A DNA stretch of 64,000 nt from Sulfitobacter faviae (GTDB lineage Bacteria > Pseudomonadota > Alphaproteobacteria > Rhodobacterales > Rhodobacteraceae). The DNA lies in contig NZ_PGFQ01000002.1 of NCBI RefSeq assembly GCF_029870955.1, positions 1 through 64,000 of the forward strand, given 5' to 3'. How positions within the stretch are numbered: the stretch's first letter is position 1; the number at the start of each line of letters is the position of its first letter. Shown here in pieces: positions 1 through 64,000 of this stretch. The translations under genes were made by a program, and so were the position numbers. The notes below the pieces were generated by a model. The model had not been told where the DNA came from. It saw nothing but the letters and a program-made list of their open reading frames with translations, and did not search any database.

Positions 1-1
1 C

Positions 2-2363
2 GCCCCTGCCCAGCTGAAGACCATCGAACAACGTCTGCTGTGGCTGTCGCACTGGATGATCCACAACGCGAACCACATTCGGCCAAGGTGGACGGCATCA
101 AGGTGGGCGGGCATCAGGCGTCTTCGGCCTCGATGGTGTCGATCATGACGGCGGTTTATTTCAGCGCCCTGCGGCCAGAGGACGCGTGGCGGTGAAGCCC
201 CATGCCTCGCCGATTTCCACGCGATGCAATACCTGATGGGCAACCAGACCCGCGAGAAGATGGAGAATTTCCGCGGGTTTCAGGGCGTGCAGAGCTACCC
301 CAGCCGCACCAAGGACGTGGACGACGTGGATTTTTCCACCGGGTCGGTCGGGCTTGGGGTGGCGGTGACCTCCTTCGCTTCGCTGGTGCAGGATTACATC
401 ACCGCGAAAGACTGGGGCGCGGATGTCGATCTGGGCCGCATGGTCGCCTTGGTGGGCGACGCCGAGTTGGAGGGCAACATCTACGAGGCCCTGCAGGAGG
501 GCTGGAAGAACGACCTGCGCAACACCTGGTGGATCATCGACTACAACCGCCAGTCGCTCGACGGGGTGGTGCGCGAGGGCTGTTCAAACGCATTGAGCAG
601 ATTTTCGACGCCTTCGGCTGGACGTGGTCAAGGTGAAATACGGCGCCTGCAGCGCGCCGCGTTCGAGGAGCCGGGCGGTGACAAGCTGCGCGACTGGATC
701 GACAATTGCCCCAACCAGCTCTATTCGGCGCTGACCTATCAGGGCGGCGCGGTCTGGCGCGAGCGGTTGATGGAGGCGCTTGGCGATCAGGGTGATGTCA
801 CGGCATTGATCGACGCCCGCAGCGATGACGAACTGGCCGAGCTGATGGAGAACCTTGGCGGCAATTGCGTTGAGACCATGGCCGAGACCTTCGCCGCCAT
901 CGACCACGACCGCCCGGTCTGTTTTCTCGCCTATACCATCAAGGGCTGGGGCACGCCGATCGCAGGGCACAAGGACAACCACGGCGGTCTGATGACCAAG
1001 ACCCAGATGGCCGACTGGCAGAAACACATGGGCGTGGCCGAGGGGGAGGAATGGGAGCCTTTCGCCACCGTCGAGGACCCGCAAGCGCTGCAAGCGGCGC
1101 TGGATCGCGTGCCCTTCTTCGCCAAGGGCCGCCGCCGCTACAATGATGCCACGCTGCCGGTGCCGCGGATCGAACTGTCGAGCGACCGCGAAATCTCCAC
1201 GCAGATGGCCTTTGGCAAAATTCTCGACGATCTGTCGAAGGGCGACAGCGATCTCGCCTCCCGCATCGTTACCATGTCGCCGGACGTGACCGGGACCACG
1301 AACCTCGGGCCATGGGTGAACCGGCGCAAGCTCTTCGCGCGCAGCGAACAGGCCGACACTTTCATCAACGAGAAGATCCCCTCCACCGCGAAATGGGAAT
1401 TCACGCCCGAGGGCCAGCACATCGAACTGGGCATCGCCGAGATGAATCTCTTCCTGCTTCTGGGCGCGGCGGGCCTGTCGCATTCGCTCTTTGGCAAGCG
1501 GGTCATTCCCATCGGCACGGTCTATGATCCCTTCGTCGCCCGCGGCTTGGATGCGCTGAACTACGCTTGTTATCAGGACGCGCGCTTCATGATCGTGGGC
1601 ACCCCCTCGGGCGTGACGCTCGCGCCGAGGGCGGGGCGCATCAATCCATCGGCACGCCGCTCATCGGCATGAGCCAGGATGGCTTGGCGAGCTTTGAGCC
1701 TGCCTTCGCCGACGAGTTGGCGGTCATCATGCAGTGGGCCTTCGACTACCTGCAACGCGATGGCGAAGGCGACCCGGACGAGCGCACATGGCTGCGCGAC
1801 GAGACCGGCGGCTCGGTCTATCTGCGGCTCACCACCAATCCCATCGAACAGCCCGGCAAGCGCGTCGACGAGGACTTCCGCCAAGGCGCCATCGACGGGG
1901 CCTATTGGCTGCGCAAGCCGGGGCCGAACTGCGACGTGGTGATCGCCTATCAAGGTGCCGTGGCGCCCGAGGCGATCAAGGCCGCGGGCAGCATCGCCGA
2001 GGGCCGCCGCGACGTGGTGTGCTTGCGGTGACCTCCGCCGACCGGCTGAACGCCGGCTGGACCGCGGCACAGCGCGCCCGGGCGCGCGGCAACCACGCGG
2101 CGCAGAGCCATATCGAAACGCTGCTCGGCCAATTGCCGCGCGATTGCAAGCTGGTGACGGTGATTGACGGCCATCCGGCGACACTGTCGTGGCTGGGCGC
2201 GGTCGTGGGGCATCAGACGGTGCCGCTTGGGGTCGAGCATTTCGGCCAGACCGGCACCATCGCCGACCTCTACCGGCATTTCGGGATCGACGCGCGCTCG
2301 ATCGTGGAAAAGGTGCAGGGGCTCACCCCGGGCCGCCAGATGCTGCACCGGGTGGCGGGTTGA
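2..2363 (+). pseudogene. Homodimeric 2-oxoacid (pyruvate/2-oxobutyrate) dehydrogenase E1, AceE/MdeB-like; 5' partial, multiply frameshifted
   Basis: Thiamine-diphosphate E1 that decarboxylates pyruvate or a related 2-oxoacid and hands the acyl group to a lipoyl E2. The start lies outside the window; from base 2 the frame reads LKTIEQRLLWLSHWM, an AceE-family signature. The ThDP/Mg site is GDAELEGN (about 457-480) followed by WWIIDYNRQSLDG. The pyrimidine domain carries IELGIAEMN (about 1420-1450), and the C-terminal domain ends LTPGRQMLHRV. The frame changes near 87, 183, 215, 575, 628, 1620 and 2025, each repaired by restoring one base, usually in a G, C or A run. The order and content of the domains are otherwise complete, so indel errors are likelier than decay. 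GDAELEG, rather than the GDGEMDE of enterobacterial AceE, suggests the MdeB-type subgroup, so the substrate is uncertain. Its stop overlaps the next ATG (TGATG). Confidence 0.8.
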
Positions 2364-3290
2364 TGGAAATGACCTATTCCCTTGCCATCCACGGCGGTGC
2401 CGGAACCATCCTCAAGGAAAACATGACGCCCGAGAAGGAGGCCGCCTATCACGATGGCCTCGCCCGTGCGCTGGAAGCCGGCGAAGCGGTGCTGCGCGAC
2501 GGTGGCAGCGCGATGGATGCGGTGGTGGCCGCTGTCTGCGCGCTGGAGGATGAACCGCTGTTCAACGCAGGCCGCGGCGCGGTCTATACTTCCGAGGGCG
2601 TGCAGGAGATGGACGCCGCCGTGATGGATGGCGCCGACCGGCGCGCGGGCTCAGTGGCCGGGGTCTTCGGACCGAAGAACCCGGTGAAACTGGCGCGTGC
2701 GGTGATGGAGCGGACCGAGCATGTCACCTCTCATCGGCCCCAATGCGCTGGAGATCGCGCGGCAGGCGGGCCTCGAGTTCGCCGACCGTGACTATTTCTT
2801 CACCCAGTCCCGCTGGGATGCATTGCAGGAAACGCTCGAGATGCGCGCCCGCGGCGAGGTCTCGGACGATCCGGCGCGGCGGCATGGCACCGTCGGGGCC
2901 GTGGCGCGCGACGCGGCGGGCAACATCGCCGCCGCCACCTCAACGGGGGGCATGACCGCCAAGGCCCCGGGCCGGGTTGGCGACACGCCGATGATCGGCG
3001 CGGGCACCTTCGCCGACAACGCGACCTGCGCGGTCTCTGCCACCGGGCATGGCGAGATTTTCATCCGCTGGAACGCCGCCGGGGAGATCGCCGCGCGGAT
3101 GCGCCACGCGGGCGAGGATCTGGCCACCGCCGCCGAACATGTGGTGATGCAGGATCTGGCACCCAACGACGGCTCGGGCGGGGTCATCGCAGTGGACGCG
3201 GCGGGCAATATCGCCATGCCGTTTAACTCGCAGGGCATGTACCGCGGCATGGTGCGTAAAGGCTGCGCGCCCGAGACCAGTATCTATTGA
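2363..3290 (+). pseudogene. iaaA: Isoaspartyl peptidase/L-asparaginase, plant-type Ntn-hydrolase; one frameshift
   Basis: Ntn-hydrolase that matures by autocleavage and releases aspartate from isoaspartyl dipeptides or asparagine. The N-terminal part reads SLAIHGGAGTI and FNAGRGAVYTSEG, both typical of the alpha subunit. The beta subunit begins at the nucleophilic Thr in HGTVGAVARD (about 2889) and contains the TSTGGMTAK motif. The total length of about 309 codons fits the family. The frame breaks near 2720-2730, between ERTEHV and LIGPNALEIA, consistent with one lost base. The ATG overlaps the stop of the preceding dehydrogenase gene, so the two are probably translated together, although the functional link is unclear. 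Confidence 0.85.
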
Positions 3291-3369
3291 GCGGTGCGGC
3301 CCTTCGGTTGCCTTCCTGCCACGGGAAGGCGACAAATGCCGCCGCGAAGAGCCGCCCGCCATCTAAATC

Positions 3370-3430
3370 TTGACATTTTGTCCCCTCCCTTTGATTGACG
3401 GTCAAACGAACTTGACGGGAGAGGGACAAG
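3370..3430 (+). promoter_or_regulatory. Candidate promoter/operator region of the first TRAP operon
   Basis: A TTGACA hexamer lies at 3370-3375, and a perfect 5-bp inverted repeat TTGAC-G-GTCAA at 3396-3406, just before the GTG start at 3431. A purine-rich ribosome-binding stretch (GGGAGAGGGA) precedes the start. No convincing -10 box is visible at the right spacing, so the promoter call is weak. The palindrome may be a regulator-binding site. Confidence 0.3.
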
Positions 3431-4008
3431 GTGCGTTTTTTAGCAGCAATTGCCAGGGTGATCTGCGCGGTGAACTTGGTCATCGGCAATCTCTTTTCAT
3501 GGCTCGCACTCGGCATCGTGTTGGTCTGTTTCACCGTGGTTGTGCAGCGCTATGTCTTCGCGATCAGCTTCGTTTGGATGCAAGACCTTTATATCTGGCT
3601 AAACGGCGCGATGTTCACGGCCGTGGCCGGTTTTGCGCTGCTGCGCGATGACCATGTGCGCGTCGACATCTTCTACCGCCCCGCCACTATGGCCCGCCGC
3701 GCACTGATTGACCTGATCGGCGTCATCGTCTTTCTGCTGCCCTTCTGCTGGATCGTCTACACCTATTCGATCCCCTTCGTGATCCGCGCTTGGGGCTATC
3801 AGGAAGGGTCGGCCAATGTGGGCGGCATGCCGGGGCTTTATATTCTCAAAGCCTTCATCATCGGCTTCGCATTTCTACTCGCAATTCAAGGGATTGCATG
3901 GATCATCCGCTCCATCCTCGTGCTCAGCGGCAATGCTGAGCTAGTGCCCAAATCCATGCAATACAGCCGGGACCAAATCCCGCAGACCATCCGCAGGGAG
4001 CCGTTTGA
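3431..4008 (+). CDS. TRAP transporter small permease, DctQ family
   Basis: Small four-helix membrane subunit of a tripartite ATP-independent periplasmic transporter. It begins at GTG 3431 (MRFLAAIARVICAVNLVIG) after a GGGAGAGGGA ribosome-binding site. Hydrophobic segments lie at about residues 8-30, 45-65, 88-108 and 130-155, and the loop DDHVRVDIFYRP is typical of DctQ. As sequenced the frame misses its stop and reads on into the next gene. Adding one base just before 4005 gives a stop at 4006-4008 that overlaps the DctM start as TGATG, the usual arrangement. The length would then be about 192 residues. The substrate cannot be read from this subunit. Confidence 0.85.
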
Positions 4009-5399
4009 TGGATCCGATTTTCATTGGCGAGATGCTCGCCGCGCTCATGTTCTTTGGCGTGATCGGCTTTTTGTTGCTCGGCTTTCCGGTGGCTTTCACC
4101 CTTGCTGGCGTGTCGCTGCTGTTTGGCGCCGTGGGCATGGGCTTCGGCGTGTTCGATCCCTCCAACTTCGGCTCGCTGCCGAACCGCTATATCGGCTTCA
4201 TGACCAACGAAGTCTTGGTCGCCGTGCCGCTCTTTATCTTCATGGGGGTGATGCTGGAACGCAGCCAGATCGCCGAACAGCTTTTGCTGACCATGGGCAA
4301 GCTTTTCGGAAATATGCGCGGCGGTCTGGGGATTTCGGTGGTGCTTGTGGGCGCGATGCTCGCGGCATCCACCGGCGTCGTGGGGGCGACGGTTGTCACC
4401 ATGGGCCTGATCTCTCTGCCCGCGATGCTGCGGGCGGGCTATGACCCCAAGCTTGCCACCGGGGTGATCTGCGCCAGCGGCACCTTGGGTCAGATCATCC
4501 CGCCCTCCACCGTGTTGATCTTCATGGGCGACATGCTTTCGGGCATTAACTCTCAGGTGCAGATGGCCAAGGGCAACTTTGCCCCCACGCCCGTCTCTGT
4601 GGGGGATCTCTTCGCTGGGGCGCTGCTGCCGGGGATTTTGCTGGTCTCGCTTTACCTGAGCTACGTTCTGTTCAAAGCCGCGACCGCGCCCGCCTCCTGC
4701 CCCGCGACGCCGGTTCCGGCGGATGAGAAAAGCCAACTGGTGCGGGATTTCTTTGTCGCCCTGATGCCGCCGCTCTTGCTGATCCTCGCCGTGCTGGGGT
4801 CGATCCTCGGCGGCATCGCCACCCCGACCGAGGCGGCCTCTGTCGGTGCTGTGGGGGCGATGGTGCTTGCGGCCATGCGCTGGCGTCTGTCCTTCCGCAT
4901 CCTGCGGGAGACGATGATCGCCACGGCCACGATCACCAGCATGGTCTTTATCATTCTGCTGGGGGCTTCGGTCTTTTCCATCGTGTTCCGCATGATGGGC
5001 GGCGACAATCTGGTGCATGAGTTCCTCAGCAACCTGCCCGGCGGCCCCTTGGCGGCGGTGGCGGTGGTGATGATCATCATGTTCTTCTTGGGCTTCATCC
5101 TCGATACCTTTGAGATCATCTTTATCGTGATCCCGATCACCGCGCCGGTGCTGTTGATGCTGGACATCGATCCGATCTGGCTGGGCGTCTTGGTTGGGGT
5201 GAACTTGCAGACATCCTTCCTGACGCCGCCCTTCGGCTTTGCGCTGTTCTATCTGCGCGGGGTGGCCCCGGCGGATCTGCCGACCAGCGCGATTTACAAA
5301 GGTATCCTGCCCTTCGTGATGTTGCAGGTGGTGGCGATTGCGATCCTCTTTGCCTTCCCGCAAATCGTGACTTGGTTGCCTAAGGTGATCGCGGGGTGA
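4008..5399 (+). CDS. TRAP transporter large permease, DctM family
   Basis: Large membrane subunit that carries the solute through the inner membrane using an ion gradient. 463 residues with about twelve hydrophobic segments. Family features include the LIFMGVMLERSQIAEQLL stretch, ASGTLGQIIPPSTVLI, FTPTEAASVGAVGA-like TPTEAASVGAVGA, and the C-terminal QTSFLTPPFGFALFYLRG. I start at ATG 4008 because it overlaps the restored DctQ stop. A strong terminator follows at 5421-5447. The TakP-like binding protein encoded convergently at 5676-6770 is the nearest candidate partner. Confidence 0.93.
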   Translation: MDPIFIGEMLAALMFFGVIGFLLLGFPVAFTLAGVSLLFGAVGMGFGVFDPSNFGSLPNRYIGFMTNEVLVAVPLFIFMGVMLERSQIAEQLLLTMGKLFGNMRGGLGISVVLVGAMLAASTGVVGATVVTMGLISLPAMLRAGYDPKLATGVICASGTLGQIIPPSTVLIFMGDMLSGINSQVQMAKGNFAPTPVSVGDLFAGALLPGILLVSLYLSYVLFKAATAPASCPATPVPADEKSQLVRDFFVALMPPLLLILAVLGSILGGIATPTEAASVGAVGAMVLAAMRWRLSFRILRETMIATATITSMVFIILLGASVFSIVFRMMGGDNLVHEFLSNLPGGPLAAVAVVMIIMFFLGFILDTFEIIFIVIPITAPVLLMLDIDPIWLGVLVGVNLQTSFLTPPFGFALFYLRGVAPADLPTSAIYKGILPFVMLQVVAIAILFAFPQIVTWLPKVIAG

Positions 5400-5420
5400 G
5401 ATAGCCCCCCGACGTTCAAA

Positions 5421-5447
5421 GGCCCGGCAGCAATGCCGGGCCTTTTT
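5421..5447 (+). terminator. Rho-independent terminator after the first TRAP operon
   Basis: A 9-bp perfect stem GGCCCGGCA / TGCCGGGCC with a GCAA tetraloop is followed by five T residues, 22 bases after the DctM stop. Confidence 0.9.
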
Positions 5448-5460
5448 GGTTGAGCGGTAA

Positions 5461-5585
5461 GGGCATCGCCCTCCCTGGTGGGCGATCGAACCCGTAAATG
5501 GGGCTGCGCGGGAGCCCATTTCGCGAACCGATCCGGCTGTCGAAACGCTGCAAAATCGCCCTCCGGGGGAGGGAGGGCGATGCCC
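5461..5585. repeat. Nested palindromic intergenic element, copy 1
   Basis: Perfect 15-bp inverted repeats GGGCATCGCCCTCCC (5461-5475) and its complement (5571-5585) enclose 95 bases. The motif GGGCGAT recurs just inside the left arm (5480-5486), and ATCGCCC just inside the right arm (5555-5561). The element can therefore fold as one long stem or as two separate terminal hairpins. A further hairpin AAATGGG/CCCATTT sits in the middle (5497-5520). A second copy with the same architecture but different stem bases lies at 10006-10139. Both lie between convergent genes just beyond a TRAP terminator. Confidence 0.75.
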
Positions 5586-5629
5586 GGTGTGCCACCGGGC
5601 GGGACAGGTCTGAGACCGTCGTTTCATAG

Positions 5630-5657
5630 AAAAAGGCCCGGCGTTTCCACCGGGCCC
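5630..5657 (-). terminator. Rho-independent terminator for the convergent DctP gene
   Basis: Read on the minus strand: stem GGCCCGG / CCGGGCC with an 8-base loop followed by five T residues, 18 bases after the stop of the DctP gene at 5676. Confidence 0.88.
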
Positions 5658-5675
5658 TTCCAATCAGCGCGAAGC

Positions 5676-6770
5676 TTAGTACTTCAGGAACTTCTGACGC
5701 GCCTGCACATAGGGGCTGTCGATGTTCTCGGTCCGGGTACGGACGAGGTTCAGCGCTTCGACAAAGCTCTCGGCGGTCCTCTTGACCAGTGGGTCGTCGC
5801 TGTTGCGCAGTTCTTCGACCACTTCGACCGAGGCTTTGGCACCGGCTTCCATGATGTCGTCGGGGAAGTTGCGCACGGTCACGCCATGCTCTTCCTGTAG
5901 GGTCTTCAGCGCGCGCGGGTCGTTGGCGTAGAAGTCGGCAGCAACCTGATCGTACTCCGCTTGGCTTACGTCACGGATGATCGCCTGCAGGTTCTCGGGC
6001 AGTTCCTGATACTTCTTCTTGTCGACGACAAGCTCGGTCGCCAGACCCGATTCCACGAAGGACGGCATGTAGTAGTTTTTGGCCACCTGATGGAAGCCGA
6101 GCGCCAGATCGTTGTAGGGGCCCACGAATTCCGCAGCGTCGAGCGTGCCCGACTGAAGCGCTTGGAAGATTTCGCCCGCGGCCATGTTGGTCACGGTCGC
6201 GCCCAGTTTCTCCCACACACGGCCACCAAGGCCCGGGGTCCGGAAGCGCACACCTTTGACATCGTCGAGGCTCTTCAGCTCATCGCGGAACCAGCCGCCG
6301 GTCTGCGTGCCGGTGTTGCCCGACAGGAAGCCCTGAACGCCGAACTGGTCATAAATCTCGTCCCAGATCTCCTGACCGCCCATGTAGCGCATCCATGCCG
6401 TCAGTTCCGGCGTGGTCATGCCGTAGGGCACGCCGGTGAAGAAGGACAACGCAGGGGATTTGTTCTGCCAGTAGTAGGCGGCACCGTGGCTCATCTCGGC
6501 GGTGCCGTCGATCACGGCGTCGAGCGATTGCAGCGGCGGCACCATCTCACCGGCGGAGAAGACCTGAATGGTCAGCTCGCCACCCGAGGCGGCGGTGATC
6601 CGGTCGGCCAGACGCTGCGCGCCGACACCCAGACCGGGGAAGTTCTTGGGCCATGTGGTAACCATGCGCCATGTGATGTTGCCCTGCGCAATAGCGGGCG
6701 CTGCAAGTGTCGTGGCGGCAGCACCTGCCCCCATTACACCGGCTTTGCGGATAAATGAACGACGATCCAT
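5676..6770 (-). CDS. TRAP transporter solute-binding protein, DctP/TakP-like, Tat-exported
   Basis: Periplasmic binding subunit of a TRAP transporter. The open frame extends upstream to 6866, but the start at 6770 is preferred. It follows GAGGAAAAAC and opens with MDRRSFIRKAGVMGAGAA, a twin-arginine signal ending in APAIAQ, so the protein is probably exported folded. 364 residues. TWPKNFPGLGVGAQRLADRI, GAAYYWQNKSPALSFFTGVP and the LDAAEFVGPYNDLALGF region resemble the TakP/FcbT group, in which the characterised Rhodobacter TakP binds 2-oxo acids. A 2-oxoacid ligand is therefore plausible but not shown. It is convergent with one DctQM pair and divergent from the other, so its partner is ambiguous. 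Confidence 0.92.
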   Translation of the reverse strand: MDRRSFIRKAGVMGAGAAATTLAAPAIAQGNITWRMVTTWPKNFPGLGVGAQRLADRITAASGGELTIQVFSAGEMVPPLQSLDAVIDGTAEMSHGAAYYWQNKSPALSFFTGVPYGMTTPELTAWMRYMGGQEIWDEIYDQFGVQGFLSGNTGTQTGGWFRDELKSLDDVKGVRFRTPGLGGRVWEKLGATVTNMAAGEIFQALQSGTLDAAEFVGPYNDLALGFHQVAKNYYMPSFVESGLATELVVDKKKYQELPENLQAIIRDVSQAEYDQVAADFYANDPRALKTLQEEHGVTVRNFPDDIMEAGAKASVEVVEELRNSDDPLVKRTAESFVEALNLVRTRTENIDSPYVQARQKFLKY

Positions 6771-6985
6771 GTTTTTCCTCCCAAACGGATATTTGCTTAG
6801 CCTCCCCCGACGTCGACGCGGAGGGCCATGCGCAGCAGATAATCGTCGCTTTTCGAAAATGTCCATGGCTTAGGCAAATTGAAATCTCACCTTCTGGACA
6901 ATCCCGCCCCAAGCCGCATACGTAGTGCTACTTAAAGCAGCATTATTAATGGTCTTTTGCCTTGTTTTCGGCAGAAAGGCAAATA

Positions 6986-7513
6986 ATGTGCGAGCTGCCA
7001 GGGAGGGCTCAGATCTTGATAAAATTCATCGACCAGATGAACGAATTCGTCGGGCGCATCGTGTCGGTCGTCGCCGTCATTTTCGCCGCAATCATCATCT
7101 ATGACGTCTTCATGCGCTATGCGCTGAATGACCCGACCCGCTGGGCCTTTGACGTCACGAAACAACTTTATGGCTTCTATTTCGTGATGCTGGGCGGCTA
7201 TGCGCTGCGCCATCAGGCCCATGTGCGGGTCGATCTGATCACCGAAACCCTTGGCCCCAGCCTGCGCCGTTGGGTCGAAGCGGCGGGCTATGTGATCTTT
7301 TTCTTCCCCTTCGCGTGGATCTTCACCACCCGCTCTTATGAATTCGCCATGCGCTCCTATGCCCAAGGTGAGACGACATATGGCTCGGTCCAGCTGCCGG
7401 TCTATCCGCTGAAAATGGCCATGGCCCTCGCTGCCGGTCTTTTGCTGCTGCAAGGCGTGTCGGAATTTTTGAAACTCGTACTTAACCGTCAGGAACTGCC
7501 CCGTGACGCCTGA
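6986..7513 (+). CDS. TRAP transporter small permease, DctQ family
   Basis: Four hydrophobic segments and the DctQ loop RHQAHVRVDLITETLG identify the small TRAP membrane subunit, 175 residues from ATG 6986 (AGAAAGG seven bases upstream). An alternative TTG start at 7016, directly after GGGAGG, would give MIKFIDQMNEFVGRI and a more typical N terminus. The stop lies 11 bases inside the following DctM gene, so the pair is translationally coupled. It is divergent from the Tat-exported DctP; about 215 bases between them must hold both promoters. Confidence 0.88.
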   Translation: MCELPGRAQILIKFIDQMNEFVGRIVSVVAVIFAAIIIYDVFMRYALNDPTRWAFDVTKQLYGFYFVMLGGYALRHQAHVRVDLITETLGPSLRRWVEAAGYVIFFFPFAWIFTTRSYEFAMRSYAQGETTYGSVQLPVYPLKMAMALAAGLLLLQGVSEFLKLVLNRQELPRDA

Positions 7514-8824
7514 ACTCATTGCACTCACCATGTTTGGCCTGCTTCTGCTGGGCCTCTTCATGGGCCACCCGCTGGCCTTCGTTCTGGGCGGCACCGCCGT
7601 TTTGGGCGCTGTCATCGCCGGCAAACCGATGGTGCTGGGCATCGTCATCAACCGAATTTTCGGCGATGTGCTGGACAACTTCACGCTGATCGCGATTCCG
7701 CTCTTTATCTTGATGGCAAGGTTCCTGTCCGATTCGGGCGTGACGGATAAGATGTTCGAATCACTGCGGCTTTTGATGTCGAACATTCGCGGCGGTCTGG
7801 CGTTGGCAGTGGTTTTCATCTCGATCCTGCTGGCCGCGACCACGGGTATCATCGGCGCCTCGATCACCGTGATGGGCGTGATGGCCCTGCGCCCGATGCT
7901 GCAATATGGCTATAGCCCGACCCTGACCACCGGGGTCATCGCCGCCTCGGGCTGTTTGGGCATTCTGATCCCGCCGTCGATCATGCTGATCCTCATGGCC
8001 TCTTATTCCCCCCTTTCGGTGGGGAGCTTTTCGCGGGCGCCATGGTGCCGGGCGTGGTGCTGGGGCTGCTCTATGCGGTCTGGGTTTTCGTCGTCGCTGT
8101 GGTCCGGCCCGACATGGCCCCCGCCGTCGAGCCTGATGAGAAAATCTCGAAACCCGCCCTTGTGCGCATGCTGCTGATCGAAGCCGTGCCGCCGCTGGTG
8201 CTGATCCTCGGCATTCTGGGCTCCCTGCTCGCGGGCATCGCCACGGCGACTGAAGCTTCCGCCATCGGTGCGGCGCTGGCACTGGTGATCGTTATCATGC
8301 GCGGCAAGTTCAGCTGGGCCTCTTTCTACGGCGCGATGTTGGAAACCGGGCGCACCTCGGCGATGATACTGTTTATCGTCGTGGGCGCCACCGCCTTTAC
8401 CGGCGTGTTCAACATCACCGGTGGCCTGCGCGCCACGCAGGAGATCATCCGCAACCTCGACATGGCGCCTTGGCTCTTGATCGCGATGATGATGTTCATC
8501 GTCTTCATCCTCGGGGCCTTCCTCGACTGGACCGGCATCGTGCTGCTGTCCTTCCCGATCTTCCTGCCGATCGTGCAGGAGATGGACGTGAGCCTGTTGT
8601 GGTTCGTCGTCCTGATGTCGGTGGTTCTGCAAACGTCCTTTTTGACCCCGCCCTTTGGATATGCGCTCTTCTACCTGCGCGCCATTGCCCCGCGTGAGGT
8701 CAAGACGTCGCATATCATCGTCGGCGTGCTGCCTTTCATCGGTCTGATCCTGATGATGTGTGTGGCCATCGCCCTGTTCCCACAGCTTGTCACCTGGCTG
8801 CCGGAAACGCTCTATACAAAATAA
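7503..8824 (+). pseudogene. TRAP transporter large permease, DctM family; one frameshift
   Basis: Large TRAP membrane subunit starting at GTG 7503 (MTPELIALTMFGLLLLG), overlapping DctQ. The first part includes IPLFILMARFLSDSGVTDKM and AASGCLGILIPPSIMLILMASYSPLSVG. The frame then shifts in the GGGG run at 8021-8024, and the second part continues LFAGAMVPGVVLGLLYAVWVF to LVTWLPETLYTK. Restoring one G rebuilds an uninterrupted product of about 440 residues. Both halves are fully conserved in character, so an assembly error is likely. The DctP gene follows 19 bases after the stop. Confidence 0.9.
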
Positions 8825-8843
8825 TCAACGGAGGAGAGAGATT

Positions 8844-9932
8844 ATGAAATTGAAATCAACCCTTGCCGGTCTGGCACTCTGCGCGGGCGTTGCCACGCAG
8901 GCCGCGGCCCAAGACAGCTGGACCATGACCACCACATGGCCCACTTCGCTGGAACTGATCGAGATCGACAAGCATTTCGTCGATCTTGCCAACAAGCTGA
9001 CCGGCGACGACCTGACAATCGAATTCTTCGAAGGTGGCTCCCTCGTGCCCGCGGGCGAAGTGTTCGGCGCGGTTGAATCCAACACCGTGCAGGCTGGCGC
9101 GGACTGGCCCGGTTACTGGGCGGGCCGCAACTCTGCCTTCTCGCCGCTGGCGACCACGGCGAGCCTGTTCAACGCGGTCGACTACGTCAACTGGATCGAG
9201 CAATGGGGCGGCAAAGAGCTTTATAACGAGATCTACGGCAAGTTCGGCATGGTCTATCTGCCCTACGGCGTGACCAACAACGAATCCGGCTTCCGCACCA
9301 ACGAGCAAATCGTCACGCTGGAAGACCTCAAGGGCAAGCGTCTGCGCCTGTCGGGTCTGGAGCAGGGCCGTCTGTTGGAGAAACTGGGCGGGTCGCAGGT
9401 CTCTATGGCCGGTGGCGAAATCTATCAATCGCTTGAGCGCGGCGTGATCGATGGCGCGGAATTCTCGACCCCGAACGTCGACTTCTCGGGCGGTTTCCAG
9501 CAGGTCACCAAATACTGGGCGACACCGGGCTGGCACCAGTCCGCCTCGATCTTCGGTGTGATGATCAACAAAGGCGCATGGGACGCCCTGTCCGACGAGA
9601 CCCGCGAAGCGCTTGAGATTGCAGCGCAGGCCAACCTCGTTTGGTCGCTGTCTTTCACCGAGAAGCGCGCGACCGAAGCGTACCAGCAGTTCCTCGACGC
9701 GGGCATCGAAATCAACCGCTACGATGACGAGACGCTGACCAAGGTTCAGGAGATGGCCAACGAGACCATCGAAGAGACCGCCTGCGAGAACCCCGATTCC
9801 GCAAAGGTTTACCTGAGCCAGCTGGAATATCTGAACGACTACGCGAAATGGCGTGACGCTTCGGCGCCGTTCAACCTTGGCCGCACACCGAATGGTCCGG
9901 ACATCGAGAAGATCCGCGCCTGCGCGGAGTGA
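8844..9932 (+). CDS. TRAP transporter solute-binding protein, DctP family
   Basis: Periplasmic binding subunit, 362 residues, third gene of a DctQMP operon. The start at ATG 8844 follows GGAGGAGAGAG. A Sec-type signal (MKLKSTLAGLALCAGVA) ends at ATQAAAQD. The mature protein starts SWTMTTTWPTSLELIEIDKH and contains GADWPGYWAGRNSAFSPLAT and GVIDGAEFSTPNVDFSGGF, placing it near the TakP/FcbT group of binding proteins. Unlike the neighbouring DctP at 5676 it uses a Sec rather than a Tat signal. A terminator follows at 9959. Confidence 0.92.
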   Translation: MKLKSTLAGLALCAGVATQAAAQDSWTMTTTWPTSLELIEIDKHFVDLANKLTGDDLTIEFFEGGSLVPAGEVFGAVESNTVQAGADWPGYWAGRNSAFSPLATTASLFNAVDYVNWIEQWGGKELYNEIYGKFGMVYLPYGVTNNESGFRTNEQIVTLEDLKGKRLRLSGLEQGRLLEKLGGSQVSMAGGEIYQSLERGVIDGAEFSTPNVDFSGGFQQVTKYWATPGWHQSASIFGVMINKGAWDALSDETREALEIAAQANLVWSLSFTEKRATEAYQQFLDAGIEINRYDDETLTKVQEMANETIEETACENPDSAKVYLSQLEYLNDYAKWRDASAPFNLGRTPNGPDIEKIRACAE

Positions 9933-9958
9933 TTTGAGAAGTCAGGTTTAAACGGATA

Positions 9959-9984
9959 GGCCCGCCAAATGGCGGGCCTTTTTT
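9959..9984 (+). terminator. Rho-independent terminator after the second TRAP operon
   Basis: An 8-bp perfect stem GGCCCGCC / GGCGGGCC with AAAT loop is followed by six T residues, 27 bases past the DctP stop. Confidence 0.9.
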
Positions 9985-10005
9985 CCGTTTGGGGAAGAAG
10001 ATCGA

Positions 10006-10139
10006 GGGCCATCGCCTGCCCGCGGGTCGGCGATCAAACGCTAGATGCTGCCACTTTATCCCTCAGCCATGATGTACCTTCGCGAGGTTGCACCCAGCCT
10101 CACCAAATCGCCTACCCGGGGGCGGGCAGGCGATGGCCC
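10006..10139. repeat. Nested palindromic intergenic element, copy 2
   Basis: Perfect 18-bp inverted repeats (10006-10023 and 10122-10139, starting GGGCCATCGCCTGCC) enclose 98 bases. As in copy 1 at 5461-5585, GGCGAT (10029-10034) and ATCGCC (10107-10112) recur just inside the arms, and GATCAAAC follows the left inner motif (GATCGAAC in copy 1). The outer stem bases differ between copies but stay complementary, which indicates that the fold is what is conserved. It lies between the DctP gene and a convergent ABC ATPase gene. Confidence 0.75.
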
Positions 10140-10181
10140 GGCGCCTGCGGCTTGATTCTGGGCCAGCGGCAAAATCGGCCC

Positions 10182-10916
10182 CTACCCCTCGACCCGTTTC
10201 AGGAACCGCTGCAACCGCGCATCCTTCGCCGCGCCAAAAATCTCCGACGGCGCTCCGCTCTCAACAATTTTCCCGCCGTCCATAAAGATCACCCGATCCG
10301 CGATCTCGCGGGCGAACTGCATCTCATGGGTCACGATCAGCATGGTCTGCTTGCGCTCCGCCACCGCGCGCATCAGGTCGAGCACCTCCCCCACCCATTC
10401 CGGATCGAGCGCCGAGGTCGGCTCGTCGAACAACATCAGTTCCGCCCCGAGCGCCATGGCGCGACCGATGCCAACACGCTGTTGCTGCCCACCGGACAAC
10501 GCCGCCGGAAAACTGTCGGCCTTATCGGCCAAGCCGGTCTCAGCCAGAACCGAGAGCGCGCGTTCTTCGGCCTCGGCCTTGGGCCGTTTCTGCACCGTGA
10601 CGAGCGCTTCCATGATGTTCTCTTTCGCCGTCTTGTTGGCGAAAAGCGCGTAGTTCTGGAACACCATCGCCGTCCGACGCCGCAGCGCTAAAATATCCGC
10701 CTTGCGCGCCTTGGCGGCATCGACGGTCACGTCGCCGATGCGAATGACCCCCTCTTGCGGCACGTCGAGGAAATTGAGGCAGCGCAGCAGGGTCGACTTG
10801 CCGGTGCCCGAGGGGCCAATCACGACCACCCGCTCGCCCTCGGCAATCTGCAAATCAATGCCGTTCAGAACCGGCGCGCCGCCGAAATCTTTGGTCAGGC
10901 CAGTGATATCAATCAT
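10182..10916 (-). CDS. Amino-acid ABC transporter ATP-binding protein (cystine/polar amino-acid type)
   Basis: Cytoplasmic ATPase that powers the importer encoded by the two genes upstream. 244 residues with Walker A GPSGTGKSTLL, signature LSGGQQQRVGIGRAM, Walker B LMLFDEPTSALDPE and the H-loop TLIVTHE-like LIVTHEMQFA. It belongs to the HisP/GlnQ/TcyN group. Its ATG overlaps the permease stop by four bases (ATGA), so it is the last gene of a three-gene operon (11591-12349, 10913-11587, then this one). Confidence 0.95.
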   Translation of the reverse strand: MIDITGLTKDFGGAPVLNGIDLQIAEGERVVVIGPSGTGKSTLLRCLNFLDVPQEGVIRIGDVTVDAAKARKADILALRRRTAMVFQNYALFANKTAKENIMEALVTVQKRPKAEAEERALSVLAETGLADKADSFPAALSGGQQQRVGIGRAMALGAELMLFDEPTSALDPEWVGEVLDLMRAVAERKQTMLIVTHEMQFAREIADRVIFMDGGKIVESGAPSEIFGAAKDARLQRFLKRVEG

Positions 10917-11587
10917 CGCACGAACGCCTTATTCAGATAGGTTTCAAGCCGCTTTTGCACTTGGCTTAACGCTTCGACGATGACCCAATAGATCATGGCG
11001 ACCACGAGATAGGCCTCGAAATAAAGGAAGCTCCCTGCGGCTTCTTTCTGGGCCGCGCCCATCATCTCGGTCACGCCGAGGGTAAAGGCGAGCGACGTGC
11101 CTTTGATCATGTCGATGAAATAATTCACCAGCGTCGGCGCGGCGATCCGGGCGGCCTGTGGCAGGATGATCCGCCACATCATCTGACCTTGGGTCATGCC
11201 GATGGACTGGGCCCCCTCCCATTGGCTGCGGTCCACCCCCATGATCGCGGCGCGGATGCTCTCGGCCATATAGGCTGCAAAATGCAGGGTCAGCCCCATG
11301 ATGGCGGCAGTCACGCCGCTGATATTGGTCAGGAACGACAGCACCTGCGGCAGACCGAAGTAGAAAAGGAACAGTTGCACCAACAGCGGCGTGCCGCGAA
11401 AGAAACTGATGAAAACGATCACGAACCAGTCGAGCACGGGCACTTTCACAACCCGTTCAACCGCCAAAAGCGAGGCGAGGATGAGTGCGAACACCATCCC
11501 CGCCACCGCCATGAACAAGGTCAGCGGTACGTAGCCCAATATGACGGGCACCAGCCCCAGCATGTAGTCAAGGTCTAGCGCCCGCAT
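10913..11587 (-). CDS. Amino-acid ABC transporter permease, HisM family
   Basis: Inner-membrane permease of a polar amino-acid importer, 224 residues with five hydrophobic segments. The cytoplasmic coupling loop reads SQWEGAQSIGMTQGQMMWRIILPQA, the EAA-type motif of this family, and FFRGTPLLVQLFLFYFGLP is typical of HisM/YecS proteins. It lies between the binding-protein gene and the ATPase gene. The single permease suggests a homodimer. Confidence 0.94.
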   Translation of the reverse strand: MRALDLDYMLGLVPVILGYVPLTLFMAVAGMVFALILASLLAVERVVKVPVLDWFVIVFISFFRGTPLLVQLFLFYFGLPQVLSFLTNISGVTAAIMGLTLHFAAYMAESIRAAIMGVDRSQWEGAQSIGMTQGQMMWRIILPQAARIAAPTLVNYFIDMIKGTSLAFTLGVTEMMGAAQKEAAGSFLYFEAYLVVAMIYWVIVEALSQVQKRLETYLNKAFVR

Positions 11588-11590
11588 GGG

Positions 11591-12349
11591 TTACTCCGCT
11601 TTGGTGATGTCTGTGCCGAACCACTTGTCCGAGATTTCGGCCAGTGTACCGTCTTCGCGCAGGGATTCCAGCGCAGTGTCGACACGGTCACGCAGCGCGC
11701 GGCCTTCGTCATTGTCTTGGAACGGCAGGGCGTTGCGGATCTCAGAGAAGGGCTTGCCCGCCAGTTGCAGCGGCAGGGGGCTTTCCTGAATAAGCTGCGC
11801 CGAAGAAACCCGGTCCATCACAAAGGCATCGACCCGGCCAAGCGCGGTATCTTGGGCGATGTTGGACTCATAGGTCTTGATCTCGATCTCATCGGCGAAG
11901 GCAAGTTCGTTCAAAAGCTGCTCGAAGTTCGACCCAAGGTTCACCGCCACGGTTTTGCCGCGCAGGTCTTCGACGCCGCCGATCTCTTCGTTGCCCTCTT
12001 TGGTCACGACCTGCGCACCGTCAAAGACATAAGGCGCGGTAAAGGCGAATTTTTCCTGACGCTCGGGCGTGATGGTGATCTGGTTGGCGATCGTATCAAT
12101 GCGGCCTGCGTCCAGCGCGCCGATCAGGCCGGAGAAGGCCATGGTCTCGAACTCGACCTCGAAACCCGCCTCTTCGCCGACGGCGTTCATGACATCGACT
12201 TCAAAACCCTGAAGTACGTCCTGCTTCACGAAGGTGAAGGGGAAATAGCCGCCCGACATGCCGACGCGGAGCGTGTCATTGTCTTGGGCAAAGGCTGCGG
12301 TGCCGGTGACCGCGGCGAGCGCGGTTGCGGTAACGATCTGTTTCAGCAT
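11591..12349 (-). CDS. Amino-acid ABC transporter substrate-binding protein, FliY/TcyJ (cystine)-like
   Basis: Periplasmic receptor of 252 residues. A Sec signal (MLKQIVTATALAAVTGTAAFA) is followed by an SBP family 3 fold. The stretches GRIDTIANQITITPERQEKF, VVTKEGNEEI and DGTLAEISDKWFG resemble E. coli FliY (TcyJ), so cystine or a related amino acid is the likely ligand. It is first in an operon with its permease and ATPase. AGAGGAG lies seven bases before the ATG. The 245 bases upstream hold its promoter region and a 6-bp inverted repeat TATGCG/CGCATA at 12566-12582. Confidence 0.93.
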   Translation of the reverse strand: MLKQIVTATALAAVTGTAAFAQDNDTLRVGMSGGYFPFTFVKQDVLQGFEVDVMNAVGEEAGFEVEFETMAFSGLIGALDAGRIDTIANQITITPERQEKFAFTAPYVFDGAQVVTKEGNEEIGGVEDLRGKTVAVNLGSNFEQLLNELAFADEIEIKTYESNIAQDTALGRVDAFVMDRVSSAQLIQESPLPLQLAGKPFSEIRNALPFQDNDEGRALRDRVDTALESLREDGTLAEISDKWFGTDITKAE

Positions 12350-12594
12350 TGAATTTACTCCTCTAACGCTTGCGCTTCAGATGTCACCGGGCGCCGCCCG
12401 CTTCAACACCGTCGCTGAAACAGGAACGTTTGACGGGCAGGATCGGTTCAGATGGAATAACGGGTTTAGGGGAGTGACCCCGGCAGGGACATCCTCCCCA
12501 CTACAGCGCCCGTGACAGAATGGTATTCTGCGAATCTGAAGAAGATTCCCCACATGCGGAACAGATATGCGCGTTTCGCATAGCTTTAACTCGG

Positions 12595-13950
12595 TCAAAG
12601 CGTCTCGATATCCAACCCTTCGGCAGCCCAAGCGGCGAGCTTGCGGTCGACGGTTTTGCGCGACACGCCCAAGCGGCGCGCGGCCTCGGCTCGGTTGCCG
12701 TTCGACAGATCAAGGATGTGCAGCATATGGCGCTGCGTGACCAGTTCGAGATCTTCGATCGCCCGTGGCCCATCGACCGCGCCATGGCCCGCAAAGGCTT
12801 CGGGCAGACTGCCGAGGATCACCGAGCGTTCGATCAGATTGCGCAATTCGCGCACATTTCCGGGCCAGTCGTAACGGCGCAGTTTCAGCAAAGTCTCCGC
12901 ATCCAAACGCAGCGCGGGCATGCCAAGCGCGGTCGAAAACTGCTGCATGAACATCGCCGCCAGTTCGACGATATCCTCAGACCGGTCCTTGAGCGGCGGC
13001 ATCGCGACCTCGACCACATTCATGCGGTGGTAGAGGTCGGCGCGGAAACGCCCCTCTTCCACCGCCTTGGGCAGGTCGGCGTTGGTGGCAAACAGGAACC
13101 GCAGGTTCAGCGGAATCTCCCGCTCTGCCCCGTCGGGCCGGATGCGCTGGTCTTCCAACACCCGCAAAAGCGCCGCCTGTAGCTGCTCCGGCATCTGCGC
13201 CACTTCGTCCAGAAACAACGTGCCGCCGTCAGCCAAGAGGAACAGCCCCGGTTGCAGGGTCTCATTCCCCTCCACCGCGCCAAAGAGTTCGGGCACGATC
13301 CTGTCCGGCGTGATGGCGGCGCAATTCACCGCGACGAAAGGATTGTCGGCACGGTCGGACATCTGGTGCAACTGCCGCGCGGCCAACTCCTTGCCCGTGC
13401 CGCTGGGACCGGTGAACAGCACCGGCGTCGGCACCGGGGCAAGACGGTTGAGCATGCCGCGCACCTTCGACAGCGCCTCGGACTTGCCGAGCATTTGCAC
13501 CGCCGTGCCACCCTGCAACTCCCGCCTGAGCAGGGTATTGTCACGGCGCAGGTTCTTGCGGTCCAAGGTGCGCGACACCGCGCCGAGGATTTGGTTCGCG
13601 CGGAAGGGTTTCAGCACGAAATCACTCACGCCCGCCCGGAGTGCGGCAATGGCGGTTTCAAGATCGGCATAGGCGGTGATCAGGACCGTGTCGGCGTAGA
13701 ACCCCTTGCGGCGCTGTTCGACGACCCATTCCAGACCGGTCTTGCCGGGCATGACATTATCCAGCACGACCACATCGAAATGTGCCTCGTCCAAGAGCTT
13801 GGTGGCCTCCGCAGGAGAAGCCGCTTGGGCCACGCGTTTGACGCGCGGCTCCAAGATCTTGGTGAGGAAATGGCGCATCCCCGGTTCATCGTCGATCACA
13901 AGGATCGACGCACCTTCGAGCGTGCCGCCGTATTCATCGCCTGCCGCCAT
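12595..13950 (-). CDS. NtrC-family response regulator (receiver, AAA+, Fis HTH) lacking the GAFTGA loop
   Basis: Two-component transcription regulator of 451 residues. The receiver domain (about 14-128) has DDEPG acidic residues and the phospho-acceptor Asp64 in VVLDNVMP. The AAA+ domain (about 150-375) has Walker A GPSGTGKE (181-188), Walker B GGTLFLDEV and the arginine-finger region RFRADLYHRM. A Fis-type helix-turn-helix lies at about 420-445 (AEAARRLGVSRKTVDRKL). Where sigma-54 activators have GAFTGA, this protein goes from ELFG directly to AVEGNETLQPGLF, so the sigma-54-contacting loop is missing and it probably acts with another sigma factor or as a repressor. It follows the formate dehydrogenase genes on the same strand, 17 bases after the 41-residue gene, and is probably part of that operon. 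No kinase gene is adjacent. Confidence 0.9.
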   Translation of the reverse strand: MAAGDEYGGTLEGASILVIDDEPGMRHFLTKILEPRVKRVAQAASPAEATKLLDEAHFDVVVLDNVMPGKTGLEWVVEQRRKGFYADTVLITAYADLETAIAALRAGVSDFVLKPFRANQILGAVSRTLDRKNLRRDNTLLRRELQGGTAVQMLGKSEALSKVRGMLNRLAPVPTPVLFTGPSGTGKELAARQLHQMSDRADNPFVAVNCAAITPDRIVPELFGAVEGNETLQPGLFLLADGGTLFLDEVAQMPEQLQAALLRVLEDQRIRPDGAEREIPLNLRFLFATNADLPKAVEEGRFRADLYHRMNVVEVAMPPLKDRSEDIVELAAMFMQQFSTALGMPALRLDAETLLKLRRYDWPGNVRELRNLIERSVILGSLPEAFAGHGAVDGPRAIEDLELVTQRHMLHILDLSNGNRAEAARRLGVSRKTVDRKLAAWAAEGLDIETL

Positions 13951-13967
13951 GATATGCCTCTTTGGTG

Positions 13968-14093
13968 TCAGTCCAGCCGGACGTTTTCACCTGAATAGAC
14001 CTCGGCGGAGGAAAAGCCTATCTCATGCAGCCCGAAATAGGCCACGACGCCGATCACCGCGACGCCCAGAAACCCTGCCAACATGGCTTTCAT
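13968..14093 (-). CDS. Small single-pass membrane protein in the formate dehydrogenase operon (41 aa)
   Basis: Short open frame between the cytochrome b subunit and the regulator. It has a good ribosome-binding site (AAAGGAG, seven bases before the ATG). The product starts MKAMLAGFLGVAVIGVVAYF, one hydrophobic helix of about 17 residues, then a short polar tail ending SGENVRLD. No function is recognised. Its position suggests a small accessory or stabilising peptide of the membrane-bound formate dehydrogenase. Overlapping longer frames upstream have no comparable ribosome-binding site. Confidence 0.65.
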   Translation of the reverse strand: MKAMLAGFLGVAVIGVVAYFGLHEIGFSSAEVYSGENVRLD

Positions 14094-14127
14094 CGCGCGA
14101 CTCCTTTGATTTGAACGCCGCCGCCCG

Positions 14128-15327
14128 TCATTCTGCGGGGGTCCGTTTGTCTTGTTTGACCTCATCGAGCCAGAGCGAGTGGTGCTGTTCGGCCCAACGC
14201 TCATCGACCTCGCCATTGCCCATGGCGTCAAAGGCGCCTTCCATGCCGAGCGTCCCGATGTAGATATGGCCCAAGATCACCGCCATCATCAGAAAGCCGA
14301 TGATCGCGTGCCACAGCTGGGCATATTGCATTTCGGCATGCGGCGTCAGATCGCCCTGAAGCGGACCAAAGCCTGCGGCCTCGGCCATGCCGATGTCATT
14401 GATGATGTTGAACGTATGCCCGAAAAGCTGGATCTCGAAGGGAAAGAGCAGAGACAGCCCCGAGAGCGAGACCGAGAAGCCCAGCAGGATCACGGCCCAG
14501 AAGACGATCTTTTGGCCGAAGTTAAACTTCTTGGCGGGCGGGTGTTTGTCACCGATGAAACCGCCGCCCTGTTTGATCCAGAGCCAATCCGTCTTGTTCG
14601 GGATATTGTGCCAAATCCACATGACGAAGACCATGACGAGCGCAATCATGAAGGCCCATGAGACGTTATTGTGGATGAACTTCGACCCGGTCAACAGGGT
14701 CGAGTTGAACTCATGCCCCAGCAGAGGGATGACGACCTTGCGGCCAAAAAGCGTGGCCAAGCCCGTCAGCGCGAGCAGGATGAACGAGCCAGCCAGCATC
14801 CAATGCGCGAAACGCTCAACGGCTTTGAAGCGGGTGACGGTGCGCCCGACCTTGCCGCCTTCGATACGGATCCGGCCCCGCAGAAGGTAAAAGAGCAGCA
14901 GCACGGCCAGCGTCCCGGTGAGCAGCCAAGCGCCATAGGTCGCAAGTGGGCCTTCGCGGAATTGCTGCCACCACATCCCGTTGTCTTGGACAAGGACGCG
15001 GCCCGTCTTGTTCATCGTACTCACGCGCACGGGCAATTCGTTATAGCGGATACCGCGCCACAGGTCGGGGTCGGAGCGTCCGCCGAGCGGGCCAAGGCTT
15101 GGCACCGTGGCCGCATCGCCGCCCAGATTGTTGCGCCTGAACCCATCGTCGATCTCTGCGCCGTTCTGACGCCGTTCGATATCGGCCAAGTTCTGCGCGC
15201 CGCCGGTACTGGCGCGGTCGATGGCCGAGGGGGTCGCGTTCTCAGGCAGGCGCACGTCCTGCGCCGTGACGCTGACCGGCAGCGCGGCCAAGGCGAGAAT
15301 GAAAAGAGCCATCAGGTGGCGCAGCAT
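14128..15327 (-). CDS. fdhC: Formate dehydrogenase gamma subunit (cytochrome b556 family)
   Basis: Membrane anchor that takes electrons from the Fe-S subunit to quinone through two b haems. The chosen start at 15327 gives a signal-like N terminus MLRHLMALFILALAALPVSVTA and 399 residues; the frame is open further upstream but has no such leader. A periplasmic extension of about 120 residues precedes the first of five or so membrane segments. Likely haem-ligand histidines lie in VERFAHWMLAGSF, KFIHNNVSWAF and LWHAIIGFLMM. It follows the beta subunit by 67 bases in a conserved alpha-beta-gamma order. Confidence 0.92.
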   Translation of the reverse strand: MLRHLMALFILALAALPVSVTAQDVRLPENATPSAIDRASTGGAQNLADIERRQNGAEIDDGFRRNNLGGDAATVPSLGPLGGRSDPDLWRGIRYNELPVRVSTMNKTGRVLVQDNGMWWQQFREGPLATYGAWLLTGTLAVLLLFYLLRGRIRIEGGKVGRTVTRFKAVERFAHWMLAGSFILLALTGLATLFGRKVVIPLLGHEFNSTLLTGSKFIHNNVSWAFMIALVMVFVMWIWHNIPNKTDWLWIKQGGGFIGDKHPPAKKFNFGQKIVFWAVILLGFSVSLSGLSLLFPFEIQLFGHTFNIINDIGMAEAAGFGPLQGDLTPHAEMQYAQLWHAIIGFLMMAVILGHIYIGTLGMEGAFDAMGNGEVDERWAEQHHSLWLDEVKQDKRTPAE

Positions 15328-15394
15328 GGGAAATCCCCCGGCTAGACAGATATGGAGAAAAGGGACGGCCCGATCAGGCCGCCCCCGCAAGCCG

Positions 15395-15988
15395 TTACTG
15401 GCCCTTTTGCTCGTAAGCCGTGCCCCAGCCCCAAGCGCCGGAGCCGAAGCCGCGCGCGACCACGCGCTCGCGGTAGATGTCCGAGACCATGTCCCCGTCA
15501 CCGGCCAGCAGCGCCTTGGTCGAGCACATCTCGGCGCAGATCGGCAGCTTGCCTTCCGCGATCCGGTTGCGACCGTACTTCTGGAACTCGGCTTGGGAGT
15601 GGTTCTCTTCCGGGCCGCCGGCGCAGAAGGTGCATTTGTCCATCTTGCCGCGGCTGCCGAAGTTGCCGGCCTGCGGGTACTGCGGCGCGCCAAAGGGGCA
15701 GGCGTAGAAGCAGTAGCCGCAGCCGATGCAGAGGTCTTTGGAGTGCAGCACGATGCCGTCGTCGGTCTGGTAGAAACAATCCACCGGGCAGACCGCCATG
15801 CAGGGCGCGTCCGAGCAGTGCATGCAGGCGACCGAGATCGAGCGTTCGCCCGGCTGGCCGTCCTGAATGGTCACCACGCGGCGGCGGTTGATGCCCCAAG
15901 GCACCTCGTGTTCGTTCTTACAAGCCGTGACGCAGGCGTTGCATTCGATGCAGCGCTCGGCATCGCAGAGAAACTTTGCTCTTGCCAT
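15395..15988 (-). CDS. fdhB: Formate dehydrogenase beta subunit (four [4Fe-4S] ferredoxin-type)
   Basis: Electron-transfer subunit of 197 residues. Cysteine clusters are CIECNACVTACK (about 13-24), CMHCSDAPCMAVCP (about 55-68), CIGCGYCFYACP (about 87-98) and CTFC with a distal cysteine (CAEMC), giving four [4Fe-4S] centres between the catalytic subunit and cytochrome b. There is no own signal peptide, so it presumably travels through the Tat system with the alpha subunit. It starts 12 bases after the alpha stop. Confidence 0.95.
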   Translation of the reverse strand: MARAKFLCDAERCIECNACVTACKNEHEVPWGINRRRVVTIQDGQPGERSISVACMHCSDAPCMAVCPVDCFYQTDDGIVLHSKDLCIGCGYCFYACPFGAPQYPQAGNFGSRGKMDKCTFCAGGPEENHSQAEFQKYGRNRIAEGKLPICAEMCSTKALLAGDGDMVSDIYRERVVARGFGSGAWGWGTAYEQKGQ

Positions 15989-16000
15989 TCTCTTGTCTCC

Positions 16001-18988
16001 TTACGCTGGCATGATCTTGCAGAGAGTCGCTTTGGTCTCCTGCATTTGCGTCACTGAATCGTAGCCGTAGGTCTGCACGGTGTTGGTGCTTTCGCCCAGC
16101 ACGATCGGGTCGGCCCCATCGGGGTATTTGTCCCGCAGGCTGACGCCGCCCATGTGCCCGCCGAAGTGGAAGGGCATGAAGGCCACCCCCTCGCCCACCC
16201 GTTCGGTGACCAGGGCCATCACCTTGATCTTCCCGCCCTCCGGGCCTTCGACCCAGACATCGGACCCGTCGCGCACACCGAGGTTGTTGGCGTCACGGGT
16301 GTTGATCTCGATGAACATGTTCTGTTGCAGCTCGGCCAGCCATGGGTTCGACCGGGTCTCATCCCCGCCGCCCTCATATTCGACCAGACGGCCAGAGGTG
16401 AGGATGATCGGGAATTCCTGCGAGAAGTCGTTCTTTTGGATCGACGCATAGAGCGTTGGCACCCGCCAGAAGGTCTTGTCGTCATAGGTCGGATAATCCG
16501 CCACCAGATCACGCCGGTTGGAATAAAGCGGCTCGCGGTGTTTCGGCACCGGATCGGGGAAGGTCCAGACCACGCAGCGGGCCTTGGCGTTGCCGAAGGG
16601 GGCGCAGCCATGTGCAATCGCCACCCGCTGGATGCCGCCCGACAGGTCGGTCTTCCAGTTGATGCCGCCAACTTGAGCCACATAATCGGAATCAATCTCA
16701 CCCTGTTGCGAGGTTTCACCGACTTCCGCCTGCCCGTCATCGGCGTTTTGCGGCGCTTCGTAACCGGCGACGGCTTCGATGATGCGACGCTCATCCGCTG
16801 TCAGATCACTGTCCCACCCCAGATCCATCAGCATTTGCATGGTGAATTCGGGATAGCCATCCTTGATCTCGGACCCTTTGGAATAGACGCCCTCGGCCAG
16901 CAGGTTCTCACCATCACGTTCCACACCGAAACGGGCGCGGAAGGTCAGACCGCCATCGGCCACCGGCAGCGACATGTCATAAAGGTTCGCCGTGCCCGGG
17001 TGCTTCATTTCGGGCGTGCCCCAGCAGGGCCACGGCATGCCGTAGTAATCGCCATCCGCCGGGCCGCCGACGGCGCGCAGGGTGGTTTTGTCGAAAGTAT
17101 GCTGGTTCTGCATGTGCATCTTCATCCGCTCGGGCGACTGCCCGGTGTAGCCGATGGTCCACATGCCCTTGTTGAACTCGCGCGTCAGGTCTTCGATGAG
17201 CGGCTCTTCACCATTCACCTCGATGTTGCGGAACATGCGATCTTCAAAGCCGAATTTCTTGGCGAATTTATAGAGGATCGTGTGGTCGGGCAGGCTCTCA
17301 AACAGCGGCTCCACGACCTTTTCGCGCCACTGGAGCGAGCGGTTGGATGCGGTGACCGAGCCGGAGGTTTCAAACTGCGTACAGGCCGGCAGAAGATATG
17401 TGTCTTCGGTGCGGTCATGCAGAACGGCGGAAACGGTGGGATATGGGTCGACCACGACCAAAAGGTCGAGTTTCTCCATCGCCGTTTTCATCTCGCCCTG
17501 ACGGGTTTGCGAGTTCGGCGCGTGGCCCCAGAGCACCATCGCTTTGGTGTTGTCGGGCTGTTCGAGGTTCTCACGATCCTCAAGCACGCCGTCGATCCAA
17601 CGCGACACCGGGATGCCGGTGAGGTTGATCATGCGCTGCTCTTCGCCTGCGCCATCGGTCCAAGCGGCGAAACGGCTCTGGATCCATTCCAGATCCTCAC
17701 CCCAAACGCGCGCCCAATGCGCCCAAGAGCCATCGGACAGACCGTAGTAGCCCGGCAGCGTGTCGGCCAGAACGCCAAGGTCAGTGGCGCCCTGCACGTT
17801 GTCGTGGCCGCGGAAGATGTTGGTGCCGCCGCCCGCGGTGCCCATGTTGCCAAGGGCAAGCTGCAAGATGCAGTAGGCGCGGGTGTTGTTGTTGCCGTTG
17901 GTGTGCTGCGTGCCACCCATGCACCAGATCACGGTGCCGGGACGGTGGTTGGCCAGCGTCCGCGCGACGCGGCGGAGCTGCTCGCCCGGCACGCCGGTGA
18001 CGCGCTCGACCTCATCGGGCGTCCAGTTGGCGACTTCCTTGCGGATCTCATCCATGCCCCAAACGCGGGTGCGGATGAATTCCTCATCCTCCCAGCCGTT
18101 CTCGAAGATGTGGTAGAGGATGCCCCAGACCAGCGCCACATCCGAGCCGGGACGCATGCGCACATATTCGTCGGCATGGGCCGCGGTGCGGGTGAAACGC
18201 GGGTCGCAGACGATGAGCGGCGCGTTGTTTTCTTCCTTCGCCTTCAGCACGTGCTGAAGCGAGACCGGGTGCGCCTCGGCAGGGTTGCCGCCGATGATGA
18301 AGATCGCACGCGACTTGTGGATGTCGTTGTAGCTGTTGGTCATGGCGCCGTAGCCCCATGTGTTCGCCACGCCCGCCACGGTGGTGGAGTGGCAAATCCG
18401 CGCCTGGTGGTCGACGTTGTTGGTGCCCCAGTAAGCCGCGAACTTGCGGAACAGATAGGCCTGTTCGTTGGAGTGTTTCGCCGAGCCCAGCCAGTAAACC
18501 GAATCCGGGCCAGAGGTGTCGCGGATCGACAGCATCTTGTCGCCGATCTCGTTGATCGCCTGATCCCAAGAGATCCGCTGCCATTCGCCGCCGACCTTTT
18601 TCATCGGGTACTTCAGGCGGCGCTCGCCATGGGCGTGCTCACGGACCGAAGCGCCCTTGGCGCAATGCGCGCCGAGGTTGAAGGGGCTGTCCCAACCGGG
18701 TTCCTGACCCAGCCAGACACCGTCCGACACTTCGGCGATGACGGTACAACCGACCGAGCAATGGGTGCAGACGGATTTCTTGACTTCCATCTTCCCGCTG
18801 ACAGCGGCGGTGGCGGCGCTGGCCTGTTGCACGCTGCCCGCGGTGCCCGCGATCGCGGCAAGCCCACCGATGGCAAGGCCCGAGCCGCGCAGGAACGCGC
18901 GCCGGTCAATACCGCTGCGCGCCACATCGGACATGATGCCTGTCCGCTGCGCAGACCGCGCGACCCCATTGGTCTTTTTCCTCAACAT
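16001..18988 (-). CDS. fdhA: Formate dehydrogenase catalytic (alpha) subunit, Mo/W-bis-MGD, cysteine type, Tat-exported
   Basis: Periplasmic oxidation of formate to CO2 at a molybdenum or tungsten bis-pterin cofactor. 995 residues in one uninterrupted frame. The Tat signal contains DRRAFLRGSGLAIGGLA (about 28-44). A [4Fe-4S] site is formed by Cys74, Cys77, Cys81 and Cys109. The metal ligand is Cys199 in ARICHSTTV, directly followed by the conserved His200, so no selenocysteine is used. The C-terminal molybdopterin dinucleotide-binding domain includes ILTSGRLVEYEGGGDE and NMFIEINTRDANNLG. The neighbouring tungstate importer (26030-28252) makes W a plausible metal, but sequence alone does not decide this. 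The start MLRKKTNG is kept; MSDVARSG 18 residues later is an alternative. Confidence 0.96.
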   Translation of the reverse strand: MLRKKTNGVARSAQRTGIMSDVARSGIDRRAFLRGSGLAIGGLAAIAGTAGSVQQASAATAAVSGKMEVKKSVCTHCSVGCTVIAEVSDGVWLGQEPGWDSPFNLGAHCAKGASVREHAHGERRLKYPMKKVGGEWQRISWDQAINEIGDKMLSIRDTSGPDSVYWLGSAKHSNEQAYLFRKFAAYWGTNNVDHQARICHSTTVAGVANTWGYGAMTNSYNDIHKSRAIFIIGGNPAEAHPVSLQHVLKAKEENNAPLIVCDPRFTRTAAHADEYVRMRPGSDVALVWGILYHIFENGWEDEEFIRTRVWGMDEIRKEVANWTPDEVERVTGVPGEQLRRVARTLANHRPGTVIWCMGGTQHTNGNNNTRAYCILQLALGNMGTAGGGTNIFRGHDNVQGATDLGVLADTLPGYYGLSDGSWAHWARVWGEDLEWIQSRFAAWTDGAGEEQRMINLTGIPVSRWIDGVLEDRENLEQPDNTKAMVLWGHAPNSQTRQGEMKTAMEKLDLLVVVDPYPTVSAVLHDRTEDTYLLPACTQFETSGSVTASNRSLQWREKVVEPLFESLPDHTILYKFAKKFGFEDRMFRNIEVNGEEPLIEDLTREFNKGMWTIGYTGQSPERMKMHMQNQHTFDKTTLRAVGGPADGDYYGMPWPCWGTPEMKHPGTANLYDMSLPVADGGLTFRARFGVERDGENLLAEGVYSKGSEIKDGYPEFTMQMLMDLGWDSDLTADERRIIEAVAGYEAPQNADDGQAEVGETSQQGEIDSDYVAQVGGINWKTDLSGGIQRVAIAHGCAPFGNAKARCVVWTFPDPVPKHREPLYSNRRDLVADYPTYDDKTFWRVPTLYASIQKNDFSQEFPIILTSGRLVEYEGGGDETRSNPWLAELQQNMFIEINTRDANNLGVRDGSDVWVEGPEGGKIKVMALVTERVGEGVAFMPFHFGGHMGGVSLRDKYPDGADPIVLGESTNTVQTYGYDSVTQMQETKATLCKIMPA

Positions 18989-19089
18989 ATCTTCACTCCC
19001 TATGCGCGGGCTGGCCCCGCCTGAGGTGGCTATTGAACGGCGGGCGTTGTCGCCCTGCCAATTTTCGGGGCCGCGCCCCGGTTATCTGG

Positions 19090-19302
19090 TCAGAACCGCG
19101 CAGCGGCGTAATAGGCGCGCGTGTGTTCGGTGTCTTGGATACGGTCCGACGACAGGTCGGGCGCCTTGGCCGCTTCGGCCTCGGTCCCGGTGGTGGCCAC
19201 GGCGACGGCGGCCAAAGGCGCGGCGCTGCCCGCGAATTTCAGGAAGTCGCGCCGATCTTTGCGAACGGCTGTGTCGGTGGATCCCTCTGGCTTGCGTGTC
19301 AT
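19090..19302 (-). CDS. Small twin-arginine-signal protein of the formate dehydrogenase operon
   Basis: 70 residues consisting mainly of a Tat-like leader: KDRRDFLKFAGSAAPLAAVAV followed by a short tail with EHTRAYYAAARF. Such small Tat-leader proteins regularly sit just upstream of formate dehydrogenase alpha genes in proteobacteria; their role is not settled. It lies 101 bases before the alpha subunit and 65 after the TorD-like chaperone gene. The intervening DNA contains a small GC hairpin (19066-19080). Confidence 0.85.
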   Translation of the reverse strand: MTRKPEGSTDTAVRKDRRDFLKFAGSAAPLAAVAVATTGTEAEAAKAPDLSSDRIQDTEHTRAYYAAARF

Positions 19303-19367
19303 CTTCTCTCTCCTGTTACGTCTTTGGTTCAGGGGCGCGCGGCCCCGCCTGTCTCATCCCGCTCGGT

Positions 19368-19976
19368 CTAGTCGTCTTTGCTCAGCCGAAAGGCTTCGGC
19401 CTCGATCTGCATGAAGGCCCGTCCGATCTTGCCCACCGGAGCGTAGAAGACCGAGTTTTTCGCGCCTTCGAGGTCGGCAAAGAAATGGCCGGCCCAGGGG
19501 GCGATATGCCGGTTAAAGAATGTCTTTTGCTGTGCCACCGTGGCGGGGGCCGAGAAACGGCCTGCGATCATCGCGCCCATCATCTCCATCAATGAGGCGA
19601 TGTTGTCTTCGGGCTCGAACACATTCGCCGCCCGCTCCAAGCCGCGGGCGACCATGTCTTGGCGCAGCGCCGCGAGCGGCTTTTCGTTGAGAAAGCCGGT
19701 GAGGTAGAAGCTGGCATAGGGCAACAGTTCGCCCCGGCCCAAACCGATAAAGAGCCGGTTGAACTCGCTCTCGGCGCCTGCGGGTTTGGTCTTGGCGGCC
19801 AGTTTGGAGAGCGCTTTGAACCCCTGCCCCAATTCGCTGTCGTCGCCCGACAGGGCGGCACATTGATCCAGCAGGATCTGATCCGGCGGGCCGGAAAGGA
19901 TCAGCCCCATAAAGTTGTAGAGGTCCGCGCGCAGGCGGTCTTCTTCGGGCAGGGGCGTTGCGGCCAATTGGGTCAT
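19368..19976 (-). CDS. TorD/DmsD-family redox-enzyme chaperone
   Basis: Cytoplasmic maturation chaperone of 202 residues that probably binds the Tat signal of the catalytic subunit until the cofactor is inserted. Family features are the all-helical composition, SEFNRLFIGLGRGELLPYAS (about 70-90) and the FFNRHIAPWAGHFFADLE region near residues 145-163. It overlaps the preceding DUF3306 gene by four bases (ATGA), so production of both is coupled. Confidence 0.9.
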   Translation of the reverse strand: MTQLAATPLPEEDRLRADLYNFMGLILSGPPDQILLDQCAALSGDDSELGQGFKALSKLAAKTKPAGAESEFNRLFIGLGRGELLPYASFYLTGFLNEKPLAALRQDMVARGLERAANVFEPEDNIASLMEMMGAMIAGRFSAPATVAQQKTFFNRHIAPWAGHFFADLEGAKNSVFYAPVGKIGRAFMQIEAEAFRLSKDD

Positions 19977-20605
19977 GCGCTGCTACCTTCCATGTCCTGT
20001 GCCAGATCGCTGGCAAAGTGAAACCGCATGCGGCGGTGGGTCGGCGCAGGCTGCGCCTCGGCGTCTTCTTCCGGGGCCGCGGCTTGCGCCTGATGGGGCG
20101 CGTCTTGAGCCAGAGCGGTTTCGGTCCGCCGCGGGCCCGGCACGACGACATCATGGGTCGGCGCTAGCGCAGGCGCTTCTGCCTCAGCCATCTCTTCCGG
20201 CGCGTCAGCCTCGGCGGTCAGCACCTCTTCGACCTTCGCGACCATGCCCCGGCCCACTTTGTAGATCGTGTTGACCGGCTTTCCAGCGGTGGCCGCCGCT
20301 GTGTAATCGTCGTCATAGTCGTTCAACCCGTCAAGGCAGGCCAGCACCGGGTTGGTTTTCCAAAAGCTGCGCAGCGCGCGGGTCTTGAGCCGTTGCGGCA
20401 GTTGCGCCTTGAGAAAGGCACGCAGCTGTTCGCCGCTTACCAGATCCTCAGGCGCGGGCAGGTCGAACTCGGCCAAGAGATCATCATCGCTGCGCTCGGC
20501 CAAGGCGGCCTCTTCGGCGGCAGCGGCGCGGGCTTCGTGAAGGCGCGCATCGGCCTCCGCCTCGGCGGCGACGGCGGCGCGGCGCTTTTGCCAGAAACCG
20601 CTCAT
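19973..20605 (-). CDS. DUF3306 protein, formate dehydrogenase-associated
   Basis: 210 residues of unknown function. The start at 20605 overlaps the stop of the DUF3305 gene (ATGA) and gives MSGFWQKRRAAVAAEAEA. The N-terminal half is charged and helical (about 1-45), with a conserved core of LRAFLKAQLPQRLKTRALRSFW and NDYDDDYTAA (about 60-105). The C-terminal half (about 125-195) is low-complexity, rich in Ala, Glu and Pro, and probably disordered. DUF3305/DUF3306 pairs recur beside TorD and formate dehydrogenase genes, so a role in maturation is likely. Confidence 0.85.
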   Translation of the reverse strand: MSGFWQKRRAAVAAEAEADARLHEARAAAAEEAALAERSDDDLLAEFDLPAPEDLVSGEQLRAFLKAQLPQRLKTRALRSFWKTNPVLACLDGLNDYDDDYTAAATAGKPVNTIYKVGRGMVAKVEEVLTAEADAPEEMAEAEAPALAPTHDVVVPGPRRTETALAQDAPHQAQAAAPEEDAEAQPAPTHRRMRFHFASDLAQDMEGSSA

Positions 20606-21171
20606 GCCAGACGCTTTCGCTTTAACGCGGGCGAGGCGTAGATGTCGGCGGGCTTTTCGATGCGCGGGTCGCCGATACCGTCTTGCTTGCGATCGGTGCG
20701 CAGACGATCCCGGCGGCGTTTGACGAAGGCTTCCTCTTGGTGGAACTCTTCGACGAATTCCTGCACCCAAGCGATCAACCCCGGCGTCATCGCGACCTTT
20801 TCCACGACCTCTTCGGCGCTGTCGCAATAGTCCTGCGCCTCATAGGGCGAGGCGGTAACCAGCGCGAGTTTGAAGGGTCGGTCTGTCGCGCCGGGAATGG
20901 GGCGCATGACGACATAGACACATGGCACATCCGCGCCCAGCCCGTGCACATAGGCCTCGGTCTCGGCGCCGTGGAGCTCCAGCTTGAGGGTCGCGGCGTG
21001 GTATTCGACGGTCTCACCCTCGCGGCGCAGCTCACGCCAATCCGCTTTTTCAGCACCGGGCAGCACGGCGGTCGCTTTCCAGCTCCACTTGGCCCAACGG
21101 GTCACACCAGGCGCGCGCCGCAGTACAATGCCCAAGGGCATCGTCCGATACATTGTCGGGTTGTGAATCAA
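20602..21171 (-). CDS. DUF3305 protein, formate dehydrogenase-associated
   Basis: 189 residues, first gene of the minus-strand formate dehydrogenase operon. The TTG at 21171 is preferred as start because GGAGGAG lies five bases upstream. The in-frame ATG at 21153 (MYRTMPLGIV) has no ribosome-binding site. The core MPLGIVLRRAPGVTRWAKWS is the DUF3305 signature; the rest includes VYVVMRPIPGATDRPFKLAL and a basic C terminus (KRRRDRLRTDRKQ). Function unknown. It overlaps DUF3306 by four bases. Confidence 0.85.
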   Translation of the reverse strand: MIHNPTMYRTMPLGIVLRRAPGVTRWAKWSWKATAVLPGAEKADWRELRREGETVEYHAATLKLELHGAETEAYVHGLGADVPCVYVVMRPIPGATDRPFKLALVTASPYEAQDYCDSAEEVVEKVAMTPGLIAWVQEFVEEFHQEEAFVKRRRDRLRTDRKQDGIGDPRIEKPADIYASPALKRKRLA

Positions 21172-21522
21172 GTCGCTCCTCCGTTTCGAAGACCTTCGCC
21201 GGAAAGCCCGGTCCGGGGGAAGCGCTAATCCGCGCCGAGGCCCGAAAAACCCGGCTTTCGAGACAAGATGGCCCGCCGGGTCTGCCCGTCAATGGCGCCT
21301 CGGCCTATTTGTCTAACTTGAGTATTTTGATCGGAAAACAGTCGAATCGCCGATATCGAATCACCCGGGCGGCAAGGAGCCGCGCCGCCCCGCCGATCGC
21401 CCCTGTCGCGGGGCGGGCGCGGCGCGAATTTCGGTTGTAGGGGGTGGCAAATCCCGTCTAGCTTGGGGCCTCAGCCGCCGCCGGAGAGGCCGCGGATTGA
21501 CGGGCGAGATAAGGGAAAATTC
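21172..21522. promoter_or_regulatory. Divergent control region between the two formate dehydrogenase operons
   Basis: 351 bases without a supported gene. It must hold promoters for both divergent operons. The centre (about 21300-21365) is AT-richer than its surroundings. A long GC hairpin (CCGCGCCGCCCCGC at 21380-21393 against 21408-21422, one bulged G) lies in the probable 5' leader of the plus-strand ferredoxin gene. I see no clear -35/-10 pair, no -24/-12 sigma-54 promoter and no good FNR half-site pair. Confidence 0.5.
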
Positions 21523-23487
21523 ATGGCCAAGACATTGATAACATGCGATTGCGCAGGGTCGCAGCGTATCGATTCCGATGCATTGGCCGAGCGTAGCGGT
21601 TTGGCGGTCTCCCCCCCCTGTTCGGCCCTTTGCACCACCCAGATCGACCGCGCGGCCAAGGCGCTCACCGCGGGCGATGCGATTTTATGCTGCACCCAAG
21701 AAGAGCGGGTCTTTACCGAATTGGCCGAGGAATTGGGCCTGCCCCCTGCCCCCCTCTTGGACCTGCGCGACCGGGCCGGATGGTCCGATGACCCCCGGGA
21801 CAAACTACCCAAAATGTCCGCCCTCGCGACGGAAGCGCTGCTGGACGTTCCGGCTGAAAAAACCATCGACGTCGCCTCGGGAGGTCTGTGCCTGATCGTC
21901 GGTCGAGGCCCGGCGGCTCTGGAAGCAGCGGCGCAACTCAAGGACCACCTCAGCGTCACGCTGTTGATGGACGACGCGGTGACCGAGGCCGAGGACAATC
22001 TGCCCGAGGTCCGCGATTTCGATCTCATCTCCGGCAAGCTGCGCCGCGCCAAGGGTGCGCTTGGCCAGTTCGAGGTGGTGATCGACGCGCTGCGGCAGGT
22101 CGACCCGCGCGGCCGTGGCCCGCTGACCTGGACCGCGCCGCGCGACGGCGCGCGCAGCCAGTGCGACATCATCCTCGACCTGCGCGGCGAAACGCCGCTT
22201 TTCCCCGCGCATGAGAAACGCGAAGGCTACCTGCGCGCTGATCCGGGCCACCCGCCCGCCGTGGCCGCTGCCGTGCTCGCCGCCTCGCATCTCACCGGCA
22301 CCTTCGAGCAACCGCTCTACGTCCGTATCGAGCCGCTTCTTTGCGCCCATTCCCGCGCCGGGCAGACCGGCTGCACCGCCTGTCTCGACCTCTGCCCTAC
22401 CGGCGCGATCACCCCCGACGGCGATCACGTCACTGTCGATCCGATGATCTGCGCGGGCTGCGGCGCCTGTTCCTCGGCCTGCCCCTCGGGCGCGATCAGC
22501 TATGACGCGCCGCCCGTAGATTTCACGATGCGCCGAGTGCAGACATTGGCCCGCGCCTATCTCGAAGCTGGCGGCGACGCACCGCGCCTGCTGGTCCACG
22601 ACGCCCACGGCGCCGAGATGATCCGCCTCGCCGCGCGGCACGGGCGCGGGCTGCCTGCGGACGTGGTGCCGATGGAACTCGACGCGCTCGCCGCCTTCGG
22701 CCATGCCGAGGCACTCGCCGCCCTCTCCGCCGGTTTCGCCCATGTCTCGCTACTCCTCGGCCCCAAGGCCGACCGCGACGCCATCGAGACCCAGACCGCG
22801 CTGGCCCGCGCCATCGCGGGCGAGGCGCGGATGTCCCTCATCGACACGCCCGATCCCGAGGCGCTGACCGATCTCCTCTACGATGGCGCGGCCCCTGCCC
22901 CCGTCGCCCAGCCGGTGCGCCCCATGGGCAGCCGCCGCCAGATCGCCCGCCAATCCGCCCGCGCGCTGAACCCCGAGGCGGAGGTGCTCGACCTGCCCGC
23001 CGGTGCTCCCTACGGTGCCGTGCTCGTGGACAAGGACGCCTGCACGCTCTGCCTCTCCTGCGTCTCGCTCTGCCCCTCAGGGGCGCTTGGCGACAACCCG
23101 GACCTCCCGCAACTGCGCTTTCAAGAGGACGCCTGCCTGCAATGCGGCCTCTGCGCCAATGTCTGCCCCGAGGATGCCATCACCCTCGCGCCGCGCCTCG
23201 ACCTGACCGAGGCGGCGCTGAGCCAGCGCGTGCTGAACGAGGAAGAACCCTTTGCCTGCGTGGAATGCGGCAGCCTCTTCGGCGTGAAATCCACCGTCGA
23301 GCGGATCACCGACAAGCTGCGCAGCCATTCCATGTTTGCCGACGAGGCCAAGCTGCGGATGATCCAGATGTGCGATGACTGCCGCATCAATGCGCAGTAT
23401 CACAGCACGAACAACCCGATGACGGGCGGCGAACGCCCCCGTCCCCGCACCACCGACGATTACCTCTCCAAACGGCGCGACCACTAG
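21523..23487 (+). CDS. Multi-cluster [4Fe-4S] ferredoxin-domain protein of the formate dehydrogenase locus
   Basis: 654 residues from ATG 21523 (AAGGGAAA upstream, MAKTLITCDCAGSQ). There are two pairs of ferredoxin-type motifs: CTACLDLCPTGA with CAGCGACSSACPSGA in the middle, and CTLCLSCVSLCPSGA with CLQCGLCANVCPEDA near the C terminus, enough for four [4Fe-4S] clusters. Further cysteine pairs (CVEC and CDDC) follow near the end. The N-terminal third contains CDC, CCTQEE and a glycine-rich GRGPAALEAA stretch. No signal peptide is seen, so it acts in the cytoplasm, perhaps as an electron donor in cofactor or Fe-S assembly. It heads the plus-strand accessory operon. Confidence 0.88.
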   Translation: MAKTLITCDCAGSQRIDSDALAERSGLAVSPPCSALCTTQIDRAAKALTAGDAILCCTQEERVFTELAEELGLPPAPLLDLRDRAGWSDDPRDKLPKMSALATEALLDVPAEKTIDVASGGLCLIVGRGPAALEAAAQLKDHLSVTLLMDDAVTEAEDNLPEVRDFDLISGKLRRAKGALGQFEVVIDALRQVDPRGRGPLTWTAPRDGARSQCDIILDLRGETPLFPAHEKREGYLRADPGHPPAVAAAVLAASHLTGTFEQPLYVRIEPLLCAHSRAGQTGCTACLDLCPTGAITPDGDHVTVDPMICAGCGACSSACPSGAISYDAPPVDFTMRRVQTLARAYLEAGGDAPRLLVHDAHGAEMIRLAARHGRGLPADVVPMELDALAAFGHAEALAALSAGFAHVSLLLGPKADRDAIETQTALARAIAGEARMSLIDTPDPEALTDLLYDGAAPAPVAQPVRPMGSRRQIARQSARALNPEAEVLDLPAGAPYGAVLVDKDACTLCLSCVSLCPSGALGDNPDLPQLRFQEDACLQCGLCANVCPEDAITLAPRLDLTEAALSQRVLNEEEPFACVECGSLFGVKSTVERITDKLRSHSMFADEAKLRMIQMCDDCRINAQYHSTNNPMTGGERPRPRTTDDYLSKRRDH

Positions 23488-23513
23488 GCCGCCCCCAAGC
23501 ACAGGAGCCACCC

Positions 23514-23717
23514 ATGAGCGAAGACTTCAACATGTCGATGCGCAAGTTTCTCAAACAGGTCGGCGTGACCTCGCAGCAGGCCATCGAGAAAGCCATGCGC
23601 GAGCATGACACCGCCGGCAAAAATTTCCCGGTGAAGGCCGTGATCTCGATCCCGGAACTGGGACTGGAACATACCATCGACGGCACCATCGCCGGCGCGG
23701 ATAAGGGCGAGGCATAA
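23514..23717 (+). CDS. Small conserved protein (DUF6494-like), 67 aa
   Basis: 67 residues starting MSEDFNMSMRKFLKQVGVTSQ after AGGAGCC. It resembles the short DUF6494 proteins found next to Mrp and formate dehydrogenase genes: an N-terminal helical segment (about 5-32) and a beta-rich end (PVKAVISIPELGLEHTIDG). Function unknown. It is 26 bases after the ferredoxin gene and 5 bases before the Mrp gene, inside one operon. Confidence 0.8.
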   Translation: MSEDFNMSMRKFLKQVGVTSQQAIEKAMREHDTAGKNFPVKAVISIPELGLEHTIDGTIAGADKGEA

Positions 23718-23722
23718 GCGAC

Positions 23723-24793
23723 GTGACTGCCAGCAGAGACGCGGTCCTGACCGCCTTGAAGACCGTGACCGATCCGGCCACGGGCACCGATATCGTGGCC
23801 AGCGGCGTGATGCGCGCGCTCAACGTGGATGACGCAGGCGCGGTGCGTTTCGTGATGGAAATCCCGCCCGCGCAGGCCAAGGCCTACGAGGAAGCCAAGG
23901 CGCAGGCCGAAGCCGCACTGGCAAAGGTCGAGGGGGTCTCGAAAGTCTCCATCGTGCTGACCGGCCACAGCGAGAAGGCTCCGCCCCCGGACCTCAAGCC
24001 GCAGCGCAAAACGGAGCCTTCGGGCCCGCAGAAGATCCCCGGTGTTGACCGGATCATCGCCGTGGCCTCGGGCAAGGGCGGTGTCGGCAAATCGACCGTT
24101 TCGGCGAACCTCGCCTGTGCGCTGGCCGCGCAAGGGCGCCGCGTGGGCCTGCTGGACGCGGATGTCTACGGCCCCAGCCAACCGCGGATGCTCGGCGTCA
24201 CGGGCCGCCCGGCCTCGCCCGATGGCAAGACCATCCTGCCGATGCGCAACCACGGCGTCACCATGATGTCGATCGGGCTCATGACCAACGAGGATCAGGC
24301 CGTGGTCTGGCGCGGGCCGATGCTGATGGGCGCGTTGCAGCAGATGATGACGCAGGTGCAATGGGGCGCGCTCGACGTGCTGATCGTGGACCTGCCGCCG
24401 GGCACCGGCGACGTGCAGATGACACTGGCGCAAAAGGCGCGGGTCGATGGCGCGATAATCGTCTCTACGCCGCAGGATGTGGCCCTGATCGATGCGCGCA
24501 AGGGCATCGACATGTTCAACCAGCTGAAGGTCCCGATCCTCGGCATGATCGAGAACATGTCGACCCATGTCTGCTCGAACTGTGGCCACGAAGAGCATGT
24601 CTTCGGTCACGGCGGTGTCGCCTCGGAAGCGGAGAAATGGGGCGTGCCGCTGCTCGCCGAAGTGCCGCTCGACCTGCAGATCCGCCTCGCCTCCGACGGT
24701 GGCGCGCCGATCACCGTGAGCCAGCCCGACAGCAAGCAGGCCGCGGCCTTCCATGCCATCGCCAAGACATTGGTCGACAGCGGCGCGGCATGA
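23723..24793 (+). CDS. apbC: Mrp/ApbC-family P-loop Fe-S carrier ATPase
   Basis: 356 residues from GTG 23723. An N-terminal MIP18-like (DUF59) domain (about 5-95) is followed by a ParA/Mrp ATPase with the deviant Walker A GKGGVGKSTVSANLA (about 114-128), DLPPGTGDVQMTL and the C-terminal CSNC metal-binding pair. The family carries [4Fe-4S] clusters to apoproteins. In this operon it probably serves the many clusters of formate dehydrogenase or the neighbouring ferredoxin protein, separately from a chromosomal housekeeping copy (inference). Its TGA overlaps the next ATG. Confidence 0.93.
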   Translation: MTASRDAVLTALKTVTDPATGTDIVASGVMRALNVDDAGAVRFVMEIPPAQAKAYEEAKAQAEAALAKVEGVSKVSIVLTGHSEKAPPPDLKPQRKTEPSGPQKIPGVDRIIAVASGKGGVGKSTVSANLACALAAQGRRVGLLDADVYGPSQPRMLGVTGRPASPDGKTILPMRNHGVTMMSIGLMTNEDQAVVWRGPMLMGALQQMMTQVQWGALDVLIVDLPPGTGDVQMTLAQKARVDGAIIVSTPQDVALIDARKGIDMFNQLKVPILGMIENMSTHVCSNCGHEEHVFGHGGVASEAEKWGVPLLAEVPLDLQIRLASDGGAPITVSQPDSKQAAAFHAIAKTLVDSGAA

Positions 24794-25505
24794 GCGAGAC
24801 CCTGTCCTTTCCCCCGTTGATGTCGGGCGAGGCGGTGACGGGCGATGCCCTCGCCGCCGCCTGCGCCCGCGCGGCCGAGGGCTGCGACGCGGGGCTGATT
24901 TGCTACCGGCTGGACGGGGCCGAGATCGAGGCCGCACTGGTCTTTGCCCCGAGGTGCCGCTGGCGCGCGCCGTGGCGATGCTGCCGCTCTGCGGCGTCGG
25001 ATTTCAAAACGCCCTCGGCGCGCTGTCGCCGCCTGAGGTGGCGGTGCAGCTCGACTGGGACGGCGGCATCCGCCTCAACGGCGCCTCCTGTGGCCGCTTT
25101 CGCATGGCGGCCTCCACGACTGACGCTCAGGCGGTCCCCGACTGGCTCGTCGTGGGCTTCACCCTGCCTCTCTACCCCGCCGACGATCCCGAGATGACCC
25201 GGACCGGCCTCACCCCCGATCAAACCGCGCTCTATGCCGAAGGCTGTGCCGAGGTCCAGCCCCCTGCCCTCGTGGAATCCTGGGCGCGGCACAGCTTGCA
25301 TTGGATCAACCGCTGGGAAGACCTCGGCCCGAAAGCGCTTCATAGTGAATGGCGCGGGTTGGTCTTCAACCTCGACACACAGGTGACCGTGCAGGGCCAA
25401 AGCAGTAGATTCATCGGTGTCGACGAGGATTTCGGCATGTTACTGCGGGACGGAGAGACCACCCGCCTGATCCCGCTCACCACCCTAATGGAGCCCGCCC
25501 CATGA
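24790..25505 (+). pseudogene. Biotin/lipoate-protein ligase-like protein (DUF4444 C-terminal); one frameshift
   Basis: About 238 codons from ATG 24790 (MSETLSFPPLMSGEAVTGD), overlapping the Mrp stop. The fold resembles the catalytic core of the biotin/lipoate ligase family (VQLDWDGGIRLNGASCGRFR, WLVVGFTLPLYP). It continues in a C-terminal region with GLVFNLDTQVTVQGQSSRFIGVDEDFGMLLRD. The frame shifts near 24955 in a CCCC run (FAP to EVPLARAV). Lipoate ligase activity is not established for this group. Its place among formate dehydrogenase accessory genes suggests a cofactor or maturation role. Confidence 0.75.
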
Positions 25506-25987
25506 CCCTCAAACTCGCCCGCGCGATCCATTTCGACGAAAGCGACCGCAACGTCTTTGCCTCCCCCGCCCGCACCGGCGAATGGTGCATCTCGGGCGGC
25601 TTCGAGTTCTCGGACTGGACCGAGGGTGACCTGACCGGCAAGGCGCGCCAAGCCTTTGCCAACGGGTGGCTGGGGCTGGAAACCTTTGGCCGCGTCACCT
25701 TCGCGGCCGTCACCCAGATCGAAGAGGCCGAGGTCGAAGCGCTCACGGCCCTGCTGGCGCAGCATTTCGTGACCTACTACGGCGCACCCTCGGTCGATGC
25801 CGCGCGCCCCGTGGCGAAAGAGGAGCTGGCGCAGATGGTCGATCTCTGCGCCGACCACGCGCCCAATTGCCTGCTCACCGTGGCGCGCGAACTGACCGAG
25901 GCGGGCGTGCGCGAGAGCTTCCGCATGATCCAGCCGCAGGACGCAGGCCTCGAGCAATTCGCCATCCACGGCGACCTGCCCGACTGA
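25502..25987 (+). CDS. DUF6505-like conserved protein, formate dehydrogenase-associated
   Basis: 161 residues, MTLKLARAIHFDESDRNVFA; the ATG overlaps the previous stop (ATGA). Features visible are GEWCISGGFEFSDW and a C-terminal APNCLLTVARELTEAGVRESFRMI. No catalytic motif is recognised. It is the last gene of the five-gene plus-strand operon that begins with the ferredoxin protein at 21523. The recurrent company of formate dehydrogenase genes suggests a helper role. Confidence 0.8.
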   Translation: MTLKLARAIHFDESDRNVFASPARTGEWCISGGFEFSDWTEGDLTGKARQAFANGWLGLETFGRVTFAAVTQIEEAEVEALTALLAQHFVTYYGAPSVDAARPVAKEELAQMVDLCADHAPNCLLTVARELTEAGVRESFRMIQPQDAGLEQFAIHGDLPD

Positions 25988-25992
25988 ACCAC

Positions 25993-26012
25993 CCGCGCCC
26001 CGGCGGGCGCGG
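25993..26012. terminator. Hairpin between convergent operons
   Basis: A perfect 8-bp stem CCGCGCCC / GGGCGCGG with a CGGC loop lies between the convergent DUF6505 and tupA genes. There is no T tract on either side, so termination efficiency is uncertain. Confidence 0.5.
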
Positions 26013-26029
26013 ATGGTCTCTAACAAAGG

Positions 26030-26842
26030 CTATTCAGCCTCTGCCGCGTTGAAGACAAAGAGCGTCTCACCGTTGATCTTGTAGTCATTGATCAGGGTTT
26101 TCGCGCGGTCTGATGTCAGCCAAACCTCCAACTTCAAGGCCAGTTCGTTTTTCACATGGCCATGCATTTCAGGGTTCACCGGCAGATAGGCATACTGGTT
26201 AAACAGAACCGGATCGCCCGCGTAGAGCAGCGCCAGATCGCCCTTATTGCCGAAGTTCAGCCAGCTCGCGCGGTCCGACATGACATAGGCGGGCATCCCC
26301 GACGCGGTGTTGAGCGCGGCGCCCATGCCCGCGCCGACAGCGTTGTACCAATCCCCGAATGTCGCCGGGTCAAGGCCCGCTTCGTCCCAGAGGGACAGTT
26401 CCTTCTTATGGGTGCCGCTGTCGTCCCCCCGGCTCACGAAGGCAGATTCCGCCTCGGCAATTGCGCCCAAGGCAGCCGTGGCCGCCTCTGACCCTTCGAT
26501 GCCCGCCGGATCGTCTTTCGGCCCGATGAAGACGAAATCGTTATACATGATCTCGGTCCGGTGGCTGCCATAGCCGCCTTCGACAAAGGCTTCTTCTGCT
26601 TTGCGCGAATGGACGAGGATCGCATCCACGTCGCCCGCCTCGCCCAGTTTGATCGCTTGGCCGGTGCCGACGACCAGCAGTTGCACGTCCAGATCAAGGT
26701 CCGCAGCGATCTCGGGCAGGAGCACATCAGCAAGGCCCGAGTTGTTGAACGAGGTGGTCACCGCCATCTTCATCACATCCGCGGCCTGCGCGGCACTGCT
26801 CATCGCCAGCGCGGAAATTGCGCCGATCATCCAATGTTTCAT
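26030..26842 (-). CDS. tupA: Tungstate ABC transporter substrate-binding protein
   Basis: Periplasmic tungstate receptor of 270 residues. A Sec signal ends at SSAAQAADV. TupA hallmarks are VTTSFNNSGLADVLLPEI, VGTGQAIKLGEAGDVDAILVH, MYNDFVFIGP, SRGDDSGTHKKEL and YVMSDRASWLNF. These distinguish it from molybdate ModA and sulfate-binding proteins. The gene is last in a tupBCA-order operon and starts by ATGA overlap with the restored tupC end. Beside formate dehydrogenase, the likely purpose is to supply tungsten for the pterin cofactor. Confidence 0.95.
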   Translation of the reverse strand: MKHWMIGAISALAMSSAAQAADVMKMAVTTSFNNSGLADVLLPEIAADLDLDVQLLVVGTGQAIKLGEAGDVDAILVHSRKAEEAFVEGGYGSHRTEIMYNDFVFIGPKDDPAGIEGSEAATAALGAIAEAESAFVSRGDDSGTHKKELSLWDEAGLDPATFGDWYNAVGAGMGAALNTASGMPAYVMSDRASWLNFGNKGDLALLYAGDPVLFNQYAYLPVNPEMHGHVKNELALKLEVWLTSDRAKTLINDYKINGETLFVFNAAEAE

Positions 26843-27551
26843 TCTACGATATCTCCTCTTAGAAATGCCTGAGCCTCTGCGGTCACAGGTTGGTTGAAAA
26901 ACTCAGCCGCGGGACCGGCCTCATGCAGACGGCCCCCAGCAGAAACAAAACGTCATCGGCCAAACGGCGGGCTTGGCCAAGGTCATGTGTCGATAGGATC
27001 AGCCGCGTGCCGGTCGATTTCGCCGATTGCAAAATCGCCTCGATCTCTCGCGTGGCACGCCCGTCCAATGCGGCACAGGGCTCATCCAGAAACAGCAATT
27101 TGGGTTTGCAGATTAGCGCACGCGCAAGGGCCAACTTTTGCTGCTCACCGCCCGAGAGCACCGGGGCCGCGCGGCTCAAAAGCGGCTCTAACCCGACGCG
27201 GTTGGCCCATTCCTTGGCTTCTTTTCGCGCGTGGGCCTTTGACACCCCGCGCAGGCGCAAGGGGTAGATGAGGTTCTCAAGCACCGTCCGCCGCAGCATA
27301 ACAGGGCGCTGAAAGACAAATGCTTGGTGATGCCGCGCCTCCTCGGTCGAGCAGGCCCACTCAATCTCTCCCGCCGAGAGCCGGGCGGTGCCGTGCAGCA
27401 ATTGCAACAGCGTGGTCTTCCCCGCGCCGTTCGGCCCCATCACCACCGTAGCGCCCTGACCGTCCAGCGTCAGATCAATCGGCCCCACCAGCCGCTGCCC
27501 CCGCCTGCGGCTTTCGATCGCTTTGGCCCGCATCGGGAAAAGTTGCGTCAC
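26839..27551 (-). CDS. tupC: Tungstate ABC transporter ATP-binding protein; frameshift near the C terminus
   Basis: ATPase of the tungstate importer. The preferred start is GTG 27551, whose GTGA overlaps the tupB stop. Walker A is GPNGAGKTTLL, signature LSGGEQQKLALARAL, Walker B LLFLDEPCAALD, and the H-loop LSTHDLGQA. The frame as given ends at 26883 with an aberrant tail. Restoring one C in the run at 26933-26937 (plus strand) gives LGGRLHEAGPAAEFF and continues to a stop at 26839 that overlaps the tupA ATG. The restored length is about 237 residues. Confidence 0.9.
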
Positions 27552-28252
27552 CACCGGCCCTCCCGCTCTGTCCGGCCCAGCCAATGGATGGCGAGGTTCA
27601 CCGCCACCGCCAGCCCGATGAGCACGAACCCGAGGGCGAGCGCCAAGGCGAACTCCCCCTTCCCAGTTTCAAGCGCGATGGCCGTGGTCAACACGCGCGT
27701 TGCATGGTCGATGTTGCCGCCGACGATCATGATCGCTCCGACCTCGCCAATCGCGCGGCCAAACCCCGCAAGTGCCGCAGTCAGCAATGCGCGGCGCGAG
27801 TCCCAGAGCAGAGTTCGTATCTTCTGGCCCTGCGTGACATTCATCGAAATCAGAAGGTCATGATATTCCTGCCAAAGCTCACGGATCGACTGATGCGCGA
27901 TGGAAGCAATCAGGGGCACGATAATGATCACCTGCGCGATGATCATCGCCGTCGGCGTGAAGAGCAACCCAAACACCCCAAGCGGCCCGGAGCGGGAGAG
28001 AACTACATAGACGATCAGCCCCACCACGACCGGCGGCAGCCCCATGAGCGCGTTCAACATGGCAATGACCAACCGCCTTGCGCGGAAGCGTTTGACGGCG
28101 ACCAAAGCGGCGAGGGGCAGCGCGATCAGGCAGGCGAAAGCCAAAGCAGAGAGGGTCACACGAAGGGACCGGCCGGCGATCTCCACCAGCTCGGCATCGA
28201 AGGTGAAGACAAGCCAAAAGGCCTGCGTGATACCGCTCCAAATATCGACCAT
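27548..28252 (-). CDS. tupB: Tungstate ABC transporter permease
   Basis: Inner-membrane permease, 234 residues with five or six hydrophobic segments. The coupling loop reads LLWDSRRALLTAALAGFGRAIGEVGAIMIVG, the EAA-type motif of the TupB/ModB group, and ARVLTTAIALETGKGEF is also typical. It is the first gene of the tup operon. The about 100 bases upstream form a structured leader (see 28253-28704). Confidence 0.94.
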   Translation of the reverse strand: MVDIWSGITQAFWLVFTFDAELVEIAGRSLRVTLSALAFACLIALPLAALVAVKRFRARRLVIAMLNALMGLPPVVVGLIVYVVLSRSGPLGVFGLLFTPTAMIIAQVIIIVPLIASIAHQSIRELWQEYHDLLISMNVTQGQKIRTLLWDSRRALLTAALAGFGRAIGEVGAIMIVGGNIDHATRVLTTAIALETGKGEFALALALGFVLIGLAVAVNLAIHWLGRTEREGRW

Positions 28253-28704
28253 CTCGCGGAGGCCTCCTCCGAATAGGAGCCCGCGGCCCCATCGCCCGCG
28301 CAGAGTGTCAGGACTATCCTTCGGACGCCAGAGCCTGTGGGCGTGAAAATACCTAGTAAGACAGGCTGGGTTTGATTTTACCTCGCTCAGAAGGACGGAA
28401 GGTCAACTTGACCCACCTGCGATTCCCGCAAAAGGAAGGATGTGGCTCTAACAAGGGCAAGCGAACTCGCCCGTGGGGCCAACTCGTGGCTGGCAAGTGC
28501 CTCTAGCCGCAAGAATAGTTTTACTGTTTATTTACAATCTATTATGCAGAATACGGCATTCTATCTTTGCGTCTGGCCCAGATAATTAATGCCGTCTTGC
28601 CCTCTCCTTCCGCAAGAATCTATTGCAAGCTTCGCTCCAATCGCATTAAGTAACGGAAACAAAAGCGCTACCGAATAATAGCGTTACTGAGAGCGAGGGC
28701 AGAT
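28253..28704. promoter_or_regulatory. Intergenic region: tup leader and repA control region
   Basis: 452 bases without a gene. The left 100 bases, read on the minus strand, are the tupB leader and contain several short hairpins (for example CTCC/GGAG around 28263-28279 and GCC/GGC stems near 28330); a metal-cofactor riboswitch is conceivable but not recognised. From about 28505 rightwards the DNA becomes much AT-richer than the surroundings, with a short inverted repeat AGAAT/ATTCT at 28548-28562. The repA operator candidate is at 28649-28688. Confidence 0.5.
28649..28688. promoter_or_regulatory. Candidate RepA/RepB operator upstream of repA
   Basis: Nested inverted repeats just before the repA GTG: AGTAACG (28649-28655) pairs with CGTTACT (28682-28688), and inside it CGCTA (28666-28670) pairs with TAGCG (28679-28683). 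repABC operons are autoregulated by RepA with RepB at such a site, so this is the best operator candidate; the match is by position and symmetry only. Confidence 0.5.
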
Positions 28705-29880
28705 GTGACGGACACGGTACACATCAATACACGGATCCGCCGTAATGCGGAAACGCTTTCCGAGGCGTTGGAAAGTCACATGCTGAAGGTCTTTGCGCCC
28801 GACGCGCGCAAGGAGTTGCGCCGGTTCTCCGCCGGGGAAGCGGCTGAATTGCTTGGCATTTCCACGAGCTTCCTTCGCAAACTCCACTTCGATAATAAGA
28901 TCGTCGATGTCCAGACCAGCCCCGGCGGGAGGCGGCACTACAGTGCGGACGATCTGCTCTCGATCCGGCGGACATTGGAATCCACCGCCAAAACCCGCGG
29001 CGCCTATCAACGCGGCCGTCGTGAAGGGGATAAACTGCAAGTATTGTCCTTTCTGAACTTCAAGGGCGGTAGCGGCAAAACCACGAGCGCGATCCACGCG
29101 GCACAGCGGTTGGCCCTCAAAGGCTATCGCGTGCTTTGTGTCGATATCGACCCGCAAGCGTCTCTAACAACGCTGTTTGGCTATCGGCCTGAGTATGATT
29201 TCCTGAACTCCGGCACCATTTACGATGCGATCCGCTATGATGATCCCGTCCCCTTGGCCGATGTGATCCAAAACACCTTCTTTACGGGCATTGATTTGGC
29301 CCCCGGCGGGTTGATGCTGCAGGAGTTCGAGCACGAAACGCCTCAGGCACTGCTCAACAATACGCAACCACCGTTTTTCGCGCGTTTGGCGACATCTTTG
29401 CAGGATGTAGAGCAGAATTACGACGTGGTGATCTTCGATTGCCCGCCGCAATTGGGCTATTTGACCATGTCCGCGCTTTGCGCCTCGACGGGTGTGTTGA
29501 TCACGGTGGTTCCGAACATGCTTGACGTTGCATCGATGTCGCAATTTCTTCAGATGAGCGCCGATCTGCTTGATGTCGTCTCTAATGCGGGGGCAAGCAT
29601 GGAGTTCGACTTCCTGCGCTTCCTTATCAATCGCTATGAGCCGAATGACGGGCCGCAGCAGCAGGTTCTATCCTTCTTGCGGCAACTCTTTGACGAGGAA
29701 GTCATGGTGGCCCCGATGCTGAAATCCACTGCGATTTCTGACGCGGGGCTGACCCATCAGACCATTTATGAGGTTGACCGGTCGCAGTTTCATCGAACGA
29801 CCTATGACCGTGCGGTGGATTCACTCAATCTTGTGAATGATGAGATCGAAAGCATGATCCAGAAAGCATGGGGGCGATAA
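28705..29880 (+). CDS. repA: Plasmid partitioning protein RepA (ParA-type ATPase)
   Basis: 391 residues from GTG 28705, with GAGGG upstream. The N-terminal part (about 20-100) has a helix-turn-helix-like region with RFSAGEAAELLGISTSFLRKL and GGRRHYSADDL, as in RepA of repABC plasmids. The ATPase domain has Walker A KGGSGKTTSAIHAA (about 120-133), DIDPQASLTTLFG and VVIFDCPPQLGYLT. It drives plasmid segregation and represses its own operon together with RepB. The stop TAA shares one base with the repB ATG. Confidence 0.96.
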   Translation: MTDTVHINTRIRRNAETLSEALESHMLKVFAPDARKELRRFSAGEAAELLGISTSFLRKLHFDNKIVDVQTSPGGRRHYSADDLLSIRRTLESTAKTRGAYQRGRREGDKLQVLSFLNFKGGSGKTTSAIHAAQRLALKGYRVLCVDIDPQASLTTLFGYRPEYDFLNSGTIYDAIRYDDPVPLADVIQNTFFTGIDLAPGGLMLQEFEHETPQALLNNTQPPFFARLATSLQDVEQNYDVVIFDCPPQLGYLTMSALCASTGVLITVVPNMLDVASMSQFLQMSADLLDVVSNAGASMEFDFLRFLINRYEPNDGPQQQVLSFLRQLFDEEVMVAPMLKSTAISDAGLTHQTIYEVDRSQFHRTTYDRAVDSLNLVNDEIESMIQKAWGR

Positions 29881-30875
29881 TGGCACGCAAAGGTATTCTG
29901 TCATCTGCGCCGACGAAGTCTCCAAAGACGGAGCTGCCGAAACAGCCTGCGTTAGAGCCGAATAAGAGCCGGAGCAAGCCTAGCCTCATGCCCCGCGGGG
30001 CAGTTGGGGCGCTTCAGTCGTCGTTGAACCGGATGCAAGAGAATGCAGTTCAAGAATTGGACGGCAGCCTGATTGATATGGCTGGCGTCGAAGACCGGTT
30101 AGGGACTGATACGCAGGCTCAGAAACAGCTTCACGATAGTCTGAAGACCTATGGCCAGCAGGTCCCGGTTCTGGTTCGGCCGCATCCGGAATCCCCGGGA
30201 CGGTTCGAGATTGTCTACGGGCGGCGGCGACTTCAGGCACTGAAAGCGCTTGGGATGCCGGTTAAAGCGATGGTGCGTCAGTTGGATGACCACGCTTTGG
30301 TAATGGCGCAGGGCCAAGAGAATACGGCCCGCCAAGATCTTTCTTTCATCGAGAAAGCGAGTTTTGCGGCTCAGCTCGATGCGGGGGGGCATGACCGGCA
30401 GACAATCGCGGATGCGCTTTCGATCGACCTGCCAATGGTCAGCAGGATGCTCAAGGTTGGCCATGCGTTCGATCTGCCCTTTCTGCGGCAGATCGGGTCA
30501 GCGCCATCCATCGGGCGGGATCGCTGGATGGCGCTGGTCAAATTGTTTGAACAACCGGGCGCGAAAGAACGGGCAGAAAAACGAATGGCGCGGGCCGATT
30601 GGGAAGGATTCACCTCGGATGAGCGGTTTGAGGCGATTTTCGCCGAGGCCTCGGCGACCCCTGAAAAGTCTACCACCTCCCCTGCCCCATCGGCCAAGCC
30701 CCGCACGCTGCGGAGCCGGGATGGCAAGGCGCTGGCGGACATTCGCAGCGGCAAACGCGGTATCACGGTCACCGTTCCCGCGCGCGCAGCGGAGGGTTTT
30801 GATAAATGGCTCGATGCACATGCAGAAGAGCTTTTGCAGGAGATTCACGACCGCTGGCAGAAGACCCGCGCGTGA
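29880..30875 (+). CDS. repB: Plasmid partitioning protein RepB (ParB-type)
   Basis: 331 residues starting MARKGILSSAPTK at ATG 29880, overlapping the repA stop by one base. The ParB/Srx-type domain (about 70-165) contains VPVLVRPHPESPGRFEIVYGRRRLQALKAL and GQENTARQDLSFIEKASFA. A helix-turn-helix follows (TIADALSIDLPMVSRMLKVGH). The C-terminal part is typical of RepB dimerisation regions (ITVTVPARAAEGFDKWLDAH). It binds the parS site of this replicon; the best visible candidate is at 32184-32203. Confidence 0.96.
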   Translation: MARKGILSSAPTKSPKTELPKQPALEPNKSRSKPSLMPRGAVGALQSSLNRMQENAVQELDGSLIDMAGVEDRLGTDTQAQKQLHDSLKTYGQQVPVLVRPHPESPGRFEIVYGRRRLQALKALGMPVKAMVRQLDDHALVMAQGQENTARQDLSFIEKASFAAQLDAGGHDRQTIADALSIDLPMVSRMLKVGHAFDLPFLRQIGSAPSIGRDRWMALVKLFEQPGAKERAEKRMARADWEGFTSDERFEAIFAEASATPEKSTTSPAPSAKPRTLRSRDGKALADIRSGKRGITVTVPARAAEGFDKWLDAHAEELLQEIHDRWQKTRA

Positions 30876-30916
30876 GACATTGAGGAAGTAGCAACAGGAG
30901 GCACATCCAAGACCAC

Positions 30917-30967
30917 AAAAGAAAAGCCCCCCAGGATAAATCCCGGAAGGCCCTTCTCAAACTTTGC
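30917..30967 (-). ncRNA. Counter-transcribed RNA (ctRNA/incA-type) between repB and repC
   Basis: On the minus strand a promoter with -35 TTGACA (31003-30998) and -10-like TATCTC (30979-30974), 18 bases apart, is followed by a rho-independent terminator. That terminator is a roughly 12-bp hairpin with the arms 30926-30937 and 30940-30951 and a T-rich tail (complement of 30917-30925). The transcript would be about 50 nt, antisense to the repC leader. This matches the position and size of the small antisense RNAs that control RepC level and incompatibility in repABC plasmids. Confidence 0.75.
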
Positions 30968-31053
30968 ACCTTCGAGATAGCCCCAAAGATTTATCGATGT
31001 CAACTCTACCCGATGGGATAGGGCCGGTATTTTGTTGTCTTTCGTGATTTCAA

Positions 31054-32205
31054 ATGAAAAACACGTTCCGAACTGCGTTCGGGCGGCCGAAATCGGCTGC
31101 CCAAGTGGAATGCGAGGGGCCGGACAAATGGGCTTTGCTCGACCGGCTGACAACCGCGGCAGAGGCTTTCGAGCTGTCGCACCGCACTCTCACCGTATTG
31201 AAGGCTTTGCTGAGTTTTCTGCCAAGCCGGCATATTCCAGATGGCGCGGCGGGCATTGTATTCGCCTCAAACGCCCGGCTCTCAGAACGGCTTCACGGTA
31301 TGCCGGAGAGCACTCTGAGGCGGCATCTGGCACAGTTGGTCCGCGTGGGCCTGATTGCGCGACATGATAGCCCCAACCGAAAGCGTTTTGCACGGAACCA
31401 CGGGGGCGCCATTGCGCTGGCCTTTGGCTTTGACCTCGCCCCCCTCGTGGTGCAGGCAGCGATGATTGAGACGGCAGCTCAGGCAGCCGAGGCAGAGCAG
31501 GAGCGCTTGCAGGCGCTGAGGGATCGCGTTCTGGTCCTCCGCCATGGGCTGATCAGGAAGGGTTGCGGCGAGGGATTGGCTGATGAGGCGGGCCGGATTC
31601 TGCGGCGCAAACCGAATGAAATAGCATTGTCTCAGCTTGAGACGGCGCTCCGTATGACACTTGAAAATGCCCGTGGAGAAGAACCTGTGGGCGAAACAGC
31701 ACCCCTCTCCCCTGCCCCGCTTACCGGTCAAATGAGCGTAACTGACGGCGAAAATGAGCGGCACATACAGGATTCAGATAAATCCTATTTTGGCTCTGAA
31801 GAACGCGATCACGGTGATGTGGCCCCGCGTACGCCTGACAAAGCCGAACCTGATTATTCTGCGAAAGAAGAAGGCGTATCATTCGCGGATGTCGTGGATG
31901 CCTGCACAGAGGTTCGCAGCTTTTTCCCGGATGTGATGCGAAACTGGGGAGACGTTGTTCGGGTCGGAGACCAGATTGCTCCAATGCTGGGGATTGACCC
32001 GCCTGTGCTAAATGAGGCAAAACGAGACATGGGCCCGGAGAGCGCTGCTGTGACGGTCCTTTGCTTGCTTGAGAAAGCCGCGACGATCCGTAGCCCCGGA
32101 GCTTATCTAAGGCGTTTGACGCAGATGGCTCGAAATGGTGCCTTTTCCCTTGGTCCGATGGTCTCAGCCTTGGCAAACCGGCGAAATTGTCAGCTGACAA
32201 TTTGA
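31054..32205 (+). CDS. repC: Plasmid replication initiator RepC
   Basis: Replication initiator of 383 residues. The N-terminal domain has DKWALLDRLTTAAEAFELSHRTLTVLKALLSFLPSRHI-type sequence followed by a winged-helix region (VFASNARLSERLHGMPESTLRRHLAQLVRVGLI). A variable AT-richer linker (about codons 205-290) is where the origin lies in studied repABC plasmids. The C terminus is SPGAYLRRLTQMARNGAFSLGPM. The 178 bases after repB hold the ctRNA. The presence of intact repA, repB and repC identifies the contig as a plasmid or chromid. Confidence 0.96.
   Translation: MKNTFRTAFGRPKSAAQVECEGPDKWALLDRLTTAAEAFELSHRTLTVLKALLSFLPSRHIPDGAAGIVFASNARLSERLHGMPESTLRRHLAQLVRVGLIARHDSPNRKRFARNHGGAIALAFGFDLAPLVVQAAMIETAAQAAEAEQERLQALRDRVLVLRHGLIRKGCGEGLADEAGRILRRKPNEIALSQLETALRMTLENARGEEPVGETAPLSPAPLTGQMSVTDGENERHIQDSDKSYFGSEERDHGDVAPRTPDKAEPDYSAKEEGVSFADVVDACTEVRSFFPDVMRNWGDVVRVGDQIAPMLGIDPPVLNEAKRDMGPESAAVTVLCLLEKAATIRSPGAYLRRLTQMARNGAFSLGPMVSALANRRNCQLTI
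32184..32203. promoter_or_regulatory. 20-bp perfect palindrome at the end of repC, parS candidate
   Basis: AAATTGTCAG at 32184-32193 is followed immediately by its exact reverse complement (32194-32203), spanning the last codons of repC. A second inverted repeat, CAATTTC-C-GAAATTG, lies at 32248-32262. Perfect palindromes next to repABC genes commonly serve as RepB-binding parS sites and set compatibility; I see no second copy of the 20-mer in the window. Confidence 0.6.
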
Positions 32206-32347
32206 AAATCATAGTTTTTACAGTGACTTAGGTTAAATGACGCCTGGCAATTTCCGAAATTGGGCTTTCTAGCGGGCAAAATCTCTCCATATGCTTCACC
32301 CTCCTCGGTTCAACCGCTAACTTAGGTGAAGCTCTCCGGGAAAACCC

Positions 32348-34323
32348 ATGACCTCTGTCCGCCTCCGCCTGCTTGTCCTCGCGCTCACACCGCTCATTGT
32401 GCTGATGCCGCTTCTCTTGGTTCTGGGCATGTCACGCTGGACGGCGGATTATGACGAAGTCCTCATCGCGAATGTTGAAAGCGAGCTGAGGATCGCCAAC
32501 CAATATCTCGCGCGGTTGTTGGCGCAGACGGGCAATGAGTTGGACGCCGTCGCCGGGTCCGTCGAATTCGCCCAGCAGTTGGACGACCCGAACGCAGACC
32601 GGGGCGCGTTCTTCGCCGAGATACAGGACCGGCTGGGTTTGGATTTTCTACAATTCCTCCCCATCGACGTCGCCGTCGGAGACGGTGAGAACTGGCCGGT
32701 GATCGCCCGCGCCGCGCGGGGTCAAAGCGGCGCGGAGATCGACGTATTCAGCAACGCACGGCTGACAAGATTGAACGACGCCCTCGCGGTCCGCGCGCAG
32801 GTTCCGGTGATCGATACCCCCGCCGCCGTGCCCACGGACCGAAAGATCGAAGACCGCGGCATGGTGGTTCACGCTGCGAGCCCGGTTGATTTGGACGGCA
32901 GGCAGGGGGTCTTGGTCGGCGGGATGCTGTTGAACCGCAACCTCAACTTTATCGATACGATCAATGACCTCGTCTATCTCAACGCGGTGACCGGTGGCGA
33001 CAGGCAGGGCACAGCGACGCTTTTCCTAGATGACCTGCGCATCTCGACCAATGTGCGTCTTTTCGAAGATGTGCGCGCCCTTGGCACGCGGGTCTCGGCA
33101 GAGGTGCGGGAGGCCGTGTTGATTGATGGGCGCACTTGGCTCGACCGGGCCTTCGTGGTGAACGATTGGTACATCTCTGGCTACCAGCCGATCACGGACA
33201 GTTTCGGCGAGCGGGTGGGGATGCTTTACGTCGGCTTCCTCGAAGCACCTTTCGCGCAGGCAAAGCGGGAGGCGTTCTGGTGGATGTTGGCCGCGTTCTT
33301 TGCCGTGCTGGCGCTGTCGGCGCCGGTGTTCCTTTGGCTGGCCCGCGGTATCTTCTCGCCGCTTGAACGGATGACAAAAGTCATGCACCGGGTCGGCAAG
33401 GGGGAACTTTCGGCGCGGATCGGCGCGGTCCCTGCGCGGGATGAGATCGGGGCGGTGGCGCATCACCTCGATTGGTTGCTGGAGCAGGTGCAGGAACGCG
33501 ACCGGCAGCTGCGCAGCTGGAATGATGCGTTGAACCAGCGGGTTGATCAGCGCACTGCTGAACTGCGCGAGGCGAACGAGAAGCTGGAGCAGACCTTTCG
33601 CCAATTGGTGATGAGCGAGAAACTCGCCTCCATCGGGGAAATCACCGCGGGGGTGGCGCATGAAATCAACAACCCCGTCGCGGTCATCATGGGCAATGTC
33701 GATGTCATCCGGGAGACGCTCGGCCCGGATGCAGAGCTGGTGGCGACGGAACTCGGCCTGATCGATCGGCAGCTGTCACGGATCGAGGTCATCGTCGGCA
33801 AATTGCTCAAGTTCGCCGCGCCATCCGAGTTTTCTGATTGTGAACATAATATTGCGCTCCGGCCTCTGGTGCAGGACTGTCTCGTGCTGGTCGATCACCT
33901 CATCAGCCGGGGCGGGATCGAGGTGCATTGCGATCTGGAAGTGGTGCCGCCAGTGCGTGCGGACTCCGGAGAGATTCAGCAGGTCGTGGTGAACCTTGTG
34001 GTCAATGCGGTGCAGGCGATGCAGGGGGCAGGGCGGTTGGCATTGTACCTTAGCCCTGAAGACCGCGACGGCGTGGCCGGTGTGGCGTTGTCGGTGCATG
34101 ACAGCGGTCCGGGAGTGCCTGAGGCGTTGCTCGGCTCGCTTTTCGATCCCTTCTTTACCACCAAACCGGGGGAGGGGACGGGATTGGGCCTGTCGATCTC
34201 TCAGACGCTGATCCAGCGGGCCGGGGGATCATCACGGTCCGCAATCGGGCGGAAGGGGGCGCGGCCTTTACCGTTTGGCTGCCGCAAGCCCCCGAGGATG
34301 CGGCCCCCCCTGAACACGCGTGA
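32348..34323 (+). CDS. Sensor histidine kinase with periplasmic Cache-like domain; frameshift near the C terminus
   Basis: Membrane-bound kinase of about 658 codons. An N-terminal helix (about 8-28) precedes a large periplasmic sensor domain (about 30-310) ending GERVGMLYVGFLEAPF. Then come a second helix (about 315-340), a HAMP domain, a coiled coil and HisKA with the phospho-accepting His in SIGEITAGVAHEINNP. The ATPase domain has NLVVNAVQAM, DSGPGVP and FFTTKPGEGTGLGLSIS. The frame shifts in the GGGGG run near 34225. Restoring one base continues through ITVRNRAEGGAAFTVWLPQ to a stop at 34323; without it the frame runs far into antisense DNA. No response regulator is adjacent. Confidence 0.88.
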
Positions 34324-34345
34324 TGCGCAGGGGGGGCAGGGGGCT

Positions 34346-35397
34346 TTAGGCTGCCTTGCCGTCGAAGCCCTCAAGATAGGCCACGAGGATGTCGAGTGCG
34401 GCTTGCAGGTCGCCTTTCGACACCATCTCGGTCACCGTATGGATGTAGCGGGTGCCGACCACGATCCCCACGGCCCGCGCGCCAGCGGCAGCTTGCTGCG
34501 CCGCAGCACCGTCTTGTCCCCCTGCGGCAAGCATGGTGCGTTGGAAGGGGATGTCGCGCGCCTCGGCCAGTTTTTCGATGTCGCGCACGAGGTCCACATC
34601 GGCGATGAAGCTGCTGTCGCGGACGTGCAGGCCAAAGCCTTTACCGAGCCGCGTGGTAGAGAGATGCTCGGGCACGCCGGGCGTGTCACAGGCCAGCGTC
34701 GTGTCGATGCCAAGGCCGATGTCGGGCTGCACCTTATAGGCCGCCGTGCGCGCGCCCCGCAGGCCAACTTCTTCCTGACAGGTGAAGGCCACATGAATCT
34801 CCGCGCCACGCCCCTTATCGGCCAGCTTGCGGATCGCCTCGATCCCCAGCCAGCAGGCCACGCGGTTGTCGAGCGCTTTGGAGACGAACTGCTCACCCAT
34901 CTCAAGAAAAGGCTCGTCCATGACGACGAAGTCGCCGACCTTGACGATCTCCTTCGCCTTCTCGCCCAGCCCGAGGTCGACGAAGAATTCCGAGACTTCG
35001 GGATCTTCTTGCGGTCTTCGGGGGAGGAGATGTGAATGGGCTTGCCGCCGGGGTTCATCACGCCCTTCAGATCGCCCTGATCGGTGCAGACCAGCACCCG
35101 GCGCGAGAAGAGGTTGCGCGGATCGAAACCGCCGACGGGCTGGAGGTATAGGAACCCGTCTTTCGACACATGGCTGACCAGAAAGCCGATCTCGTCCATA
35201 TGGCAGAGCAGCATGATCTTGGGCGCCTTGCCGTCGCCCGCCGTCGCATCCCGGCGGCAGAGGAGGGAGCCCATGGCGTCGGTCTCCACATGGTCGAACA
35301 GCCCTTCGATCTCACGGGTGATCAGATCGCGCACGCGGTGTTCGCGCCCCGGAACGCCGGGGGTTTCGCAAAGGTCTTTGAGTAGGTCGATGTTCAT
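34346..35397 (-). pseudogene. M42-family metallo-aminopeptidase; one frameshift
   Basis: Cytoplasmic di-metal aminopeptidase (FrvX/PepA-type), about 350 codons, starting MNIDLLKDLCETPGVPGREH. Metal-binding and catalytic motifs are LLCHMDEIGFLVSHV, SKALDNRVACWLG, TCQEEVGLRGAR, IDTTLACDTPG and HTVTEMVS. The frame breaks near 35005 (ISSPEDRKK to PEVSEFFVDLG); restoring one base joins the halves. A strong hairpin lies 32 bases upstream of its start. It is encoded after, and on the same strand as, a TRAP operon, which may indicate use of peptide- or amide-linked substrates, but this is speculative. Confidence 0.88.
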
Positions 35398-35429
35398 GCT
35401 GGCCTCATCCTTGGTGATTTGGCCGCACT

Positions 35430-35471
35430 ATCGCGCCGCGCCTGTCGAAGTGCAAACAGGCGCGGCGCGAT
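35430..35471 (-). terminator. 16-bp perfect hairpin between TRAP operon and M42 peptidase gene
   Basis: Arms 35430-35445 and 35456-35471 (ATCGCGCCGCGCCTGT and its complement) with a 10-base loop lie between the DctM stop and the peptidase start, all on the minus strand. There is no T tract, so it may be a rho-dependent terminator, an attenuator or an mRNA-stabilising stem. Confidence 0.55.
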
Positions 35472-35491
35472 GAGGCTGAGAGGGCAGGGGG

Positions 35492-36804
35492 TTACATCTG
35501 ACCCGGCAGGAACAGCACCAGCGCGGGAAAGACGAGCAGCAGGATCAGCCGCAGGATATCGACAAGCCAGAACGGGGTGACCCCGCGAAAGATCGTGCCG
35601 GTGGAAACATCGCCGACCACCCCTTTAAGGACAAAGACATTGAGGCCGACCGGCGGGGTGATCAGGCTGATCTCGGTCACGACGACGACGATGATGCCGA
35701 ACCAGACCGGATCGAAGCCAAGGCTCGTGACCAGCGGAAAGAAGATCGGCACCGTCAGCAGCAGCATCGACATGCTCTCGAAAATGCAGCCGAGCGCGAT
35801 GTAGATTAGAAGGATCAGCCCCATCACCACCCAAGGCCCGAGGTCGAGCGCGGTGACGGTGGCCAGCAGCCCTTCGGGCAGCCCCGCGAGGTTCACGAAG
35901 TTGGAGAAGATCCACGCCCCGATCAACACCGAGAAGAGCGAGGCCGAGGTGAGCGTCGTCTCCTCCAGCACTTCACGCAGGCCCCGCCAGCTGAGCCCGC
36001 CGCGCGCCCAAGCGATGAGGAAGGCCCCCGCCGCCCCCATGCCCGCGGCCTCGGTCGGGGAGAAGGCGAGGTGGATCGGCCAGAAGTCCAAGACCCCATA
36101 GAGCCCGCCGATGACCAGCGCAAAAAGCGCCAGCACCGACCAGACGTGATTGAGCGCGCGCAGCCGCTCTCCCCATGTCGCGCGGGGGCCGGCGGGGCCG
36201 GCTTCGGGGTTCATGGCGACGGAAAAGCGCACCGCGCAGAGATAGAGCAGGATGCCCAATGCCCCCGGCACGATGCCCGCGATGAACAGCGCGCCGATGG
36301 AGGTCTCGGTCAGCAAGCCATAGATCACGAGGATCACCGACGGCGGGATCAGGATCCCGAGCGTGCCCCGGCGGCGATGGAGGCGGTCGAGAGGCTGTCG
36401 GAATAGCCGTATTTGCGCATCTCCGGCATGGCGACCTTGGACATCGTGGCGGCGGTGGCGAGCGATGAGCCGCAGATCGCGGCGAAGCCCCCGCAAGCGA
36501 CGATGGTGGCCATCGCCAGACCGCCCCGGAAGTGGCCCAAAAAGGCGTTAGAGACTTGGTAAAGCTCGCGGCTGATCCCGCCTTTGTTGACGAAAAGCCC
36601 CATCAGGATGAAGAGCGGGATCACCGACAGCCCGTAGTCTTGGCTGGTGTCGATGATCAGCCGCGACACCATGGAGATCGATGCGCGGTAGCTGGTCTCA
36701 TAGACCAGCCCGATCATCCCGACGAGGCCCATGGCAAAGGCAATCGGCAAGCGCAGCAAGACGAGGACGAAAACGGCGGCAAAGCCGATGGCAGAGGCGA
36801 TCAT
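35492..36804 (-). pseudogene. TRAP transporter large permease, DctM family; one frameshift
   Basis: Large TRAP membrane subunit, about 437 codons. The start MIASAIGFAAVFVLVLLRLP overlaps the DctQ stop by ATGA. The first part includes IPLFILMGLFVNKGGISREL and CGSSLATAATMSKVAMPEM. The frame breaks near 36360, after SLSTASIAAG, and continues with GTLGILIPPSVILVIYGLLTE to the end LVFPALVLFLPGQM. The FSPTEAAGMGAAGAF and EISLITPPVGLNVFV signatures are intact. It forms an operon with DctQ and DctP upstream and is divergent from the Rieske dioxygenase operon, beyond marR. Confidence 0.9.
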
Positions 36805-37304
36805 GTGGCAGGGTCCAGAAGTTGCGGCGCAAAGAGGCGCAGAAGCCCGCGCAGGATCAGCACGACAGCGGTGAGATAGGTCATCACCGCGATGAACATG
36901 CCGATGTAGAAGGTCGGGATTTCAAGATATTCGGTCACGTCGCCATAGCTGAGCGCGCGGTAGGCGAGGTCGACGACCCGCCCCGCCGGAAACCACAGCA
37001 TCACCCCGCAGCCCAAAGTCACCAGCCCGTCGCGCCAGCGTTGCAGCCCCCAGTTTTCAAAGGGGCGGTCCAAAAGATCGGCGGCGATATGCCCCTCGCG
37101 GCCCGACAGGACCGGCAGGGCAGAGAAAACGATCAGCGCGATGCCGATACGGATCAGCTCGGTCGCAGCTTCGATGGGCGCGTTGAAGACCGACCGCATG
37201 ATGACATCGGCAAAGGTCAGCACCATCAGCGCGAAGAGCGCGAGAGAGGCCATCGTCATCGGCAGGGCCGAGAGGGCGGTGGTTAGGCGGATTAAAGAGC
37301 GCAT
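36801..37304 (-). CDS. TRAP transporter small permease, DctQ family
   Basis: 167 residues from the ATG at 37304 (MRSLIRLTTALSALPMTMAS), preceded by AGGGAA. Four hydrophobic segments and LSGREGHIAADLLDRPFENWG match DctQ. It sits 58 bases after the DctP stop and overlaps DctM by four bases. The upstream in-frame extension to 37391 is basic and has no ribosome-binding site. Confidence 0.88.
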   Translation of the reverse strand: MRSLIRLTTALSALPMTMASLALFALMVLTFADVIMRSVFNAPIEAATELIRIGIALIVFSALPVLSGREGHIAADLLDRPFENWGLQRWRDGLVTLGCGVMLWFPAGRVVDLAYRALSYGDVTEYLEIPTFYIGMFIAVMTYLTAVVLILRGLLRLFAPQLLDPAT

Positions 37305-37362
37305 GGCGGTTCCCTGGCTGGGGGCCGACCGCGTTTGCGCCCGGCCCCTTTGGCGGTGGGGG

Positions 37363-38381
37363 TTACTGGCTGGCCTTCGCCATTTCCTCACGCATCATCT
37401 CATAGGCGGCCTGTCCATCGACACCGGCCTCGTCGAGCTCTGCGATCACCTTGTCGCGCACCTTGGCGGCCATCTCGGCAAAGCGGGCTTGATCCTCTTC
37501 CGAGGCGGTGACGATCTTGTTGTCGCCCGCGGCCTCGGTCGCCTCACGCGCGTCAACGTCGCTCTGGTCCCAGACGGCACCCATCATGCGGCTCGCCGTC
37601 TCGCCAAAGACTTCGCTGTCGAGCTTTTGCTGCACGTCTTCGGGCAGGCTGTCGAAGGTCTCTTGGCTCATGATGACCGAGAAGGAACCGCGGTAGAAGC
37701 CGCCGGGCATCTCATAGACGTTCTTGGCCACTTCGTTGAGCTTGAAGCTGATCCGCTCGCCCATGTTCATGGCCACGGCATCGGCGGCCCCGGAATCGAG
37801 TGTTTCGTAAACCTTGGGCGCGGGCACCTGAATGCCGACGAGGCCAAGCTCCGCCCCACATCCGCCGAGACACCACCGCCGAGGCGGGTTTTCAGCCCTT
37901 GCAGATCGTCGAGGGTGTTGACCTCTTTGTTGGAGTGGATTTGCCCCGGCCCGTGGGTTGTGAGCGCGATCACCTTCACGCCGCGGTGCTCGTCCAATTC
38001 AGACAGCATCGCCTCATGCAGGCGCCAATGGGCGACCGATGCGGCCTCGGCGTTGCCTTCGTAGCCGGGGATTTCGACCAGTTTCGTGCCGACGAAACGA
38101 CCGGGCGTGTAGCCGTGGAACAGAATGGCGATATCGGCGGCACCGTCCAGCAGCAGGTCCATCTGCGCGGGCGGCGGGGCGAGGCCGTTTTTCAACTCGG
38201 TCTCGATCAGCCCATCGCTGGCCTCGGCCATCATGTCGGTCAATTGGGTGAACATGCCGGTGTTGACCGGGTGGCTTGGCGGCAGCCATGTGGAAATGGT
38301 CAGCGTCTCGGCGGCGAAAGCGCCGGTCGCGGTGCAGAGCGCAAGCGCACTCGTCGTGAGAAACTTGGTGAATTTGGTCAT
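37363..38381 (-). pseudogene. TRAP transporter solute-binding protein, DctP family; one frameshift
   Basis: Periplasmic receptor of about 339 codons. A Sec signal (MTKFTKFLTTSALALCTATGAFA) is followed by ETLTISTWLPPSHPVN. The ligand-binding core includes HGPGQIHSNKEVNTLDDLQG. The frame breaks in a GGGG run near 37848 (minus-strand SADVGA to ELGLVGIQV) and continues with PAPKVYETLDSGAADAV, the conserved DctP signature region. It is first in a DctPQM operon transcribed away from the marR and dioxygenase genes. It may import the substrate of that pathway, for example an aromatic acid, but the ligand is not evident from sequence. Confidence 0.9.
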
Positions 38382-38519
38382 TTTGGGCTCCTCCCCATAC
38401 CGTTCGATATGCCTTGGCGGGGTTCTCCCAAACCCGTATAGCCAAGTATATGCTTTTTCATGTATTCACATTTACAGCACGATTGGAACCATTTTTTGCG
38501 CCCGGGGCAAGGGCGCTGA

Positions 38520-39013
38520 TCAGCCGCGAAGATCGCCCGTGTCGTCCAAGGCGGCGAGGAGCGATTTCAGCGCCGGTTTCAACTGCGCCCCTCGTTGCCC
38601 TTCAGCATTTCCATCAAGGCCGCCTCATGGCGGCGCGCTTGCGGCACCAGTTCGGCGGCCAGCGCGCGGCCCGCGTCGGTCAGATACACCCGCACGCGGC
38701 GGCCATCGGCTGGATCGCTGCGGCGAAGCAGCAGGCCGCGTTCTTCCATCTGGGCGATGATCCGCGTGAGGCGGGATTGTTCGGCCAGCGCCCGGCGCGC
38801 GAGTTGCGTGATCATCGCGCCATCAGTGTCCGACAGGCAGGCCAACACGCGCCATTCCGGCACCCGCAGCCCCGCCTTGCGCACCTGCGCGTGGAACTGC
38901 GCGCTCGCCACATCGCTGGCCGCCGCCAACAGATACAGCAGGTAATCCGAGACGAATCCCCCCTCCTGACCCGTCTCCTTTTGGGCGGTTGCGTCGGTCT
39001 TTTGCTGCGTCAC
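38520..39013 (-). CDS. MarR-family transcriptional regulator; frameshift in the last 20 codons
   Basis: About 164 residues. A winged helix-turn-helix core reads PEWRVLACLSDTDGAMITQLARRALAEQSRLTRIIAQMEERGLLLRRSDPADGRRVRVYLT, the standard MarR pattern including the wing Asp-Arg. The frame as given ends at 38579. Restoring one G near 38582 extends it as QLKPALKSLLAALDDTGDLRG to a stop at 38520. It is divergent from the dioxygenase operon and an operator-like palindrome lies in between, so it probably represses that operon and is relieved by a pathway aromatic. Confidence 0.88.
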
Positions 39014-39099
39014 ACCAATTAACCCTTTGATGGAAAGAGGGCTCCTTGCGCCTCGGCCTCTCTAAATGGCGGGCAAATTCGCGCTTGGCAAGAAAACCC

Positions 39100-39132
39100 T
39101 TGACCAAAACTATATGAAAAATCATATTGTTT
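39100..39132 (+). promoter_or_regulatory. Promoter with MarR-type operator for the dioxygenase operon
   Basis: -35 TTGACC (39100-39105), 17-base spacer, -10-like CATATT (39123-39128). Overlapping it is the imperfect palindrome AAAC-T-ATATGA (39107-39117), spacer AAAA, TCATAT-T-GTTT (39122-39132). An operator covering spacer and -10 would block RNA polymerase, consistent with repression by the divergent MarR gene product. Confidence 0.65.
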
Positions 39133-39150
39133 GGCAGGGGAGGACATCAC

Positions 39151-40099
39151 ATGTCGAAGATCAACGCCATCGTGCGCAGGGTCACAGCGCTGACCGATCG
39201 CATCAGCGAATTCGAGATTGCAGCCGCCGACAGCAACCCGTTGCCGCATTGGGACGCCGGGGCGCATGTGCTTTTCGATCTGCCCGATGGCGACAGCCGC
39301 GCCTATTCCCTGATCACCTTCGATCCGATCCCCGAGGCCCCCGAAAGCTACCGCATCGCCGTTCAGCGCGAGCCCGAGGGCAAGGGCGGCTCGACCCATA
39401 TGCACGGGCTGAAACCGGGGGCAGAGATCACCTGCGCCGCGCCAAAGAACGATTTCCCCCTGTCCCCGGACGCGCCCGCCGTGCTGCTGGCGGGGGGATT
39501 GGCATCACGCCGATGATCTCGATGGCGGCGACGCTCAAGGCCGCGGGGCAGGACTTCACCTTTCACTATACGGGCCGCAGCGCGCCCGTTATGGCCTACC
39601 GCGATGCCCTGCGCGAGAGTTTCGGCGAGGCGCTGCATCTGCATTGCGATGATGACGCGACGGCGCTCGACCTCGGCGCGGTGATCGACAGCCTTGGGCC
39701 CCAAGCGCATCTCTATGTCTGCGGCCCCAAAGGGTTGATCGAAGCGACCAAGGCGAAAGCCGAAGCCGCGGGCGTCGCCGCCGAGCGCATCCATTTCGAA
39801 CTCTTCGACGCGCCGCAGGAGCAAGAGGGCGACAGCGCCTTTGAGGTTGAGGTTGCCTCAAGCGGGGAGGTTTTCACCATCCCCCCGGCCAGTCGATCAT
39901 CGACGTGCTGGAGGCGGGCGGTGTCGATGTCATGTACGACTGCCAGCGCGGCGACTGCGGCATCTGCCAATGCGATGTGCTCAGCGGCACCCCCGATCAC
40001 CGCGACGTGGTCCTGTCCGAGGCCGAGCGCGCGGCGGGCAATGTCATGCAAATCTGCGTCAGCCGCGCGAAATCTCCGCGCCTTGTGCTCGACATCTGA
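39151..40099 (+). pseudogene. Dioxygenase reductase, VanB/phthalate-dioxygenase-reductase type; two frameshifts
   Basis: Flavin and [2Fe-2S] reductase that carries electrons from NAD(P)H to the Rieske oxygenase. It starts at ATG 39151 after GGGGAGGA (MSKINAIVRRVTALTDR), about 316 codons. Domains in order are flavin-binding (RAYSLITFDP, about 50-60), NAD-binding (GGIGITPMISM and LYVCGPKGLI) and a C-terminal plant-type ferredoxin with CQRGDCGICQC and a distal Cys. The frame breaks in a GGGG run near 39500 and again near 39890 (IPPGQSIIDVLEAGG). All motifs survive in one frame or another. It is the first gene of the operon. Confidence 0.88.
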
Positions 40100-40110
40100 G
40101 GGAGGAACTC

Positions 40111-41444
40111 ATGGGACGTTACGACAGCCCGGCGGCCTTGGCCGCCCTCGTGCAGCCACATCAGGTGCACCGCGATATCTACACCGACCCAGAGGTGTTC
40201 CAGCAGGAGATGAAGCATCTCTTCGCCAATGCCTGGGTCTTTGTCGGCCATGAAAGCCAGACCCCGAACAAGGGCGATTATTTCAGCACCCATATCGGCA
40301 CCCAGCCCGTCATTCAGGTGCGCCATTCCACGGGCGACATCCATGTCCTGCTGAACCGCTGCCCCCACAAAGGCACCAAGATCGTGATCGACCGGCAGGG
40401 CAACACCGGCAAATTCTTCCGCTGCCCCTATCACGCATGGAGCTTCAAGACCGATGGCTGCCTCTTGGCGATCCCGCTTAAGAAGGGCTACCAGAACACC
40501 GGGCTGGAAGAGACCGACAGCGGCAAGGGGATGCGCAGCGTCGGCGATGTGAAAAACTACCGCGGCTTCATCTTTGCGCGGCTGGCCGAAGAGGGTATGA
40601 GCTTTGAAGAGTTCTTTGGCGAAAGCCTGTCCTCGCTCGACAATATGGTTGACCGCTCCCCCGCCGGACGGCTCGAAGTGGTCGGCCCGCCGCTGCGCTA
40701 CATGCATCATTGCAACTGGAAGATGCTGGTCGAAAACCAGACCGACACCTGTCACCCGATGGTGGCGCATGAAAGCTCTGCCGGGACAGCGGTGAAGCTC
40801 TACGAAGAACTGGGCCTGCCCGAGGACGCGCCTAAACCCCCGCGATGGAGATCATCGCCCCCTTCATGTCGCCTTACGATTTCTTCGAAGGCATGGGCAT
40901 CCGCACATGGCCCAACGGGCATGGGCACACTGGCGTAAACCACTCTATCCACTCGGATTATTCCGCCATCCCCGGTTATTTCGAAGCGCTCTGCGACAGC
41001 TATGGAGAGGAGAAGGCCAAGGCGATCCTCGATGAGAACCGCCACAACACGGTCTATTTCCCCAACATCATGATCAAGGGGCCGATCCAGCAATTGCGGG
41101 TCTTCATCCCCATCGCCGCCGACCGGACCGTGGTGGAAAGCTACATCTACCGCCTCGTCGACGCGCCCGATGAGCTGACCGCACGCACCGCGATGTACAA
41201 CCGCATGATCAACGCGCCCACCTCCATCGTCGGCCATGACGATCTGGAGATGTACGAGCGCGCGCAGGAAGGGCTGATGGTCGACGGGCTGGAATGGGTG
41301 AACATCCAGCGCCTGATCGAAGAGGACGAAGACTTCGAGGTCGAAGCAGTCGAGAACGGCACAACCGAACGCCAGATGCGCAACCAATTCCACGCGTGGG
41401 TCAAGTTCATGACCATGGGCCAAAAGACGGAGGCGGCGGAATGA
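40111..41444 (+). pseudogene. Rieske aromatic-ring-hydroxylating dioxygenase, alpha subunit; one frameshift
   Basis: Catalytic oxygenase subunit, about 444 codons, starting MGRYDSPAALAALVQPH after GGGAGGA. The Rieske [2Fe-2S] motif is NRCPHKG (about 88-94) with FRCPYHAWSF (about 109-118). The mononuclear iron site is in the stretch ENQTDTCHPMVAHES, which has the D-x2-H-x4-H pattern. The frame breaks in a CCCC run near 40845 and resumes at MEIIAPFMSPYDFFEG, through to KFMTMGQKTEAAE. The stop overlaps the beta-subunit ATG. Together with the downstream isatin-hydrolase-like gene I suggest indole-3-acetate as substrate; other aromatic acids are possible. Confidence 0.88.
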
Positions 41445-41919
41445 CTGTGACGCGCGAAAGCCTGATCGACTTCATCTATGGTGAAGTCCGCATGTTGGAC
41501 GAGGGGCGCTATACCGAATGGCTCAACCTCTGGCTGCCGGATGGGCATTATTGGATGCCGTTGGACTATCAGCAAAAAGACCCGATCAACGAGACCTCGT
41601 TGATGTATGAGGATATGTTCATGCTCAAGCTGCGCGTCGAACGTCTGAACGGCGCGCGCACCTTCAGCCAGAAACCCAAAAGCCGCTGCCACCATGTGAT
41701 CCAGCGCCCTTTCGTGGATGAGATGGACACGGAGGCAGGGCGTTTCGTCACGACCACCTTCATGCATTACGTCGAAACCCGTTTGGACAAGCAGCAATTG
41801 CTCGCCGTCACCGCGCGGCATGAGTTGGCGCTGGTCGAGGGCGGCTCCGCATCGCCAACAAACGGGTCGATATCGTGAATTGCGACGCGGCCTTCCGCAA
41901 CATCCAGTTGCTGCCATGA
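41441..41919 (+). CDS. Rieske dioxygenase beta (small) subunit; frameshift near the C terminus
   Basis: About 159 residues, MTVTRESLIDFIYGEVRMLDE, overlapping the alpha stop by ATGA. Conserved positions of the SnoaL-like small subunit are seen: WLNLWLPDGHYWMPLDY, SRCHHVIQRPFV and TARHELALVEGG. The frame shifts near 41850. Restoring one base gives LRIANKRVDIVNCDAAFRNI and a stop at 41917-41919 that overlaps the CoA-ligase start. The presence of a beta subunit indicates an alpha3beta3 oxygenase. Confidence 0.85.
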
Positions 41920-43539
41920 TCGGGGCAGAGACTGGAACGGTCCACGCGGCCTTTGAAGACACCGCCGCGCGGCACCCCGAACGGGGCTTTCTGAATGTCC
42001 TGCCGGAAACGGCGGATATCTACGGCATCGCGGCGGGGGAGGTGAGTTATGCCGAAGCCGCGCGCGAGGTTGCCGCCCTGCGCAAGCGCATTTCGGCGGC
42101 GGGTTATCTGCCCGGCCAACGTGTCATGCTGCTGATGGAGAACCGCCCGGTCTTCTTCCTCTGGTGGCTGGCGCTGAACGGTCTGGGACTGTCGGTCGTG
42201 CCGGTGAACCCCGATCTGCGCGCGGCAGAGCTGAGCTATATGATCGACCATGCCGAGCCGGTCTTGGCCGTGGCGATCCCCGCGCGGGGTGAGGATCTGC
42301 GCGCGGCGGCACGGCAAGCGGGGCGCGACATGCCGGTGATCGCACCGGGGGATCCCTTGCCCGCGCCCGCAACGCGTGAGACCATCGCGACACGGCAAGG
42401 CGGGGCAGAGGAGGCCGAGGCCGCATTGCTCTACACCTCAGGCACCACCGGCCAGCCCAAGGGCTGCATCCTGACGAACACCTATTTCCTCGACGCCGGG
42501 CGGTGGTACGCTGACACCGGCGGGCTTTGCGCCCTCTCGCAAGACGGCGAGCGGATGATCACGCCGCTGCCGATCTTTCACATGAACGCGATGGCCTATT
42601 CCTTCATGGCGATGATCGCCGTGGGCGGCTGCCTGACCGCGCTCGACCGCTTCCACCCCCGCAGCTGGTGGGCCTCGGTCCGGGCCTCGGGGGCGACCTG
42701 TCTGCACTACCTTGGCGTGATGCCCTCGATGCTCATGGGGGCCGAAGCAAGCGAAGCCGACCGCGACCATGCCGTGCGCTTTGGCTTCGGCGCGGGGTGG
42801 ACCCGAAACTGCACGCCGCCTTCGAGGCGCGTTTCGGTTTTCCATTGGTCGAGGCTTGGGCCATGACCGAAACCGGCGCGGGGGCCGTGATCTGCGCCAA
42901 CCGCGAACCGCGCCGCGTGGGCGAAAGCTGCCTCGGCGCGCCCGAAGGGGGCTGGAGGTCCGGCTGCTCGACGATGCCGGGCAAGAGGCCGATCAAGGCG
43001 AATTGCTGGTGCGCCGCGCCGGTGCCGAACCCCGGCGCGGGTTCTTTGCGGGCTACTTCAAAAATGCCGAGGCCACGGATGAGGTTTGGGCGGGCGGTTG
43101 GTTCCACACCGGCGACATCGTGCGCCGCGCGCCGGATGGTGCGATGTATTTCGTCGACCGCAAGAAAAACGTGATCCGCCGCTCGGGCGAGAACATCGCG
43201 GCGGTCGAGGTGGAATCGACCCTGATGCGCCACCCCGCCGTGGCCAGCGCCGCCGTGGCCGCCGTGCCTGACGCGGTGCGCGGGGATGAGGTTTTCGCCT
43301 GTATCGTGCCAAAGGACGCCGGTGCTGACCCTGCCGTCTTGGCCCGTGAAATCACCGAATGGTGCCTGACCCAACTTGCCTATTACAAAGCCCCCGGCTT
43401 CATCGCCTTTGTTGAGGCGCTGCCGCTGACGGCGACGCAGAAACTCCAACGCGGGGTGTTGAAAACGCTGGCCGCCGACCTGCTGGACGATCCCGCCACG
43501 CAAGACCTGCGCGGGCTAAAGAAACGGACGGCGGCATGA
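41916..43539 (+). pseudogene. AMP-forming acyl/aryl-CoA ligase; two frameshifts
   Basis: Adenylate-forming enzyme that makes a CoA thioester of the pathway acid, about 541 codons from ATG 41916 (MIGAETGTVHAAFED). The P-loop is LLYTSGTTGQPKG (about 172-184). Further motifs are AWAMTETGAG, GWFHTGDIVRRAPDGAMYFVDRKKN and the catalytic Lys region PLTATQKLQR. The frame breaks in GGGG runs near 42797 (FGAG to VDPKLHAAF) and near 42950 (APEGG to LEVRLLDD). The stop overlaps the next ATG. In an indole-acetate pathway it would activate the hydroxylated oxindole acetate. Confidence 0.88.
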
Positions 43540-44705
43540 GGCGCAGGGGCTATGACGGCGTCGTCCTCGCGGCGCCCACCTCGGTGCCCTATGCCCGCTA
43601 CAGCAATGAGACCGCCCATTGGTGGATCGCCCGCGCGCTGCGCGCGATGCTGGGCAAGGCGGGGATCGCGCCGGGCGAACTGGACGGGTTCTCGGTCTCC
43701 AGCTTCTCGCTTGCGCCGGACACGCCGGTCGGGCTGACCCAGCATTTGGGGCTCAGCCCGCGTTGGCTTGATACCGTGCCGACGGGCGGGGCCAGCGGGC
43801 TCATCGCGCTGCGCCGCGCGGCGCGGGCGGTGCAGGCGGGCGACGTGGATCTGGTGGCCTGCGTGGCGGGGGACGCGAACCGGATCGACAGCTTTCGCAG
43901 CCTGCTCAGCGGCTTTTCGCGCTTTTCGATGGACGCAACCTTTCCCTATGGTTTCGGCGGCCCGAACGCGAGTTTCGCCCTGCTGATGGACCGCTACATG
44001 CAGGAATACGGCGCCACGCGAGAGGACTTTGGCCAAATTGCCGTGGCGCAACGCGCCAATGCGCTTTGCTATCCCGATGCGCTGATGAAAACCCCGCTGA
44101 CGCTTGACCAATACCTGAATGCGCGCATGATCTCAGACCCCATCGCGCTGTTCGACTGCGTCATGCCCTGCGCCGGGGCCGAGGCGTTTTTGGTCATGCG
44201 CGAGGATGAGGCCCTGCGCCGCGACCTGCCCTTCGCGCGGATCAGCGGCACCATCGAGGGGCACAACGCCTACCCCGAAGACCCGATGCAACTGCGCGGC
44301 GGCTGGGGCGTGGATATCGGTGAGCTCTACGAGATGGCGGGCCATGGGCCGGAGGGGGTCGATCTGCTGCAAACCTATGACGACTACCCAGTGATCTCCA
44401 TGATGCAGTTCGAAGACCTCGGGTTCTGCGCCAAGGGGGAGGGGGCCGCCTTTGCCCGGCGGCGGGATCTGACGATCCACGGCGATTTCCCCCACAACAC
44501 CTCGGGCGGGCAGTTGTCGGTCGGCCAAGCCGGGGCCGCGGGCGGCTATCTGGGGCTGGTCGAGGCGATCCGGCAGGTGACCGGTCAGGCCGAGGGCACA
44601 CAGGTGGCCAACGCCCGGCGGGCCTTGGTCTCGGGCTTTGGTATGATCAACTATGACCGGGGCGTCTGTTCTGCCGCGGCGATCATCGAAGGGGGCGCGC
44701 CATGA
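43536..44705 (+). CDS. Thiolase-like protein lacking the nucleophilic cysteine (possible retro-aldolase, Ltp2-like)
   Basis: 389 residues in one intact frame, thiolase/SCP-x fold. At the place of the active-site Cys (normally C-A-S-G) the sequence is VPTGGASGLIAL (81-92), so classical thiolysis is not expected. The NxxGG motif is present as HNTSGGQLSVGQAG, and the C-terminal loop reads GFGMINYDRGVCSAA with a Tyr at about 373. This loss of Cys, together with a directly following Zn-ribbon/OB-fold gene, recalls the Ltp2-ChsH2 aldolase complexes that split tertiary beta-hydroxyacyl-CoA esters. I infer a retro-aldol cleavage. It overlaps both neighbours by four bases. Confidence 0.85.
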   Translation: MRRRGYDGVVLAAPTSVPYARYSNETAHWWIARALRAMLGKAGIAPGELDGFSVSSFSLAPDTPVGLTQHLGLSPRWLDTVPTGGASGLIALRRAARAVQAGDVDLVACVAGDANRIDSFRSLLSGFSRFSMDATFPYGFGGPNASFALLMDRYMQEYGATREDFGQIAVAQRANALCYPDALMKTPLTLDQYLNARMISDPIALFDCVMPCAGAEAFLVMREDEALRRDLPFARISGTIEGHNAYPEDPMQLRGGWGVDIGELYEMAGHGPEGVDLLQTYDDYPVISMMQFEDLGFCAKGEGAAFARRRDLTIHGDFPHNTSGGQLSVGQAGAAGGYLGLVEAIRQVTGQAEGTQVANARRALVSGFGMINYDRGVCSAAAIIEGGAP

Positions 44706-45947
44706 CTGACCCACTGACCCCGCCCCGAAAGAAGAACCCGCAAAAGCGCAGCAGGGTGCCGACGCTGCCGCCCGCGCAGCGGTCGCGCGCGGCCCTCGGC
44801 CTTGCCATCGCCGCCGGGCGCGGCACCTTCGCCTTGCAACACTGCGCCGATTGTGGGGCGGTGCAATACCCCCCGCGCGATGCCTGCTGCAAATGCCTGT
44901 CCGTCGCGCTGGATTGGCGCGAGACGGACCGCGCGGGCGAGGTCTTGGCCGAAACCACGATCCGCGTCTCGCCCGACCCGTATTTTCGCGAGCGGCTGCC
45001 CTGGCGCATCGGCACGGTGCAACTGGCCGCGGGGCCGGTGGCGGTGTGCCATTTGCATGGCGAAGTCGGGCGCGGTGATGCGGTGCGGCTGGCGTTGAAA
45101 CTGGACCGGGCCGGGCAGGGGGTCATGGTGGCCCTGCCGCGAGAGGGAAGCGAATTGATGCAAGACGATCCAATGCTGCGCGAAATGTCGAGCGATCCGA
45201 AACATCGGCGGGTGTTGATCACCGATGCCCGTTCGCCCTTGGCCCTGGCGCTGGCCCAAGCGCTTTTGAGCGCTGGCGCGGCGGAGATATTCCTGGGCGA
45301 GCCGGAACATTGGCGCCGGTGGGAAGGCCGCGCGGCCTTCGAGGGGATGGAGAGCGTCAGCCTCATGCCGCTTGATGTCACCGATGGGGCCTCCGTCTCG
45401 CGCCTCGCGGCAGAGATCGGTGGCAAGGTCGACATCCTGATCAACACCGCCCAATTCATCCGCCCCGGCGGGGTGCTGGGCAGTGACACGATCTTTGCCC
45501 GCGAGGGGATGGAGACCAATGTGCTGGGCCTGATGCGATTGGCGCAGGGCTTTGGCCCCGCGATGGCCGCGCGCACGGCAGATGGGGTGAACTCGGCGGT
45601 GGCTTGGGTCAATCTCTTGTCGGTCGGGGCCTTGGCACCCGAGGCGGGTTTCGGCGGTTTCGATGCCTCACAAGCGGCGGCGCGGTCGCTCAGCCAGACG
45701 ATGCGGGCGGAATTTGCCGGATCGGGGCTGCGGGTGATGAATGTCTACACCGGCCCCGTTGATGACGAATGGCACCAACCTCTGCCGCCGCCCAAAGTCG
45801 CCCCCGCGCGCTGGCGCGGACAGTGGTTCGCGGGCTGGTCGATGGGTTGGAAGAGGTAGCCTGCGGTGACGTGGCCAAAGATGCGCTGGCCCGCTGGCTG
45901 GACGATCCGGCCTTGATGGAACGCGAAACGCGGGGGGCGGCGCATGA
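44702..45947 (+). CDS. Zn-ribbon/OB-fold (DUF35) protein fused to a degenerate SDR domain; frameshift near the C terminus
   Basis: About 414 codons. The N-terminal part (about 25-150) has a four-cysteine zinc ribbon (Cys48, Cys51, Cys62 or 63, Cys65) followed by an OB-fold with PWRIGTVQLAAGPVAVCHL. The second part (about 165-400) is an SDR-type Rossmann fold: VLITDARSPLALALAQALL, VDILINTAQ and FDASQAAARSLSQTMRAEF. The glycine motif is degraded, and the catalytic YxxxK is FDASQ, so it is unlikely to be an active dehydrogenase. The frame breaks near 45815. The correct frame continues RTVVRGLVDGLEEVACGDVA, and a second indel in the GGGGGG run near 45935 restores a stop at 45947 overlapping the next ATG. 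It probably partners the thiolase-like protein. Confidence 0.8.
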
Positions 45948-46726
45948 GCGATGCAATTACGACACTGGCCGAAGCACTGGCAAGCGGTGCGGCAAAGGTC
46001 GTCGATCTGACCCATCGGCTCGACCCGGACTTCCCGGTCATCGTCCTGCCGCCAGAGTTCGGCCAATGTGCGCGGTTCCGGATGGAGGAGGTTTCGGCCT
46101 ATGATCACCGTGGACCGGCGTGGAAGTGGCATAACCTCACGCTGAACGAACACACCGGCACCCATTTCGATGCGCCCATTCACTGGGTCTCGGGCAAGGA
46201 CGTGGCCCATGGCGCGGTGGATGAAATCCCGCCCGAAGCCTTCATCGGCCCTGTCGTGGTGGTCGACTGCTCGGCGGGGGCGGCGCAGAACGACGACTTT
46301 GAGCTGACGCCCGAGATCATCCGCGATTGGGAGGCCCAGCACGGGCCGATCCCCGCCGACGTTTGGGTGTTGATGCGCACCGATTGGTCGAAACGCAGCG
46401 GCGCGGATTACCTCAACATGCGCGAAGATGGCGCCCATTCGCCCGGCCCCACCCCCGCCGCCATCGAACTGCTGCTAGAGCGCGGCATTCGCGGCTTTGG
46501 CACGGAAACGGTCGGCACCGACGCGGGGCAGGGGATGCATTACGACCCGCCCTTCCCGGCGCATTACCTGCTGCATGGGGCGGGGAAATATGGGCTGCAA
46601 TGCCTGTGCAACCTCGACCAACTGCCGCCCACCGGGGCCATGCTGATCGCACCGCCGCTTAAGATCAAAGGCGGCACCGGCAGCCCCTTGCGGGTACTGG
46701 CGCTGATACCGGGAGAAAGAGTATGA
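45944..46726 (+). CDS. Cyclase-family metal hydrolase, isatin-hydrolase-like
   Basis: 260 residues, PF04199 cyclase fold (kynurenine formamidase/isatin hydrolase family). The manganese or zinc motif HTGTHFDAPIHW (HxGTHxDxPxH) is intact. VLMRTDWSKRSG, HSPGPTPAAIELLL, GTDAGQ, PPFPAHYLLH and APLKIKGGTGSPLRVLALIP closely resemble the isatin hydrolase described from the roseobacter-related Labrenzia, as I recall that sequence. The likely reaction is opening of isatin to isatinate. No signal peptide, so cytoplasmic. It is embedded in the dioxygenase operon with four-base overlaps on both sides. Confidence 0.85.
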   Translation: MSDAITTLAEALASGAAKVVDLTHRLDPDFPVIVLPPEFGQCARFRMEEVSAYDHRGPAWKWHNLTLNEHTGTHFDAPIHWVSGKDVAHGAVDEIPPEAFIGPVVVVDCSAGAAQNDDFELTPEIIRDWEAQHGPIPADVWVLMRTDWSKRSGADYLNMREDGAHSPGPTPAAIELLLERGIRGFGTETVGTDAGQGMHYDPPFPAHYLLHGAGKYGLQCLCNLDQLPPTGAMLIAPPLKIKGGTGSPLRVLALIPGERV

Positions 46727-47447
46727 CCGAATACACCGCCGTCATCACCGGGGCAGCAAGGGCATCGGCGCCGATCTGGCGCAGCGCCTGCTGGAACGCG
46801 GCTATCGCGTGATCTCGATCGCCCGAGGCAAGTCGGAATGGGAGGCGGAAGGCTGCGAGCATATCGAAGCCGACCTGCTCGACCCCGCCTCCGTCGCCGC
46901 CGTTGCTACGGATATCGCCGCGCGCCATGAGGTGACCCATCTGGTGCATAACGCGGGGCTGATCTGGCCCAATCTGGTTGAGGAGGCCAAGCCCGAAGAC
47001 ATCACCGGCCTTGCCCAACTGCACCTCGGTTCGGCCCTGACACTGCTGCAAGCCTTCCTGCCCGCGATGAAAGAAGGCGGCTTTGGCCGGGTGATGTTCA
47101 ACGCCTCTCGCGCCGCCTTGGGTGCGCCGACGCGTACGGCCTATTCAGCCTCTAAAGCGGGGATGATCGGCATGGCGCGCACTTGGGCGCTGGAGCTTGC
47201 GCCGCATGGCATCACCGTCAATGTGGTGGCCCCCGGCCCGGTGCAGACGGATAACTTTTGGGGCATCATCCCGAAAGAAAGCGAACGCGAAGCGGCGCTG
47301 GCCAAGCGCATCCCCGTGGGGCGGTTGGGGCAGGTGGAGGACGTGACCAACGCCTTCCTCTTCTTCTGCGATCCGGCCAATAGTTTCGTCACCGGCCAGA
47401 CGCTCTTCGTCTGCGGCGGGTCGAGCATCGGGACGCTGACGCTCTGA
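46723..47447 (+). pseudogene. SDR-family NAD(P)-dependent oxidoreductase; frameshift near the N terminus
   Basis: Short-chain dehydrogenase of about 241 codons, ATG 46723 overlapping the cyclase stop. The frame breaks in the GGGG run near 46752. Restoring one G gives the cofactor motif TGGSKGIGADLAQRL and continues through HNAGLIWP, the catalytic Ser region NASRAALG and intact YSASK, to FVTGQTLFVCGGSSIG. Unlike the SDR-like domain of the upstream fusion, this one has all catalytic residues. Last gene before the convergent dehydrogenase gene. The substrate is unknown, probably an alcohol or ketone of the same pathway. Confidence 0.85.
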
Positions 47448-47457
47448 CCCCTCAAGC

Positions 47458-48330
47458 TTAACCCTTGCGGAAATGTTGCACCAATTCAGGGACATAGGCA
47501 TCGCCCGCGCCCTTTTCGACGACTTGGGATAGGGCGCGATAGACCCCATCGGCAATCTCGACCTGCGCGCCCGCTTGGGCGGACATCTGGCGGTAATAGT
47601 CGAAATCCTTCAGCGCATTGCTGATCGCGAAGGGCAGCGCCTCGCGGTCGCCGCTGGTGATGAAGGGCGACAGCCGATCAAGCGCGACACTGGCACCGCC
47701 GCCGCCCGCCAAGACATCCACGAAACTCTGCGGATCGATCCCCGCATCTGCCGATTGCGCAGCCGCCTCGGCCAGCAGGGACATGAAGCCGACCGAGACA
47801 TAGTTGTGCAGCAGTTTCAGCCGATGGCCCGCGCTGACCGCGCCCACATGTTTGACCTCTTCGGTGAAGGCGGCGAGCACCGGAGAGACCTTTTCGACCG
47901 TGGCCGCGTCACCGCCGACGAGCAGGTTCAGCTTGCCCTCATGGGCAAACTGCGCGGTGCGGGTCATCGGCGCATCGACAAAATCGCCCCCCGCCGCCTT
48001 GACCGCCTCGGCCATCTTCAACGTCGAGGCGGGCAGGGAGGTCGAGCAATCGACGACCACAGCACCCGGCTTCAACCCCACGATGACGCCGCCCTCTCCG
48101 GTCAGGATCCCTTCGACCTGCGGCGAGCCGGTAACGCAGAGGATGATCACGTCGGATGCGGCCGCCAGATCGCTCAGACTGTCAAAGGCGGTGGCCCCCA
48201 GCCCGTCCAACTCATCGGTCGGCTGGTTGCCGGGGTGGTCGAAATAGCCAAGCGCAAAACCCCCGCGCCGCATCACGTTGCGGGCAATTCCGTGGCCCAT
48301 CAGGCCGACACCGATCATACCGATTTTCAT
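47458..48330 (-). CDS. 3-hydroxyisobutyrate dehydrogenase-family (beta-hydroxyacid) dehydrogenase
   Basis: 290 residues from the ATG at 48330 (AGGAAAA upstream; MKIGMIGVGLMGHGIARNVM). An N-terminal Rossmann domain with GxGxxG is followed by the substrate motif VDAPMTRTAQFAHEGKLNLLVGG and the catalytic Lys in GHRLKLLHNYVS. The frame is open further upstream but without a suitable start. It oxidises or reduces a 2- or 3-hydroxyacid such as tartronate semialdehyde or 3-hydroxyisobutyrate; the exact substrate is not evident. It is the only minus-strand gene within the catabolic island between the dioxygenase operon and the aldehyde dehydrogenase. Confidence 0.9.
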   Translation of the reverse strand: MKIGMIGVGLMGHGIARNVMRRGGFALGYFDHPGNQPTDELDGLGATAFDSLSDLAAASDVIILCVTGSPQVEGILTGEGGVIVGLKPGAVVVDCSTSLPASTLKMAEAVKAAGGDFVDAPMTRTAQFAHEGKLNLLVGGDAATVEKVSPVLAAFTEEVKHVGAVSAGHRLKLLHNYVSVGFMSLLAEAAAQSADAGIDPQSFVDVLAGGGGASVALDRLSPFITSGDREALPFAISNALKDFDYYRQMSAQAGAQVEIADGVYRALSQVVEKGAGDAYVPELVQHFRKG

Positions 48331-48509
48331 GGATTTTCCTTCGCTTGCCACCGCCACACTTGCGGCGGTTCCCTTGGGGAAAGTTCTAGCGATCCGCCCG
48401 GCACGGTGCAACGCGGCAGGGCCGGATTTTCTTGGTCAAACAGGGCTTTGTATATTTGAAACCGACAATTCGATTGATAGGAATGGCGCATTAATGGAAT
48501 GAGGCTGAA

Positions 48510-50005
48510 ATGACTTTGACCCGCGACCCCCACCAGATTGCCGAAACGCTTTACCACGGGCAGTTCTGCCCGATGTTCATCGACGGTCAGGACGTGCCCG
48601 CGTACTCCGGCGCGGTGATCGAGGTGAAAGATCCCGCCTCTGGCCGCAAGCTGGCGGAAGTGCCGCGCGGCGGGGCGCGGGATGTCGATCTGGCCGTGGA
48701 TGCCGCGCGCCGGGCCTTCGAAGGCGTCTGGTCCACCTTCACCCCCTACGACCGGCAGGAGGTGCTGTTGCGCATCGCCGATGTGATGGAGCGAGATTGG
48801 GAGAAGCTCTGTGTCTCCGACACCGCCGACATGGGGCTGCCGCTGGCACGGACGCTCGGGAATAAGCGGCGGGTGATCGGGATGCTGCGCTTCTACGCAG
48901 GTCAGGCGGTGGCGCTGCATGGTGACGTGATCGAAAACTCGATCTCGCAGTCTATGCTGTCCTTCACCACCCGCGAGCCGGTCGGCGTGGTGGGCGCGAT
49001 CATCCCGTGGAACGCCCCGACCGCCGCCTCGATCTGGAAAATCGCCCCGGCGCTGGCCACCGGCTGCACCGTGGTTCTGAAACCCTCCGAAGATGCGCCG
49101 CTGACGCCCTTGATGATCGCGCGGCTAATGCAAGAGGCGGGCGTGCCAGATGGCGTGGTCAATGTGGTCACCGGCACGGGCCGCGAGGCCGGGGCGCGGC
49201 TGGCCGAGCATCCGGACGTGAACAAGGTGGTCTTCACCGGCTCGACCGCGACCGGCAAGACCATCGCCCGGGCCGGGGTGGAGAACCTCAAGCGGATCAC
49301 GTTGGAACTTGGGGGCAAGTCGCCGCTGATCATCTGCAAGGATGCCGACCTCGACAAGGCGGTGCCGGTGGCGGCGATGGCGGTCTATGCGCATTCGGGC
49401 CAGATCTGCATCGCGGGCTCGCGGCTCTTCGTGGCGCGGGAGATTCAGGATGAGTTTATCGAGAAGCTCACCGCCTTCGCGCGGGGGCTGAGGATCGGGC
49501 ATGGCCTTGACGAAGGCACCGATCTCGGCCCGCTCATCAATGCCGTGCAGACCGAGAAGGTCGAAGACTATATCGCCAAGGGCGAGGCCGAGGGCGCGCG
49601 GCTGGTCACCGGCGGTGGTCGGCCCGAGGGGGCGGGCTACGCGGGCGGCAACTTCCTCGAACCGGTGATCTTTGCCGATGTGAAAGACGAGATGACCATC
49701 GCGCGGGAGGAGATTTTCGGCCCCGTGATCTCGGTCCTGCCCTTCGACACGATGGAGGAGGTCGTGACCCGCGCCAATGCCACGCCCTACGGGCTGGCGG
49801 CGGGATCTTCACCCGCGATCTCGGGGTGGCGCATCGGTCGGTGAAGAAGCTGAAGGCCGGATCGGTCTGGGTGAACATGTACCACGCGATCGACCCGGCG
49901 GTGCCCTTTGGCGGGCTGAAGATGTCGGGCTACGGCAAGGAGGGTGGCGTGGAGCACCTGCAGGCGTATCTGGATACCAAGGCGGTTTGGATTCAGACGG
50001 AGTGA
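48510..50005 (+). pseudogene. Aldehyde dehydrogenase; frameshift near the C terminus
   Basis: NAD(P)-dependent aldehyde dehydrogenase, about 498 codons (MTLTRDPHQIAETLYHG). Visible motifs: GAIIPWNAPT, FTGSTATGKTIA, the catalytic Glu in LELGGKSPLII, and the nucleophilic Cys in GQICIAGSRLF. The frame breaks in a GGG run near 49802. One restored base gives GIFTRDLGVAHRSVKKL, then PFGGLKMSGYGKEGG and a stop at 50005. It is divergent from the beta-hydroxyacid dehydrogenase. A role such as oxidation of an arylacetaldehyde to the acid would fit the island but is inference. Confidence 0.9.
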
Positions 50006-50044
50006 TTGAACGCTGAGGGCAGCGCCGGCCCGCGGGGTGGTGCT

Positions 50045-50063
50045 GCCCGGCTTTTAGCCGGGC
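50045..50063. terminator. Hairpin between convergent aldehyde dehydrogenase and TRAP genes
   Basis: A 7-bp perfect stem GCCCGGC / GCCGGGC with loop TTTTA lies between the two convergent genes. There is no T tract beyond the stem. Confidence 0.45.
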
Positions 50064-50072
50064 GGAACCTAG

Positions 50073-51356
50073 TTAGAAGCCGCTGATGCTCGGTAGCCAA
50101 GTGCTCAAAGCTGGCACAAACGTCAGCAACATCAACACGACGAAATTCGCCAAAAAGAACGGCGGCATCTCGCGGATCAGTGCGGCGGGCTTCAGGTTCA
50201 CCGCCGAGGAGACCACGAAGATCAGGCTCCCCACCGGCGGCGTCGTCAGCCCCAGCGTCAGATTCACGATCACCACGATGGCAAAATGATCCGGCGCGAT
50301 GCCGAGCGCGTGACTGATCGGCGCGAGGATCGGGACGAGGATCATCACCCCCGGCAGCGGATCCATGAAGAGGCCGAAGAGCAGCAACAGCACATTGACC
50401 GCCAAGAGAAACAGGATCGGCGAAAGCTCCCACGCGATGATCGTCTCGGCCAGAAACTGCGGCACGCCTTCGATCACCAAGACCCATGCGAAAGCCCGCG
50501 CGGCCCCAAGGATCAGCAACACCGCGGATGAGATCAGCGCCGCGCGTAGGATCAACCCCGGCAAATCGCGCAGGCGCAAAGCGCGGTAGACGAAGAACCC
50601 GCAAAACAGCGCATAGAACACGGCGATGACCGACGCTTCGGTCGGGGTGAAAATGCCACCCCGGATACCGCCAACGATCAGCACGATCAGCCCAAGCGCG
50701 GGCAGCGCCATCAGGCTGTTGCGCCACATCTGCGCACGCTCGGGCCGGGCCTCATCGCTGCGGTAATCGCGTTTCCAACTGACCCAACCGTTGGCCGCAA
50801 GGCTCCCTCCGGCGAGCAGCAGCCCCGGAATGACACCCGCCATGAACAGGGACCCGACCGAGACTTCCTGATCCTGCAAGGCATAGATAATCATCACGAT
50901 CGAAGGCGGGATGATCGGCCCCACCACGGCGGAAGAGATCGTTAACGCCCCGGCGTAGGAGCGGTCGTAGCCGCCTTTCTCCATCATGCGGATCATCATC
51001 GCGCCGGGGCCCGCCGCATCGGCCAGGGCCGAGCCGGAGATGCCTGCGAACATGGTCGAAGAGATCACATTGGCATAGCCCAGCCCCCCGCGCAGATGGC
51101 CCACGAATTGCGCCGCGAAACGCAAAAGCGTGTGGGTGATCGCCCCGCCGGTCATGATCTCGGCGGCGAGGATGAAGAAGGGCACGGCCAGCAGTGGAAA
51201 ACTGTCGAGGCCCGAGAACATCTCCTTCACCACCACGATCTGCGGGTAGGAACTGCCCAGACCGATGGCGGCAAAGACGGAAATGGCCATGGCAAAGGCG
51301 ACGGGCAGCCCCAGCACCATGAGCACGAAAAGCGAGATGAAGAGGATCTCAGCCAT
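50073..51356 (-). CDS. TRAP transporter large permease, DctM family
   Basis: 427 residues in one intact frame, about twelve hydrophobic segments. Signatures: FPLLAVPFFILAAEIMTGGAIT, AGPGAMMIRMMEKGGYD, GPIIPPSIVMIIYALQDQEVS, FTPTEASVIAVFYALF and TPPVGSLIFVVSSAV. It overlaps the DctQ gene by eight bases. Together with DctQ and DctP upstream it forms a PQM operon that ends the catabolic island. Confidence 0.94.
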   Translation of the reverse strand: MAEILFISLFVLMVLGLPVAFAMAISVFAAIGLGSSYPQIVVVKEMFSGLDSFPLLAVPFFILAAEIMTGGAITHTLLRFAAQFVGHLRGGLGYANVISSTMFAGISGSALADAAGPGAMMIRMMEKGGYDRSYAGALTISSAVVGPIIPPSIVMIIYALQDQEVSVGSLFMAGVIPGLLLAGGSLAANGWVSWKRDYRSDEARPERAQMWRNSLMALPALGLIVLIVGGIRGGIFTPTEASVIAVFYALFCGFFVYRALRLRDLPGLILRAALISSAVLLILGAARAFAWVLVIEGVPQFLAETIIAWELSPILFLLAVNVLLLLFGLFMDPLPGVMILVPILAPISHALGIAPDHFAIVVIVNLTLGLTTPPVGSLIFVVSSAVNLKPAALIREMPPFFLANFVVLMLLTFVPALSTWLPSISGF

Positions 51357-51867
51357 TGGCGGCTCCCGGCATGTTTTCGGTCTGACCTTCGGGCTGGTGA
51401 TAGCGGCCCGCCATGATGAAGGGCCGTGCGATCAGCAACAGATGTACGATCAGCAGCGTGAATCCGACCGGCATGGCGGCATAGACATAGCGGAACGACA
51501 GGCGCATCGCCGGGGTCATCTGATACTGTGCGCGCTGCATATAGTCCCAGCCGACTTTGACCATGAAGGCAAAGAAGAACAGCAAAATCAAAATGATGAC
51601 CCCGCGCAGGATGCGCTGCATCCGCGTGTTCATCACATCATGCAGATTGGTGATGGCCACATGGCCGCCCTGCCGCAGGGCAAGGCCAGCCCCCAGAAAG
51701 GCCATCCAAATCATCAGGTAACGGGCGGATTCATCGGACCACGACAGCGAATGGTTGGTGCTGAACCGCAGGGCGACATTGGCCCCCACGACCAAGACCA
51801 TCCCCGTCAAACAGGCGATCACCACGGCGGCGTTCACCTTGACGAATAGCTGTTCCAATCTGCGCAT
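51349..51867 (-). CDS. TRAP transporter small permease, DctQ family
   Basis: 172 residues from the ATG at 51867, preceded by GGAGGGAAACC (MRRLEQLFVKVNAAVVIACL). Four hydrophobic segments. The loop ALRQGGHVAITNLHDVM and WSDESARYLMIWMAFLGAGL are typical for DctQ. The upstream in-frame extension to 51900 is not needed. Confidence 0.9.
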   Translation of the reverse strand: MRRLEQLFVKVNAAVVIACLTGMVLVVGANVALRFSTNHSLSWSDESARYLMIWMAFLGAGLALRQGGHVAITNLHDVMNTRMQRILRGVIILILLFFFAFMVKVGWDYMQRAQYQMTPAMRLSFRYVYAAMPVGFTLLIVHLLLIARPFIMAGRYHQPEGQTENMPGAANG

Positions 51868-51933
51868 GGTTTCCCTCCCGTGCAAAACGGCCGGAAGCAC
51901 TGCTCCCGGCCGTCCGTCTTTCCGTCGCGGCGC

Positions 51934-52916
51934 TTACTCGGTCGCGGCGATCTGGTCGATCAGCTCTTTGCCGTAGGTCTCGTAGTACCCCTCATAGGCG
52001 CTCTCGATGGAGGCGCGGAAAGCGGCCTTCTGCTCTTCGCTCAGTTCGTTCACTTCCATGCCGCGCTCTTTCAGCGTCTCGACACCGCTTTGCTCCACGT
52101 CATCGACGAAGGCGCGCATGGCGGAGACGGCCTCGGTCGCGCCTTTCTCGAAGGCGGCTTTGTCTTCATCAGACAGACCCTCCCAGAAGGGTTTGGAGAC
52201 CAGCAGCATGGCGGGCGAATAGACGTGGCCCGAGAGGGTCAGGTACTTCTGCACCTCGTCGAGCTTCACGGAGACGATCACCGAGAGCGGATTTTCTTGC
52301 CCGTCGATGGTGCCCTGTTGCAGCGAGCTGATCACCTCGGGCCAGGCCATCGGCGTGGGGGCGGCACCAGCGGCGTTGAAGGCTTCGAGGTGCACCGGGT
52401 TTTCCATGGTGCGCAGCTTCATGCCCGCGATGTCTTCGGGTGTCTCAATGGCGTTGCGGTTGTTGGTGATGTGGCGGAAACCCTGTTCGCCCCAAGCCAA
52501 GGCCACCATGCCCGCGCCGTCGAACTCAGCCAAGATGTCCTGACCGATCGGCCCGTCAAGCACGCGGCGCGCGTGGTCGAGGCTGCGGAACAGGAAGGGG
52601 ATGTCGGTCACACCGGTGGCGGGGACGAAGTTGCTCAGCGTGCCGGTGGAGACGATGGTCGCCTCGACGGTGCCCAGTTGCAGGCCTTCGACGACCTCGC
52701 GCTCACCGCCCAGACCGGAGGAGGGGAAATGGCGGAAGCTGAACTTGCCGTCGGTCTCGGCCTCGACGACCTTTTGCCACTTCTGCGCCGCGACGCCGTA
52801 GTGGCTGTCGGGGCAAGGGCGTAGCCGATCTTGACTTCGGTCTCGGCGCTCAGGGCTCCTCCGGTGAGCGCGCCCAAAGTGGCGAAAATTGCGGTGGGCT
52901 TGGTGATTTTGAACAT
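51934..52916 (-). pseudogene. TRAP transporter solute-binding protein, DctP family; one frameshift
   Basis: About 327 codons from the ATG at 52916 (GGAGG seven bases upstream). The Sec signal MFKITKPTAIFATLGALTGGALSA is followed by ETEVKIGYALAP. The frame breaks in a CCCC run near 52815 and resumes DSHYGVAAQKW. Further on are GVTDIPFLFRSLDHARRVLD, MKLRTMENPVHLEAFNAAGA, TPMAWPEVISSLQQGTIDGQENP and the C terminus YYETYGKELIDQIAATE, all typical of the YiaO/DctP subfamily for sugar acids and small carboxylates. It is first in a DctPQM operon. Confidence 0.9.
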
Positions 52917-52994
52917 TTTGTATCCTCCAGCGATCTTATTAACAAGGTCACGAAAACTGCTAGCGGCGGATGTTCAGAATGGCAATGGGGGTGG

Positions 52995-53030
52995 GGCGCT
53001 TTGTGGACAATGAATCCACAGCAAAGCGCC
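52995..53030 (-). terminator. Hairpin after the phn operon
   Basis: GGCGCTTTG (52995-53003) pairs perfectly with CAAAGCGCC (53022-53030), with a further four base pairs inside. It lies directly after the stop of the HAD gene and before the DctP operon on the same strand. No T tract follows. Confidence 0.5.
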
Positions 53031-53031
53031 G

Positions 53032-53937
53032 CTAAATTTCCGTGACGATATGATCGGGCGCGATGCCCGAGCTTTGGATCGCCGCAGCAACCTCCAACCC
53101 CAAGAGGGAGCCGTGGCCGGTGACCAGTGCCGTGGCGAAACCCGCCTGCGCGCCGCCGAGGATGTCGGTGTGCAGCGTGTCGCCGACCATCAGCACGCGC
53201 GCCGGATCGACGGGCTTTGCCCGAGCGAGGGCCAGATCGAAGATATCGGGGAAGGGCTTGCCGCAGAAATGCACCGCCACACCGGTCGCGTCGATCAGAC
53301 GATGCGCGAACCAGCCGGGTTCGAGCGAAAGACCATCCTCACGCGGGGCGACGAGATCGGGGTTGCCGACGAAGACGGGCCGGGGCTGGCGTTTCAGACT
53401 GGCCTCCAACAGGGCCTGCCGCGCCTCAGTCCACCCATCCGCCCCGACGAGGAGGAACCCTTCGGCCCGGTCATAGACTGCCGGATCATCCGCCAGAACG
53501 GTCGCGCCGAGGTCGGCGATCTCTCCCATGTCCTTATCGGGATTCAGCATCACGCCCCATCGGCGCGCGGGCTCTTCGGCGACGCGGTGCAGCAGCGCCT
53601 CGCGGCTGGTGACCACCTCGTCGGCTGCGAAATCAAAGCCAAGCCGCGCGTAGCGGTCCATCATATGCCCCTTGGGATAGGCGGCGGAGTTGCTGACGAC
53701 CATGACCGATTTGCCCATCTCGCGCAGAGCGGCGATGGTCTGCGCGGCCCCCGTGATCGCGGTTTCGCCGACGTTCAGCACGCCATAGGCGTCGAACAGG
53801 ATCAACTCATAGGGCGCGACGATATCGAGGAAACGGGCGGCCTCCGCCCCATGGCCAAGCTTGTCGCAGGCGGGCAGGCGGGGGCGCAGGCGCTGGTATT
53901 CGGCCAGCGCCTGCGCAGAGTCTATGGCGAGACTCAC
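53032..53937 (-). CDS. HAD-superfamily (class IIA, NagD-like) phosphatase in the phn operon
   Basis: 301 residues. HAD motif I is LILFDAYGVLNVGET (about 45-59, nucleophile Asp), motif II VVSNSA, and motif III/IV CGKPFPDIFDLAL and VLMVGDTLHTDILGG. A class IIA cap lies in the middle. The family dephosphorylates small organophosphates (phosphoglycolate, nucleotides, glycerol phosphate). The start overlaps the phnE stop by four bases, so it probably acts on what this ABC system imports. Confidence 0.9.
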   Translation of the reverse strand: MSLAIDSAQALAEYQRLRPRLPACDKLGHGAEAARFLDIVAPYELILFDAYGVLNVGETAITGAAQTIAALREMGKSVMVVSNSAAYPKGHMMDRYARLGFDFAADEVVTSREALLHRVAEEPARRWGVMLNPDKDMGEIADLGATVLADDPAVYDRAEGFLLVGADGWTEARQALLEASLKRQPRPVFVGNPDLVAPREDGLSLEPGWFAHRLIDATGVAVHFCGKPFPDIFDLALARAKPVDPARVLMVGDTLHTDILGGAQAGFATALVTGHGSLLGLEVAAAIQSSGIAPDHIVTEI

Positions 53938-54743
53938 AGGATGCGGCGGCGCAGGAAGGCCGAGATCACCTCACCGATGATCACCAACACGATGATCGCG
54001 ATGAGGATCGTGGCGACCTCGGGCCAGTTGAAGGTGTCGATGGCACCTTGCAGGATGATCCCGATGCCGCCCGCGCCGACGAGGCCCAGAACGGTTGATT
54101 CGCGCAGGTTGATGTCCCACCGCAGGATCGAGACAGCCCAGAAGGTCGGCATGACCTGCGGCACGATGGCATAGGCGATGACCTTGAAGCGTGATGCGCC
54201 GGTGGCCTCCAGAGCCTCCACGGGGCGGCGGTCGATCTCCTCGATCGCCTCGCCCAGAAGCTTGCCGATGAAGCCAATGGAGCGGAACATGATCGCGAGG
54301 ATCCCCGCCACTACGCCGGGGCCGAAGATCGCCACGAAGAGAAGCGCCCAGATGATCGTGTTCACCGACCGCGAGGTCACGAGAATGAGCCGCCCGAGCC
54401 AGAGCGTGGCCCGATTGGGCGTGGTGTTTTGGGCCGCGATATAGGCCACCGGCAGTGACAGCAGCACCGCAAAGGTGGTCGCGAAAGTGGCGATGTTCAC
54501 CGTGTCCCAAAGCACCTTGAGGATGGTGTCGAGGTTGCTGGGGTCGGGCGGATACATGCGACCGAAAAGGTCGCCAATCTGCTCGGGCGCGCCCCAGACC
54601 CAGGCCCAAATGACCTCGATCGAAGTGAGCGCCCATGCGATGGCGAGGGCGCAGCCCAGAAGCACGCCGTAGCGCGTGAGGCGTTGGCGCAGGGTGAAAC
54701 GGGTCCAGTCGTCGCGGCCGAATTTCTCTGCAATCGTCGTCAT
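53934..54743 (-). CDS. phnE: Phosphonate-type ABC transporter permease (second copy)
   Basis: Inner-membrane permease of 269 residues, MTTIAEKFGRDDWTRFTL. Hydrophobic segments begin at about residues 25, 85, 125, 210 and 235. The coupling loop ALEATGASRFKVIAYAIVPQVMPTF and the signature INLRESTVLGLVGAGGIGIILQ are of the PhnE family. It overlaps the first permease gene and the HAD gene by four bases each. The pair of PhnE proteins probably forms a heterodimer. Confidence 0.94.
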   Translation of the reverse strand: MTTIAEKFGRDDWTRFTLRQRLTRYGVLLGCALAIAWALTSIEVIWAWVWGAPEQIGDLFGRMYPPDPSNLDTILKVLWDTVNIATFATTFAVLLSLPVAYIAAQNTTPNRATLWLGRLILVTSRSVNTIIWALLFVAIFGPGVVAGILAIMFRSIGFIGKLLGEAIEEIDRRPVEALEATGASRFKVIAYAIVPQVMPTFWAVSILRWDINLRESTVLGLVGAGGIGIILQGAIDTFNWPEVATILIAIIVLVIIGEVISAFLRRRIL

Positions 54744-55534
54744 TGGATGCGCTTTCTGATCACGCCGCTGACGGCTTCGGAAACAAGGATGACACCGACG
54801 ATGACCATAGTGATCGCCAGCGCGAAGTCATAGTCGTAGCGGCCAAAGGCATTGGCGAGCGTCGCCCCGATGCCGCCCGCGCCGACGATGCCCACCACCG
54901 CTGAGGCGCGCAGGTTGCTGTCGAGCTGATAGATCGTGAGACCGATTTGCCGCGGCATGATCTGGGGAAAGATCGCGTAGACGAGGGTCGAGAAATAGGG
55001 CGCACCGGCGGCCCGCATTGCCTCCACCTGACCGAAGTCGATCTCCTCGATCCGTTCGGCCAGCATCTTGGCGACGAAGCCGATGGAATAGACGATCAGC
55101 GTCAGCACACCCGCAAAGGGGCCAAAGCCCACGGCCTTGACGAAGAGGATCGCCACGATCACCGGGTGAAAGCTGCGCGCCACGATGATGATGGCGCGGC
55201 CAAGGTAGAAGATCGGCTTGGGTGCCACGTTGCGCGCGGACATGAAAGCGATGGGGATCGACAAAAGCACGCCGCCCGCGGTGGCGAGGATGGCGATCTT
55301 GAGGCTCTCAAGAAAACCGTCGATCAACAGGCCCGAGCGTTCGAAACTGGGCGGGAAGGCCCCGCCGAAGATGCGCCCGGCGCGCCCCAGCCCTTCGGCG
55401 ACGCGGTTCCAGTCAATCGGCATGGTCAGACCGACCCAACCGAAATAGGCCACCGCGCCCAAGATCACCGCCCACCGCAGCACCGGGTTGGCGATGAAGG
55501 GTGGTTTTTTCCAACTGTCCCGCGGCGCGCTCAT
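54740..55534 (-). CDS. phnE: Phosphonate-type ABC transporter permease (first copy)
   Basis: Inner-membrane permease of 264 residues, MSAPRDSWKKPPFIANPVLR. The coupling loop AMRAAGAPYFSTLVYAIFPQIMPRQ and SNLRASAVVGIVGAGGIGATLA match PhnE. It shares the four-base overlap arrangement with phnC upstream and the second permease downstream. Confidence 0.94.
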   Translation of the reverse strand: MSAPRDSWKKPPFIANPVLRWAVILGAVAYFGWVGLTMPIDWNRVAEGLGRAGRIFGGAFPPSFERSGLLIDGFLESLKIAILATAGGVLLSIPIAFMSARNVAPKPIFYLGRAIIIVARSFHPVIVAILFVKAVGFGPFAGVLTLIVYSIGFVAKMLAERIEEIDFGQVEAMRAAGAPYFSTLVYAIFPQIMPRQIGLTIYQLDSNLRASAVVGIVGAGGIGATLANAFGRYDYDFALAITMVIVGVILVSEAVSGVIRKRIQ

Positions 55535-56304
55535 GCCGCGGCCCCATCTTTGGCGCGGTCCGCATGGGGGCTGCCCGCGTAGATCTGATCCATCGCCGCT
55601 TGGTCGAGCTTGCTCGGCTTGTCGTCGAAGATGATCCGGCCATAGCGCATGCCGACGATACGGTCGGTGTATTCCTTGGCCTCGGTCACGTTGTGGATGT
55701 TGATCAGCACCGGCAGTTTCAGCTCCCCGGCCAGATCGCGCAGCAGGCCCATGATCTGCTCTGACGTTTTGGGGTCGAGCGAGGCGGTCGGCTCATCCGC
55801 CAGCAGAATGTCCGGGTCTTGCATCAGCGCGCGGACCACGCCGACGCGCTGGCGTTCACCGCCCGAAAGCTGGTCGGCGCGGGTGTTGGCATATTGCGCG
55901 ATGCCGACACGCTCCATCAGCTCATAGGCGCGGCGGATGTCGGCTTTGGGATAGCGGCGGGTCACGGCGGACCATGTCGAGATGTAGCCCAAGCGACCGG
56001 ACTGGACGTTCTCCATCACCGTGAGGCGGTCGACGAGGTTGAAGCCCTGAAACACCATGCCGATCTTGCGCCGCGCGGCGCGCAGGTTTTTGCCGCGCAG
56101 GTTGGTCAGTTCGGTGCCGTTGAGCATGATCGACCCCGAGGTCGGCTCCACCAGTCGGTTGATGCAGCGCAGCAGCGTCGATTTGCCCGCGCCGGAGGAA
56201 CCGATGATCGAAACGACGCTTTCGCCCTCGATCGTCAGGTCGAGGTTCTTCAGCACCGGATCACCGCTGCCATAGCGTTTCACGAGGTCGGAGATTTTCA
56301 GCAT
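55531..56304 (-). CDS. phnC: Phosphonate-type ABC transporter ATP-binding protein
   Basis: ATPase of 257 residues. Walker A GSSGAGKSTLLRCINRL (about 36-52), PhnC-type GMVFQGFNLVDRLTVMENVQSGRLG, signature LSGGERQRVGVVRAL, Walker B ILLADEPTASLDP and switch INIHNV. It follows phnD by 55 bases and overlaps the permease gene by four. Whether the ligand is a phosphonate, phosphite or a phosphate ester cannot be told from the ATPase. Confidence 0.95.
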   Translation of the reverse strand: MLKISDLVKRYGSGDPVLKNLDLTIEGESVVSIIGSSGAGKSTLLRCINRLVEPTSGSIMLNGTELTNLRGKNLRAARRKIGMVFQGFNLVDRLTVMENVQSGRLGYISTWSAVTRRYPKADIRRAYELMERVGIAQYANTRADQLSGGERQRVGVVRALMQDPDILLADEPTASLDPKTSEQIMGLLRDLAGELKLPVLINIHNVTEAKEYTDRIVGMRYGRIIFDDKPSKLDQAAMDQIYAGSPHADRAKDGAAA

Positions 56305-56359
56305 TTAATGTACCTTAAACGTGGGGCCGACCGCTTGGTCGGCCCCCGGTGTTGAACGA

Positions 56360-57339
56360 TTATTCAGCCGCGAGGCCCTGCGGCGTGTACTCGACGCCGT
56401 TCGCCTTCTGGATCTGACGGATCACCGCCCACTGGTCCTTGTAGGTGATCGGGACGAACTTGCTCACGCCCGCGAATTCCTCACCCAGGGCTGTGCCTTC
56501 GAAGTCGAAGGAGAAGAAGGCTTCCTTGATCTTTTCCTTCAGCTCGGGCGCGAGGTCATGCGCGACACCGTAGGAGGTTGTCGGGAAGGGATCGCTTTCC
56601 CAGACGATGCGCACGTCCTCGGGGTCGTAGAGACCACGCTCGGCCATACGGTCGACCACTTCGGAGGCCACCGGGGCCGCGTCATAGTCACCCGCGACGA
56701 CGCCCAGCATGGACTGGTCGTGGCTGCCCGAATAGGTCACTTCGTAATCCTCACCCGGCACGACGCCCAGATCGGGGAAGAGCGCGCGCGGCGCTTGGTT
56801 GCCGGAGTTCGAGGTCGGCGAGGTATGCGCGATGCGCTTGCCGGCCAGATCCTTCATCTCCTTGATGTCGCTGTCGGCCTGTGTGTAGACCTGCAGCTTG
56901 TAGCCGAACTGACCGTCCTCGGCACCCATGATGGCAAAGGGCTCAACGCCTGCGAGGTTCACGGCAAAGGGCGTGGGACCGGTGGAGAAACCGGCGATAT
57001 GCAGGCGGCCCGAACGCATCGCCTCGACCTCGGCGGAGTTCGACTGCACGGCGAAGAACTGCACGTCCTTGCCGGTCACGTCCTCAAGGTGCGCGATGAA
57101 GGGGTCCAGATGTCCTCGTAGATCGCCGGGTCTTCGACGGGGGTATAGGCGAAGACCAGCGTCGACGGGTCTTTCAGCATATCGGGATCGGTCGGCGCAT
57201 CGGCGACCAGATCGCCATCGGCGTCGCAGAACATCTTGTCCAAGGCGCCGCGCTCGCAATCCTCTTGCGCGAAGGCAAGGCTGCCCGTCAGTGTGAAGGC
57301 CGCGGTGAGACCTGCGGCGAATAGGTATTTATGAGACAT
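56360..57339 (-). pseudogene. phnD: Phosphonate-type ABC transporter substrate-binding protein; one frameshift
   Basis: Periplasmic receptor, about 326 codons from the ATG at 57339 (GGGAGGAG upstream, Sec signal ending SLAFAQE). Mature N terminus: a short segment with DADGDLVADAP, which looks like a calcium-binding type-3-repeat loop, then TLVFAYTPVEDPAIYEDIW. The frame breaks in a CCCC run near 57107 and resumes with TPFIAHLEDVTGKDVQFFAV. Typical PhnD features follow: GRLHIAGFSTGPTPFAVN, KRIAHTSPTSNSGNQAPRAL and SGSHDQSMLGVVAGDYDAAP. First gene of phnDCEE-HAD. Confidence 0.9.
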
Positions 57340-57527
57340 TGCGTTCTCCTCCCTGAGAATCCGCGCATCTGGCGCGAAATACAATAATGCGCAGATACGA
57401 ACATCGAACAGTTTCGTTTGCAAGCTGTTCCGGCGCGTCGGCGGACAAAATTGTCTCAAAGCTGTAACATCTCCCACCGCAAAGCGAGGAAGGCCAGTGC
57501 GCGGTTTAACCAGTCGAAACGGGGGCT

Positions 57528-58241
57528 TCAGAGATCGAGTTCGATCTTGCGCACCCGGTCGCGCAGCAGGGTTTTGGAAACGGTCAGCAAATGCTGCTCC
57601 ATCGCAGCGGCAGCGCCAAGCGTATCGCGCCGGGCGATGGCGTCGTTCAGGGTCATGTGCTGCTCGCCCAGAACCTGTAGCGTTTCGGGGGCGTGATAGG
57701 TGCGGCGGCGCGAGGTCCATGCCACTTCGCGGCGCACCGCGCGGATGGATTCGTAGACCGTAAGGAACAGCGGATTCCGCGCCATCTCGGCGATCTTGTA
57801 GTGGAACATGTCATCCGCCGCCTCATAGGCGTCCGGGTCGCTGAGGTTCAGCGTGGCGCGCATCAACTGATCCAACCGCTCGATCTCTTGCGGGCGGGCG
57901 CGGTCGGCGGCGAGGGCGGCAAGGGCAGGCTCAACCTCTAGCCGCACTTCCATCACGTCGCTTGGCGTGACCTGTCGTGCAAGGTGGCGCAGGCTGTCGG
58001 CATTGGTCGCGGGCGGCGGTGTGGCGAATGTGCCTTGGCCGTGGCGGCGGTAGATCGTGCCGTCCTCTTGCAACAGGCCAAGCGCCAGCCGCAGCCGCGC
58101 CCGGCTCACGCTGAAATGCTCGGCCAGCGCCCGTTCGGGCGGCATCCGCCCGTCGTTCAGGATGTCCCCCTGGCGGATCGCTCCGCGCAGCCGCTCGGCC
58201 AATTCATCTTCACTTGGGGCGGACTGGGGGGTCTGTGTCAT
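57528..58241 (-). CDS. GntR/FadR-family transcriptional regulator
   Basis: 237 residues. An N-terminal winged helix (about 15-75: GRMPPERALAEHFSVSRARLRLALGLLQEDGTIYRRHGQGTF) is followed by an FCD ligand-binding domain (about 95-225) with metal-type residues in EAADDMFHYKIAEMARNPLF and GEQHMTLNDAIARRD. The ATG overlaps the TauE gene stop by four bases, so it is the last gene of the peptide/GGT operon, which it may autoregulate. The divergence-free 188 bases to phnD leave regulation of that operon possible too. Confidence 0.9.
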   Translation of the reverse strand: MTQTPQSAPSEDELAERLRGAIRQGDILNDGRMPPERALAEHFSVSRARLRLALGLLQEDGTIYRRHGQGTFATPPPATNADSLRHLARQVTPSDVMEVRLEVEPALAALAADRARPQEIERLDQLMRATLNLSDPDAYEAADDMFHYKIAEMARNPLFLTVYESIRAVRREVAWTSRRRTYHAPETLQVLGEQHMTLNDAIARRDTLGAAAAMEQHLLTVSKTLLRDRVRKIELDL

Positions 58242-59079
58242 GAGTTGGAAAACGCTTCAAATAAATCAATGAACATACGCAGAGAGGTTACCATTAGGAA
58301 AATTCCAAAGGCAAACCGAAGCGCCCGGCGCGGGATGCTATGGGCTAGTTTCACACCTACATGGGCAAAGCTGGAAGTGAGCGGAATGATGATGGCCGCC
58401 GCCGCAAGGTTCACATAGCCTAGCGAGAAGGGCGGCAGCCCCTCGGCCCCGAGGCCGGTGAGCGCATAGACCACCGCACCGGGCAGGCCGATGATGAAAC
58501 CGATCGCGGCAGAGGTGCCCACGGCGCGGCGGATGTCGTAGCCCAGAAAGTTCAACAACGGCACGCCAATGGTGCCGCCCCGATGCCCATCATCGCCGAC
58601 AGCCCGCCGGTGACGACGCCGAGAATCGCCCAGATCGGTTTGGCAAAGCCGCGCGGCGTGGGGTCGTCCTTGGTTTTGCGAAAGATCATATCGAGGGCAA
58701 CGAGTGCGGCCACGGTGGCAAAGACGCCGACAAGGATCAGCCCCGAGACATAGCCCCCCAGAAGCGCGCCGATCACGACGCCGATCAGCAGCGACGGCGC
58801 CCAGAGTTTCAAAAGGTCCATATCAATCGCGCCGCGTTTGAAGTGACCATAGCCCGAGGACAGCGAGGTAAAGACGATTGTCGCAAGCGAGGTGCCCACC
58901 GCCACCTGCATGGTGATCGCCGGGTCCATCCCCGCCGTCGACAGCGCAAGATAAAGCGCGGGCACGATCACGATGCCGCCGCCCACACCAAGCAGCCCCG
59001 CAAGGATGCCGCCAAAGACCCCGGCGGAAACCGCAATGGCGAGAAGGGGCAGAAGCTGGCTGAAATCGAGCGCGTTCAT
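58238..59079 (-). pseudogene. TauE/SafE-family membrane exporter; one frameshift
   Basis: Eight-helix membrane protein of about 280 codons, family of sulfite/organosulfonate-type exporters. The first half starts MNALDFSQLLPLLAIAVSAG and has GGILAGLLGVGGGIVIVPAL; the second repeat begins GGLSAMMGIGGGTIGVPLLN. The frame breaks precisely in the second glycine-rich loop (GGGG run near 58580); restoring one G rebuilds GIGGGTIGVP. The transported anion is not known, but location with gamma-glutamyltransferase may point to a sulfur compound released from glutathione. Confidence 0.88.
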
Positions 59080-59083
59080 ATGG

Positions 59084-59845
59084 TTAATCTTTCTTTGTCT
59101 CTAAATCTGTCGCCAGCGACCGGCTGGGCTTGCCCGCCGCCTTGCGGGCCTCTTCGGCGCGGGTGATCGCCGCATCAATCGGCGCGCGGTCCGAGGTGCC
59201 CGAGAAATTGTCGAGGCTCGGCATCGCTTCGGCCACATGGAGATAGCGCTCTCCGGCGACGTCGAACAGCCGGTCAAGTTCGCTCAGCGGATCGCCATGA
59301 TCATCGACGCGCAGGTCGAGATAAGCGTGGTCCTGTCCGCGGTGGATCACCAGCCCCGCCGCTTGACGCCCGCGCATGTCGCCGCCCGCCTCTTCGCCCG
59401 CGCGCATGGCGGCGAGCAGACGTTCGGCCATCGGCAGGTCATGGCGCGCGGCGTAGGTCTCGAACGTGGCCTCCACCACCTCCGGCCCGGTCAGCATATT
59501 GCCCGCGACGGAGTGAATGGTCCCCACACGGTGCCCGGCCCAATCGACACAGCCCGCGCCGGTATGCGCGGCGAAGTTTCCTTGGGCATCGAGCATGTGA
59601 CACTGGCGGATGTCGCGCCCCGCATCGCGGGCGGCGAATTCCTTCAGCAGTGCTTCGGCGGGGTCGCCGCTTTCCAGCATGCGCCGGCCTTCGGTCCCCC
59701 AGAGCGGGTTGACGAAAGCCTGTGTGGCCACGGCGACGCGCCGCCCGATGTAGGGCACGGCGGCACCGCAGGCGAAAAAACGGCTGGCCACGGCGATGCC
59801 AATCTCTTGGCTGTCCGGATCACGGGCAATGATGGAATAGGTCAT
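59084..59845 (-). CDS. DUF1028 Ntn-hydrolase-like protein
   Basis: 253 residues, MTYSIIARDPDSQEIGIAVASRFFACGAAVPYIGRR. DUF1028 signature regions include AVATQAFVNPLWGTEGRRML, QCHMLDAQGNFAAHTGAGC and AGNMLTGPEVVEA. The fold is of the Ntn-hydrolase type and members are often called putative peptidases, but no reaction is established. It starts four bases before the end of the ggt gene and precedes the TauE gene, within one operon. Confidence 0.9.
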   Translation of the reverse strand: MTYSIIARDPDSQEIGIAVASRFFACGAAVPYIGRRVAVATQAFVNPLWGTEGRRMLESGDPAEALLKEFAARDAGRDIRQCHMLDAQGNFAAHTGAGCVDWAGHRVGTIHSVAGNMLTGPEVVEATFETYAARHDLPMAERLLAAMRAGEEAGGDMRGRQAAGLVIHRGQDHAYLDLRVDDHGDPLSELDRLFDVAGERYLHVAEAMPSLDNFSGTSDRAPIDAAITRAEEARKAAGKPSRSLATDLETKKD

Positions 59846-59848
59846 GGG

Positions 59849-61642
59849 TCAGCGTCCTACGGCATAGGCCTGCATCAGGCGGGGGGTCGCGGCGGCGTGA
59901 AGGCTGCCATCAGGGTTGCGCAGCGCAGCGGTCATTCGGCCCACCGACCATGGCTCGGCCACGGTAACGATATGCCCCCGGGCGCGCAGCGCGTCGATCA
60001 CTGCGGGGCCGACATTGGGTTCGATCATCATCTCGCCGGGCAGGGCTTGGCGGGGGAAGAAACTGCTTTGGAAGTGCAGCGTGTGGAACAGCGGTGCGTC
60101 CATCCCCTCTTGCAGGTCGAGGCCGTGGTGCACGAAACGCAGGAACCAGATCAGCTGCCATTGGTCCTGCTGGTCGCCGCCCGGCGTGCCAAAGACCAAC
60201 TGCCGCCCATCGGCATGTTCGGCAAAAGAGGGGGTCAGCGTGGTGCGCGGACGCCGTCCGGGGGCGAGGGAGGTGGGCAAACCCCGCTCAAGCCAGAACA
60301 TCTGCGCGCGGGAGTTCAGTGGAAAGCCAAGCCCCGGCACCACCGGATTGCTCTGCAACCACCCGCCCGAGGGCGTGGCCGAGACCATATTGCCCCACCG
60401 GTCGATCACATCGAGATGCACGGTATCGCCGCGTTTCTCGGTCAAATGCGCCATCGTCGGCTCTTGCGGGGCTGCGTTCTGAACGCCGAAATCACGGGCC
60501 GCGCGTTCGATATAGCGCTCGGCCAGATGCTCCAGCCCCGCGATCACGCCGGGGCGCTGCTCAAGCGATGCCTTGCCGTTCACCAGCTTCGCGCGTTCCG
60601 CGTTATAGGCATCAGAAAGCAGTTCTTCCATCGGGATGATGCTCTGCTCGGGGTCGCCGTAATAGGCCTCGCGGTCGGCATAGGCGAGTTTCATCGCCTC
60701 GATCACCGTATGGGTAAAGGAGGCGCCCATCGGGTCCATCGCGGCAAGATCGAAATGTTTGAGGATGGCGAGGGTCTGCAAGAACACCGGGCCTTGCGAC
60801 CAAGCGTGGGTCTTATGCACCGTCCAGCCGTGGTATTCGTAGGTCAGCGTGTCTTCGTAGCTGGCCTGCCATTTGGCCATGTCCTCGCGCGCCAGAAGGG
60901 CGCTGTTCTTTTGCTCGGACACGTCATGCACGCAGGCATCTTCGAGATAGTCGAAAATCGCATCTGCCACGAAACCTTCGGACCAGATTTTGCGCGCCGC
61001 TTCGATCTGTGCGCTGCGGTCTTCGCTTGTGGCTTCGGCCTCGCTGACCAAACGCTCATAGGTCGCGGCCAGATCGGGGTTCTTGAAGTTGGCGTTCGGC
61101 TCAGGCGCCGCACCGCCGGGCGTCCAGACCGCGGCGGAGCTGGGCCATTCGGCGGCGAAATATTCGGCCAGCCCCTTGATGGTGTTCGACACGCGCGGCA
61201 GCACCGGATGCCCGTCGCGGGCATAGTCGATCGCCGGTTGCATCACCTCGCGCAGACCCATCGTGCCATGGTCGCGCAGCATCAGCATCCAGCCGTCGAA
61301 TGCCCCCGGCACCACGGTAGAGAGAAGACCCGAACCGGGGATCAACTTGAGACCCAGAGCCTCGAAATGCTCCAGCTTGGCGGCGGCGGGGCTGACCCCT
61401 TGGGCGCAGACAACCTTGGTCGTCTGTTTCTCCGCGTCGTGAAAGATGATCGGCAGGTCGCCCGCCGGGCCGTTCAAATGCGGCTCGACCACTTGCAGGA
61501 CAAAGCCCGCGGCGACAGCGGCGTCAAAGGCGTTGCCACCTTTTTCAAGGATGCCGAACCCCACGGTCGAGGCGATCCAATGGGTCGAAGTGGTGACACC
61601 AAAGGAGCCGCGGATCTCGGGGCGGGTGGTGAAGGGGGTCAT
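59849..61642 (-). CDS. ggt: Gamma-glutamyltransferase-family Ntn-hydrolase
   Basis: 597 residues from the ATG at 61642 (GGAGACGAC upstream); the open frame continues upstream to 61804 without a good start. The nucleophilic Thr is Thr407 in GDTVHLDVIDRWGN, which becomes the first residue of the small subunit after self-cleavage. Other family features are GGNAFDAAVAAGFVLQVVEPH, NSRAQMF and FGTPGGDQQDQW. No clear signal peptide, so it may work in the cytoplasm on imported gamma-glutamyl peptides. It lies directly downstream of the dipeptide-type permease genes. Confidence 0.92.
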   Translation of the reverse strand: MTPFTTRPEIRGSFGVTTSTHWIASTVGFGILEKGGNAFDAAVAAGFVLQVVEPHLNGPAGDLPIIFHDAEKQTTKVVCAQGVSPAAAKLEHFEALGLKLIPGSGLLSTVVPGAFDGWMLMLRDHGTMGLREVMQPAIDYARDGHPVLPRVSNTIKGLAEYFAAEWPSSAAVWTPGGAAPEPNANFKNPDLAATYERLVSEAEATSEDRSAQIEAARKIWSEGFVADAIFDYLEDACVHDVSEQKNSALLAREDMAKWQASYEDTLTYEYHGWTVHKTHAWSQGPVFLQTLAILKHFDLAAMDPMGASFTHTVIEAMKLAYADREAYYGDPEQSIIPMEELLSDAYNAERAKLVNGKASLEQRPGVIAGLEHLAERYIERAARDFGVQNAAPQEPTMAHLTEKRGDTVHLDVIDRWGNMVSATPSGGWLQSNPVVPGLGFPLNSRAQMFWLERGLPTSLAPGRRPRTTLTPSFAEHADGRQLVFGTPGGDQQDQWQLIWFLRFVHHGLDLQEGMDAPLFHTLHFQSSFFPRQALPGEMMIEPNVGPAVIDALRARGHIVTVAEPWSVGRMTAALRNPDGSLHAAATPRLMQAYAVGR

Positions 61643-61653
61643 GTCGTCTCCGG

Positions 61654-62553
61654 TCAGTGTTCGCGTGGGTCGAGCGCGTCGCGCAGCCCGTCGCCCAGAA
61701 GGTTGAAGCCAAGCACAACCATGAAGATCGCGATGCCGGGCCAAAGCGCCATCCAAGGCGCCTGATTGAGGAAGTTCTTCGCCGTGTTCAGCATCGACCC
61801 CCAAGAGGGCGCCGGCGGCTGCTGGCCAAGACCAAGGAAGGAGAGCGACGCCTCGGCGATGATGGCGGTGGCGACGGTCAGCGTGGCCTGCACCAACACG
61901 GGCGGCAGCACGTTGGGGAAGATATAGCGGCGCAGGATGCGCGGCGTGCTCAGACCAATGGCGCGGGCGCTTTCAACGTAATCCTCGGCGGCGACGCTCA
62001 GCACCTGACCGCGGGTCAGGCGGATGAAGATCGGCGTGGCCGAGATGCCGATGGCGATCATCGCGTTGGTCAGGCTCGGCCCGAGGAAGGCCGCAAGCGC
62101 GATGGCGAGGATCAGGAAAGGTGCCGCGAGCAATGCTTCGGTGCAGCGCGAGATCACCGCGTCGGTCCAGCCTCCGAAGTAGCCCGCCACGATGCCCAAA
62201 GGCACGCCAAGCCCAAGGGCGATGGCGACCGAGACGACCCCGGCCAGCAGGGAGGCCTGCGCGCCCCAGACCAGACGGCTCAGCACATCGCGGCCCAACT
62301 CATCGGTGCCCATCCAATGCGCTGCCGAAGGCCCCTTGCGCACCGCGCCCCAATCGGTGGCGGCGGGGTCGGGGATCGGCAGCAGCGGGGCCAAAAGCGC
62401 GATGGCGCAGAAGAAGACCACCAGCACGCCGCCCAGCATGGCGCTGCGATGGGTGCGGAACTTCTTCCAAACCCGGTTTTCCGGGCGGGCGGAGAGGACC
62501 GGATCGGCGGTGCTTTCGGCGTCGATGGTGATGGGGGTGGCAGGTTGAGCCAT
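61654..62553 (-). CDS. Peptide/glutathione-type ABC transporter permease, DppC family
   Basis: 299 residues with a cytoplasmic N terminus and about six hydrophobic segments. Typical DppC features: HWMGTDELGRDVLSRLVWGAQASLLAG, the coupling loop ESARAIGLSTPRILRRYIFPNVLPPVLV, and AEASLSFLGLGQQPPAPSWGSML. Its first base is the last base of the DppB stop. Confidence 0.94.
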   Translation of the reverse strand: MAQPATPITIDAESTADPVLSARPENRVWKKFRTHRSAMLGGVLVVFFCAIALLAPLLPIPDPAATDWGAVRKGPSAAHWMGTDELGRDVLSRLVWGAQASLLAGVVSVAIALGLGVPLGIVAGYFGGWTDAVISRCTEALLAAPFLILAIALAAFLGPSLTNAMIAIGISATPIFIRLTRGQVLSVAAEDYVESARAIGLSTPRILRRYIFPNVLPPVLVQATLTVATAIIAEASLSFLGLGQQPPAPSWGSMLNTAKNFLNQAPWMALWPGIAIFMVVLGFNLLGDGLRDALDPREH

Positions 62554-63497
62554 TATTGCTTCCTCAGGCGGGGGTTCAGCAGCACATAGGCGACATCGGC
62601 GAGCAGGTTCATGAAGATGAAGCCGACGGCGGTGACGAGGACGATGCCTTGGACCACGGCGTAATCGCGGTTGAACACGGCATCGACCACGAGCTTGCCA
62701 AAGCCGGGGATGGTGAAAATCTGTTCGGTCAGCACCGCGCCCGCGATCAGCTCACCAAAGAGCAGGGCGGTCAGCGTGACGATCGGCGTCAGCGCATTGC
62801 GAAAGGCGTGTTTCAGGATCACCCGCCGCTCGACCAGACCCTTGGCGCGGGCGGTGCGGACGTAGTCACTGCTCAGGACGCTCAGCATGGCCGACCGGGT
62901 GTGGCGCATCAGTGTGGCCGCGAGCGCCGTGCCCAGCACGAAAGCGGGCATGATCATCACGGTGATGGAGCGGATGGGGTCTTCGCTCAGCGGCACATAG
63001 CCCGAGGCGGGCAGCAGTTTCCATTTCACCGAGACCAGCAGGATCAGCATGATGCCCAGCCAGAAGTTCGGGATCGACAGGCCCGACAGCGCCACGACAT
63101 TGGCCACATAATCGGTCACGGTGCCCTTCTTGACGGCAGAGAAGATGCCCGCAGGCACGCCGATCAACAGGGCAAAAATCATTGCCATCGTGGCCAGTTG
63201 GATGGTCACGGGCAGTTTCTCTCCGATCAGCTCCAGCACCGGCTGGTTGGTGCGCAGCGAAATGCCCAAGTCACCGGTCAGCGCGTTGCCGATCCAAGTG
63301 AAATATTGCACCGGGATCGGGTCGTTCAGGCGGTATTTCTCGCGCAGGAACTCCAGCACCTGCGGGTCGCGTTCTTCGCCGGCCATGGCCAGCACCGGGT
63401 CGCCCGGCAGCAGCTTTTGCAGGGTGAAGACAAAGACCGAGATCAGGATGATCGTCGGGATCGCGATCACCAGACGGCGCAGGATGAAGGACAGCAT
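62553..63497 (-). CDS. Peptide/glutathione-type ABC transporter permease, DppB family
   Basis: 314 residues, six hydrophobic segments. MLSFILRRLVIAIPTIILIS and FTLQKLLPGDPVLAMAGEE at the N terminus, the coupling loop VRTARAKGLVERRVILKHAFRNALTPIVT and AVLTEQIFTIPGFGKLVVDAVFNRDYAVVQG are DppB signatures. It pairs with the DppC-like permease. The ATPase gene(s) of the importer are not in the window and would be expected beyond the right edge. Confidence 0.94.
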   Translation of the reverse strand: MLSFILRRLVIAIPTIILISVFVFTLQKLLPGDPVLAMAGEERDPQVLEFLREKYRLNDPIPVQYFTWIGNALTGDLGISLRTNQPVLELIGEKLPVTIQLATMAMIFALLIGVPAGIFSAVKKGTVTDYVANVVALSGLSIPNFWLGIMLILLVSVKWKLLPASGYVPLSEDPIRSITVMIMPAFVLGTALAATLMRHTRSAMLSVLSSDYVRTARAKGLVERRVILKHAFRNALTPIVTLTALLFGELIAGAVLTEQIFTIPGFGKLVVDAVFNRDYAVVQGIVLVTAVGFIFMNLLADVAYVLLNPRLRKQ

Positions 63498-63563
63498 TTT
63501 GAAACGTCTCGCTCAGGGGAGGGGCACCGCCGGGACCGGCCCGGCGGTGCGGATGCAGAAGGG

Positions 63564-64000
63564 TTAGCCTTCTTCTTTTTTCATGCCCGCAAGGCGGATC
63601 ATGCCATCAGGATAGGGGGTGAAACCGGTGATGTCGGAATCAAGCGCCCAGATCCATGTCTGGTGGTAGAGGTACACGATCGGCATCTCTTCGTTCAGGA
63701 TCGCGCGGGCAGCGGTATAGCTCTCGCGGCGCACGTCTTGGTCGTTGGACTTGCGCGCCTTGTCGAGCAGCTCATCCACTTCGGGGTTCGAATATTTGGA
63801 ATCGTTGATCCCGCCCTCGGTGGTCATGAACTGGTGGATGTTGCCATCGGGGTCCACCCGGCCCGACCAGCCGATCTGGCTCGCCTGATAGTCACCCGCC
63901 GACTGGTCGGCCAGCAGCGTCGCGAATTCCTTGGAGGTGATCGAGATGTTGATCCCCGCCTCGGCTGCCATGGATTGGACGACCTGCATCAGTTGCAGCG
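63564..64000 (-). CDS. Peptide-type ABC transporter substrate-binding protein, C-terminal part (continues beyond the window)
   Basis: The reading frame is open to the right edge, so only the C-terminal 145 or so residues are present. SBP family 5 (DppA/GsiB) features: LQLMQVVQSMAAEAGINISI, YQASQIGWSGRVDPDGNIHQF, NPEVDELLDKARKSNDQDVRR and ILNEEMPIVYLYHQTWIWA. It precedes the permease genes by 66 bases. With gamma-glutamyltransferase downstream, glutathione or gamma-glutamyl peptides are the likely ligands (inference). Confidence 0.9.
   Translation of the reverse strand, partial: LQLMQVVQSMAAEAGINISITSKEFATLLADQSAGDYQASQIGWSGRVDPDGNIHQFMTTEGGINDSKYSNPEVDELLDKARKSNDQDVRRESYTAARAILNEEMPIVYLYHQTWIWALDSDITGFTPYPDGMIRLAGMKKEEG

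Follow-up and report, generated by a model that had tools for sequence, protein, structure and literature searches.

Described systems for the degradation of indole-3-acetate

Degradation of indole-3-acetate (IAA), an auxin hormone of plants and algae, is encoded by the iad locus, iadC-K2, of Variovorax paradoxus CL14 (PMC9613470, PMC10374108, PMC12633357) and has also been shown in the marine roseobacter Ruegeria pomeroyi, whose MarR protein (3CDH) is reported to bind IAA (PMC9613470). The papers on these organisms report the oxidation of IAA by IadCDE and anthranilate as a degradation product. In Variovorax, genetics places IadJ right after CDE and finds IadK2, an ABC binding protein, to be non-essential; further, Jiang et al. 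found that a compound of formula C8H7NO2, that of dioxindole, and not isatin, accumulates without IadI, and inferred that the side chain is removed reductively, IadH acting as a dehydrogenase (PMC12633357). Two other systems bear on the locus described here. Isatin hydrolase A of Roseibium (Labrenzia) aggregatum (5NNB/5NNA), for which Mn-dependent hydrolysis of isatin was shown, has been studied as an enzyme: the words "operon" and "gene cluster" are absent from the text of the paper, which also defines the GLQC/GLAS signature of isatin hydrolases (PMC6117287). The steroid aldolases Ltp2-ChsH2(DUF35) (6OK1) and Sal-Shy(DUF35) (9MYR) combine a Cys-less thiolase fold with a DUF35 partner, itself linked to a MaoC hydratase domain, and act on β-hydroxyacyl-CoA substrates.

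An iad operon on a Sulfitobacter plasmid

Within the window, i.e. the whole stretch of 64,000 nucleotides analyzed, the region 38520-50005 is, by its sequence, an iad operon, which a Sulfitobacter faviae-like strain carries on a repABC plasmid. All the genes named in the first-pass annotation are found there, in the order and on the strands claimed: IadR is divergent and is followed by iadCDEFGHIJ in the Variovorax order. The locus displays what defines an iad operon, namely iadCDEFGHIJ in fixed order, an IadD-type α subunit with the IAA pocket and a MarR protein of the IAA-binding IadR group. Of 80 loci retained from a genome scan, 56 show the same eight genes in the same order, which indicates that the arrangement is not due to chance. 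The annotation overlooked the frameshifts of the operon: among the nine iad genes (R, C-J), those for IadG and IadI alone have unbroken reading frames. An intact relative locus, L001, stands in for the frameshifted genes in many of the comparisons below. For IadD, IadE and IadR of L001, and for IadI of the window itself, the top match in the PDB is in each case an iad or isatin-hydrolase protein, far ahead of the next.

We propose, with a probability of about 0.8, that this is an IAA-inducible operon in which CDE and J would oxidize IAA, F would activate the product with CoA, G and H together would cleave it to isatin and acetyl-CoA, and I would hydrolyze isatin to isatinate. The locus belongs to an already known kind of system, and a marine auxin degrader has a precedent in R. 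pomeroyi, one of the strains for which IAA degradation has been shown (PMC9613470). Comparison across copies nevertheless suggests that three iad enzymes would act differently from their published roles.

In the same family, iadD is present in 26 of 295 sampled genomes; IadG accompanies it in all 26, as against one of the 269 genomes without iadD. It is further found on 14 Sulfitobacter plasmid records, including that of strain D7. The R. pomeroyi DSS-3 megaplasmid has a complete C-J locus, but its IadD is just 61% identical and there is no IadR within the stretch examined, while R. pomeroyi strain SZCCDBG043 has the Sulfitobacter-type layout with TRAP and IadR. A Variovorax-type locus (L103) shows the iad order, iadC not being found within the stretch examined; relative to Variovorax CL14, the present operon type has an IadD of 57% identity and a TRAP system beside IadR, as opposed to the IadK2 ABC binding protein in the CL14 gene region. 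Algae and bacteria are described as engaging in IAA crosstalk (PMC10805672); given iadD in these family genomes and on Sulfitobacter plasmids, the possible destruction of the signal by marine partner bacteria becomes a testable question.

Isatin hydrolase and proposed side-chain cleavage

IadI (45944..46726, + strand), intact in the window, matches isatin hydrolase A (PDB 5nnb) with 488 bits, and the isatin-hydrolase-like cyclase of the first-pass annotation is borne out by an orthologue: in Roseibium aggregatum IAM 12614, which has the same gene order, IadI is identical at 257 of 257 positions to the crystallized isatin hydrolase A (5NNB), so that the enzyme studied is encoded by the iad operon of its species. 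This enzyme is 79% identical to IadI of L001. The GLQC signature is present in 74/74 IadI orthologues and the HxG[T/A]HxDxPxH metal motif of isatin hydrolase A in 71/71 aligned ones. IadI would open isatin to isatinate; conversion of the latter to anthranilate would be a further step, and acetyl-CoA the other product of the operon. The proposed reassignment joins the iad and isatin hydrolase literatures: the phrase "isatin hydrolase" was absent from the 15 papers listed out of 570 matches of one literature search, and the two papers that contain it together with "indole-3-acetic acid" are an enzyme paper and an indole review.

The steps preceding IadI would begin with iadF (41916..43539, + strand; PF00501 and PF13193 in L001; frameshifted in the window), an AMP-forming acyl-CoA ligase that would form the CoA thioester of dioxindole-3-acetate. 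A thiolase would be unable to cut this compound because it is a tertiary β-hydroxyacyl-CoA with no route to a β-keto ester, and steroid aldolases cut such tertiary alcohols (PMC11321319). The intact iadG (43536..44705, + strand; PF22691) encodes a thiolase-fold protein with Gly in 77/77 sequences at the position aligned to the catalytic Cys of 7yvy and BbsB; it thus lacks the nucleophile of a ketothiolase. Its PDB sequence matches, like those of Variovorax-type IadG, are 9myr (Sal), 4u4e and 6ok1 (Ltp2), and in a model of the L014 orthologue the fold comes closest, among solved structures, to those of the Sal-Shy(DUF35) and Ltp2-ChsH2(DUF35) aldolases. Hence, both sequence and fold favor the earlier suggestion that the Cys-less thiolase homologue is a probable retro-aldolase.

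The adjacent iadH (44702..45947, + strand; frameshifted in the window), correctly noted as containing DUF35, had not been recognized as a fusion of a zf-ChsH2 zinc ribbon, a DUF35 OB fold and a degenerate SDR domain. Thus IadG and IadH together show the features of the DUF35-dependent Ltp2/Sal aldolases: a Cys-less thiolase fold with a DUF35 partner encoded alongside. They differ in the tether of the DUF35 domain, a degenerate SDR rather than a MaoC hydratase, and probably in the substrate, an oxindole rather than a steroid. IadG, bound to the DUF35 domain of IadH, would split the thioester by a retro-aldol reaction to isatin and acetyl-CoA. Classical SDRs are marked by the motifs TGxxxGxG and YxxxK. 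The SDR part of IadH has neither: YxxxK is absent from all 76 sequences (Tyr alone in eight, Lys alone in one), and Asp replaces the second Gly in 75/76, which speaks against a classical SDR dehydrogenase. Judging by these motifs, the domain may have lost cofactor binding, despite a fold match to the NADP-bound SDR 5u4s. The importance of the DUF35 domain is itself disputed, being apparently unimportant for the aldolase in one paper (PMC11321319) and indispensable in another (PMC12502768), which bears on why iadH is essential.

The published model takes IadG for a ketothiolase and IadH for an alcohol dehydrogenase, which together reductively remove the acetyl side chain to yield dioxindole, with IadI acting thereafter as a broad amidase. 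The rise of C8H7NO2 in Variovorax mutants without iadI favors it, and the retro-aldol scheme needs a further reductase to form dioxindole from isatin. We nonetheless consider the published model unlikely in the face of the uniform Gly of IadG and the loss of YxxxK in IadH, both of which extend to a locus with an IadD 94.4% identical to that of Variovorax (here IadH keeps the Lys, and the Tyr is Phe). Moreover, an IadI orthologue is a crystallized isatin hydrolase, and C8H7NO3, also reported in PMC12633357, has by a formula check the composition of isatinate, the product of that enzyme.

These comparisons suggest a mechanism going beyond the published scheme, with an IadG resembling the Sal/Ltp2 retro-aldolases, an IadH combining DUF35 with an SDR devoid of catalytic residues, and IadJ as the working SDR. 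It is rather probable that in all iad bacteria, including Variovorax, IadG and IadH form a retro-aldolase complex of a new type, with DUF35 on a conserved dead dehydrogenase domain, that its product is isatin and IadI an isatin hydrolase, and that CDE+J and G-H-I are separable modules shuffled between bacteria. The dead domain is perhaps a docking or channeling platform, possibly for the live SDR IadJ. Engineering of root bacteria with iad cassettes is under way (PMC12633357), and for such schemes it matters that IadG, IadH and IadI may be misnamed.

IadJ and a possible modular structure of the operon

The SDR encoded by iadJ (46723..47447, + strand; PF13561; frameshifted in the window) retains its catalytic residues: the Tyr and Lys of YxxxK and the three Gly of the glycine motif, the marks of a classical SDR, are present in 85/85 proteins of at least 45% identity. 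The first-pass annotation gave it no role and had the Rieske enzyme alone produce dioxindole-acetate, which is probably incorrect given the placement of IadJ right after the oxygenase (PMC12633357), with which linkage mostly agrees. As the sole SDR with working residues, IadJ would dehydrogenate the hydrated product to dioxindole-3-acetate. In 11 of the 80 scan loci and three of eight further loci, it comes immediately after E or F, and G-H-I is elsewhere or absent; G-H-I forms one block in all 62 scan loci having the three genes. Thus, IadJ usually remains beside the oxygenase genes. It is missing from the stretch examined in 10/80 scan loci, some of which are accounted for by contig ends; three loci with long flanks (L020, L023 and L065) lack F-I and J alike.

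Frameshifts in the window

As deposited, the window has frameshifts in R, C, D, E, F, H and J, in the aldehyde dehydrogenase and in two upstream TRAP genes. That the operon of this strain is a decaying pseudogene cluster, as seven frameshifted iad genes out of nine might suggest, is quite unlikely. Against S. faviae OXR-9, the 36.0-52.6 kb region shows 14 indels. Each is a single base missing from the window, and 13 lie in runs of G or C. Comparison across 61.7 kb gives 33 one-base deletions, 25 of which fall in G/C runs of at least four, and 13 one-base insertions, of which one does. Between two other S. faviae plasmids of 96.2% identity there is one deletion and one insertion in 17.6 kb; a more distant Sulfitobacter pair (89.9%) shows 27 one-base deletions as against 40 insertions over 20.4 kb, with just two of each in G/C runs. 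The deletions in G/C runs are densest at 32-48 kb, and contig C5 of the same assembly has a lower rate of one-base indels (three deletions, two of them in G/C runs of at least four, and one insertion over 18 kb that share 99.8% identity with two named plasmids), as decay would have it; but the dense stretch is also the richest in G/C runs, and such deletions are scattered over the window and another contig. The genes are annotated as full length in four Sulfitobacter records with the operon. The one-sided, one-base deletions in G/C runs, unlike the controls, and the full-length operons of relatives make sequencing error, rather than decay, the most likely source of the frameshifts.

The oxygenase, the regulator and their probable ligand

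The oxygenase genes, all on the + strand and frameshifted in the window, comprise iadC (39151..40099), a reductase with NAD-binding and 2Fe-2S domains by Pfam on the intact L001 orthologue, iadD (40111..41444), the Rieske α subunit, and iadE (41441..41919), the β subunit. The closest solved homologue of the α subunit, tested on L001, is Variovorax IadD (563 bits to PDB 9o71; 56.6% identity to 7yls) and not an enzyme for a different aromatic acid, the next family scoring 143 bits; this upholds the core of the first-pass reading. The first iadD piece of the window itself also matches 7yls best, and IadE of L001 matches 7yls_A with 156 bits, the next scoring 40 bits. Eight of the nine published IAA-pocket residues and every metal ligand are conserved in IadD of L001. 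Phe251 and Lys322 are found in 100/100 iadD proteins of at least 56% identity, as opposed to Asn and His in two Rieske homologues compared at 42-43%; Leu211 of the pocket is Gln here and in 98/100. IadC would pass electrons to IadDE, which would oxidize the indole 2,3 bond.

IadR (38520..39013, - strand; frameshifted near its end in the window) belongs to the MarR family, and its L001 orthologue matches 3CDH of R. pomeroyi best (158 bits), followed by Variovorax MarR_73 (7kfo; 73 bits). In an alignment judged by eye, five of the seven IAA contacts of MarR_73 are identical in L001 IadR (Tyr15, Ser28, His32, Trp45 and Arg46), including all three carboxylate contacts, and two are changed (Ala18 and Val65). 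The probable operator is a conserved palindrome, ATATGAAAAATCATAT (39112..39127), in the IadR-IadC gap. ATGAN4TCAT is present in 49 of 52 divergent IadR-IadC gaps (base shuffles expect 0.15), ending 22-48 bp upstream of iadC, and the perfect ATATGAN4TCATAT has one site only in the 3.83 Mb genome; no such motif was seen in the loci of the Variovorax type, of Azospirillum or of the DSS-3 megaplasmid. Without IAA, IadR would sit on this putative operator, repressing iadC-J and probably its own IadR-TRAP transcript, and IAA would release it, making the operon inducible.

That the operon mainly serves another indolic or aromatic acid, with IAA as a side substrate, is very improbable: Leu211Gln, the two changed IadR contacts and the IadD relatives of Azospirillum and Pantoea, which lie within other gene sets, point that way, but the best matches of both the regulator and the oxygenase are IAA-binding proteins, most of their IAA contacts are retained, including the three for the carboxylate in IadR, and R. 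pomeroyi degrades IAA.

Transporters and neighboring genes

An IadK2 ABC binding protein is not encoded in the gene region, and its absence is not treated as defining because it is reported to be non-essential in Variovorax. J is followed, as on the OXR-9 plasmid, by genes for a 6PGDH-like protein, an aldehyde dehydrogenase and a TRAP system, none of which is part of the iad core. The first of these (47458..48330, - strand) is an NAD(P)-dependent oxidoreductase of the 2-hydroxy-3-oxopropionate reductase/HIBADH family by L001 matches below curated cut-offs, and is found in 2/80 scan loci. The aldehyde dehydrogenase (48510..50005, + strand; PF00171; frameshifted in the window), suggested in the first-pass annotation as a possible source of IAA from indole-acetaldehyde, gains no support from linkage for that role, being present in 2/80 scan loci, both of Sulfitobacter.

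Of the flanking TRAP systems proposed as suppliers of the acid, the downstream one likewise has its large permease in just 2/80 scan loci, both of Sulfitobacter, whereas the upstream one probably belongs to the iad core. The latter (35492..38381, - strand; large permease, small permease and substrate-binding protein by the annotation of the 97% identical OXR-9 plasmid) lies downstream of IadR on the same strand and probably imports IAA; in the window, frameshifts affect its large permease and its binding protein. These two components, each at 60% identity or above, are present in 37/80 scan loci. Among family genomes, iadD occurs in seven of the nine with a 60% binding protein (Fisher p 5.9e-7) and in 10 of the 31 with one at the looser cut-off of E <= 1e-90 (p 6e-5).

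Genomic setting and broken reading frames

The window locus (38520-50005) belongs to the iad group of indole-3-acetate (IAA) degradation operons. In its intact relative, L001, a leftward (-) block encodes an M42 peptidase, the large, small and binding proteins of a TRAP transporter and the regulator IadR, and a rightward (+) block comprises iadC, D, E, F, G, H, I and J. Past iadJ lie a 6PGDH-like oxidoreductase (leftward), an aldehyde dehydrogenase (rightward) and a second TRAP system (leftward). An auxin-conjugate hydrolase was considered for the 'M20' gene past the upstream TRAP system and rejected, the gene coding for an M42 aminopeptidase. The aldehyde dehydrogenase, which the first-pass annotation had proposed as a source of IAA, was dropped both in that role and as an anthranilate-forming step, since it is not kept with the operon across the scanned loci; it possibly has a role confined to Sulfitobacter.

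The window constitutes the first 64 kb of a contig in a 3.83 Mb genome of five contigs. The nearest public plasmids are those of S. faviae (209-211 kb; 95-97% identity across 99-100% of 38.5-50.1 kb), and this segment is covered to at least 80% in 13 public plasmid records, every one from Sulfitobacter. On the plasmid of S. faviae strain OXR-9, repABC genes lie near the operon. Of 304 marine MAGs in a survey of IAA degraders (PMC11630574), 2 have iad-like operons, and neither 'Sulfitobacter' nor 'isatin' occurs in the main text of that survey; in the available portion of a study of S. mediterraneus and IAA, iad appears only via IadK2 (PMC12114110).

Only IadG and IadI are unbroken among the nine iad genes of the window, as might be expected of an operon decaying into pseudogenes. 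We consider this unlikely: the breaks look like sequencing error, since one-sided, single-base deletions in G/C runs extend throughout the window, unlike the pattern in control plasmid pairs. Thus, 25 of the 33 one-base deletions fall within G/C runs of at least 4, as against 1 of 13 insertions, and the deletions are most dense where such runs are most dense. At similar divergence, two indels in 17.6 kb separate two other S. faviae plasmids, and in a pair at 89.9% identity G/C runs hold only 2 deletions and 2 insertions among many indels. Another contig of the same assembly (C5, 60001-78000) carries a matching signature at a lower rate, with 3 deletions versus 1 insertion in 18 kb. These patterns suggest an assembly with uncorrected read errors at G/C homopolymers, by which predicted proteins would be broken. 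The analysis was therefore done on intact relatives and unbroken pieces.

One search scored the 7,999 candidates with the most words in common and yielded the best 120 of these. The genome scan comprises the best 80 of 250 relatives and is thereby biased toward close relatives; several of its loci run into contig ends. As some loci overlap or repeat (L094-L098 with L104-L107, L100 with L103), and L007 is the window's own locus, the counts below refer to loci rather than species.

Isatin hydrolase and proposed side-chain cleavage

The assignment of the cyclase as isatin hydrolase-like is borne out: window IadI scores 488 bits to isatin hydrolase A (5nnb), and its orthologue in Roseibium aggregatum IAM 12614, which has the same operon order as the window, is identical to 5nnb at 257 of 257 residues. 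The structure, isatinate complex and kinetics of this enzyme are published, and the GLQC signature has been linked to its activity (PMC6117287). GLQC is present in all 74 IadI proteins compared, including that of the Variovorax-type locus L103, whose IadD is 94.4% identical to 7yls. In the Variovorax work, IadI was left as a possible broad-specificity amidase (PMC12633357). Residue counts for IadG, IadH, IadI and IadJ cover proteins with at least 80% query coverage.

The top sequence matches of IadG are 9myr (Sal), 4u4e and 6ok1 (Ltp2). The L014 orthologue, as modelled by AlphaFold (pLDDT 81, pTM 0.88), comes nearest in fold to two aldolases, Sal-Shy(DUF35) and Ltp2-ChsH2(DUF35); true thiolases follow closely. 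The thiolase cysteine is replaced by glycine in 77/77 proteins. IadH combines a zinc ribbon, a DUF35 domain and an SDR (model pLDDT 86), the last resembling NADP-bound 5u4s. Measured against the established SDR motifs, on which the IadJ counts also rest, YxxxK is found in none of 76 IadH proteins and the second glycine of the glycine motif is aspartate in 75. L103 IadH shows the same architecture, with the tyrosine changed to phenylalanine.

Dioxindole-3-acetyl-CoA has a tertiary hydroxyl at its beta position, as does the steroid substrate that is cut by an aldolase and not a thiolase (PMC11321319). Its retro-aldol cleavage would yield isatin, the substrate of IadI. Such a scheme would account for the need for both iadG and iadH with no dehydrogenase role for IadH; alone, it leaves the C8H7NO2 reported in Variovorax unexplained. 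The word 'aldolase' occurs in neither PMC12633357 nor PMC10374108, and the iad literature consulted for IAA degradation yielded no precedent for a mechanistic reassignment of iad enzymes.

In Sulfitobacter sp. THAF37, a complete iadC-J adjoins (L009, 9529-11129) a second IadG-like protein (63%) and, after it, a DUF35 protein that stands alone and has no SDR.

Oxygenase, regulator and probable IAA recognition

The Rieske alpha subunit is of iad type, as the first-pass annotation had it. IadD of L001 scores 563 and 562 bits to the Variovorax IadD structures 9o71 and 7yls, the next family reaching 143, and IadE scores 156 bits to 7yls_A (runner-up 40). Published pocket and metal residues of IadD are conserved at 13 of 14 positions in L001; the sole exception, Leu211 to Gln, recurs in 98 of 100 iadD proteins (at least 80% query coverage and 56% identity). 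L001 IadR best matches 3CDH (158 bits), with Variovorax MarR_73 second (73 bits), and is identical to MarR_73 at 5 of its 7 IAA contacts. PMC9613470 gives 3CDH, an R. pomeroyi MarR, a KD for IAA of 0.237 uM and reports IAA degradation by strains including R. pomeroyi.

IadD homologues (42-43%) with a reductase and beta subunit occur in Variovorax 2u118 (L012) and plasmid pCAR1.3 (L013), where a search nearby found no iadF-I. Pocket residues Phe251 and Lys322 are replaced by Asn and His, and these oxygenases probably act on a different substrate. In Pantoea sp. Nvir (L011, 5289-14083) and P. agglomerans 33.1 (L116), an iadCDE-like oxygenase (IadD 55%) is lined up with genes for a flavin amine oxidoreductase, for an amidase resembling indoleacetamide hydrolase (427 bits against a cut-off of 532) and for a transporter resembling tryptophan permease (446 bits against 515), F-J being absent. 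By its gene content, this single operon looks able to carry tryptophan through IAA to oxidised IAA. In Azospirillum thermophilum (L008, 4363-20409), genes for MarR and for an indolepyruvate ferredoxin oxidoreductase share one row with iadCDE, F and J and with a salicylyl-CoA-hydroxylase-like cluster. This row has no G-H-I and may represent an indolepyruvate to IAA to CoA-aromatic route.

IadJ and gene linkage

The canonical C-J order is present in 56/80 scan loci, and G-H-I are contiguous in all 62 that have the three. In 11/80, J directly follows E or F, G-H-I being elsewhere, inverted, upstream or outside the stretch; so it is in 3 of 8 other loci whose gene order was compared (L008, L105, L106). 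As judged by gene order, IadJ belongs with the oxygenase, although 10/80 loci lack J within the stretch covered, three of them (L020, L023, L065) despite long flanks. The linkage agrees with isotope work that places IadJ straight after IadCDE (PMC12633357). SDR residues are kept in 85/85 IadJ proteins of at least 45% identity.

Among 295 family genomes from 294 genera (E <= 1e-120 for iadD, E <= 1e-110 for IadG), IadG is present in 26/26 genomes with iadD, within 10 kb in 21, and in 1/269 without it; a phylum sample has iadD in 7/398 genomes. One sampled genome without an iadD match (G638) carries an iadG-H-I block alone (L108, 7785-10984): might this be an isatin-releasing module paired with another oxidation system?

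Probable operator motif and uptake

Of 52 divergent IadR-IadC gaps, 49 contain the motif ATGAN4TCAT, which ends 22-48 bp (mostly 24-26) before iadC; 51 of the motif's 57 occurrences in 1.06 Mb lie inside the 7.1 kb of gaps. Base shuffles, which for both tests preserve base composition only, place it in 0.15 gaps. Palindrome scoring alone is weak (19/52 gaps above all 20 shuffles); the fixed motif and position, picked after inspection of gap palindromes, make the stronger test. None of the Variovorax-type, Azospirillum and DSS-3 megaplasmid stretches contains the motif, and a search of the 3.83 Mb genome for a wider IadR regulon, by perfect matches to ATATGAN4TCATAT, returned no second site. 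Since it lies between IadR and iadC, the candidate operator (39112-39127) could serve both transcripts.

The upstream TRAP system (35492-38381, -) lies on the IadR strand, adjoins iad in 37/80 scan loci, and its binding protein co-occurs with iadD in family genomes: iadD is present in 7 of the 9 with a 60% binding protein (Fisher p 5.9e-7), a cut chosen after the list was inspected, and in 10 of 31 at the looser E <= 1e-90 (p 6e-5). It is the best candidate for the IAA importer. Other TRAP systems accompany other iad loci, and no literature joining R. pomeroyi, indole-3-acetate and a TRAP transporter was found.

Fate of the product

No anthranilate 1,2-dioxygenase above cut-off is detected in the host. 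A chromosomal cluster encodes a kynureninase and an NF006101-family protein (both over cut-off), a tryptophan 2,3-dioxygenase and a benzoate-CoA-ligase-family protein (both under cut-off), and an SDR, an enoyl-CoA hydratase and an acyl-CoA dehydrogenase. Proteins like NF006101 presumably include 2-aminobenzoyl-CoA monooxygenase/reductase. The cluster, which resembles one adjoining iad in Azospirillum, is a plausible anthranilate sink.
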